This document shows, piece by piece, positions 1 to 25,151 of a stretch of DNA of 25,151 bases. Numbering within the stretch: the first letter of the stretch is position 1; each line of letters opens with the position of its first letter. The DNA lies in the IMG/VR virus record IMGVR_UViG_3300021375_000150, positions 1 to 25,151 of that record. One strand, given 5' to 3'. The DNA is from a virus. The notes beneath the pieces were generated by a model. That model was not told the DNA's origin. It ran no database searches and saw only the letters and a list, made by a program, of their open reading frames with translations. A program made the position numbers and the translations under genes.

Positions 1-68
1 AGAACATGCCCAAGGGCCTGATGGACCTTACCAAACTTTACTTTGCCTCTGAACTGGAGAACCTATGA
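1..68 (+). CDS. C-terminal end of a gene cut by the window edge; possible PolA 3'-5' exonuclease fragment
   Basis: Only the last 21 residues are visible (frame beginning at base 3, TGA at 66-68). They end in KGLMDLTKLYFASELENL. This resembles the 'gLKdLakkYlg.eL' stretch that follows the ExoII motif in family-A polymerase exonuclease domains. The next polymerase fragment, starting at 256, resumes just before the ExoIII motif, so this gene would hold ExoI and ExoII. The stop overlaps the ATG of the next gene (ATGA). The assignment rests on a short match plus position and is an inference; the upstream sequence would decide it. Confidence 0.45.
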   Translation, partial: NMPKGLMDLTKLYFASELENL

Positions 69-256
69 CACTAGAAGAAATGAAGGCTGAATTTGAAGAA
101 GCCGAGGCTGATTACATTAGGCTTAAAGAGGAGCACGCTGAAGCGCATTTGAATTTCGCAAGGATTGATTTCGAGCATCGTAAAGCCATGAAGCGTTACT
201 TCTCTGCTCGATATAACTATGACAAGGCCAAAGACGGCATCTTCCTGGATATCTAA
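65..256 (+). CDS. Small charged coiled-coil protein (63 aa), unknown function
   Basis: 63 residues rich in Glu, Lys, Arg, Ala and Tyr, with a heptad-like helical pattern over most of its length (MTLEEMKAEFEEAEADY onward). It has no Cys pair, signal peptide or membrane segment. GGAG about 6 bases upstream supports the ATG at 65. It overlaps the preceding stop (ATGA) and ends in TAATG, which overlaps the start of the next gene, so its translation is probably coupled to both. It lies between two apparent pieces of one exonuclease domain. A role as a clamp joining the pieces or as a small morphon inserted at the break is possible, but nothing in the sequence shows it. I do not recognise the family. 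Confidence 0.7.
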   Translation: MTLEEMKAEFEEAEADYIRLKEEHAEAHLNFARIDFEHRKAMKRYFSARYNYDKAKDGIFLDI

Positions 257-732
257 TGCTTACTATTGATAATCCGTCCAGATTTGACTGGGCTAACATG
301 GACCTAGGTGAGTGCATGGAGGGTAACGCTATGGACACCCACTTCACACTCAAGCTATTCGACCTGATCGTAGACCGTTTGGAAGACAATACGATGAATC
401 TCCTGAAGCACGTTGTGATGCCCAGCCTATCCAACTTCGCAGAGATGGAGTGGGAGGGTCTGATTGTTGATCAAGACGCCTTGGATAGAGTAGGTCACCA
501 GCTATCGTCCAAGAACATGGACAGAGAAGATGGTCTGTACACTTGCAAGGGGGTTACTACAAAAGATAACGTATCTTCTAACGCAGATCTGTGCGAGATT
601 CTGTATACTAGAGAGGGTGGCATGGAGCTTTACCCCCCTGACAGGACACCTAAGGGGGCACCTTCTGTCTCCGCACCTACACTTAAACTACTACTGGAAC
701 ACATTGACGAGGAGCTAGAGCGCCGTGGCTAA
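256..732 (+). CDS. DNA polymerase A fragment: end of exonuclease domain (ExoIII) plus start of polymerase/thumb region
   Basis: 158 residues. N24-x-x-D27 with T31 (in GNAMDTHFTLKLFDLI) fits the ExoIII motif of family-A polymerases. Residues 56-72 (PSLSNFAEMEWEGLIVD) are the conserved linker helix after the exonuclease domain. NVSSNADLCEILY (105-117) and TPKGAPSVSAPTLKLLL (131-147) are the thumb-entry motifs seen in Pol I as 'n.sS..qL..iLf' and 'TptGapSv...tL..L'. Fingers and palm are absent; they are in the next gene, in the +1 frame. ATG 256 overlaps the preceding TAA (TAATG) and no good ribosome binding site is visible, which suggests coupling. The fragment cannot be a polymerase or a full exonuclease alone and presumably assembles with its neighbours. 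A sequencing indel near 725-732 would also explain the break to the next gene. Confidence 0.85.
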   Translation: MLTIDNPSRFDWANMDLGECMEGNAMDTHFTLKLFDLIVDRLEDNTMNLLKHVVMPSLSNFAEMEWEGLIVDQDALDRVGHQLSSKNMDREDGLYTCKGVTTKDNVSSNADLCEILYTREGGMELYPPDRTPKGAPSVSAPTLKLLLEHIDEELERRG

Positions 733-1810
733 TTGGAAGCACAGAGATGAGGGGAAGCGTATCAGTAAGTCTGTTGTCGCCAGCAAGAGCACCGAGGAGT
801 TGCTTGAGTCTAAGAAGTTTATCAAGGGCTTGCTTGACCTTCGCAAGTCTCAGAAGCTGACTAAGACTTATATTGATGGTACGAAGAAAGCCATCGAGTA
901 TAACGAGCAGAGCAAGGTTTTCGTGGACTTCCGGTTTGATGGCACGGCTACTGGCCGTCTGTCTTGTGCCTCCTACAACGCGCAGAAACCGATGGGTGTA
1001 TCGTTCCACACTCTACCTAGAGAGACCGAGGATAACATCAGAGACCTGTTCTGTGCTCCTCCTGGCTGGGACTTCCTTGCCGCTGACTATGCTGCGATGG
1101 AGCTACGGGTCTTGGCCCATATCTCCAAAGAGTTCGTCATGCAGAAGGCATTCAAGTCTGGTGCGGACCTGCACACTTACACGGCTAGGCTCCTGTTCCA
1201 GAAGGAGAACATTAGTAAGGAAGAGCGTCAGATTGCCAAGACTGTATCCTTCCTCATTGTTTATGGAGGAGGTGCTTTCAACTTGAGTGAGACGATGGGT
1301 ATTCCCATGAAGCGTGCTGAGAAGATCATCGCGGACTACCAGAACGTCTACCCAGGTATCTTCAAGTACATGGACTTTGTTAACGAGTACGTTCTAGCAA
1401 ACCAAGAAGCGTACACTATCTTTGGCAGGACTCGCAAGCTACCTAATGTGACGAGCCGTGATCGTGGTGTGGTTAACCGTGCTCTTAGACAAGGACTTAA
1501 CTTCACCATTCAGTCTACAGCCTCTGACATTCTTTTGTGTGCTCTACTAGGCATCAGCCGTAGGTTTAAGAGGGAGAACATGGAGGCTCGACCTGTAGCT
1601 ACGGTCCACGACTCGATTGAAGTAGTTTGTCCCAAGAATGAGAGCAAGAGAGCTATTGAAATCATCTATGATGAGATGGTAAACTACCCTACGCTCAAGA
1701 AAGTATTCGATATCGAATTTGACGTTCCCTTCGGTATTGATGTTGAGCTTGGCACTTCGTTTGGGGACGGTAAGGAAGTACATTTTGAGGGGGGAGTCCC
1801 CGTTCTATGA
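725..1810 (+). CDS. polA: DNA polymerase A catalytic fragment (thumb, fingers and palm)
   Basis: 361 residues holding the complete family-A catalytic core. TATGRLS is at 74-80. Motif A (AADYAAMELR) has D121. Motif B, the O-helix, has R168, K172, F176 and Y180 in the canonical R-x3-K-x3-F-x3-YG spacing. Motif C is VHDS with D296; the usual HDE glutamate is replaced by Ser. Phe at the position of E. coli F762 is the common bacterial state. Start: GTG 725, with GAGGAG at 709-714 upstream; the frame is +1 relative to the preceding fragment, whose TAA is at 730-732. The final codons overlap thyX (ATGA). The protein lacks its own exonuclease and first thumb helices, so it should need the upstream fragment. 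This is the replicative polymerase of the phage. Confidence 0.95.
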   Translation: MANWKHRDEGKRISKSVVASKSTEELLESKKFIKGLLDLRKSQKLTKTYIDGTKKAIEYNEQSKVFVDFRFDGTATGRLSCASYNAQKPMGVSFHTLPRETEDNIRDLFCAPPGWDFLAADYAAMELRVLAHISKEFVMQKAFKSGADLHTYTARLLFQKENISKEERQIAKTVSFLIVYGGGAFNLSETMGIPMKRAEKIIADYQNVYPGIFKYMDFVNEYVLANQEAYTIFGRTRKLPNVTSRDRGVVNRALRQGLNFTIQSTASDILLCALLGISRRFKRENMEARPVATVHDSIEVVCPKNESKRAIEIIYDEMVNYPTLKKVFDIEFDVPFGIDVELGTSFGDGKEVHFEGGVPVL

Positions 1811-2469
1811 AACTACAAGTATTAGACAAGGGTTCGGTAGAGTTGCTGAACCACACAGAGGATGGTGATCTTCTGGTAGTCAACGCAGCCCGCTGCTCTT
1901 TCGACAAAGAACATAAAGAATTCGATGAGGACAAAGATAAAAAGCTTATCAACTATTTGGCAAGAGAGCGACACGATCTCCCGTTTCGTCATCCTTCTGC
2001 TACTCTACGTCTTGTTGCTCCTATTTTCGTGCTCCGTCAACTGGGCAAGCATCAAGTTGGTTTCTCTTGGAGCGAGGTATCTAGACGTTATATCACCGGA
2101 GAGCCACAGTTCCACGAACCATCTATCTGGAGGGAGAAGGCTGATAATGTGAAGCAGGGGAGCACGGACACTATGCACCCTAAGAGTGCCAATATGATGT
2201 CTAGAAACAAGTTTGTCAATCATAACGCTCTAGCTGTGTACAACGATATGATTGGGCAGGGCGTGGCCCCAGAGCAAGCTAGAATGGTCCTCCCGCAGTC
2301 TATGTTCACAACTACTGTAACCACGGGGACGTTGCTTGGCTGGCACCACCTGTGGAAACTAAGGAGCGAGAAGCATACTCAGCTAGAGGCACAGAAGTAT
2401 GCCAGGGCCATTGGACAAATTATGGAGATGCTTTATCCTTTTAGTTGGGAGGCCCTATGCCTACGCTAG
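1807..2469 (+). CDS. thyX: Flavin-dependent thymidylate synthase ThyX
   Basis: 220 residues. ThyX converts dUMP to dTMP with FAD, NADPH and methylenetetrahydrofolate. The hallmark stretch is RQLGKHQVGFSWSEVSRRY at 77-95. It corresponds to the RHRxxSxNExSxRY motif but with KHQ for RHR and one extra residue, a variant I recall from other phage ThyX proteins. ERHDLPFRH just upstream is also typical. ATG 1807 overlaps the polymerase stop (ATGA). A G-rich ribosome binding site (1789-1796) is followed at once by CCCC, so a four-base-pair G/C hairpin could partly hide it. The last bases overlap the next gene. It works with the reductase and deaminase encoded downstream in dNTP supply. Confidence 0.95.
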   Translation: MKLQVLDKGSVELLNHTEDGDLLVVNAARCSFDKEHKEFDEDKDKKLINYLARERHDLPFRHPSATLRLVAPIFVLRQLGKHQVGFSWSEVSRRYITGEPQFHEPSIWREKADNVKQGSTDTMHPKSANMMSRNKFVNHNALAVYNDMIGQGVAPEQARMVLPQSMFTTTVTTGTLLGWHHLWKLRSEKHTQLEAQKYARAIGQIMEMLYPFSWEALCLR

Positions 2470-3470
2470 TGATTGGGGATCTGCACTTCAACCATACCCC
2501 CAGAGGTATGATGGAGGCGCAGCTAGAAACTGTTAAGAAAATTGTAGAGCGGGGCATTGTAAAGCACCGATGTGATTCTGTAATTTTCCTAGGGGATCTG
2601 ATGATGCACCGCTCCCCCCGCCCCCCTGTGATGCTATCTCTTAAGTATTTAATGGACTGGATCACTGAAGAAAAAGGTCTTGATGTTTATATTCTAAGAG
2701 GCAATCACGACAGCTATAATAAATCGGATGACGGCGTGACATCGCTGTCTCTTCTTGAAAACGATAAAGTAAAAGTATTTACTCAAACTTATTATGACAA
2801 AAGGAACGATTGGACTTTCATCCCCCACTACGAGGATGAGCAGAGGATTGAACATGATCTGGGTGCTGCCCATCCAGGTAGTTTTGTCTTCGGTCATTTT
2901 GGTTACGTCGGTTCTCTTAACTCTGCTGGTGACGCCGACTTTGGCATTCAACTGGATGCTTTCAAAAACCGTACTATACTTGGGCACATTCACAAGCACA
3001 CGGAAGACGGACAAGTTACAGTCTTGGGAACACCTTACTCAACAAACTTTGGAGAAGCTGGAAAAGATTGCTATTACGGAGTTATCACAAAGAAAGGATT
3101 CAAAAAATACCCAATAGATTTTGGAGTCAGACATCTAGTAATTGATTATGAGAAAGTTAAAGATAACGCTGATTGGATTAACCAAAAGGAATGGTTTACG
3201 TTGTTGCGGGTCACTATTAATTCTTTGGAAGAAGACTCGTCTGTGGCTTGGACATGTGACGGGCTGGATGTGGGCTCTTTGGAGATAAAGTATGTCCCTC
3301 TACTAGATGATCGAGATGTTTTTGATCCGCAACCAGGAGTCATATCCTTGCAGGTTAACGACGACTTGATTGAGCAGTACCTAAACGCAAGCAACACAAA
3401 AATTAATAAAGAGACTCTCCTTGATGGTCTAAAGCTTATCCATGAAAATCAAAAAGATAGAGATCAGTAA
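2457..3470 (+). CDS. SbcD/Mre11-type metallophosphoesterase, T4 gp47-like nuclease subunit
   Basis: 337 residues from ATG 2457, chosen over an upstream in-frame TTG (2445) because GGGAGG at 2447-2452 lies 4 bases before it. Calcineurin-type metal ligands are all present: D8 and H10 (IGDLH), D47 (FLGDLMMHR), N83-H84 (RGNHDS), H147 (FGHFGY), and H177 and H179 (LGHIHKH). It is the nuclease partner of the SbcC/gp46 ATPase encoded next, whose start overlaps this gene by 29 bases. In T4 the gp46/gp47 complex resects ends for recombination and degrades host DNA; the same role is inferred here. The C-terminal third, after about residue 200, is the less conserved capping and partner-binding part. Confidence 0.92.
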   Translation: MPTLVIGDLHFNHTPRGMMEAQLETVKKIVERGIVKHRCDSVIFLGDLMMHRSPRPPVMLSLKYLMDWITEEKGLDVYILRGNHDSYNKSDDGVTSLSLLENDKVKVFTQTYYDKRNDWTFIPHYEDEQRIEHDLGAAHPGSFVFGHFGYVGSLNSAGDADFGIQLDAFKNRTILGHIHKHTEDGQVTVLGTPYSTNFGEAGKDCYYGVITKKGFKKYPIDFGVRHLVIDYEKVKDNADWINQKEWFTLLRVTINSLEEDSSVAWTCDGLDVGSLEIKYVPLLDDRDVFDPQPGVISLQVNDDLIEQYLNASNTKINKETLLDGLKLIHENQKDRDQ

Positions 3471-5019
3471 TTTCTACTCTATAAAAAACATAGAGTTCGA
3501 TCTAGGTGGTCTCGGTGAAGGGATTGTCATGATCGAGGGCAAGAACAAGGACACTAAAGGGTCCAATGGCTCCGGCAAGAGTGCTATGATTGAAGCTCTT
3601 GTGTGGGGCCTGTTTGGTAGGACTATTCGTAAGTCTACGGAGGAGGCCCTCGTCAACAACAGGACGAGGAAGAACTGTGTTGTTCGTATTGAGGTCAACG
3701 ATCTTGTAATCGAGCGAGGCAAGCGCCCTACGTTCCTTCGCCTGTACAAGAACGGGGAAGAGCTTACCACGGACAACGCCACCAATACCCAGACACTGAT
3801 TGATGAGCTACTGAACACAAATTATAAAGTGTTTCTCGCATCTACAATCTTTGGTCAGCAGAATAACATTGAGTTCCTGACAGCCACTCCTGATGATAAG
3901 AGAACTATCATCAAGAACTTCCTTAACTTGGATGACCTATTTGCTTTGCGTGACTCTGTGAAGTATCTCAAGTCTGAATATAACCAGGGAGCGAAGAGGC
4001 TGACAGCGATTATAGACGAGCACCAAAGTTCGGTGGAGATTTACGATGCAGAGATTAGTGGGGCTAAAAGATTGCTTGAAGAAATTGATCCAGAGCTTAT
4101 GGACAAGTGCAGAGATCTTACACTTGCGGAAGTGGTAGCTGTAAACGAGCACAATCAACGCATCGACTGGGAGATAAAGGACTCCGTGCGGACGCTCAAA
4201 GGCGAGCAGAAGCGAGCACAGGACTTCCTAGCGAATGCTAGGACCAAGACCTGTAGATCCTGCGGGCAAAAGGTCAAGGAGGCTATGGACGAAGGCGCTC
4301 TAGCTGACAAAATGGCGGCATTCGATGCTGAGATTGAAAGTATTCAGCGAGATTTAAATGAGCTAAACGGAAGCTACAAGGAAGTAGTGGTTGATCCCAA
4401 AGACTACAGCCTCGTAACTGAGTACAAATCTATTGAAGACAAGATCCGCTTCCTCCAGGACCAGAAAGAACAAACCCTGGAAAAGCTACAGAATGTTTAC
4501 GACGAGCGCGGTGATTACAACACCAACTACGAGATCATGAAGTTCTGGGAGAAGGCATTCTCGGAAAACGGTGTAGTAAAATTTGTTATCCGAAATGTAC
4601 TTGAGTATTTCAACGCTAAGGTTAACTTCTACTTGTCTCACCTGTCACAAGGGAAGTTCTTCATTGAGTTCGATGAAGCTCTTAATGAGACAATTACTCA
4701 CAAGTCTCACACTATCCATTACATCTCCCTGTCAGGGGGAGAGAAGAAAAAGATTAGCCTAGCAGTTATGCTTGGACTACAGAGCCTACTGAAGATCTCC
4801 AACACCGAAGACGTTAACATTATGTTTTTCGATGAAATAGCAGAATCTTTGGACGCCGAGGGTATGGAAGGACTCTACATACTACTCTCAGAACTAAAGA
4901 AGTCTAAGACTTTGTATGTAATTACTCATAATAATTACCTCAAATCTTTAATGGACAACGCCCGCACCGTGACTATGATAAAGTCCAACGGAACATCTAA
5001 ACTATCTATAGGAAAATAA
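3442..5019 (+). CDS. SbcC/Rad50-type ATPase, T4 gp46-like recombination subunit
   Basis: 525 residues, close to T4 gp46 in size. Walker A GSNGSGKS is at 40-47, the Q-loop region at about 138-142 (FGQQNN), a zinc-hook CRSC at 271-274 between two coiled-coil arms (about 165-265 and 280-360), the ABC signature SLSGGEKKKISLA at 429-441, and Walker B (VNIMFFDE) at 458-465. The arms are short, as in phage versions. It pairs with the metallophosphoesterase encoded just upstream (29-base overlap) to form the DNA-end resection complex. The reductase gene follows after 2 bases. Confidence 0.93.
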   Translation: MKIKKIEISNFYSIKNIEFDLGGLGEGIVMIEGKNKDTKGSNGSGKSAMIEALVWGLFGRTIRKSTEEALVNNRTRKNCVVRIEVNDLVIERGKRPTFLRLYKNGEELTTDNATNTQTLIDELLNTNYKVFLASTIFGQQNNIEFLTATPDDKRTIIKNFLNLDDLFALRDSVKYLKSEYNQGAKRLTAIIDEHQSSVEIYDAEISGAKRLLEEIDPELMDKCRDLTLAEVVAVNEHNQRIDWEIKDSVRTLKGEQKRAQDFLANARTKTCRSCGQKVKEAMDEGALADKMAAFDAEIESIQRDLNELNGSYKEVVVDPKDYSLVTEYKSIEDKIRFLQDQKEQTLEKLQNVYDERGDYNTNYEIMKFWEKAFSENGVVKFVIRNVLEYFNAKVNFYLSHLSQGKFFIEFDEALNETITHKSHTIHYISLSGGEKKKISLAVMLGLQSLLKISNTEDVNIMFFDEIAESLDAEGMEGLYILLSELKKSKTLYVITHNNYLKSLMDNARTVTMIKSNGTSKLSIGK

Positions 5020-5021
5020 AT

Positions 5022-6917
5022 ATGGCAAATGCAAATCTAGACCCTCTGGGTCAATCAATTTTTGAATCTCGATACGCTTACCCAGGCGAAACTAAGTGGG
5101 GCGAAAGAGCCAAGGTCATCGCTAAGACCATTGCTTCTGCGGAACTAGATGAGGATAAGGAACGCATCGAGAAAGCATTTTATGATGCTATTGGCTCAGG
5201 TGATCTTATTCCTGGTGGCCGTATCATCTTTGGTGCTGGTCGTAACCGTGGTCGTCACAATCTTCTTAATTGCTACGTCATTATTCCTGAGGACAACGTA
5301 GACTCCATTGGTAAGACTGTACAGGATATGTATCGTATCTCCTGTGCTGGTGGTGGTGTAGGCTTCAACGTGTCCAAGCTTCGTCCTAAAGGTGATCACA
5401 TTGGAAGCGTTGCTAACTCTGCCCCAGGCTCAGTCAGCGTTCTTAAAATGATCAATGAGGTTGGTGAGCACGTTCGCGCTGGCAAGAACCGACGCACGGC
5501 CCTTATGGGTATCCTTAACGTGACGCACCCTGACCTACTTGAGTTCCTCTCTGTAAAGCTTGATCAGGGGCAACTTAACAACTTCAACATTTCGGTTGCT
5601 ATCACTAACCGTTTCCTTGAGGCTGTTGAGCTTGGTGAGGATTGGCACTTTACTTTTAACAGTAAGGAGTATCACCTTTATGACATGGTTCGTAGCAGCG
5701 ATGGTGAAGTCCTCCGAGTTATCGGTATGGATGCTGACGATGCTATGGCTAGGGCTGAGAACTTTCACAAGGTTGCTTGGACTGATACGTTTGAGCTTCA
5801 AGGGCAGCGGGACATGAAAGCCCGTGAACTTTGGGACCTTATTTGGACAAACTCAGTGGAGTCAGGGGACCCAGGCATCTACAACATTGATCTAGCTAAC
5901 AGTTACACCAATGTTAGCTACTTCGAGGATCTTGACAGCACTAACCCGTGCGGCGAAATCTCTCTCCCTTCTTACGGCAACTGCTGCTTAGGTAACATTA
6001 ACCTAAACAACATGGTGTTGGAAGACGGTTCGGATCTTGACTGGAAGCGCCTAGCTCGTACTGTTCGTACAGGCATTCGTTTCTTGGACAATGTTCTTAC
6101 AGTTAACACGTTCCCCACCGAGGAGTGCAAGACTGTTGCCGAGCGTAGTCGTCGAGTTGGTCTAGGTGTCACAGGGCTTCACTACATGCTTATTCGTCTT
6201 GGTATTCGCTATGGTTCTGAGAAGTGCCTAGAGTTCCTTGAGCGTTTGTTCAGCACGATCCGTGATGAGTCCTACAAGCAGTCGATCTACCTTGCGCGGG
6301 ACAAGTCTCCGTTCCCTGAGTTCGACTACAAGAAGTACCTGAATGAGGAGTTCGCTAAGACTCTTCCTGCTCGTATCCGAATGCTTATTAAGAAGCACGG
6401 CGTCCGTAACGCAGTCATGCTTACAATCCCACCCTGCGGCACTACGTCCATGCTTTTCGGACTCTCCAGTGGCATCGAGCCAATCTTCTCTGCTATGTAT
6501 AACAGACGATATCGTCAAGCCAACGTGTGGAAAGAGTCTTTAGTTGTTGATCCTCTGTTCCAAGAGTATTATTCTAAGGGGAAGGACCTCGCTCCGTTTG
6601 TCGGCGCATACGATGTCGCTCCTGAGGGACACATTAAGGTCCAGGCCACTATCCAAAAGTATATTGATTCTTGCATCTCTAAGACAATTAACCTTCCTGC
6701 GGACGCTACCCCTGAGCAGTTTTCACAACCTGCTCTTGACTACGCTGCTTACCTCAAAGGATTTACTGTCTACAGAGCAGGGTCAAAAGGAAACGAACCA
6801 CTACAAGCTATTGCGCTAACGGAGGAAAACATTGAAAAATACATGGGAATGCCCGAAACCCCAGAAGAGTCCGTCCAATCAGGAGACGCCTGTTCAGCCG
6901 CTGGAGGAGACTGCTGA
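5022..6917 (+). CDS. nrdJ: Class II (B12-dependent) ribonucleoside-triphosphate/diphosphate reductase
   Basis: 631 residues, a single-chain adenosylcobalamin-type reductase that makes deoxyribonucleotides. N308-P-C310-G-E312 is the radical Cys/Glu active-site motif. C84 (LLNCYV) and C321 (YGNC) fit the redox pair. SGIEPIFSAMY is typical of NrdJ. A C-terminal Cys pair (C624 and C631, C-x6-C) fits the shuttle cysteines, with wider spacing than the usual C-x2-C or C-x4-C. No intein or intron is visible. No NrdB-type radical subunit and no NrdG are in the window, which supports class II. Host cobalamin, or a host able to take it up, would be needed. ATG 5022 is preceded by AGGAAAATAA. It acts in the same pathway as thyX, the deaminase and mazG. 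Confidence 0.93.
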   Translation: MANANLDPLGQSIFESRYAYPGETKWGERAKVIAKTIASAELDEDKERIEKAFYDAIGSGDLIPGGRIIFGAGRNRGRHNLLNCYVIIPEDNVDSIGKTVQDMYRISCAGGGVGFNVSKLRPKGDHIGSVANSAPGSVSVLKMINEVGEHVRAGKNRRTALMGILNVTHPDLLEFLSVKLDQGQLNNFNISVAITNRFLEAVELGEDWHFTFNSKEYHLYDMVRSSDGEVLRVIGMDADDAMARAENFHKVAWTDTFELQGQRDMKARELWDLIWTNSVESGDPGIYNIDLANSYTNVSYFEDLDSTNPCGEISLPSYGNCCLGNINLNNMVLEDGSDLDWKRLARTVRTGIRFLDNVLTVNTFPTEECKTVAERSRRVGLGVTGLHYMLIRLGIRYGSEKCLEFLERLFSTIRDESYKQSIYLARDKSPFPEFDYKKYLNEEFAKTLPARIRMLIKKHGVRNAVMLTIPPCGTTSMLFGLSSGIEPIFSAMYNRRYRQANVWKESLVVDPLFQEYYSKGKDLAPFVGAYDVAPEGHIKVQATIQKYIDSCISKTINLPADATPEQFSQPALDYAAYLKGFTVYRAGSKGNEPLQAIALTEENIEKYMGMPETPEESVQSGDACSAAGGDC

Positions 6918-6963
6918 GTTGGAACCCCTCCCGATGGAGGATGACCCTTATTGGGAGGATTAA
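6832..6963 (+). CDS. Possible small acidic protein overlapping the end of nrdJ in another frame
   Basis: A 43-residue open frame starts at TTG 6832 with a strong GGAGGA (6821-6826) 5 bases upstream. It runs through the last 86 bases of nrdJ in the other frame and ends TAA 6961-6963, just before the next gene. The C-terminal part is acidic and Pro-rich (ELEPLPMEDDPYWED). Against it: the GGAGGA encodes part of nrdJ, and TTG starts are rare. The shorter ATG 6934 version has only 9 codons. I cannot assign a function; treat it as a candidate only. Confidence 0.28.
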   Translation: MKNTWECPKPQKSPSNQETPVQPLEETAELEPLPMEDDPYWED

Positions 6964-6965
6964 TT

Positions 6966-7454
6966 ATGGCTATATTTGAATGGGTTTGTCAAGAATGCAG
7001 TATCTACTGGGATAGAGATCTACCTGTGGGTAAGGCTCCTGACAGAACCCGCTGCCCAAAGTGTAAGCGTTTATCAGAAAGATATTTCGCTAACCTTAAA
7101 GTAAATGTTAAGTGGGGGGATGATAAAGATTTCCACACGGTTCGCCAGAGGTATAAAAAGCACGCCGAGAAGGGTTATGATAAAACCTCTGGAGATAGGT
7201 GGTTGAAGCAAAGTATAGAAGGAACTAAAAAGGCTATGGACGATGAGTCTTTTCGGTATAAATCTATGTCTTTTAATTACGAAAAAATGGCAGAAGATAA
7301 TTTGGTAACTAAAGTTTCTGATGCTGAAGCTTCGAAAAAGAGGGAACTGTCTAAAAAAATCACTGAGCAGTCCTATGATATTGCCAACGAAAAGGGCTAC
7401 AAAGACATCGGTAGCACCAAACTAGACATAACTAAACCAAACAAGAACGGATAA
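6966..7454 (+). CDS. FmdB-like zinc-ribbon protein (162 aa)
   Basis: Starts at ATG 6966, where GGGAGGA (6953-6959) has ideal spacing; an in-frame TTG at 6951 lies just upstream of that site and is rejected. The N-terminus carries two Cys pairs (C8/C11 and C30/C33) as in FmdB-type regulatory zinc ribbons. The rest (about 50-162) is Lys/Glu-rich and helical, with no recognised domain. Small zinc-ribbon proteins of this kind are common in phages and their role is mostly unknown; DNA or protein binding is the usual guess. It is followed after 4 bases by the helicase gene. Confidence 0.75.
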   Translation: MAIFEWVCQECSIYWDRDLPVGKAPDRTRCPKCKRLSERYFANLKVNVKWGDDKDFHTVRQRYKKHAEKGYDKTSGDRWLKQSIEGTKKAMDDESFRYKSMSFNYEKMAEDNLVTKVSDAEASKKRELSKKITEQSYDIANEKGYKDIGSTKLDITKPNKNG

Positions 7455-7458
7455 ACAA

Positions 7459-8763
7459 ATGGCTTACGATTTCTCTGATAATATTCAGCGTGGAATCCTT
7501 TACTTCCTTAAGTCCGATAAGGATTTCTACCTGCAAATCGTCAACCTCGTAAAGCCGGATCATTTTGAGTATCCGTCCCATGCGCGGATCTTTACTACTG
7601 TTCGTAGTTACTATGAAAAGTATGGCAAGCTGCCTACTGATGAGTTTATTCTTCAAGATGTGAAGGACAAACTTGGCTCCAGGGAAAGCGTGTCAGACTA
7701 TGACGACGAGCTTACTTTTATCAATGGCCTCGACGAGGCTACGATCAGTAACTCGGAGTACATGCTAGACATTGTGGAGACTTTCGCTAAGAAAGAAGCC
7801 ATGAAGTCTGCTATTGCGGAAAGCATCTCATTGGTTCAAGAGGACCGGATGGAAGAGGTTGAGGCTCTGGTAAAGGAGGCCCTCCTCGTCCATCGAGATG
7901 TGGACACTGGGCAGGACTACTTCTCCGACATCCACATGCGATGGGACCGTACCTTCAACGAGGAGAAGAAGGAAAAATATAAGACTGTGCTTCATTCTAT
8001 TGATAGGTCCCTTGAGGGTGGGCTAGGCAAGAAGGAACTGGCGATGGTTGTTGCTCCTCCTGGCGTAGGCAAGTCGCTTTACCTAGTCAACCAGGGTGTT
8101 CAGGCGATGATGGAGGGACAGAAGGTTCTGTATGTCTCCCTGGAGATGAGCGAGGATAAGATCGCCCAGCGGTTCGACTCGGTGACTACGCTTGTTCCAC
8201 AATTCAAGCTCAAAGACCCGTCCTCGCAGCTTACTGTTACGGAGAGGCTCAACATGTTCAAGGAACGGTTCCCAGGGAGCGACCTAGTAATTAAGGAGTT
8301 TCCTACGGGTCAGGCGTCTTCAAACACAGTCCGTAATCTCCTAGTGCAGCTACAGAATTACGAGGAGTTTAGTCCAGACCTTGTAATTATTGATTATCTA
8401 GAACTCTTGCGTCCTGTAAGGGATATCGAGAAGGAGTATCAGGCACAGCAAAGAATTGCAGAGGAGATTCGTGGCGTAGCAATGGAGTTCAACATTCTTG
8501 TTTGGACGGCCACGCAGACTAACAGGCAGGGGCGTATGGTGCAGGTCATCACTGATGCAGAGCTAGGCGACAGCTACGGAAAGATTCGTACCTGCGACTT
8601 CGCTATGTCCTTGAACCAGTCTGAAGAAGAATTCGACAATGGGGTCATGCGTGCCTATGTAATTAAGTCCCGCAACGGAAGGCCGAGGTTCTCCGTGCAT
8701 ATGGGTGTTGACTACGGTACACTTAGAATGACTGAGATTGATGGAGGTTTTGATGCCAACTAA
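7459..8763 (+). CDS. DnaB-like replicative DNA helicase
   Basis: 434 residues. Residues 8-65 form a DnaB N-terminal-like helical domain (RGILYFLKSDKDFYLQIVNL). The RecA-type motor follows, with Walker A APPGVGKS at 199-206, SLEMSEDKIAQR at 227-238, Walker B LVIIDY at 308-313 and the ATQTNRQGR motif at 351-359. It unwinds DNA at the fork for the PolA-type polymerase. No separate DnaG primase gene is seen in the window and the N-terminus has no zinc-finger primase domain, so priming must be encoded elsewhere. Its end overlaps the next gene by 11 bases. Confidence 0.93.
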   Translation: MAYDFSDNIQRGILYFLKSDKDFYLQIVNLVKPDHFEYPSHARIFTTVRSYYEKYGKLPTDEFILQDVKDKLGSRESVSDYDDELTFINGLDEATISNSEYMLDIVETFAKKEAMKSAIAESISLVQEDRMEEVEALVKEALLVHRDVDTGQDYFSDIHMRWDRTFNEEKKEKYKTVLHSIDRSLEGGLGKKELAMVVAPPGVGKSLYLVNQGVQAMMEGQKVLYVSLEMSEDKIAQRFDSVTTLVPQFKLKDPSSQLTVTERLNMFKERFPGSDLVIKEFPTGQASSNTVRNLLVQLQNYEEFSPDLVIIDYLELLRPVRDIEKEYQAQQRIAEEIRGVAMEFNILVWTATQTNRQGRMVQVITDAELGDSYGKIRTCDFAMSLNQSEEEFDNGVMRAYVIKSRNGRPRFSVHMGVDYGTLRMTEIDGGFDAN

Positions 8764-9139
8764 ACAACACAATATTTTGGATAGATTGGTTGAGGAGGGT
8801 ATCACAGAAGTTTTGGTGGGATATCGCTCCTACGCACTAAATATTAAGAGAGGATTGAGAGAAGCTACTGAGAAGTGTTATGGCTCCGCAGACTTCGATA
8901 AGGGAATTATTTCCTTGGAGAAAGATATGGACCATGAAACTGCCAGAGAGACTTTGGTACATGAGCTTACTCATATTGTCCTTGAGCTTTGTGGTTTGGG
9001 GGGCCATGAGGAAACAGGTATTGTCCCGACTCATACTAATGAGGAGATGACTACCTTAATTTCTAGAGGTTGGCTTATGCTAATAAACCTTAACCAAAAA
9101 CTATTTGAGATTATAAATGAGCAGACTAAGCAAGAATGA
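8753..9139 (+). CDS. Small zinc metallopeptidase-like protein (HExxH)
   Basis: 128 residues from ATG 8753. GGAGG at 8743-8747 is correctly spaced for this ATG, not for the in-frame TTG and ATG at 8738 and 8741. H70-E71-L-T-H74 inside the helix ETLVHELTHIVLELCGL is a zincin active site. The following THTNEEMTTLISRGWLML offers a third ligand (E97 or E98) about 23 residues on, as in gluzincin/IrrE-like folds. No signal peptide is present, so it should act in the cytoplasm. The substrate is unknown. It overlaps the helicase (11 bases) and the next gene (23 bases), so it is expressed with the replication genes. Confidence 0.72.
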   Translation: MPTKQHNILDRLVEEGITEVLVGYRSYALNIKRGLREATEKCYGSADFDKGIISLEKDMDHETARETLVHELTHIVLELCGLGGHEETGIVPTHTNEEMTTLISRGWLMLINLNQKLFEIINEQTKQE

Positions 9140-9629
9140 TATTAAACCTTCTACTACTAGAATAGTGAATCGCATTTCGGTGCAAAGATTTGGCACTTGG
9201 ACATTTGCTACCATCCCTGGAGAAAACTTCTCCACCAAAACAAAATACCAAAGATTTTATCTAATGAGTGAGCCGTTTGGGTTATGTACTTCGCGCCAAA
9301 ACAATCCAGCAAAAACGATTGATCGTGGAAAGCCAGGAGATTACATTGCTGCTTCTTATGATGGTCAGTTATTTGTTGTTACCAAAGAAAGTTTTGATTT
9401 GAAGTATCCAGTAATGAAGCCTACGGTATCTATGCCTGTTTTGACCTCGGCATCCTATATCTTGGATAAGAAAAAACAAGACGTTCTTCAAAAAACTATA
9501 AATCCTACTACAAATACTCTAACACAATCGTATAATACACCGAGTGGAGGACCATTGCCTGGGGTGAGCCCAGGGGTAACTTCACCTAACACAACAATAA
9601 CAACTACTACATCTACAAGAATTTATTAA
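9117..9629 (+). CDS. Unknown protein with PGDY segment and Thr/Ser-rich tail (170 aa)
   Basis: I do not recognise a named family. Residues 20-105 look like a compact beta-rich domain (FGTWTFATIPGENF, then DRGKPGDYIAASYDGQLFVV). The 'kPGDY.....dg..yvi....F...Y' pattern recurs in small phage proteins of unknown function. Residues 125-170 are low-complexity Thr/Ser/Pro/Gly with a run of Thr (TTTTTS), probably disordered. ATG 9117 lies inside the preceding gene (23-base overlap) and the next ATG follows its stop directly. Sitting between the peptidase and recombination genes, it is probably an early cytoplasmic protein. Confidence 0.7.
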   Translation: MSRLSKNDIKPSTTRIVNRISVQRFGTWTFATIPGENFSTKTKYQRFYLMSEPFGLCTSRQNNPAKTIDRGKPGDYIAASYDGQLFVVTKESFDLKYPVMKPTVSMPVLTSASYILDKKKQDVLQKTINPTTNTLTQSYNTPSGGPLPGVSPGVTSPNTTITTTTSTRIY

Positions 9630-10073
9630 ATGACACCTGATATTGGAAACATCGAAGAGGTCCTAGACAAATTTACCTGGGCAGACTATAAGACGCTTAC
9701 TGATTCGATTATGGATTTTAACGAGCGTGATATTGAAGCAGAAATGATGAAGCAAGGCACGGTCTTCGCCTATTATAATGGGCTTGCGGCTAAGGCAAAG
9801 AGGGAGTTCAACTTTATTCATACTGAAGTGACTAGGTTGATCTCTGACTTGCGATCCACTCACAAGCAAGAATCTAAAGTTAAGTTGACTGCGAAGGATC
9901 TTGATGATCTAGTTAACATTGACGAGGATTACCAGAAGACGCTTAGTGAGATGAACGAGGCTTCTTTTAAATACGAAATTCTTAAGGGTCTCTGTAAGGC
10001 ACTTGAGCAAAAAAAGGATATGCTGGTCCAACTTTCCAGCAACCAACGAGCAGAAACTAAACTTTATAACTGA
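9630..10073 (+). CDS. UvsY-like recombination mediator candidate (147 aa)
   Basis: All-helical, highly charged protein of about the size of T4 UvsY (137 aa). The layout matches UvsY: a central basic helix (NGLAAKAKREFNF) and a C-terminal helix containing YEILKGLCKALEQKKDMLVQ, comparable with UvsY's closing 'LdFCsgALdAIKsR' helix. It sits directly before the gp32-like ssDNA-binding gene. UvsY loads the UvsX recombinase onto gp32-coated ssDNA; both partners are encoded in this window. The similarity is by pattern and context, not by strict motifs, so a general structural or unknown protein remains possible. Confidence 0.5.
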   Translation: MTPDIGNIEEVLDKFTWADYKTLTDSIMDFNERDIEAEMMKQGTVFAYYNGLAAKAKREFNFIHTEVTRLISDLRSTHKQESKVKLTAKDLDDLVNIDEDYQKTLSEMNEASFKYEILKGLCKALEQKKDMLVQLSSNQRAETKLYN

Positions 10074-10083
10074 GGAAACTACT

Positions 10084-10821
10084 ATGGCTATTGATCTAGA
10101 CGCACTACGACGTAAACACGAACAACTTAACAACGGAGGCAGCACCTCCAACAACTCGGACTTTCTTAATAAGTTCTACCAAATCCCCGAAGGCAGCAAC
10201 GCTGTTCGAATCCTTCCTGGTAAGGACGATGACCATGAGTTCTATGCGGAGACTAAGATTCACCGCGTGACTGGGCCAGACGGTACTACTAAGAACCATC
10301 ACTGCCGTAAGGTACATGGTGAGGCTTGCCCTCTATGTGACCTGTACTACGCTCTGTGGAAGACGGGACGTAAAGAGGATGAGGATCTCGCAAGGCAGAT
10401 CAAGCCCCGTGCGCGGTACTACATGAACATTCTGGATCGTGAGTCTGGTGATGTTAAGATTCTCTCTGTGGGAGTCATCCTATTCAAGAAGATCATTGCA
10501 GCTATGCTTGATGAAGACTTCGGGGACATCACTGACCTTGATAACGGACATGATTTCAAGATCATTAAAGAGATGGAGGGACAGTGGCCGAAGTATGACC
10601 AGTCCGCACCTCGTCCTAAGTCTTCCCCTACGGGTAGCAAAGCAGAGGTCTCGTCCGCTATGGACAGCCTTCATGACATTCACTCCCTCGTTAAGCTAGA
10701 GGACTACGAGGAGTATAAGAAAGTGGCGGCGGCCCTTACTGGGCTTCCTGAACTTAGTAACCCCAATGAAGCCGACGAAGATGTGTCGGATGGGGATTAT
10801 CTCTCTAAACTTCAAAGCTGA
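10084..10821 (+). CDS. Single-stranded DNA-binding protein, T4 gp32-like
   Basis: 245 residues from ATG 10084 (GAGGA 8 bases upstream; a longer in-frame extension to 10003 overlaps the previous gene and looks spurious). The N-terminus is a basic LAST-like motif region (LDALRRKHEQLNN). A zinc-binding segment carries C74, C82 and C85 with nearby His (H60, H72, H73), matching the H-C-C-C cluster of gp32. The OB-fold core follows to about 170, then a flexible linker. The C-terminal tail is acidic (NEADEDVSDGDYL), as expected for the partner-binding tail of SSBs. It should coat ssDNA during replication and cooperate with the helicase, UvsX and the UvsY-like protein. Confidence 0.88.
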   Translation: MAIDLDALRRKHEQLNNGGSTSNNSDFLNKFYQIPEGSNAVRILPGKDDDHEFYAETKIHRVTGPDGTTKNHHCRKVHGEACPLCDLYYALWKTGRKEDEDLARQIKPRARYYMNILDRESGDVKILSVGVILFKKIIAAMLDEDFGDITDLDNGHDFKIIKEMEGQWPKYDQSAPRPKSSPTGSKAEVSSAMDSLHDIHSLVKLEDYEEYKKVAAALTGLPELSNPNEADEDVSDGDYLSKLQS

Positions 10822-10823
10822 TT

Positions 10824-11351
10824 ATGAAAAACATTATTCTATCCCTCGCAGCGGTGCTCGTCATTATGACTGGGTTCACTTCCTGCAAACTCATGAGTGA
10901 CCTCTTTGGTGAGGACACCGTTGTAACGACCCCATCTCAACTCGTAGAGGGCGCTGAGATGGAGCCTGTCCCACTGGAGACTCTCCCAGCCAGCGTGCGC
11001 GAGGATCTTCCTGAGGGAACCGAACTGGTACTAGCTGATCGAGAAGATCTAATTGAGGAGGCTGCGTATGTTCCCTTCTCTCCAGGAGACGGAGACGTTC
11101 CAGGAATCCTTGATGCTCTAATTGGTGTGGGTTCGGCATTTGTTCCAGGCATTGCTGCCTGGGAAGGTGTACTCACTCTAATCAGCCGCAGAAAGCGTAA
11201 GAACTATGCGAAGGCTATTAAGGCAATGGTGCCCACTGACAGCAACGTAGATATCGCTGGAACGATTCACGGAGTAGCTGCGGCTCTTGGTGTTTCACAC
11301 ACTTCTGAAGCCAGTGAGATGGCTGTCTTAGAAGAGGAAGAATTAGTCTAA
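10824..11351 (+). CDS. Predicted lipoprotein with a second membrane segment (175 aa)
   Basis: MKN followed by a hydrophobic stretch (4-18) and F18-T19-S20-C21, a near-lipobox with Cys at the expected cleavage point; Phe at -3 is not the usual Leu. A Pro/Glu-rich acidic stretch (25-90) follows. A glycine-rich hydrophobic segment (about 92-120, ending VLTLIS) comes next, and RRKRK (122-126) is a strong positive stop. It is probably anchored by lipid and by a membrane helix. A membrane protein at the end of a replication operon could be a superinfection-exclusion factor, a membrane anchor or a lysis accessory; the sequence does not decide. A terminator follows. Confidence 0.65.
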   Translation: MKNIILSLAAVLVIMTGFTSCKLMSDLFGEDTVVTTPSQLVEGAEMEPVPLETLPASVREDLPEGTELVLADREDLIEEAAYVPFSPGDGDVPGILDALIGVGSAFVPGIAAWEGVLTLISRRKRKNYAKAIKAMVPTDSNVDIAGTIHGVAAALGVSHTSEASEMAVLEEEELV

Positions 11352-11384
11352 TCCTCTGATTTTCATTTAGGATTTGACTATGAT

Positions 11385-11416
11385 AGGAAGGCACTGACGG
11401 GGTGCCTTCCTTTTTT
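11385..11416 (+). terminator. Strong rho-independent terminator
   Basis: A perfect 10-base-pair stem (AGGAAGGCAC at 11385-11394 with GTGCCTTCCT at 11402-11411) with a 7-base loop runs into a T tract to 11416. It closes the replication operon just before the sugar cassette. The next ATG is only 4 bases beyond the T tract. Confidence 0.92.
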
Positions 11417-11419
11417 ACT

Positions 11420-12595
11420 ATGACTGAACAAAAGAAATTAAAGATCCTTTGCGTACCTGCCAATGAAGGCGGGTGTTCTTACTATAGAATTATTTGTCCT
11501 ATGAAAAAGCTAGAAGAGCTTTATGGGGATGAAGTAGAAATTCGATGGGACAAGAACCCTTTAGGTCTTGACGAAAAGACTGGTAAGTGGCAGGAGAACT
11601 GGGAGTTTGAGAACATGAAGTGGGCCGATATTGTGTTCACTCAGAACCTGTCCAATTTTGGTGGACCCTATACAGCAAGAATTGTAGGCAAGGCTAAGGA
11701 ACATGGATGCTTTGTTCACTATGATACTGACGATCTATTGACCAACATTTATGAAGGTCATCGTCTCTACGACGTATACAAGGAAAAAGGCTTAGAGGAG
11801 ATCGCGGGGTTCATTTACAGCCACGCTGATTTGGTAACCGTTACGCAGAGAAAGTTTGCGGAGCGAGTTAAGCCTTACATAGGGAAAGGGAACGCTTTAG
11901 CTATAGTTAAAAATACTATTGACTACAATCTCCCTTGTTGGAATCTTCCAAAGACTAAGATGAGGAAGAAAAACTACGTTCGCTTTGGTTGGGTTGGAGG
12001 CATCCATCATGAGCAGGATCTTAGGTATTTCTCAGGTGTCCCTCATCTTGTAAACCAGCGCGTAGGTAGAGAGAATTGTCAGTGGGACTTCTATGGACAC
12101 CCGCCCCCTGGGAACACGGATTGGCAGACAGATGTTTGGAAGAGCTACCAAGCAATTATTTTAAGAGGGTTCAAGGGTGGGAAGAATTGGAATATTCATT
12201 ACGCCATGCAAGCTGATCGCTATGGACAATTTTATTCTAATATGGATGTTGCTCTTGCTCCTCTAGAAATGAACGATTTCAACGACAGCAAGTCTGAGAT
12301 CAAAGTAGCTGAGTGTGGGAGATACAAAATCCCTTTGGTTGCCAGCAATGTGGGTTGTTATGACGAATGGATTAAGGATGGTGAAACAGGATTCTTGATT
12401 GATCATAAGAAGGGGATATCTGAGTGGGTAAGGATCCTTACTCTTTGCGCTAAAAGGCCAGATATGATTGCGCGTATGGGAGAGAACCTGCATCAACTTA
12501 CAGAAGAAAACTTTGATATGAACAAAAAGGCTAAAGAGCGTGTAAGTCTTTATAGAGAAGTGCTTAGGGATAAAAATGAAACAGCCAAAGTTTAG
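11420..12595 (+). CDS. GT-B fold glycosyltransferase (GT4-like)
   Basis: 391 residues from ATG 11420; the in-frame GTG at 11402 lies inside the terminator stem and is rejected. The N-terminal Rossmann half begins KLKILCVPANEGGCSYYRI and the second half begins at about residue 190 (VRFGWVGG). The GT4-type donor-site region is EIKVAECGRYKIPLVASNVGCYDEWIKDGETGFLI (key residues E, G, P, G and E), followed by helices. It would transfer a sugar from a nucleotide-activated donor. No ribosome binding site is visible before the ATG. It opens a six-gene glycan cassette. The acceptor is unknown. Confidence 0.85.
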   Translation: MTEQKKLKILCVPANEGGCSYYRIICPMKKLEELYGDEVEIRWDKNPLGLDEKTGKWQENWEFENMKWADIVFTQNLSNFGGPYTARIVGKAKEHGCFVHYDTDDLLTNIYEGHRLYDVYKEKGLEEIAGFIYSHADLVTVTQRKFAERVKPYIGKGNALAIVKNTIDYNLPCWNLPKTKMRKKNYVRFGWVGGIHHEQDLRYFSGVPHLVNQRVGRENCQWDFYGHPPPGNTDWQTDVWKSYQAIILRGFKGGKNWNIHYAMQADRYGQFYSNMDVALAPLEMNDFNDSKSEIKVAECGRYKIPLVASNVGCYDEWIKDGETGFLIDHKKGISEWVRILTLCAKRPDMIARMGENLHQLTEENFDMNKKAKERVSLYREVLRDKNETAKV

Positions 12596-13202
12596 TATAA
12601 TTGTACCTCACTATGACGGTGTGATCTCAGACGAGATGTTCATCGAGGGGATGGATTCTATATTAAAATCGACATATAAGAACTTTGAGGTTCTGTTGTA
12701 TCACGATGGGCCAGTGAGCAGACCTCTTCCGAAGAGCTTTTACTCAACCTATGATAAGCATAACATAGATTATACGTTTAAAGCTACAAAGAAAAGGTAC
12801 AATGATTGGGGCCACAGCCTAAGAGATTTGGGTATACGAGAAGCTAAAGGAGAGTACATCATACACTTTAACCCAGACAACCTGTTACATCGAGATGTGC
12901 TGCAAGGCATATCAGAGCTTGAAGATGATATTATTATTTGTCCTATTTTATTAGAGGGCACGGTAAGGAAATCGACAGGAATGTACAGGACCAAAAACCC
13001 CAACGACTATGTTCTTATGGACGGGTTTCCTGCGGTGCATCAAAACATTGATGCAATGCAATTAGTCATGAAAACAGAACTTTGGAGAAAGTTTGGGGGT
13101 TGGTACGATAAGAGCGAGCAGTCTGACGGTATAATGTATCAGGAATTTTGTAGGAAAGTTCCGGCTAGATACTCACACCATATTATTGGAGTACATAGAT
13201 GA
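12576..13202 (+). CDS. GT-A fold glycosyltransferase (GT2-like), short form
   Basis: 208 residues. KFSIIVPHYDG opens the nucleotide-binding fold. GEYIIHFNPDNLLHRDVL holds N-P-D-N in place of the classical DxD metal motif. C-terminal features (FGGWY) match GT2 enzymes. It lacks membrane helices, so it is a soluble cytoplasmic enzyme, slightly shorter than typical GT2 domains. Its start overlaps the previous gene by 20 bases and its stop overlaps the next start (ATGA). Confidence 0.82.
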   Translation: MKQPKFSIIVPHYDGVISDEMFIEGMDSILKSTYKNFEVLLYHDGPVSRPLPKSFYSTYDKHNIDYTFKATKKRYNDWGHSLRDLGIREAKGEYIIHFNPDNLLHRDVLQGISELEDDIIICPILLEGTVRKSTGMYRTKNPNDYVLMDGFPAVHQNIDAMQLVMKTELWRKFGGWYDKSEQSDGIMYQEFCRKVPARYSHHIIGVHR

Positions 13203-13936
13203 AAAAAAATACTAAATTTGCTGTGGTAATGAGCACATATGTTAGGCATGATGGGAAAACAGAGGAGCACTTAACTAAGGCTTTAGATAGTTTACTAGAG
13301 CAGTCGCACGAAGACTGGAAGATTTTTCTTACAGGGGATAAATTTGAGGACGAAGAGCTATTTGATAAGATGGTTTCTAAAATCCCAAAGAGTAAAATTA
13401 AAGCCGTAAACAGACCCTTTGCACCAGAAAGAGACAAGTACCCTGCAAAAAGCCATAAGTTATGGTGTTCTGGTGGTTTGTCTGGAACTAACTTTGCTAT
13501 TGAGTCCGCATTAAAAGAAGGATTTGAATATGTTTGCTTCTTAGATCACGATGATTATTGGCACAAAGAACATTTGTCCTTTTTTAATGACATACTAGGT
13601 TCTTTTGATGATTTGGTAGTCTTAGCTTCTAGATCTGTTTTTGGAGGTAGAGACTTTTTTCTTCCCAGGTTCCAAAAAGTAGGTTACGGGTATATCCCCG
13701 CTCCCCAAAATGTTATAAAAGCGTCTACATGTATTAGGTGGAACTCTATAAAAACTAGAATGAGAGATGTTTTTGAAGAGACTGGAGTAGAAAAGCCTTC
13801 AGACATGGATTTTTGGGAGCGTCTGTCTGAAGAGATGAGGGAAAATGACTATAAAGGATATCTACATCCATATGTAACTTGTTATCATTTGGATGAGCAG
13901 TCCGTAATGAGAGGAAATAATGATAAAGCAAACTAA
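13199..13936 (+). CDS. GT-A fold glycosyltransferase (GT2-like)
   Basis: 245 residues. KFAVVMSTYVRHDGK and the helix TKALDSLLEQSHEDWKIFL open the nucleotide-binding domain. FLDHDDYWHKEHL is a clear D-x-D-D metal/donor motif, and DFWERLSEE lies in the acceptor half. Like its neighbour it has no membrane segment. Base composition is noticeably A+T-rich compared with the replication genes. The start overlaps the previous stop (ATGA) and the end overlaps the methyltransferase start by 17 bases. Confidence 0.85.
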   Translation: MKKNTKFAVVMSTYVRHDGKTEEHLTKALDSLLEQSHEDWKIFLTGDKFEDEELFDKMVSKIPKSKIKAVNRPFAPERDKYPAKSHKLWCSGGLSGTNFAIESALKEGFEYVCFLDHDDYWHKEHLSFFNDILGSFDDLVVLASRSVFGGRDFFLPRFQKVGYGYIPAPQNVIKASTCIRWNSIKTRMRDVFEETGVEKPSDMDFWERLSEEMRENDYKGYLHPYVTCYHLDEQSVMRGNNDKAN

Positions 13937-14555
13937 AAAAAATCTAGAGGAATTAAAAAGTATAAGAAAAACAATTGATGGTTTTCATCAACATGTATCT
14001 ATACTGAAAGATATTTCTGATTCTTTAGATCAAGAAAAAATTGTTTATGTGGAGATTGGATGTTTTGCTGGAGCTACGGCGGCACTGATGCTAGCAGACA
14101 ATAGGACCGAAGTTATATCTGTAGATTTAGGGTTACCTATCACGCCTGAAGTTGTAAAAGGAAATATAAAAGATGTTCGTGAATCATTAGACAGATTTGA
14201 GTATATTGAGGGAGACTCTCGATCAGAGGAAACGGTACAGAAGTTACAGGAGTCCTTAGGAGAGCAACAAATAGATATATTGTTTATTGATGGGGATCAT
14301 TCTGAGCAAGGAGTGAAAGACGATTTTTATAATTACAGCCCATTTGTAAAAAAAGGAGGCTTTGTAGTATTCGATGATTATCTAGATGCAGAGCATTCTC
14401 CGCAAGTTTTCCCGGCGGTTAATTCAATACTTTTGGATTTAAGTGGGTACGAAAAGATAGGAACCCCAGAAAATACCTATGGTGCGCTCCCCTCACAAGA
14501 AAAAATAAAAAGATTTTCTAAGCTAAACGATTTTATTATAAGAAAACATGTCTAA
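13920..14555 (+). CDS. Class I SAM-dependent methyltransferase (Methyltransf_24 type)
   Basis: 211 residues. Motif I is YVEIGCFAGATAALM (about 43-57), the acidic ribose-binding Asp is in VISVDLG, and the diagnostic IDILFIDGDHSEQGVKDD is followed by KKGGFVVFDDY. These are hallmarks of the methyltransferase-24/cephalosporin-hydroxylase-like group often found in sugar clusters. It probably methylates a sugar or a sugar-linked substrate made by the cassette. AGAGGA upstream supports ATG 13920. This gene is among the most A+T-rich in the window. Confidence 0.85.
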   Translation: MIKQTKKNLEELKSIRKTIDGFHQHVSILKDISDSLDQEKIVYVEIGCFAGATAALMLADNRTEVISVDLGLPITPEVVKGNIKDVRESLDRFEYIEGDSRSEETVQKLQESLGEQQIDILFIDGDHSEQGVKDDFYNYSPFVKKGGFVVFDDYLDAEHSPQVFPAVNSILLDLSGYEKIGTPENTYGALPSQEKIKRFSKLNDFIIRKHV

Positions 14556-15177
14556 CGGAGTATACAAAGTAACTGAAGATTTTGAAAGAGAACTGTGTAG
14601 GTACACAGGAGCTTCTTACGCAGTAACCGTAGATAATGCAAGCAATGCTTTGTTTTTATGCTTGATGTACGAGGATGTTAAAGGTAAGGTTATAAACCTA
14701 CCAAGCAGAACCTACCCGTCAGTGCCGTGTGAAGTTATTCACGCGGGAGCTAAGGTAAACTGGGTTCCCGTTGAAGGTGAGACCATAACGGGTGCTTATA
14801 ATCTTGCCCCAACTAATATTTGGGACTCAGCTTTAAGATTTACCGGGGACATGTATATTTCAGGCAGTCATATGTGCTTATCCTTTACTGGGCCGTACAA
14901 ACATTTTAAACTAAGTAAGGGTGGAGCAATACTGACAGATGATTACCAAGCATACTTATGGTTTAAAAGAGCCAGATACTCAGGGCGAAGAGAGTGCTCC
15001 TACCATGATGATAATTTAGATATGCTAGGATGGAACTTCTATATGATGCCAGAGTTAGCAGCTAGGGGGTTGTTATTAATGAATCAGTTTTACAATTTAG
15101 ATGGCTCAAAAAAGAAAAACGACGACCTTACCATACCATACCCAGACCTATCAAAATACGAGGTGTATACTCAATGA
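14548..15177 (+). CDS. Half-length DegT/DnrJ/EryC1-type sugar aminotransferase
   Basis: 209 residues against about 370-400 for the family. It keeps the large PLP-binding domain. GASYAVTVDNASNALFLCL (21-39) is the phosphate-binding region, D93 in NIWDSALRF fits the Asp that contacts the pyridine nitrogen, and K118 in LSFTGPYKHFKLSKGGAIL fits the Schiff-base lysine. GWNFYMMPELAARGLL matches 'GyNyRmselqAAlG'. The C-terminal small domain is missing, and no remainder is visible because the acetyltransferase starts in an ATGA overlap. It may be a compact enzyme or a non-catalytic relative. In the full-length family the reaction is PLP transamination of a keto-sugar nucleotide. Confidence 0.78.
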   Translation: MSNGVYKVTEDFERELCRYTGASYAVTVDNASNALFLCLMYEDVKGKVINLPSRTYPSVPCEVIHAGAKVNWVPVEGETITGAYNLAPTNIWDSALRFTGDMYISGSHMCLSFTGPYKHFKLSKGGAILTDDYQAYLWFKRARYSGRRECSYHDDNLDMLGWNFYMMPELAARGLLLMNQFYNLDGSKKKNDDLTIPYPDLSKYEVYTQ

Positions 15178-15749
15178 AAAAAGCAATTTTTGGCTTCGGG
15201 GGATTTGCCCGTGAGGTATTATCGTACCTAGAGGAGCCCGTTGAAATTTTTGTAGATGATGCTTACTGTGAAAAAGAGGCAGAACCTATATCTTCTTTCG
15301 ACCCACAGCAATACCAACTACTTATCTGCGTAGGTGATCCCGCACTCAGAAAGCAAATTGTGAGCGGCTTGCCTAAGGAAACTAAGTTCTTTTCATTTGT
15401 TCATCCCACCGCTGTCGTCGGGAAAGATGTGGAAATTGGGGAAGGAAGCATTATCTGTCCTCAGGCGGTAGTTACTACAAATGTCACACTAGGGAAACAC
15501 AATATTTTAAATTTATGCAGCACGGTCGGGCATGATTCCATTATAGATGATTATTATACATCTTCTCCTGGAGGCAAGTGCTCTGGCTCCGTCTCATTGG
15601 GAGAAAAAGTTTACTTAGGAACAAACGCTTCCATTCGAGAAGGGATTCGAGTTTGCGGAGATGTTACTATAGGCATGAACGCAGCCGTGGTAAAAAATAT
15701 TTATGACGCTGGGGTTTATGCTGGAGTTCCGGCTAAGAAAATAAAGTAA
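15174..15749 (+). CDS. NeuD-like sugar O/N-acetyltransferase (left-handed beta-helix)
   Basis: 191 residues. KKAIFGFGGFAREVLSYL is the N-terminal nucleotide-sugar-binding Rossmann half of NeuD/PglD-type enzymes. From about residue 80, hexapeptide repeats follow (VVGKDVEIGEGSIICPQAVV, then TVGHDSIIDDYYTSSPGGK, then IGMNAAVVKNI). H in TVGHD is the usual catalytic base. It ends YAGVPAKKIK, the standard closing of this family. With an aminotransferase directly upstream (ATGA overlap), acetylation of an amino-sugar nucleotide is the natural guess. It is the last gene of the sugar cassette. Confidence 0.88.
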   Translation: MKKAIFGFGGFAREVLSYLEEPVEIFVDDAYCEKEAEPISSFDPQQYQLLICVGDPALRKQIVSGLPKETKFFSFVHPTAVVGKDVEIGEGSIICPQAVVTTNVTLGKHNILNLCSTVGHDSIIDDYYTSSPGGKCSGSVSLGEKVYLGTNASIREGIRVCGDVTIGMNAAVVKNIYDAGVYAGVPAKKIK

Positions 15750-15754
15750 TGAGG

Positions 15755-15760
15755 TATAAT
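15755..15760 (+). promoter_or_regulatory. Candidate -10 box before mazG
   Basis: TATAAT within GAGGTATAATA, a string also found at 17665 and 21250. No consensus -35 lies at 15-18 bases, so it is either activator-dependent or fortuitous. Start ATG 15766 would sit at the predicted transcript start. GAGG (15751-15754) could instead be a ribosome binding site for that ATG. Confidence 0.4.
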
Positions 15761-15765
15761 AAGCC

Positions 15766-16086
15766 ATGAAACTAAACGATTATCAAATTCAAGCAAACGA
15801 AACAGCAATTTACCCAAAGGGGCTCAACTACCCTATCCTTGGCCTAGCAGGTGAGGCGGGAGAGCTTTGTAACAAATACAAGAAAGTTCTTCGAGACAAG
15901 GGAGCAGAGGTTGACATGACTGATATTGACCAGATGGCAAAAGAGCTAGGGGATGTTCTTTGGTATGTGGCACAAATTGCAACGGAGCTAGGCACTGACC
16001 TTGAAACCGTAGCTAGAGTGAATATCATGAAGCTTGGGGACAGGAAAGATCGGGGCGTCCTTGGTGGCTCAGGAGATGAACGCTGA
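15766..16086 (+). CDS. mazG: MazG-like nucleotide pyrophosphohydrolase
   Basis: 106 residues. The four-helix MazG core has the metal-binding pattern E30-x-x-E33 (GLAGEAGELCNKYKK) and E60-x-x-D63 (KELGDVLWYVAQ). It hydrolyses nucleoside triphosphates to monophosphates; in phages it is thought to clean non-canonical or excess (d)NTPs or to alter alarmone levels, which of these is not resolvable here. It lies in a nucleotide/recombination block after the sugar cassette, probably with its own promoter. The stop overlaps the next ATG by one base. Confidence 0.9.
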   Translation: MKLNDYQIQANETAIYPKGLNYPILGLAGEAGELCNKYKKVLRDKGAEVDMTDIDQMAKELGDVLWYVAQIATELGTDLETVARVNIMKLGDRKDRGVLGGSGDER

Positions 16087-16298
16087 TGCCTGATTACGAA
16101 TTTTATTGTACTGAGTGTGATGAGATGTGGTCTGTTTTTATGGAAATGGAAACTTACGAAGAAGAGAAGAAATTAGCTAGGTGTCTTGATTGCGATCCTA
16201 AGAAGGAGAAGCCGAGCACGCTGGAGAGATATATGGGCAACGTCGCCCCGAGGGTTAAGATATCTGGAGTTGGCGTTTACCGACCAGGAAGCTTTTAA
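16086..16298 (+). CDS. Small zinc-ribbon protein (70 aa)
   Basis: 70 residues with FYCTECDEMW and ARCLDCDP, two CxxC pairs (C8/C11 and C33/C36) as in FmdB-like zinc ribbons. The remaining C-terminal half is basic and Gly-containing (APRVKISGVGVYRPGSF), a tail common to FmdB-type proteins. It overlaps its neighbours by one base at each end, between mazG and the deaminase. It is the second zinc-ribbon protein in the window (the other is at 6966), but the two do not look closely related outside the Cys pairs. Function unknown. Confidence 0.78.
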   Translation: MPDYEFYCTECDEMWSVFMEMETYEEEKKLARCLDCDPKKEKPSTLERYMGNVAPRVKISGVGVYRPGSF

Positions 16299-16666
16299 TG
16301 AAGTATCGACTGTCCGTGCCGCCAATGAGGGCGGCAATCAGGCAATCTGAGAAATCAGAGCACCGTTTCAGGGTGGGGGCTGCTATAGCTAAAGGCAACA
16401 AAGTGTTGATTGCCGCTTGCAATAACAGAAAAACCCACCCTAAGTATGGCTCCGGTGCTTTTTCAACACTCCACGCAGAGAGCCATGCAATATACAAGGC
16501 TATTCGTCAAGGGATCAACATCAAAGGGGCCACGATCTATGTGTATCGTGCTAACGGTCTACTTGCGAAGCCTTGTTCTTCTTGCCAAGCACTGATAAAC
16601 AAATATGGAATTAAGCATGTGGTTTACAGTGGAAACCTAGATGCCCAAAAAGTCAAGGTCCTATAA
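16298..16666 (+). CDS. Cytidine/dCMP deaminase-family protein
   Basis: 122 residues. The zinc site is complete: H59-A-E61 in STLHAESHAI and P92-C93-S-S-C96 in LLAKPCSSCQALI. The short length and HAE (not CAE) point to the dCMP/CMP-type deaminase group. Deamination of dCMP to dUMP would feed ThyX, encoded upstream, but the substrate is inferred from pathway context. The one-base overlap with the preceding zinc-ribbon gene suggests co-expression. Another nucleotide- or RNA-editing deaminase specificity cannot be excluded. Confidence 0.82.
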   Translation: MKYRLSVPPMRAAIRQSEKSEHRFRVGAAIAKGNKVLIAACNNRKTHPKYGSGAFSTLHAESHAIYKAIRQGINIKGATIYVYRANGLLAKPCSSCQALINKYGIKHVVYSGNLDAQKVKVL

Positions 16667-16667
16667 T
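16662..16667 (+). promoter_or_regulatory. Candidate -10 box before uvsX
   Basis: TATAAT lies 5 bases before the uvsX ATG and overlaps the deaminase stop. No -35 consensus is seen. If used, the transcript would begin at or next to the start codon (leaderless). No ribosome binding site is visible for uvsX. The match may be fortuitous. Confidence 0.3.
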
Positions 16668-16672
16668 AAAGC

Positions 16673-17644
16673 ATGGATAAAACAGTATTAGACAGGCTCA
16701 AGAACGCGGGCCTCCTTTCCGAGCAGATTACAGACATGGGCTTCGTCTCTACAGGGAGCTACGCCCTCAACCGTGTCATCAGTGGGGACTACACTAAGGG
16801 TATTCCTATAGGCATGATCACACAGTTCATGGGCGAGGCATCTACAGCCAAGACTGTGTTCGCTACCCACATCTTGAAGGACGCACAAGCTAAGGGTTAC
16901 TACTCAATGCTTGTGGACTCAGAGAATGCGTATAATCCAGAGTTTGCTGAGAGTTTGGGCCTAGACCCTAAGAAGTTGATTTATGCTGCCCCAGACACGC
17001 TAGAAGATTGCTTTCAGGTTATCGAAGACACGATCAAGGCTATTAGGGAGACGGACGCTGAGACGCCAATCGTAATTGCATATGATAGCATCGCGGTCTC
17101 CCCAAGTAAAGCAGAATTTGAGGCAGAGAGCTACGATGGCAACAATATGCAGGGAGCCGTTCGAGCTAAGAGCACGGGTGCCTGTCTCCGCAAGATCAAC
17201 CCGCTGCTACGCAAGTACAAGGTAGCTCTTGTGGTCATCAACCAGATCCGTAACAAGGTGGGCGTCCTGTACGGGAACCCTGAGACCCAGGCAGCAGGAG
17301 GCAAGAGCCTTGAATACTACCTGGGCGTCAACATGAAGACGATCTCGAACAAAACCTCAGACCTCATCAAGGACGAGAACAAGCAGATCATTGGAATCCA
17401 AGGGAAGCTCAGGAACACCAAGAACAAGGTGTCCATCCCTTTCCGTGAGACAACCTTCAAGCTCATGTACGACGAGGGTCTGGATCAGTACGATGGCCTT
17501 CTAGAGTTCTTGGTTCTAGACGGTCTAGTGCAGCAAAGTGGAGGTTGGTTCACTTTCGGTGAGAAGAAGTTCCAACGTAAGTCCTTTTATGAAGGCTTCT
17601 TAGGAGAGGAATTCTCCGAACTTCGCAAAGTAATCGGTGTTTGA
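16673..17644 (+). CDS. uvsX: UvsX/RecA-like recombinase
   Basis: 323 residues. The RecA-fold core is clear: Walker A GEASTAKT at 54-61, the glutamate switch region in SMLVDSENAYNPEF, Walker B in IVIAYDSIAVSPSK, and VVINQIRNKVG with the sensor Gln. The Walker A has Ala where most P-loops have Gly before the Lys; T4 UvsX also departs from the consensus here. It catalyses strand exchange on gp32-coated ssDNA and supports recombination-dependent replication with gp46/47 and the UvsY-like protein. There is no C-terminal extension of bacterial RecA type. No ribosome binding site is visible at ATG 16673. Confidence 0.9.
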   Translation: MDKTVLDRLKNAGLLSEQITDMGFVSTGSYALNRVISGDYTKGIPIGMITQFMGEASTAKTVFATHILKDAQAKGYYSMLVDSENAYNPEFAESLGLDPKKLIYAAPDTLEDCFQVIEDTIKAIRETDAETPIVIAYDSIAVSPSKAEFEAESYDGNNMQGAVRAKSTGACLRKINPLLRKYKVALVVINQIRNKVGVLYGNPETQAAGGKSLEYYLGVNMKTISNKTSDLIKDENKQIIGIQGKLRNTKNKVSIPFRETTFKLMYDEGLDQYDGLLEFLVLDGLVQQSGGWFTFGEKKFQRKSFYEGFLGEEFSELRKVIGV

Positions 17645-17646
17645 CG

Positions 17647-17674
17647 TTGAAAGTATTCACAGAAGAGGTATAAT
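17647..17674 (+). promoter_or_regulatory. Sigma70-like promoter at the DUF932 gene
   Basis: TTGAAA (17647-17652), 16-base spacer, TATAAT (17669-17674). The -10 is directly followed by ATG 17675, so transcripts from here would start after that ATG. The GAGG of GAGGTATAAT also has ideal spacing to act as the ribosome binding site for ATG 17675 on longer transcripts. Confidence 0.65.
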
Positions 17675-18538
17675 ATGGCATACGAAAGAGACCTGAGCCG
17701 ACTAGTTACTGGCTCCATCGACGCCTACTTCGGGCGCAACACTCAACCAAAGAAAAGAACCATGACTACCACGATCATCAACGAAGACATGCTCCGTCGC
17801 AAAGCCCCCGCCGTTTTCGCCACCAGCCCTAGCGAGGAGCGCACTTCTGACCGATACACCTTCATCCCTACCACTAGTGTCATTGAGACGCTACAAGAGG
17901 ACGGATGGGAAGCTTGGGAAGCCAATCAGGTTCACTCCCGCAAGTGGAGTGACATGCACGCCAAGCACATCGTTCGTATGCGCCGCCAGAAGGAAGAGGA
18001 GCGTACCAAGGTTGGCGATAGCTTTGTCGAGCTTCTGATTGTCAACAGCCACAACGGACTACAGGCATACAACCTGCACGCTGGTATTTTCCGCATGGTC
18101 TGCTCCAACGGGCTGATCATCGGTGATGAGAACTACGGTAAGGTTAAGGTCAAGCACATTGGCTACTCTCCTGACGAGGTTATTGCTGCTTCGCAGAAGC
18201 TCGTCGCCTCTACGAACGATCTTTACCAGACCCGTGACAACTGGAACAAGCGCCCACTGAGTATGCAAGAGCGGAACAGTTTCTTTGCTGATGCTGCGGC
18301 TCTGCGATGGGAAAGCCCTACCCAGGAAACGATCAATCAGGTCGGAAAGGCTCGTCGCGTAGCGGACGACAAGATTGACCTTTGGTCCTCCTACAACGTC
18401 GCTCAGGAGAACCTGACTCGCGCTGGCTGGGTTGATTCCACAACACGCCGCAAGGCTCGTAAGATCACCAGCATCTCCCGTGACGTTGAGCTTAACAGCC
18501 AACTGTGGGACCTTGCTGCCAACTACGCCAACAACTGA
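17675..18538 (+). CDS. DUF932 (phage/plasmid YfjQ-like) family protein
   Basis: 287 residues from ATG 17675, or 258 from ATG 17762. MLRRKAPAVFATSPSEERTSDRYTFIPT, then VIETLQEDGWEAWEANQ, and later LLIVNSHNGLQAYNLHAGIFRMVCSNGLII (key residues S-H-N-G, G-I-F-R and C-S-N-G) are the diagnostic blocks of DUF932. Family members occur on phages and plasmids; function is not established. The homologous part begins at about residue 36, so the first 29 residues look dispensable, and ATG 17762 becomes the first usable start on transcripts from the promoter above. Codon use here is more G+C-rich than in the sugar cassette. A terminator follows. Confidence 0.82.
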   Translation: MAYERDLSRLVTGSIDAYFGRNTQPKKRTMTTTIINEDMLRRKAPAVFATSPSEERTSDRYTFIPTTSVIETLQEDGWEAWEANQVHSRKWSDMHAKHIVRMRRQKEEERTKVGDSFVELLIVNSHNGLQAYNLHAGIFRMVCSNGLIIGDENYGKVKVKHIGYSPDEVIAASQKLVASTNDLYQTRDNWNKRPLSMQERNSFFADAAALRWESPTQETINQVGKARRVADDKIDLWSSYNVAQENLTRAGWVDSTTRRKARKITSISRDVELNSQLWDLAANYANN

Positions 18539-18558
18539 TAAAAAGTTTACTTAGTTAT

Positions 18559-18647
18559 CCTCCTTCCTCTCTAAATATATTGAGGGCTTTGGCTCTCACT
18601 TCCAGAGGAGGGAGGTTTTCCCCCGTCGCCTTCCTCCTCGTTTTTTT
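18559..18647 (+). terminator. Rho-independent terminator with a competing upstream pairing strand (attenuator-like)
   Basis: Terminator: GAGGAGGGAGG (18605-18615) pairs with CCTTCCTCCTC (18629-18639), 11 pairs with one G-T, followed by seven T (18641-18647). An earlier strand, CCTCCTTCCTCT (18559-18570), can pair with the same purine segment (18604-18615) over 12 pairs with one G-T. The two structures exclude each other. Between them is a small TGAG/CTCA hairpin. The terminator alone is well supported; regulation is inference. Confidence 0.8.
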
Positions 18648-18650
18648 ATC

Positions 18651-18989
18651 ATGGATGAGTTCAGAGTTCCCCTGTTGGTAGACAGCAATGGACTGTATAT
18701 CACTGAAGCCCAAATGCTTTTTTGGATTAACCAAAAAGGAGGGGAAGAGGCTTATGCTGAAGGTGATCCTGAATTTTTAGATTATTATAAGAACTGTTGT
18801 TTGTATAATCTTGTGTATGATATGATGGAGAAGGATCCTTCCTGTGCTTCTATGTATTGGGACAATAAAAAGGAAGAAGTGGCAATGGCCTTCCCTATGG
18901 AAGGATCGGTTGCTAAGAAGCTTTCAGAAGTAACATTTGCTTATGACGCAGAGGATGACGAGGAAGAAGACCCTTTCGATATTTTTTAA
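18651..18989 (+). CDS. Unknown acidic protein (112 aa)
   Basis: No family recognised. Mostly helical with aromatic residues (DEFRVPLLVDSNGLYITEAQ; FLDYYKNCCLYNLVYDMM). It ends in a strongly acidic tail (YDAEDDEEEDPFDIF), which resembles DNA mimicry or a partner-binding tail. No membrane segment or metal site is obvious, although a CC pair and three further Cys or His are scattered. The start ATG 18651 lies 3 bases after the T tract of the terminator, and the GGAGGG of the stem is too far upstream to serve as its ribosome binding site. It heads a run of small genes leading to the Clp ATPase. A loop bypassing the terminator would be needed to express it from upstream. Confidence 0.65.
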   Translation: MDEFRVPLLVDSNGLYITEAQMLFWINQKGGEEAYAEGDPEFLDYYKNCCLYNLVYDMMEKDPSCASMYWDNKKEEVAMAFPMEGSVAKKLSEVTFAYDAEDDEEEDPFDIF

Positions 18990-18990
18990 C

Positions 18991-19188
18991 ATGGCCGACA
19001 CATTTAGAAAGAATTTTGATGACGATACCCTTGAGCAAGTTTCCTCTCGCAGAAACAACCGTAGAAAAAGTAAAGCAAAACTAAAAACATTCTCCTATAA
19101 TAAGCAGGAAGCAAAGGTAGACTACTCGGATATTTCCGATGAATGGGAAGATGACGGTAGTTTCGAAAAGTTCACTAAAAGGAGATAA
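18991..19188 (+). CDS. Unknown small charged protein (65 aa)
   Basis: 65 residues from ATG 18991; the longer in-frame extension to 18937 runs through the previous gene and is rejected. A basic patch (SRRNNRRKSKAKLKTF) is followed by an acidic Tyr/Asp/Trp stretch (VDYSDISDEWEDDGSF) and a basic end (TKRR), so opposite charges are segregated along the chain. No ribosome binding site is visible; the start lies one base after the previous stop, which suggests translational coupling. No known family. Confidence 0.6.
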   Translation: MADTFRKNFDDDTLEQVSSRRNNRRKSKAKLKTFSYNKQEAKVDYSDISDEWEDDGSFEKFTKRR

Positions 19189-19190
19189 TC

Positions 19191-19433
19191 ATGTCTTGGG
19201 ATTGGGTATGGGGCGACAAAAAACCCGAAAAGAAAAAAATTAAAGTAGAGAACGAGTCTATACCTATAGAAAGAAAGAATACTAAGCTTTCTGTTACGTT
19301 TGATGTAGAGGTAGATCACCCTATTACCATGACTGGTTTTGGAGCCATCAACGAGGCTTACATTACTTTCCACCTCCCAGAAGGAGCACAAGTTAAAGAG
19401 GCTTTACTGTCTCAGGTAGATGTATTATCATGA
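19191..19433 (+). CDS. Unknown small protein (80 aa)
   Basis: 80 residues with a good AAGGAG ribosome binding site 8 bases before ATG 19191. It opens MSWDWVWGDKKPEKKK, a tryptophan-rich N-terminus followed by Lys-rich sequence. A probable beta-rich domain follows (KLSVTFDVEVDHPITMTGFG, then AYITFHLPEG). No catalytic or metal motif is seen. It overlaps the next small gene (ATGA). I do not recognise the family. Confidence 0.65.
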   Translation: MSWDWVWGDKKPEKKKIKVENESIPIERKNTKLSVTFDVEVDHPITMTGFGAINEAYITFHLPEGAQVKEALLSQVDVLS

Positions 19434-19564
19434 GAGTTCTAGACAATCTTTATCTTGGTTGGAATCCCTTCGGTATGGTTATGACCATAGGTGATTGGGA
19501 TAATTTGGTTAATTGGTGGATGAAAAAACATTTCTACGAACTAGATACTAAGGAGGAAAGCTAA
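19430..19564 (+). CDS. Unknown Trp-rich microprotein (44 aa)
   Basis: 44 residues beginning MRVLDNLYLGWNPFGM and containing GDWDNLVNWWMKKHF, so four Trp in 44 residues. It is not hydrophobic enough for a clear membrane helix; an amphipathic helix that binds membrane or protein is possible. ATG 19430 overlaps the previous stop (ATGA) and its stop is 1 base before the next ATG, so it is embedded in the operon. AAGGAGG near its 3' end (19549-19556) is the ribosome binding site of the next gene. The overlapping ends support it being real. Confidence 0.6.
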   Translation: MRVLDNLYLGWNPFGMVMTIGDWDNLVNWWMKKHFYELDTKEES

Positions 19565-19565
19565 C

Positions 19566-19904
19566 ATGCCTTCACCTTATGTACCCAAAACCTCGCACCT
19601 GAGTCCTACCCGGATTCAGAAACTTGCGAAAGATCTGATTTCCGAAGCCAAGGATGATCGTGAACTTGCGTTAAACACGCATAGATTTTTTCGGCAAATG
19701 GTAGACGAGAACCCTCAGGACTCTACCGCTAAATCCCTTATGGTGGATTGTCTAAAAGTCGCACAGGCTTCCAAGAATAATGTGATTAAGATTCTCAATC
19801 TTGTTGTAAAGATGGAAGAGTCCACAGACACTGGAAAGACCAAAGCAAACAAAGGAACAATGAACTCGACCTTTAGCGACCTAGACAATTTATTAAATGA
19901 GTGA
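19566..19904 (+). CDS. Unknown helical protein (112 aa)
   Basis: 112 residues, mostly helical, with a central conserved-looking block (DDRELALNTHRFFRQMVDENPQ, key residues R-E-L-A, F-F-R and NPQD, then AKSLMVDCLKVAQASKNNVIKILNLVVKMEE). The final 30 residues are polar and probably flexible. The ribosome binding site AAGGAGG is well placed. Its size and helical makeup would fit a small terminase subunit or a helicase loader, but no DNA-binding motif is visible, so it stays unassigned. It overlaps the Clp-like gene by 8 bases. Confidence 0.65.
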   Translation: MPSPYVPKTSHLSPTRIQKLAKDLISEAKDDRELALNTHRFFRQMVDENPQDSTAKSLMVDCLKVAQASKNNVIKILNLVVKMEESTDTGKTKANKGTMNSTFSDLDNLLNE

Positions 19905-21234
19905 TTCAGACGAAAACCGAAATGTATACAGGGCTGTTTGCCGTGATCTTAACACTGTTCTTCTAATCAAGGGAATGACCCTAGAAGAAGAGAAAGCTCT
20001 TTACTGGACTATTAAGAAACGAGTCCGTGAAGCAGAAACTCCAGTCAATTTAGAGGACTATAAGAAGTATATTGTTACTAAGTTTGTCATTGACATGGAT
20101 TCCATTATGAGCCAAGTACAAGGTTCTGATATGTACGAGGAAGAGGAGATTTATGATATCGTTTACGATGATATTATTTCTCTTTACCCTAACTTCTCTA
20201 TGTCATTCATTTGTACTGATCTGAACTCCGCTACATTTATGACTGGGTTGGAAAATTCGTCATTGTTTGATCGCTTAAAAAAGAGCATTGATGGAGAGAA
20301 AGACGAGCAAGACATTAACCTTTCTTCTCTAGAGGACATCAATTCAGCAGAGAAAGCGTTTAGAAAGAATCTACTAGGACAAGATCAGGCTATCGACAGT
20401 GTAGTTAAAGCTCTAAAGCTTACCGCTACGGGCCTTTCACAAGGAACTTCCTTCTTGTTCGTTGGTCCTACAGGTGTTGGTAAGACTGAGCTTGCTAAGA
20501 TCCTAGGAGATAAGTACAGCGGCAACTTCTACAAGGTCAACTGCGCTGAGTACGCTGGGGGTCATGAGTATGCCAAGCTTATCGGTTCTCCTCCAGGTTA
20601 CGTTGGGCACACTGAGAAGAGCCTTATGGCTGAGAAGGCAGAGAAGAGCAATCGCTGGGTGTTCCTGTTCGATGAGATCGAGAAGGCCCACCACAAGCTC
20701 TACGACTTTCTCCTGAGTCTCTTGGACGACGGCACCTGCACAGACAATATGGGCAACGTCCTAGACTTCTCTCAGTCGCTCTTTATCTTCACCTCCAACA
20801 AAGGTATCGTGGAGTCTAAGCAACGTCGCGTAGGGTTCACACACAACGATCCTACGGAGTCTGAAGAGAAGGACCTAGTTAAGAGTTCAGTGAAAGGTCA
20901 CTTCAGCCCTGAATTCATGAACCGTATTGACGAAGTAGTAATCTTTAATCATCTGACAAAAAAGGATGTTCGTAAGATCGCCAGACTTCAGCTTGAGAAG
21001 CTTCCTATCCAAATTACTTCTCCTTTGGTGGACTACGTTGTAAAGCATGGCTTCTCCCGTGAGTATGGTGCTAGGAATATTTCTCGCTTCATTAAGAATA
21101 ACATCTCGGACAAGCTTGCGGATGCAATCCTAAACAGAAAGGTGCCCAAGAAGGACGGAGAGTATTATTCCTCCAAGGTGACAAAGGATGGAGTGAAGAT
21201 CTACGATGTCAAGAATTTCGAAGCTGACGCTTGA
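19897..21234 (+). CDS. ClpA/HslU-type AAA+ unfoldase with a novel N-terminal region
   Basis: 445 residues with one AAA+ module resembling the second module of ClpA. Walker A GPTGVGKT is at 190-197, pore loop GYVG at 234-237, Walker B VFLFDE at 255-260, sensor 1 N301 in TSN, Arg finger R343 in FMNRIDEVVIF and sensor 2 GAR at 391-393. VGF at 312-314 stands exactly where ClpA has its ClpP-docking IGL loop. The first 140 residues are acidic and match no Clp N-domain I know. It could feed proteins to host ClpP, or act alone as a remodeller. The -35 box of the tRNA promoter overlaps its stop codon. Confidence 0.88.
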   Translation: MSDSDENRNVYRAVCRDLNTVLLIKGMTLEEEKALYWTIKKRVREAETPVNLEDYKKYIVTKFVIDMDSIMSQVQGSDMYEEEEIYDIVYDDIISLYPNFSMSFICTDLNSATFMTGLENSSLFDRLKKSIDGEKDEQDINLSSLEDINSAEKAFRKNLLGQDQAIDSVVKALKLTATGLSQGTSFLFVGPTGVGKTELAKILGDKYSGNFYKVNCAEYAGGHEYAKLIGSPPGYVGHTEKSLMAEKAEKSNRWVFLFDEIEKAHHKLYDFLLSLLDDGTCTDNMGNVLDFSQSLFIFTSNKGIVESKQRRVGFTHNDPTESEEKDLVKSSVKGHFSPEFMNRIDEVVIFNHLTKKDVRKIARLQLEKLPIQITSPLVDYVVKHGFSREYGARNISRFIKNNISDKLADAILNRKVPKKDGEYYSSKVTKDGVKIYDVKNFEADA

Positions 21235-21259
21235 AATGCTCTCTTGAGTGAGGTATAAT
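21231..21259 (+). promoter_or_regulatory. Sigma70-like promoter of the tRNA cluster
   Basis: TTGAAA (21231-21236), 17-base spacer, TATAAT (21254-21259) inside GAGGTATAATA. The -35 overlaps the stop of the Clp-like gene. The predicted start, about 21266, falls on the first base of a stem-loop. Confidence 0.8.
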
Positions 21260-21265
21260 AGATCG

Positions 21266-21315
21266 TCCAGGAGTAGCCAGCAGGTAACTGCGGCTGTCAG
21301 AACATAACTCCTGGA
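21266..21315 (+). ncRNA. Structured 5' leader stem-loop, unrecognised
   Basis: An outer 9-base-pair perfect stem (TCCAGGAGT 21266-21274 with ACTCCTGGA 21307-21315) encloses a second hairpin: AGCC(a)GCAG, a GTAA tetraloop of GNRA type (21284-21287), then CTGCGGCT. An 11-base single strand (21296-21306) joins them. It begins at the predicted transcription start and precedes the first tRNA by 11 bases. It could protect the 5' end or direct processing; it has no tRNA-like arms and I match it to no known riboswitch or ribozyme. Confidence 0.55.
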
Positions 21316-21326
21316 TGTAATAACCA

Positions 21327-21402
21327 CCTCCTGTAGCTCAGTGGTTAGAGCAATGTTCTTATAAAGCATAGGTCGTGGTTTCGATTACCACCAGGAGGAC
21401 CA
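21327..21402 (+). tRNA. tRNA-Ile (anticodon UAU)
   Basis: 76-nt cloverleaf with an encoded CCA. Acceptor CCTCCTG/CAGGAGG, D stem GCTC/GAGC, anticodon stem ATGTT/AGCAT with loop CTTATAA, T arm GTGGT-TTCGATT-ACCAC. The anticodon TAT reads AUA. Bacteria normally read AUA with a lysidine-modified CAU tRNA, so a UAU tRNA is an alternative brought by the phage. Confidence 0.9.
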
Positions 21403-21403
21403 A

Positions 21404-21488
21404 GCGAGTGTGGTGGAATTGGTATACACATCAGACTTAAAATCTGACGCCTTATGGATTGCGGGTTCGAGTCCCGCCACTCGTACCA
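21404..21488 (+). tRNA. tRNA-Leu (anticodon UAA)
   Basis: 85-nt class II tRNA with a long variable arm and encoded CCA. Acceptor GCGAGTG/CACTCGT (one G-T), anticodon stem TCAGA/TCTGA with loop CTTAAAA, T arm GCGGG-TTCGAGT-CCCGC. It starts one base after the CCA of the previous tRNA, so processing must separate them. It reads UUA. Confidence 0.93.
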
Positions 21489-21494
21489 TACAAC

Positions 21495-21603
21495 GGGGAA
21501 GCAATGGTATTGACAAGTTGAGTAGCGAAAGCAAGACGATTATCGCCCAAGTGTAAAGTCTCGCTCTTCTTGGACGAGGGTTCGACTCCCTCCTTCTCCA
21601 CCA
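21495..21603 (+). ncRNA. Miniature tmRNA-like gene (109 nt) with alanine-type acceptor
   Basis: The ends form a tmRNA-type tRNA-like domain: acceptor GGGGAAG (21495-21501) with CTTCTCC (21593-21599), including a G3-U70 wobble and discriminator A, the alanine identity elements, then CCA. The T arm is GAGGG-TTCGACT-CCCTC. There is no D stem and no anticodon arm. The 5' part (GCAATGGTATTGACAAGTTG) resembles one-piece cyanobacterial tmRNA, and TTGGACGAGGGTTCGA before the T loop matches the usual tmRNA 3' end. CAAG/CTTG (21514-21517/21569-21572) and GCGA/TCGC (21525-21528/21561-21564) form a P2-like helix. Normal tmRNAs are 300-400 nt; the pseudoknots and a recognisable tag are missing. A 10-codon frame from 21524 ends TAA 21554-21556 but lacks a degron-like Ala-Ala end. 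Confidence 0.72.
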
Positions 21604-21608
21604 TATAC

Positions 21609-21683
21609 GCCAGATTAGCTCAGTGGTAGAGCACTGCTTTTGTAAAGCAGCGGTCGTCGGTTCAAGTCCGACATCTGGCCCCA
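21609..21683 (+). tRNA. tRNA-Thr (anticodon UGU)
   Basis: 75-nt cloverleaf with encoded CCA. Acceptor GCCAGAT/ATCTGGC, anticodon stem CTGCT/AGCAG with loop TTTGTAA, T arm GTCGG-TTCAAGT-CCGAC. Reads ACA. The discriminator is C, unusual for bacterial tRNA-Thr (A in E. coli). Confidence 0.92.
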
Positions 21684-21693
21684 TTTACAATAC

Positions 21694-21769
21694 TCCCCAG
21701 TAACTCAGCGGTTAGAGTATTCGCCTGTTAAGCGAAGAGTCGTTTGTTCGAATCAAACCTGGGGAGCCA
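21694..21769 (+). tRNA. tRNA-Asn (anticodon GUU)
   Basis: 76-nt cloverleaf with encoded CCA and discriminator G. Acceptor TCCCCAG/CTGGGGA, anticodon stem TTCGC/GCGAA with loop CTGTTAA, T arm GTTTG-TTCGAAT-CAAAC. Reads AAC and AAU; the only tRNA of the set not aimed at an A-ending codon. Confidence 0.93.
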
Positions 21770-21782
21770 TACACATACTATT

Positions 21783-21875
21783 ATGCAAGTACAAGAAGAG
21801 AGTAACGGAGGCTGCTGGGCAGCCTTTTATATTGTCCTTTTAGTCCTTTTATGCTTCAAAGCATTTAGTAAGTAA
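21783..21875 (+). CDS. Possible single-span membrane microprotein (30 aa) inside the tRNA cluster
   Basis: A 30-codon frame from ATG 21783 to TAA 21875 encodes a polar N-terminus (MQVQEESNGG) and one hydrophobic segment (11-25, CWAAFYIVLLVLLCF) ending in Lys, a plausible inside-positive membrane helix. No ribosome binding site is visible. A terminator-like hairpin overlaps its codons 9-16, so this stretch may instead be only a processing or termination region. It fills the 112-base gap between tRNA-Asn and tRNA-Pro. Confidence 0.35.
   Translation: MQVQEESNGGCWAAFYIVLLVLLCFKAFSK
21809..21828 (+). terminator. Weak terminator-like hairpin between tRNA-Asn and tRNA-Pro
   Basis: AGGCTGC (21809-21815), loop TGG, GCAGCCT (21819-21825), with TTTT at 21825-21828 at the 3' side. 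The stem is perfect but the T run is short. If it works, it would reduce read-through into the Pro and Arg tRNAs. Confidence 0.45.
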
Positions 21876-21881
21876 CTATAA

Positions 21882-21958
21882 CGGGGTGTGGCGCAGCTTG
21901 GTAGCGCGTCCGCTTTGGGAGCGGAAGGCCGAAGGTTCGAATCCTTTCACCCCGACCA
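21882..21958 (+). tRNA. tRNA-Pro (anticodon UGG)
   Basis: 77-nt cloverleaf with encoded CCA. Acceptor CGGGGTG/CACCCCG, typical C1-G72 and A73 of tRNA-Pro, D arm GCGC/GCGC, anticodon stem TCCGC/GCGGA with loop TTTGGGA, T arm GAAGG-TTCGAAT-CCTTT (last pair G-T). Reads CCA. Confidence 0.93.
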
Positions 21959-21964
21959 TACACC

Positions 21965-22040
<76 letters not shown>

Positions 22041-22049
22041 TACAACATT

Positions 22050-22220
22050 ATGAAAGAACTACTAAAACACATAAATGAACGGGCAGATTATTGGATTGAT
22101 CTCTATAATAAATCGCCAACGAATGACCGAGGAGAGTCTGTTTCAGACTTTGCTAAAGGATCTTACATGGCTTACCTAGAACTTAAACATTACATTGAAC
22201 ATGAATCAAAAGAAGAATGA
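22050..22220 (+). CDS. Unknown small protein (56 aa)
   Basis: 56 residues, helical and charged (MKELLKHINERADYWIDLYN, then ESVSDFAKGSYMAYLELKHY, ending ESKEE). It starts 9 bases after the CCA of tRNA-Arg with no obvious ribosome binding site, and its last 20 bases overlap the next gene. Base composition and codon pattern look coding and the frame is uninterrupted. Function unknown. Its overlap with a clearly conserved downstream gene supports it. Confidence 0.55.
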   Translation: MKELLKHINERADYWIDLYNKSPTNDRGESVSDFAKGSYMAYLELKHYIEHESKEE

Positions 22221-22500
22221 AAGCTACGACAGTATTGGCTGGGATGTAGGGCAGCTAGTACAAGCTAAACAAAACGCCTACGGAGACTCTTTTGGACGTA
22301 GTGGAGAGTGCCTAAGACAAATGTTTACTGATGGTATTAAACCTTCTCAGTATGATGATCTTCTAACCATCGCTCGCATACTAGATAAACTATTCCGAAT
22401 CGCTAACGACCCAAAAGCTTTCAGTGAGAATCCGTGGCAGGACATTGTGGGTTACGGGCTCCTGGCGATGAAACGCTACGACGAAAACAATGATGACTGA
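22201..22500 (+). CDS. Conserved phage protein, DUF1599-like helical domain
   Basis: 99 residues from ATG 22201 (an in-frame TTG at 22195 is a poorer choice). The run AKQNAYGDSFGRSGECLRQM, then IKPSQYDDLLTIARILDKLFRIANDP and ENPWQDIVGYGLLAMKRYD, is a pattern I recall from small phage proteins ('YGDSF...i.RilDKl.RIa....gE.p..DiaGYallm'). It resembles DUF1599-like or MazG-like all-alpha nucleotide-related domains, with D/E residues that could bind metal. The exact function is unknown. It overlaps the 56-aa gene upstream and the Cys-rich microgene downstream. Confidence 0.78.
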   Translation: MNQKKNESYDSIGWDVGQLVQAKQNAYGDSFGRSGECLRQMFTDGIKPSQYDDLLTIARILDKLFRIANDPKAFSENPWQDIVGYGLLAMKRYDENNDD

Positions 22501-22564
22501 ATGTATTAATTGTGACGCATCAGGAGGATGCACGGGCCAATGCTCACCAATACCAAAGACATGA
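22493..22564 (+). CDS. Possible Cys-rich microprotein (23 aa, double CxxC)
   Basis: ATG 22493 (or 22490) opens a 23-24 codon frame reading MTECINCDASGGCTGQCSPI and ending PKT. Two pairs (C-x2-C and C-x3-C) fit a zinc knuckle. Its start overlaps the previous gene's stop and its own stop overlaps ATG 22561 (ATGA), the same linkage used by real genes throughout this window. It carries the AGGAGG at 22522-22527. No ribosome binding site of its own is clear. Confidence 0.45.
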   Translation: MTECINCDASGGCTGQCSPIPKT

Positions 22565-22761
22565 CTAAAGCAGAACTACAAAAAGAAAGAGAACGCCTTG
22601 AGAAAAAACTAACCTTTGCGGAAAATAACCATTCCAAGCAGTTTGCAGGTTTCGTAAACGAAGGGAATTACCAAGATTCCTATAATAATGTTATGGCAAT
22701 TTATCATCAGCTTTCCCAGGTCTGTGACGATTTAGGAGATCCGATCCCTATCAGGATCTAA
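22561..22761 (+). CDS. Unknown small helical protein (66 aa)
   Basis: 66 residues from ATG 22561, which overlaps the preceding microgene stop. Alternative in-frame starts are 22528 (77 aa, directly abutting AGGAGG) and 22540 (12 bases after it). The N-terminus is a charged coiled-coil (MTKAELQKERERLEKKLTF); the C-terminus has a second helix (YNNVMAIYHQLSQVCDDLGD). No known domain. It ends convergently with the minus-strand gene, overlapping it by 11 bases, and a terminator follows at 22811. Confidence 0.65.
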   Translation: MTKAELQKERERLEKKLTFAENNHSKQFAGFVNEGNYQDSYNNVMAIYHQLSQVCDDLGDPIPIRI

Positions 22762-23005
22762 TAAATACATCGTTAAAGAATGCTACTACAGCACTGATGA
22801 AACCACCCGCACCCAGGCCCCACATAGTGGCCTGGGTTTTTAATTTAACGATATCATGGCTCATCTTCGTTTGGTTTTCGGCAAGCTTACTGATACCATC
22901 CAAGAGTTCCTTCTCAGTTGATTTAATGTCCTCATGGAGACGGTCTATCTCAGATAGAACCAACTCCTTATATCGAACCCAATCGTCTTCTCTGGTGTCG
23001 CTCAT
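22751..23005 (-). CDS. XhlA/holin-like small membrane protein (84 aa)
   Basis: 84 residues. Residues 10-58 are an amphipathic coiled-coil (SEIDRLHEDIKSTEKELLDG onward) and 60-80 a membrane segment (WGLGAGGFISAVVAFF), the architecture of XhlA-type holin-associated proteins. GAGGT 8 bases before its ATG (on the minus strand) supports the start. A TATAAT on the minus strand at 23026-23031 could be its -10, but no -35 is clear. Lysis accessory is the best guess; a tail or virion membrane-interaction role is possible. A + strand terminator hairpin lies within its membrane-segment codons. Confidence 0.68.
   Translation of the reverse strand: MSDTREDDWVRYKELVLSEIDRLHEDIKSTEKELLDGISKLAENQTKMSHDIVKLKTQATMWGLGAGGFISAVVAFFNDVFIRS
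22811..22841 (+). terminator. Rho-independent terminator of the + strand genes, nested in the opposite-strand gene
   Basis: ACCCAGGCC (22811-22819) and GGCCTGGGT (22829-22837) form a perfect 9-base-pair stem with a 9-base loop and T run 22837-22841. There is no T run on the minus strand, so it acts on + transcripts ending after 22761, although it sits inside minus-strand coding sequence. Confidence 0.85.
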
Positions 23006-23074
23006 AACTTTACCTCGTCCCCTATATTATATACTAATTATTGCAATAAACTTTGCTAATGGTTTATACTAAAA

Positions 23075-24223
23075 CTAACAATTCCACTTCTTTAGTGATA
23101 AACTGAGACGATCTTTGCCTGTGTTGTTACTGGACTTCTGACGCTTACGCATACCTTTCATTCTAGCACAGAAAGACTTTCTTCTGTTAGCAGCCTTGGA
23201 GCCCTTCTTGAGCTTGCTAGGCTTAGTAGTAACAGCAGTCTTAAGTTTAGAGCCTGGGTTCTGTGCTCTGTATGAGGCTACGCCTTTAGCGTTTAGGCCA
23301 CCGCTAGGGTTCTTGCCCTCGCTTCTAGTCCAGGCAGCACTCTTCTCTGCGATGATGGACCCTATTCTTTGGTATTCTGTGTGATCAAATTTATACTTTC
23401 CCGGTTTCCCTTTACCTTTCATTGCTCTGAAAGGTGTTGTTAAGCTTCTCTTAACTGCCGTTCCAACGCCTCCTACTACTTTTCTTGGAATATTATTTAA
23501 GTATCGCCTCATCTTCCTTTTTTGACTATTGACGAAATTGCTTCCTTTCTTTTTAGGTTTAGTAGCATCAGGGGCGTCTTCTCTGTCCTGCAATCCCTGC
23601 TTTACTTTTTTTACATCAGCCTCTAATTTTTTTTGGGCCTGTATATTCCCATCCACGGCTAGACCTTTCAAGTGGGTTCTTTCGAAGGCATCTAAGGATT
23701 CAGTCATTAAAGAGGTAGCGAAGTTAAAGTAAGCAGTATGGAGAGCTTCGTCTTTTCTCTCTCTTGCTTCCTCTTCTGCCTTCTTACGATCCTCCTCAGC
23801 TTTCTTCTTAGCTTCAGCAGCTTCACGCCGTTTTCTCATAACATCCGCTAATGCGTCCGATGTATCGTCAACAACTTCAGCACCTTTTTTTAATGTGCTC
23901 GTTCCTGCACGCACCGCTGCTCCCGCCACTGCACCTTTTACTCCACCTGCCCCAGGCAAAATAGCGTCTTTTGCTACATTTTTAGCTAATCCAAAGGTCT
24001 TTCTTGTGCCTGAGACGACTGCTCGTTTTGTGCCTGAGACGACTGCTCGTTTAGTGCCTGAGACGGCTGCTCGTTTAGCCAATTTCTTCGCGCCATATTT
24101 AATTGCCTTCCCCGCCAGCCATCTACCTCCTGCCACCAATGCGGGAATAACAGGAAGTGCCTCATCTACTCGCGCAGTCTTCTCTGCAAGTTGTTTCCTC
24201 AAATATTGTTTTCTTGATTCCAT
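23075..24223 (-). CDS. Basic phage protein with C-terminal SGGLNAKG...KWNC module (DUF6321-like)
   Basis: 382 residues, very Lys/Arg/Ala-rich. Residues 25-125 are Gly/Ala/Val-rich with an eight-residue repeat (TKRAVVSG, three copies). Residues 125-160 are a charged coiled-coil of K/E/A (KRREAAEAKKKAEEDRKKAEE). The last 90 residues are the best-conserved: AAWTRSEGKNPSGGLNAKG, ASYRAQNPGSKLK, AANRRKSFCARMKGM and a final SLSLKKWNC. I recall this module from many marine phage proteins, named DUF6321. A good GGAG precedes its ATG. Strong basicity suggests nucleic-acid contact, perhaps in the virion; unproven. It is transcribed opposite to the neighbours, from a divergent region shared with the gene at 24300. 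Confidence 0.75.
   Translation of the reverse strand: MESRKQYLRKQLAEKTARVDEALPVIPALVAGGRWLAGKAIKYGAKKLAKRAAVSGTKRAVVSGTKRAVVSGTRKTFGLAKNVAKDAILPGAGGVKGAVAGAAVRAGTSTLKKGAEVVDDTSDALADVMRKRREAAEAKKKAEEDRKKAEEEARERKDEALHTAYFNFATSLMTESLDAFERTHLKGLAVDGNIQAQKKLEADVKKVKQGLQDREDAPDATKPKKKGSNFVNSQKRKMRRYLNNIPRKVVGGVGTAVKRSLTTPFRAMKGKGKPGKYKFDHTEYQRIGSIIAEKSAAWTRSEGKNPSGGLNAKGVASYRAQNPGSKLKTAVTTKPSKLKKGSKAANRRKSFCARMKGMRKRQKSSNNTGKDRLSLSLKKWNC
24006..24077 (-). repeat. Three tandem 24-bp repeats in the basic protein gene
   Basis: On the + strand GTGCCTGAGACGACTGCTCG plus four bases repeats at 24006, 24030 and 24054 with single-base differences (one G for A in copy 3, one A for T at the end of copies 2 and 3). 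It codes for the eight-residue repeat of the minus-strand protein and probably changes copy number by slippage. Confidence 0.9.
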
Positions 24224-24225
24224 GC

Positions 24226-24253
24226 TTGATTTCTCCAGGTATGTCGATATAAT
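24226..24253 (+). promoter_or_regulatory. Sigma70-like promoter of the 24300 gene
   Basis: TTGATT (24226-24231), 16-base spacer, TATAAT (24248-24253), giving a leader of about 40 bases to ATG 24300. It lies in the divergent intergenic region, 3 bases past the start codon of the minus-strand gene. Confidence 0.65.
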
Positions 24254-24299
24254 ATGTAGCTGACCTACTAGGCTCGTTGTACCTTTCCCGCACCAAAAA

Positions 24300-24815
24300 A
24301 TGAATATTTTCTACCTTCACGAATGCCCTCAGCAAGCAGCCATCGACCATGCCGATGTTCACTGCTCCAAAATGATGATTGAGTACGCTCAACTTCTGTC
24401 CACCGCACACCGTGTGACTGACAGTCCTTGGGCAGAAGACTGTTACCAGATCGCTCACAAGAACCATCCCAGCACGATCTGGGTCCGTGAGTCTACAGAC
24501 CACTACACTTGGCTCTACGACCTGTGGCACAACCTTGCCAATGAGTTCTTCATGCGCCGTGGTAAGGAGCACGCTTCATGGACCAAGCTCAAGCATGTCC
24601 TGTGCCACAACCCTCCCCACCTTCCTCGTAACGGCTTCACGCCCCCTCCTCAGTGCATGCCTGAAGAATGCAAGCGTGACAACACCGTAGAGGCTTACCA
24701 GGGCTACTACGTCTACAAGAAGCTCGTAGAAGGCAAGCGTATCAACTGGGACTGGGACCTAGGTGGCTGTGTTCCTACATGGTTTCAAGAGAAGGCTCTT
24801 GTACTTTCTGCCTGA
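24300..24815 (+). CDS. Conserved phage protein of unknown function (171 aa), His/Trp-rich
   Basis: 171 residues. MNIFYLHECPQQAAIDHADVH, then KMMIEYAQLLSTAHR, KNHPSTIWVRESTDHYTWLYDL and FTPPPQCMPEECK are patterns I recall from T4-like and other phage proteins usually annotated as hypothetical. Conserved His (H19, H21, H37, H54, H59), Cys and Trp suggest a metal site or enzymatic pocket, but the reaction is unknown. There is no signal peptide. G+C-rich codon use is similar to the DUF932 and uvsX genes. No clear ribosome binding site: CACCAAAAA precedes ATG 24300. Confidence 0.75.
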   Translation: MNIFYLHECPQQAAIDHADVHCSKMMIEYAQLLSTAHRVTDSPWAEDCYQIAHKNHPSTIWVRESTDHYTWLYDLWHNLANEFFMRRGKEHASWTKLKHVLCHNPPHLPRNGFTPPPQCMPEECKRDNTVEAYQGYYVYKKLVEGKRINWDWDLGGCVPTWFQEKALVLSA

Positions 24816-24826
24816 GTTGTTATAAT
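24799..24826 (+). promoter_or_regulatory. Extended -10 promoter before the 24834 gene
   Basis: TGTTATAAT (extended -10, TATAAT 24821-24826) with TTGTAC (24799-24804) 16 bases upstream. ATG 24834 lies 7 bases downstream of the -10, so the transcript would be leaderless or nearly so. Confidence 0.6.
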
Positions 24827-24833
24827 AGATTCC

Positions 24834-25019
24834 ATGAAGCACGCTACTCAACACGAAATTGTCTGGTCCCTCATCAAGAAGGGATCCACCCCCTCCCAGG
24901 ATAGCATTGTCGCTGTCTATGAGAATCACTCTGACCTGCGCGAGAGGCTCACTGAGCTTCACAAGCGTTACCCAGGACAATTCACCATCTCCTCACTCTC
25001 CTTCTACCCCAAATCATGA
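24834..25019 (+). CDS. Unknown small protein (61 aa)
   Basis: 61 residues, MKHATQHEIVWSLIKKGSTP, then SIVAVYENHSDLRERLTELH, ending SLSFYPKS. A mixed helix/strand pattern, no known motif. There is no ribosome binding site before the ATG, consistent with a leaderless message from the promoter just upstream. The stop overlaps the next start (ATGA). It may be a small regulatory protein; that is a guess. Confidence 0.6.
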   Translation: MKHATQHEIVWSLIKKGSTPSQDSIVAVYENHSDLRERLTELHKRYPGQFTISSLSFYPKS

Positions 25020-25151
25020 AAGTATTAAACAACCACAAAGGAGACATCGACGGTCGAGTCAAGCTTGACGAAGATGATCTTTCTATTATTATTACCGCTC
25101 TGAAAGAATCAATTCAAAATTACCCTCTGTCTGCTGGTGTTTGGCACAAGC
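25016..25151 (+). CDS. N-terminal part of a gene cut by the window edge
   Basis: ATG 25016 overlaps the preceding stop (ATGA) and the frame stays open to the edge, 45 residues: MKVLNNHKGDIDGRVKLDED, then SIIITALKESIQNYPLSAGVWHK. Too little to name a family. Coupled translation with the 61-aa gene upstream is likely. Confidence 0.6.
   Translation, partial: MKVLNNHKGDIDGRVKLDEDDLSIIITALKESIQNYPLSAGVWHK

Follow-up and report, generated by a model that had tools for sequence, protein, structure and literature searches.

A phage family A DNA polymerase encoded as three polypeptides with breaks inside the exonuclease and thumb domains, a predicted heterotrimer

The DNA analysed here (the window) is the whole of IMG/VR record IMGVR_UViG_3300021375_000150, a 25,151-bp fragment whose 5' end lies within a polymerase locus; the phage group that carries this locus has never been cultured. 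The plus strand opens with the tail of a gene that we call N (1..68), of which only the last 21 codons and the stop fall in the window (NMPKGLMDLTKLYFASELENL, stop TGA at 66-68), the remainder lying upstream. A coiled-coil-like ORF of 63 amino acids follows (65..256), then the mid gene of 158 aa (256..732) and the core gene of 361 aa (725..1810). All junctions are coupled: N overlaps the small ORF by ATGA, the small ORF meets mid at TAATG, the stop of mid and the start of core overlap by 8 nt (GTGGCTAA, 725..732), and core is joined to the next gene, ThyX, by ATGA. The overlap at 725-732 suggests translational coupling of mid and core. GAGGAG at 709..714 on the same strand, 10 nt before the GTG start at 725, is the likely ribosome-binding site of core, and AGGAG is retained in L006, L011 and other relatives that have the 8-nt overlap.

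The core gene encodes the second half of the thumb, the palm and the fingers. It matched PF00476 (DNA_pol_A) with an E-value of 8e-78 and 262.5 bits against a cut-off of 34.3, and it carries motifs A (DYAAMELR), B (RQIAKTVSFLIVYG) and C (VHDS), which identify it as a family A DNA polymerase. Its profile also matched the polymerase domains of Bst and Klenow. The mid gene encodes the ExoIII half of the 3'-5' exonuclease and the first half of the thumb. The ORF, which is conserved in 79 distinct sequences, matched phrog_17 DNA polymerase (2.3e-6), and its profile matched Klenow residues 484-614 with an E-value of 1.9e-5 (chain index + 323). Predicted alone, mid gave a pLDDT of 67 and a pTM of 0.31, and a fold search with this model returned only weak, uninformative Pol I matches (E 1.3; Z 3.3). 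A poor fold in isolation is expected for a piece built of two half-domains; a shallow alignment may be another source of the poor prediction.

The first-pass annotation had proposed a polymerase in three polypeptides, with one break in the exonuclease domain resting on 21 residues. Scanning of viral contigs yielded near-identical and related loci. One of them, L018, has the very same mid piece as the window and supplied the whole N gene (340 aa, L018:3322-4341). The L018 protein ends in ENMPKGLMDLTKLYFASELENL, letter for letter the same as the first frame of the window, so that frame is the C-terminus of N and the exonuclease break no longer depends on a short peptide. The recovered sequence contains ExoI (DTETTG) and ExoII (FHNAKFD), preceded by a domain that resembles family 4 uracil-DNA glycosylase (UDG). 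In the AlphaFold model of L018 N (mean pLDDT 81), residues 15-190 resemble family 4 UDG 4zbx (Z 18.2, 3.0 Å, 168 aligned) and residues 193-340 resemble Klenow 324-472 in 1kln (Z 13.9, 2.6 Å, 141 aligned). Four Cys residues of the UDG part (20, 23, 87 and 103) are invariant. The catalytic motif of family 4 UDG is of the GEAPG type. No such motif was found in the UDG part of N, where the consensus at the catalytic-motif strand, read by eye, is DVLFLSDS. Since the four Cys are kept and the motif is not, the UDG part probably has a structural or DNA-binding role.

The breaks were placed in an alignment of the frames that included ten intact phage polymerases and three that are split. Break 1 falls at about Klenow residue 472, in the loop that leads from the helix following ExoII to that of ExoIII. 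Break 2 falls within the thumb at about Klenow 614-620, where a short linker in the intact enzymes corresponds to about 35 extra residues in the present split enzymes. With the breaks inside the exonuclease and the thumb, the 158-aa mid provides half of each domain. The thumb break proposed earlier, between 256-732 and a core with its own GAGGAG and GTG start, is real and lies where it had been put: the same 8-nt overlap occurs in the independent contigs L002, L003, L004, L005, L010 and L018, so the junction at 725-732 is not a read error. Among 79 distinct loci the overlap between mid and core is 8 nt in 55, 4 nt in 17 and 23 nt in 3; an overlap of 1 nt also occurs, and in L093 a whole gene intervenes.

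The junction of N and mid is more varied. An unrelated gene between the exonuclease pieces had been described, and the window does have one; it is not an integral part of the arrangement, since its kind varies and 32 of the 79 distinct mid loci have no such gene, the N stop and mid start overlapping as TAATG. In the remaining distinct loci with N present, the spacing ranges from 151 to 2403 nt. The 63-aa ORF of the window, for which no family match rose above the cut-off, recurs in the close relatives L004-L006, L018, L021 and L048; elsewhere in the clade the slot is empty or filled by different genes, the contents being coiled-coil-like (as in the window), membrane-like, glycosyltransferase-like or antisense ORFs. 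In L093 a cargo gene sits at both junctions, and by eye each resembles a 2OG-Fe(II) oxygenase. Antisense genes part N from mid in many loci, which means that N does not share a transcript with mid and core in every case. Small Lys/Arg-rich antisense gene families occupy the gap in L116, L118, L120, L131, L153, L154 and L178. They share N-terminal leaders, such as M..YELIGESIWDTY..M.YLLAE and MNFKDKLIYILLEA, that resemble the T4 capsid-targeting leaders ending in LxE; judged by these leaders, they are perhaps packaged internal proteins inserted in the N-mid gap.

The distribution of the split was surveyed by profile scans with mid, core and N and by a frame census, with loci clustered at 95% nucleotide identity of core. 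N, mid and core occur in three frames and in that order in 80 species-level clusters. No cluster within the split clade has all three pieces in one frame, and one has mid fused to core. The same census found 21 clusters with a single-frame polymerase and was therefore able to detect fusions; all of these are at most about 34% identical to the N query and lie outside the clade, and no relative with an intact gene and an equal base count was found. In the tree the 81 split-clade clusters are monophyletic (SH-aLRT 100), with support of 100/100 in a smaller careful tree. In the near-exception, L240, a 1-nt difference puts mid and core in the same frame; this locus is nested among split relatives, is 97% identical to L238 and represents either a secondary fusion or a contig error. 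Among close relatives the dN/dS of N, mid and core each falls within 0.015-0.053, indicating strong purifying selection; in a more distant comparison, with L006, core gave 0.13 with dS saturating.

The catalytic residues were then compared across the pieces. The four metal-binding acids of the exonuclease (ExoI, ExoII and ExoIII) are conserved without exception in 65 sequences of N and 75 of mid, and the Asp residues of motifs A and C and the O-helix R, K, F and Y are invariant in 74 distinct core sequences. This invariance in an enzyme divided over three polypeptides supports a working three-part polymerase, and, together with the purifying selection and the 80 clusters, it bears out the earlier view that the polymerase is not in decay. 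The claim that all catalytic motifs are intact stands for the four acids and for motifs A, B and C and fails at one position. The mid of the window reads EGNAMD at the ExoIII site, with Gly in place of the Tyr at Klenow Y497, a Tyr present in Klenow and the aligned intact phage relatives. The Gly occurs in 75 of 75 scorable mids and in 104 of 104 of a wider set of split enzymes, even in L250 and L261, the split members that diverge most. The split enzymes have the four acids of a DEDDy proofreading exonuclease and lack its ExoIII Tyr, a loss that may leave their exonuclease weak or even inactive. In the Pol A of phage Tt72 the equivalent Tyr-to-Ala mutant, Y180A, retains 4% of exonuclease activity (PMC9324360), and according to a summary in PMC10133059 a Tyr-to-Phe change lowers exonuclease activity in the Klenow, T4, phi29 and herpes simplex enzymes. 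As Tyr mutants of these polymerases have lowered exonuclease activity, proofreading in the split enzymes is predicted to be weakened, altered or compensated; going by the residues at the site, it is probably weakened or altered.

Neighbours of the polymerase in the window include ThyX, SbcC/SbcD-like proteins, a ribonucleotide reductase, a DnaB-like helicase, a gp32-like SSB and a UvsX-like recombinase. A single Pol A locus is present in each of six long contigs, and no family B polymerase was found in three contigs of 111-131 kb; as the completeness of the contigs is uncertain, a further polymerase elsewhere is possible. One member of the clade, L179, is a 130.6-kb contig (QCKN01000003.1) in the Prochlorococcus single-cell assembly AG-409-P03, a public genome record. 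It carries a T4-like gp23 capsid gene about 30% identical to cyanomyovirus gp23. Infection, attachment and co-sorting all fit its presence there, and with no psbA found on this viral contig Prochlorococcus stays a putative, unproven host. The phage is best described as a distant relative of T4-like phages whose split polymerase is of the SPO1 type. Also in the window, an island at 11402-15749 adjoining the replication genes holds three glycosyltransferase-like genes, a methyltransferase, a short DegT-type aminotransferase match and a hexapeptide transferase. Inside a six-tRNA cluster (21327-22040), a 109-nt Rfam tmRNA match at 21495-21603 (58.9 bits, cut-off 47) is possibly a reduced phage tmRNA; ARAGORN found tRNAs and no tmRNA in this region.

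What, then, do the three genes make? As a genetic arrangement the three-piece polymerase is very well supported by the frames, the breaks and the conservation across the clade, and its retention in at least 80 phage species suggests that the parts make up a functional enzyme and that the gene is not broken. We infer that the pieces assemble and are active. It is highly probable, in our judgement, that one gene cluster yields a translationally coupled, heterotrimeric replicative polymerase of the SPO1 type, with the UDG-like, 3'-5' exonuclease and polymerase parts made as three polypeptides. N and mid would jointly complete the exonuclease fold, mid and core would jointly complete the thumb, and mid would act as the clamp joining N and core. 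The overlapping stop and start codons of the window would couple translation, with the subunits being produced together. The split may have originated by a stop or frameshift with re-initiation that was later fixed.

A further possibility, which we regard as unlikely on the whole while taking it seriously, is that proofreading is a separable function of a heterotrimeric Pol A replicase, N docking on or leaving mid-core, and that, now that the ExoIII Tyr is gone, subunit exchange or a compensating residue sets the exonuclease activity in place of a fixed domain. More doubtful is the proposal that N has become independent, a UDG-like DNA binder or nuclease accessory, leaving mid and core as a two-part polymerase without proofreading. 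The Gly in every scorable split enzyme and the low activity of Tt72 Y180A would agree with it, as would the position of N, often separated from mid by other genes (antisense in some loci), in contrast to the almost constant overlap of mid with core. Against this, the ExoI and ExoII acids in N and the ExoIII Asp in mid are kept without exception, something difficult to account for if they do not share an active site, and neither N nor mid contains a complete exonuclease fold.

There is very little room for a reading in which the frames are joined after all into one chain by introns, split inteins or programmed frameshifting. Related polymerase genes, such as SPO1 gp31, can indeed contain introns, but the TAATG abutment of N and mid leaves no room for one, and elsewhere unrelated genes, some of them antisense, part the two. 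No intron family was found in the window, no intein domain in the pieces, and no intron RNA or homing endonuclease at the breaks, the cargo ORFs of relatives being read by eye alone; introns and inteins were rejected on the abutment, the antisense cargo and the absence of matches. The common 8-nt overlap would suit a frameshift between mid and core, and L240 indicates that a joined mid-core can exist; frameshifting was nevertheless rejected, since the overlaps vary (8, 4, 23 and 1 nt) and L093 has a whole gene separating mid from core. An intron, an intein, frameshifting or a sequencing error is thus either excluded or very unlikely. Gene decay or an assembly error, which a single metagenome fragment and breaks inside domains, typical of pseudogenes, might have suggested, can be set aside given the same breaks in clusters from many samples, the low dN/dS, the invariant catalytic residues and the identical junction in independent contigs.

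Both in-domain cuts predate the divergence, to about 35% identity, of a clade of at least 80 species-level clusters. They go together with the loss of a residue that proofreading exonucleases otherwise conserve. A multi-part Pol A makes subunit assembly and fidelity directly testable, and the break positions point to natural split sites for engineered polymerases. Annotation and polA-marker surveys detect just part of such a three-piece enzyme.

The closest known enzymes are the SPO1 gp31-type polymerases, including those of Lysinibacillus phage LysYB1, Gordonia phage GiKK and Streptomyces phage KimJongPhill, which have the same domain order and folds. The N piece matches the N-termini of the SPO1 and LysYB1 enzymes, and core matches their polymerase domains. 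Whereas the SPO1-type enzymes are one polypeptide (with an intron in the SPO1 gene), have the ExoIII Tyr and have a short thumb linker, the split clade has the order UDG-like, exonuclease and polymerase across three genes in its 80 clusters, with the Gly and the extra thumb residues. The OM43 phages MEP401 and MEP402 have a two-part Pol A whose parts flank a small unknown ORF, an arrangement conserved in that phage group (PMC10580990). They resemble the present clade in having a small ORF within a split Pol A gene, but they have one break, and their first ORF carries the whole 3'-5' exonuclease and the N-terminal DNA_pol_A part (PMC10580990), whereas the two breaks here lie inside the exonuclease and the thumb. 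Vibrio phage D69 (also D181 and D148), whose split Pol A is known from the annotated record alone, is broken in the same exonuclease loop: a piece with the UDG-like domain and ExoI/ExoII is followed by an unrelated 182-aa ORF and a piece that begins from ExoIII. The common break position may reflect either kinship with the present clade or convergence. D69 differs in that the ExoIII Tyr is kept, the thumb is unbroken and the other break is at motif B. In D69 (L181, 779-4658) the order is the UDG-ExoI/II piece, the 182-aa ORF, the ExoIII-to-motif-B piece, small ORFs and a motif C piece. Bacillus phage BSP7 and Weizmannia phage Youna2 spread the UDG-like, exonuclease and Pol A parts over two annotated genes, with a single break near the O-helix (motif B). 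A link to the split polymerase of the Far-T4 phage RM378 was considered and rejected, its first 45 kb being unmatched by the N, mid and core profiles. No three-part family A phage polymerase was found in the open-licence literature searched. Two-part phage polymerases are known already; from these comparisons, the three-part arrangement appears to be what is new here.

Follow-up and report, generated by a model that had tools for sequence, protein, structure and literature searches.

An RNA gene of 109 nt within the tRNA cluster of an IMG/VR virus record was found to be a miniature tmRNA, in which the tRNA-like domain (TLD) of tmRNA is complete and a short, conserved arm built on a three-way junction takes the place of the mRNA-like region. 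The covariation among its relatives and the lack of a conserved reading frame show that this RNA is non-coding and maintained, and thus neither a tag-encoder nor a relic. The stretch of DNA analyzed (hereafter the window) is the 25,151-base record, which carries a T4-like replication set (gp32-like SSB, DnaB-like helicase, SbcC-like subunit, DNA polymerase, and ThyX).

Using cmscan, positions 21495-21603 on the plus strand were matched by the Rfam tmRNA family RF00023 with 58.9 bits (gathering threshold 47, E = 6e-21), a match that denotes likeness to tmRNA in general. The coordinates are exactly those proposed by an initial annotation made from the sequence, which had also suggested such covariance scoring. 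This was the sole tmRNA match in the whole record, and relatives of the RNA score 56.9-71 bits against the same model. The Rfam search retains only the best among overlapping families of a clan; tmRNA was the best match in this competition, and the mitochondrial tmRNA family RF02544 was not matched among 4227 families up to an E-value of 10. ARAGORN, which looks for a tag when calling tmRNA, called nothing at 21495-21603, although six tRNA genes were called around it in a run at 21327-22040; in keeping with this, the D stem and the anticodon arm with anticodon of a canonical tRNA are missing.

The TLD of RF00023 is present in full, with a 7-bp acceptor (GGGGAAG/CTTCTCC) containing G3-U70, a tmRNA D-loop, GGAC joined to the T-arm, and A73, all of which can be read directly from the sequence. 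The P2 helix linking the TLD to the remainder, earlier described as P2-like, is formed by 4 bp, UU/UU, and 4 bp (CAAG-TT-GAGT / GCTC-TT-CTTG), agrees with RF00023 and shows compensatory changes. The RF00023 model (1-374) was matched at both ends, with about 300 inner positions (tag region and pseudoknots) skipped. PK1-PK4 are accordingly absent, and the region of resume codon, tag, and stop is absent as well, no frame or stop being conserved among the 11 family members compared; the losses of pseudoknots and tag proposed at the outset are thereby confirmed. We regard the tmRNA identity of this RNA as near certain. Its parts and closest neighbors are given in Table 1.

Table 1. Positions of the mini-tmRNA, its structural parts, and neighboring genes in the window
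Feature	Position	Strand	Evidence
Upstream phage Clp-family AAA+ ATPase	19897..21234	+	Pfam AAA_2, ClpB_D2-small; best PDB match ClpC
Flanking tRNA-Leu(UAA)	21404..21488	+	ARAGORN and RF00005
Mini-tmRNA gene, 109 nt, encoded CCA at end	21495..21603	+	RF00023 58.9 bits; CM R1 125.6 bits
Acceptor stem 5' strand GGGGAAG, with G3 of the alanine identity pair G3-U70	21495..21501	+	Pairs 1-7 100% paired; double-sided changes at pairs 5 and 6
tmRNA-type D-loop (CAATGGTATTGA), without D stem	21502..21513	+	GG..U.GAC aligned to RF00023 consensus; invariant in alignment A1
P2 5' side CAAG-UU-GAGU	21514..21523	+	8 pairs, 4 compensatory, 100% of cells paired
GNRA mini-hairpin GC-GAAA-GC at three-way junction	21525..21532	+	GC..GC and GNAA loop invariant in all members
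Third helix AGAC/GUCU, conserved loop GAUUA..GCCCA..AA	21534..21561	+	Compensatory GC/AU at columns 40-41 with 67-68; no conserved frame
P2 3' side GCUC-UU-CUUG	21563..21572	+	Alignment A1 pairing
GAC linker and T-arm GAGGG-UUCGACU-CCCUC	21573..21592	+	T stem 100% paired, 3/5 pairs compensatory
Acceptor 3' strand with U70, discriminator A73, encoded CCA	21593..21603	+	G3-U70 in 10/10 aligned members
Flanking tRNA-Thr(UGU)	21609..21683	+	ARAGORN and RF00005

When IMG/VR was scanned for the T-arm and for the inner core, copies were obtained from 12 further virus contigs, and a genome scan yielded one in a MAG contig (L225); a second core scan pattern mostly matched unrelated DNA. Together with the window, 11 distinct sequences of 109-112 nt with 74-99% identity were obtained, which share the acceptor with G3-U70, the tmRNA D-loop, P2, the three-way junction with its GNRA mini-hairpin, and the T-arm. 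A covariance model (R1) built from ten of the 11 sequences gives family members 121-130 bits, and tRNAs and ordinary tmRNAs no more than 33. The D-loop of the window RNA reads CAATGGTATTGAC and carries the tmRNA signature GG..U.GAC. Two stretches of the inner arm, AGCGNAAGC and CGATTA..GCCC, are invariant in the family and as conserved as the TLD; one core scan used in the search for relatives required both of them, and two later scans without the second requirement gave no further variant. Variation was observed in the third helix, which in relatives is GGAC/GUCC instead of AGAC/GUCU, and in the internal loop of P2, which is UU/UU in the family and UU/CU in L127.

The comparison of relatives for compensatory changes, also suggested by the initial annotation, was carried out on an alignment of ten sequences (A1). 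Standard pairs account for 99.3% of paired cells, and 11 of the 29 pairs have changed on both sides; neither the pairing nor the count of changes was reached in any of 500 shuffles, although this count is not a probability because the ten sequences are kin. Compensatory cells number 37, a count that no shuffle attained (0/500; mean 10.6 +/- 2.6), and pairing falls to 41-56% when the partners are shifted by 1-3 columns. Acceptor pair 5, P2 pair 22-79, and T-stem pair 86-100 are AU in some members and GC or CG in others, which requires several separate double changes. The weakest helix portion is TTA/TAA of the third helix, where one pair is broken in two members. The folding energy of the window RNA is unremarkable (MFE z -0.74) and uninformative alone. 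These data show that the structure has been kept by selection.

Two of the explanations offered by the initial annotation, a tmRNA whose frame is very short and ends at a TAA (21554-21556) and a relic, can be judged from the same family. A real but very short tag-encoding tmRNA finds some support in L127, L210, L121, and L111, in which a frame from GCA/GCG stops after 7-8 codons, but that frame has no stop in the window, L077, L225, L202, and L206, and in L204 and L205 it ends after four codons. When all frames were translated past the hairpin, no frame with a kept stop was found across the 11 sequences, and in L206 all three frames run on without a stop. The TAA actually forms the 3' strand of the UUA/UAA helix; it is not conserved as a stop and has been lost in L111. 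The short tag frame was rejected on this comparison and retains next to no probability: the mRNA function is gone, not shortened. A decaying relic or attachment-site remnant of a tmRNA gene would be in line with the fact that tmRNA fragments are often carried by phages and islands at attachment sites, and with a decayed-looking copy in Streptomyces phage Alone3 whose T stem is broken. Against this, the 5' and 3' halves are complete, every long helix has compensatory changes, and like RNAs occur in more than 100 further viral contigs. The relic reading, which is contradicted by the compensatory changes, was also rejected and is extremely improbable. What stands of the original interpretation is a miniature, maintained tmRNA without tag or pseudoknots, which is borne out by the covariance score, homologs, compensatory changes, and two unrelated genomic settings.

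In the window lineage, the gene lies in the tRNA cluster downstream of the Clp-family ATPase. In contigs L202 and L206, it lies between gp32-like and recA-like genes (Pfam gp32 and RecA) on the same strand, and no tRNA was found anywhere in these two loci. Occurrence in two unrelated settings implies that the RNA is not merely carried along by the tRNA operon. No close relative was found among cultured phages by BLAST. As for the upstream ATPase, it is a single AAA+ protein closest to the D2 domain of ClpC, with a VGF segment kept at the place of the ClpP-docking loop of ClpC and a different N-terminal part, and many related contigs have it at a conserved position directly upstream of the tRNA cluster. 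A functional tie between this ATPase and the mini-tmRNA was considered and set aside, since most relatives bearing the ATPase have no mini-tmRNA nearby.

CDS-less tmRNAs are not confined to this family. An RF00023 search of virus relatives detected a second form of 81 nt in a 130-kb contig (G015, 63.6 bits). Two gapped pattern scans of IMG/VR (GGGG..TYGAC..GGAC.....TTCRAYTC........TCCA, with short middles) matched at least 120 contigs and 37 contigs, respectively. The matches were filtered for at least 6/7 acceptor pairs and at least 4/5 T-stem pairs, which mostly removed the same loci in the wrong register. Among the matches listed, 125 distinct sequences of 62-117 nt passed, the window family included, corresponding to about 110 further distinct CDS-less tmRNAs in IMG/VR viruses. 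G3-U70 is not countable as a finding in these scans because GGGG and U70-C71-C72-A73 were imposed. Acceptor pairs 5 and 6, which the pattern did not impose, occur among the matches listed as AU, UA, GC, and CG with hardly any mismatch, a result that counts partly by selection because the filter itself required acceptor pairing. P2 was not imposed either, and at least five consecutive pairs were present in 81% of the 76-85 nt class among the matches listed, compared with 2% of shuffles; an inner CCN-N4-NGG hairpin is common to this class. ARAGORN reported no CDS-less mini-tmRNA among those checked. It is possible, as a tentative proposal, that CDS-less mini-tmRNAs form a widespread, recurrent class of phage RNAs with several independent architectures that seize or disable host ribosome rescue, within which the three-way-junction form would be a subclass whose inner arm has a novel role, such as untagged release or alanine tailing.

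Several contigs of this wider set have further features. G026 (123.6 kb) carries both a mini-tmRNA (C1:46486-46567) and a full-length-looking tmRNA (77588-77979), for which ARAGORN predicts the atypical tag SPEYRIRLLTNTKW. Two different mini-tmRNAs were observed on one virus contig in G029 (C1:42520-42602 and 109671-109753). In addition, the 81-nt mini-tmRNA of G015 has a pistol ribozyme (69.6 bits, L247:10527-10602, minus strand) at a distance of about 2.7 kb.

A BLAST search with two CDS-less forms detected copies in the Streptomyces phages LuckySocke, GiJojo, pSt2308, Shaeky, BRock, and Alone3. In the first five, the RNA has 81-82 nt and matches RF00023 with 57-64.5 bits; none of these five genomes has it annotated as tmRNA, and the copy in GiJojo lies under an annotated hypothetical protein. 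The LuckySocke copy is located at OR725497.1:17977-18057. G3-U70 is kept in LuckySocke, GiJojo, and BRock while pair 4-69 is U-A. The Alone3 copy (L399, around 501-564) has a disrupted T stem and fails to match RF00023 above the cut-off, and is apparently a decayed copy whose intact relative is found in LuckySocke. No SmpB gene was found in 13 records (the five Streptomyces phages and eight virus contigs), nor in the record of the window or the virus records of its family, so the host SmpB would have to serve. Other T-arm matches in INPHARED were rejected as mini-tmRNAs: those in GodonK, PaMx31, BUCT628, QDWS595, and PHB04 are actually full-length or permuted tmRNAs, and that in Bcep781 is a tRNA. 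The apparent full-length tmRNA of Gordonia phage GodonK (L235:204-732, 90.3 bits) has no tmRNA annotation, and a tRNA-His is annotated inside it.

CDS-less tmRNAs as such are an already known kind, from organelles and from phage DS6A, whose tmRNA was the one TLD-only phage case on record. This tmRNA has been characterized as "little more than the TLD" (Mao et al. 2009, as cited in PMC4131195 and PMC11915505); like it, the window RNA is a phage-borne TLD without coding sequence or mRNA-like region. The window RNA goes beyond that description by about 45 nt, which form a conserved arm with a three-way junction and a GNRA hairpin; its gene is also part of a tRNA cluster, and its family has many members. 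It shares the acceptor, G3-U70, D-loop, P2, GGAC linker, T-arm, and CCA with canonical one-piece tmRNA (ssrA, RF00023), but lacks the tag frame and PK1-PK4 and has 109 nt instead of about 360 nt. The tag-less mitochondrial tmRNAs of jakobids and oomycetes (RF02544) have likewise kept the TLD and lost the mRNA-like function; unlike the window RNA, they are usually permuted, organellar, and partnered by a nuclear SmpB. Plastid tmRNAs of Mallomonadaceae (about 65 bp, as described in PMC11915505) are also CDS-less with little beyond the TLD, but they represent a plastid lineage, are shorter, and have no three-way-junction arm. According to the same account, the 2025 tmRNA database holds only 9 unique one-piece CDS-less sequences (PMC11915505), and no survey of CDS-less phage tmRNAs was found in the open-licence papers searched. 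What is new here is the three-way-junction family of 11 sequences with covariation support and two genomic settings, along with evidence that uncultured viruses commonly carry CDS-less tmRNAs and that cultured Streptomyces phages have them without annotation.

In tmRNA, G3-U70 and A73 serve AlaRS, the D-loop and elbow serve SmpB, and the acceptor and T-arm serve EF-Tu; accompanied by SmpB, a charged TLD is able to move into an A site that is empty. On this basis, the RNA would be transcribed together with the tRNA cluster, or inside the gp32-recA gene run in other phages, processed in the manner of a tRNA, alanylated by the host AlaRS via G3-U70, and bound by the host SmpB and EF-Tu. Trans-translation could not be finished for want of a resume codon, and competition with the host tmRNA for SmpB and/or stalled ribosomes would prevent both tagging and rescue in infected cells. 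The role of the short arm would be to close off P2, giving a stable, compact molecule. Such an alanine-accepting, SmpB-binding decoy that blocks host trans-translation is our best reading of the window RNA, with a somewhat better than even chance of being right, and among the three functions proposed in the initial annotation, an alanylated decoy for SmpB or ribosomes appears to be the best supported, given the precedent of a TLD-only tmRNA in a phage and the inhibition of tmRNA reported for a molecule of this kind. More specifically, later papers citing the original work describe a DS6A-like molecule, whether chargeable or not, as a strong inhibitor of tmRNA, perhaps by titrating SmpB (PMC4131195, PMC11915505). 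Some observations fit the decoy less well. The co-occurrence of a mini- and a full-length-looking tmRNA in G026 would be odd if the former simply blocks trans-translation, though the tag of the latter is atypical. Full-length and permuted tmRNAs in other phages indicate that phages are not uniformly against trans-translation. Moreover, the strongly conserved inner arm (GNAA hairpin and GAUUA..GCCCA loop) suggests a role beyond that of a bare decoy.

The main rival to the decoy is a tag-less rescue, in which the alanyl-mini-tmRNA with SmpB takes over the nascent chain in a stalled ribosome and another factor releases the chain untagged, which would free the phage's ribosomes without marking chains for degradation. 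We consider it unlikely, and we know of no such release step. Retention of G3-U70 in all aligned family members, and in the Streptomyces phage copies with a changed 4-69 pair, hints that charging matters. Mitochondrial tmRNA without a tag frame is reported in PMC11915505 to co-occur with SmpB and is thought there to aid on incomplete mRNAs, while the similar TLD-only molecule discussed in PMC4131195 inhibited tmRNA instead of replacing it. The conservation of the inner arm, equal to that of the TLD, and the frequent location of mini-tmRNAs within tRNA clusters could also point to a decoy or substitute outside trans-translation, such as a bait for tRNA-attacking host defences or a phage-protein site with the three-way junction as the active part; this seems quite improbable, as the TLD features for SmpB, AlaRS, and EF-Tu are all retained and such a role does not require them. 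Less probable still is template-free alanine tailing, in which repeated entry of the alanyl-mini-tmRNA with SmpB would add a C-terminal alanine tail for Clp proteases, possibly including the neighboring phage Clp ATPase. Polyalanine synthesis in vitro by SmpB and a TLD fragment, with no mRNA present, has been reported (Shimizu and Ueda 2006, as cited in PMC3929946), and the upstream ATPase aligns with ClpC D2, VGF segment included; but the link to Clp is not specific, since most relatives with the ATPase have no mini-tmRNA nearby and the gene in the L202/L206 lineage lies beside other genes. If mini-tmRNAs do block or redirect trans-translation, phages would commonly disturb ribosome rescue by RNA mimicry, and natural minimal tmRNAs would be gained for structural work.

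Further observations concern the surroundings of related copies. In MAG contig CALJGV010000023.1 (L228:14755-14850; G013:C23), bacterial DNA runs into the tRNA cluster of this phage type, with the junction at the 3' end of a tRNA-Asn and about 0.9-1 kb of phage-type DNA. An ssrA and an smpB gene are present in the bacterial part, and nothing closely related to the phage Clp gene was found in the rest of that MAG genome; the junction is compatible with both integration at a tRNA gene and a chimeric assembly. A second odd tRNA-like RNA of 98 nt, with a GGAAGAG...CTCTTCC acceptor and two T-loop-like UUCGA hairpins, was detected in L121 (5711-5808), L205 (2437-2534, minus strand), L122 (6483-6580), L245 (from about 2699), and L244. 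In L121 and L205 it closely follows the mini-tmRNA on the 3' side, and the other contigs have it at different places. It is absent from the window, was not called by ARAGORN or the Rfam tRNA model, and is nearly identical among contigs with greatly differing Clp genes. Finally, in L207 (10902-11748, minus strand), the tRNA-Leu adjoining the mini-tmRNA is apparently split by a group I intron-like stretch with an ORF.
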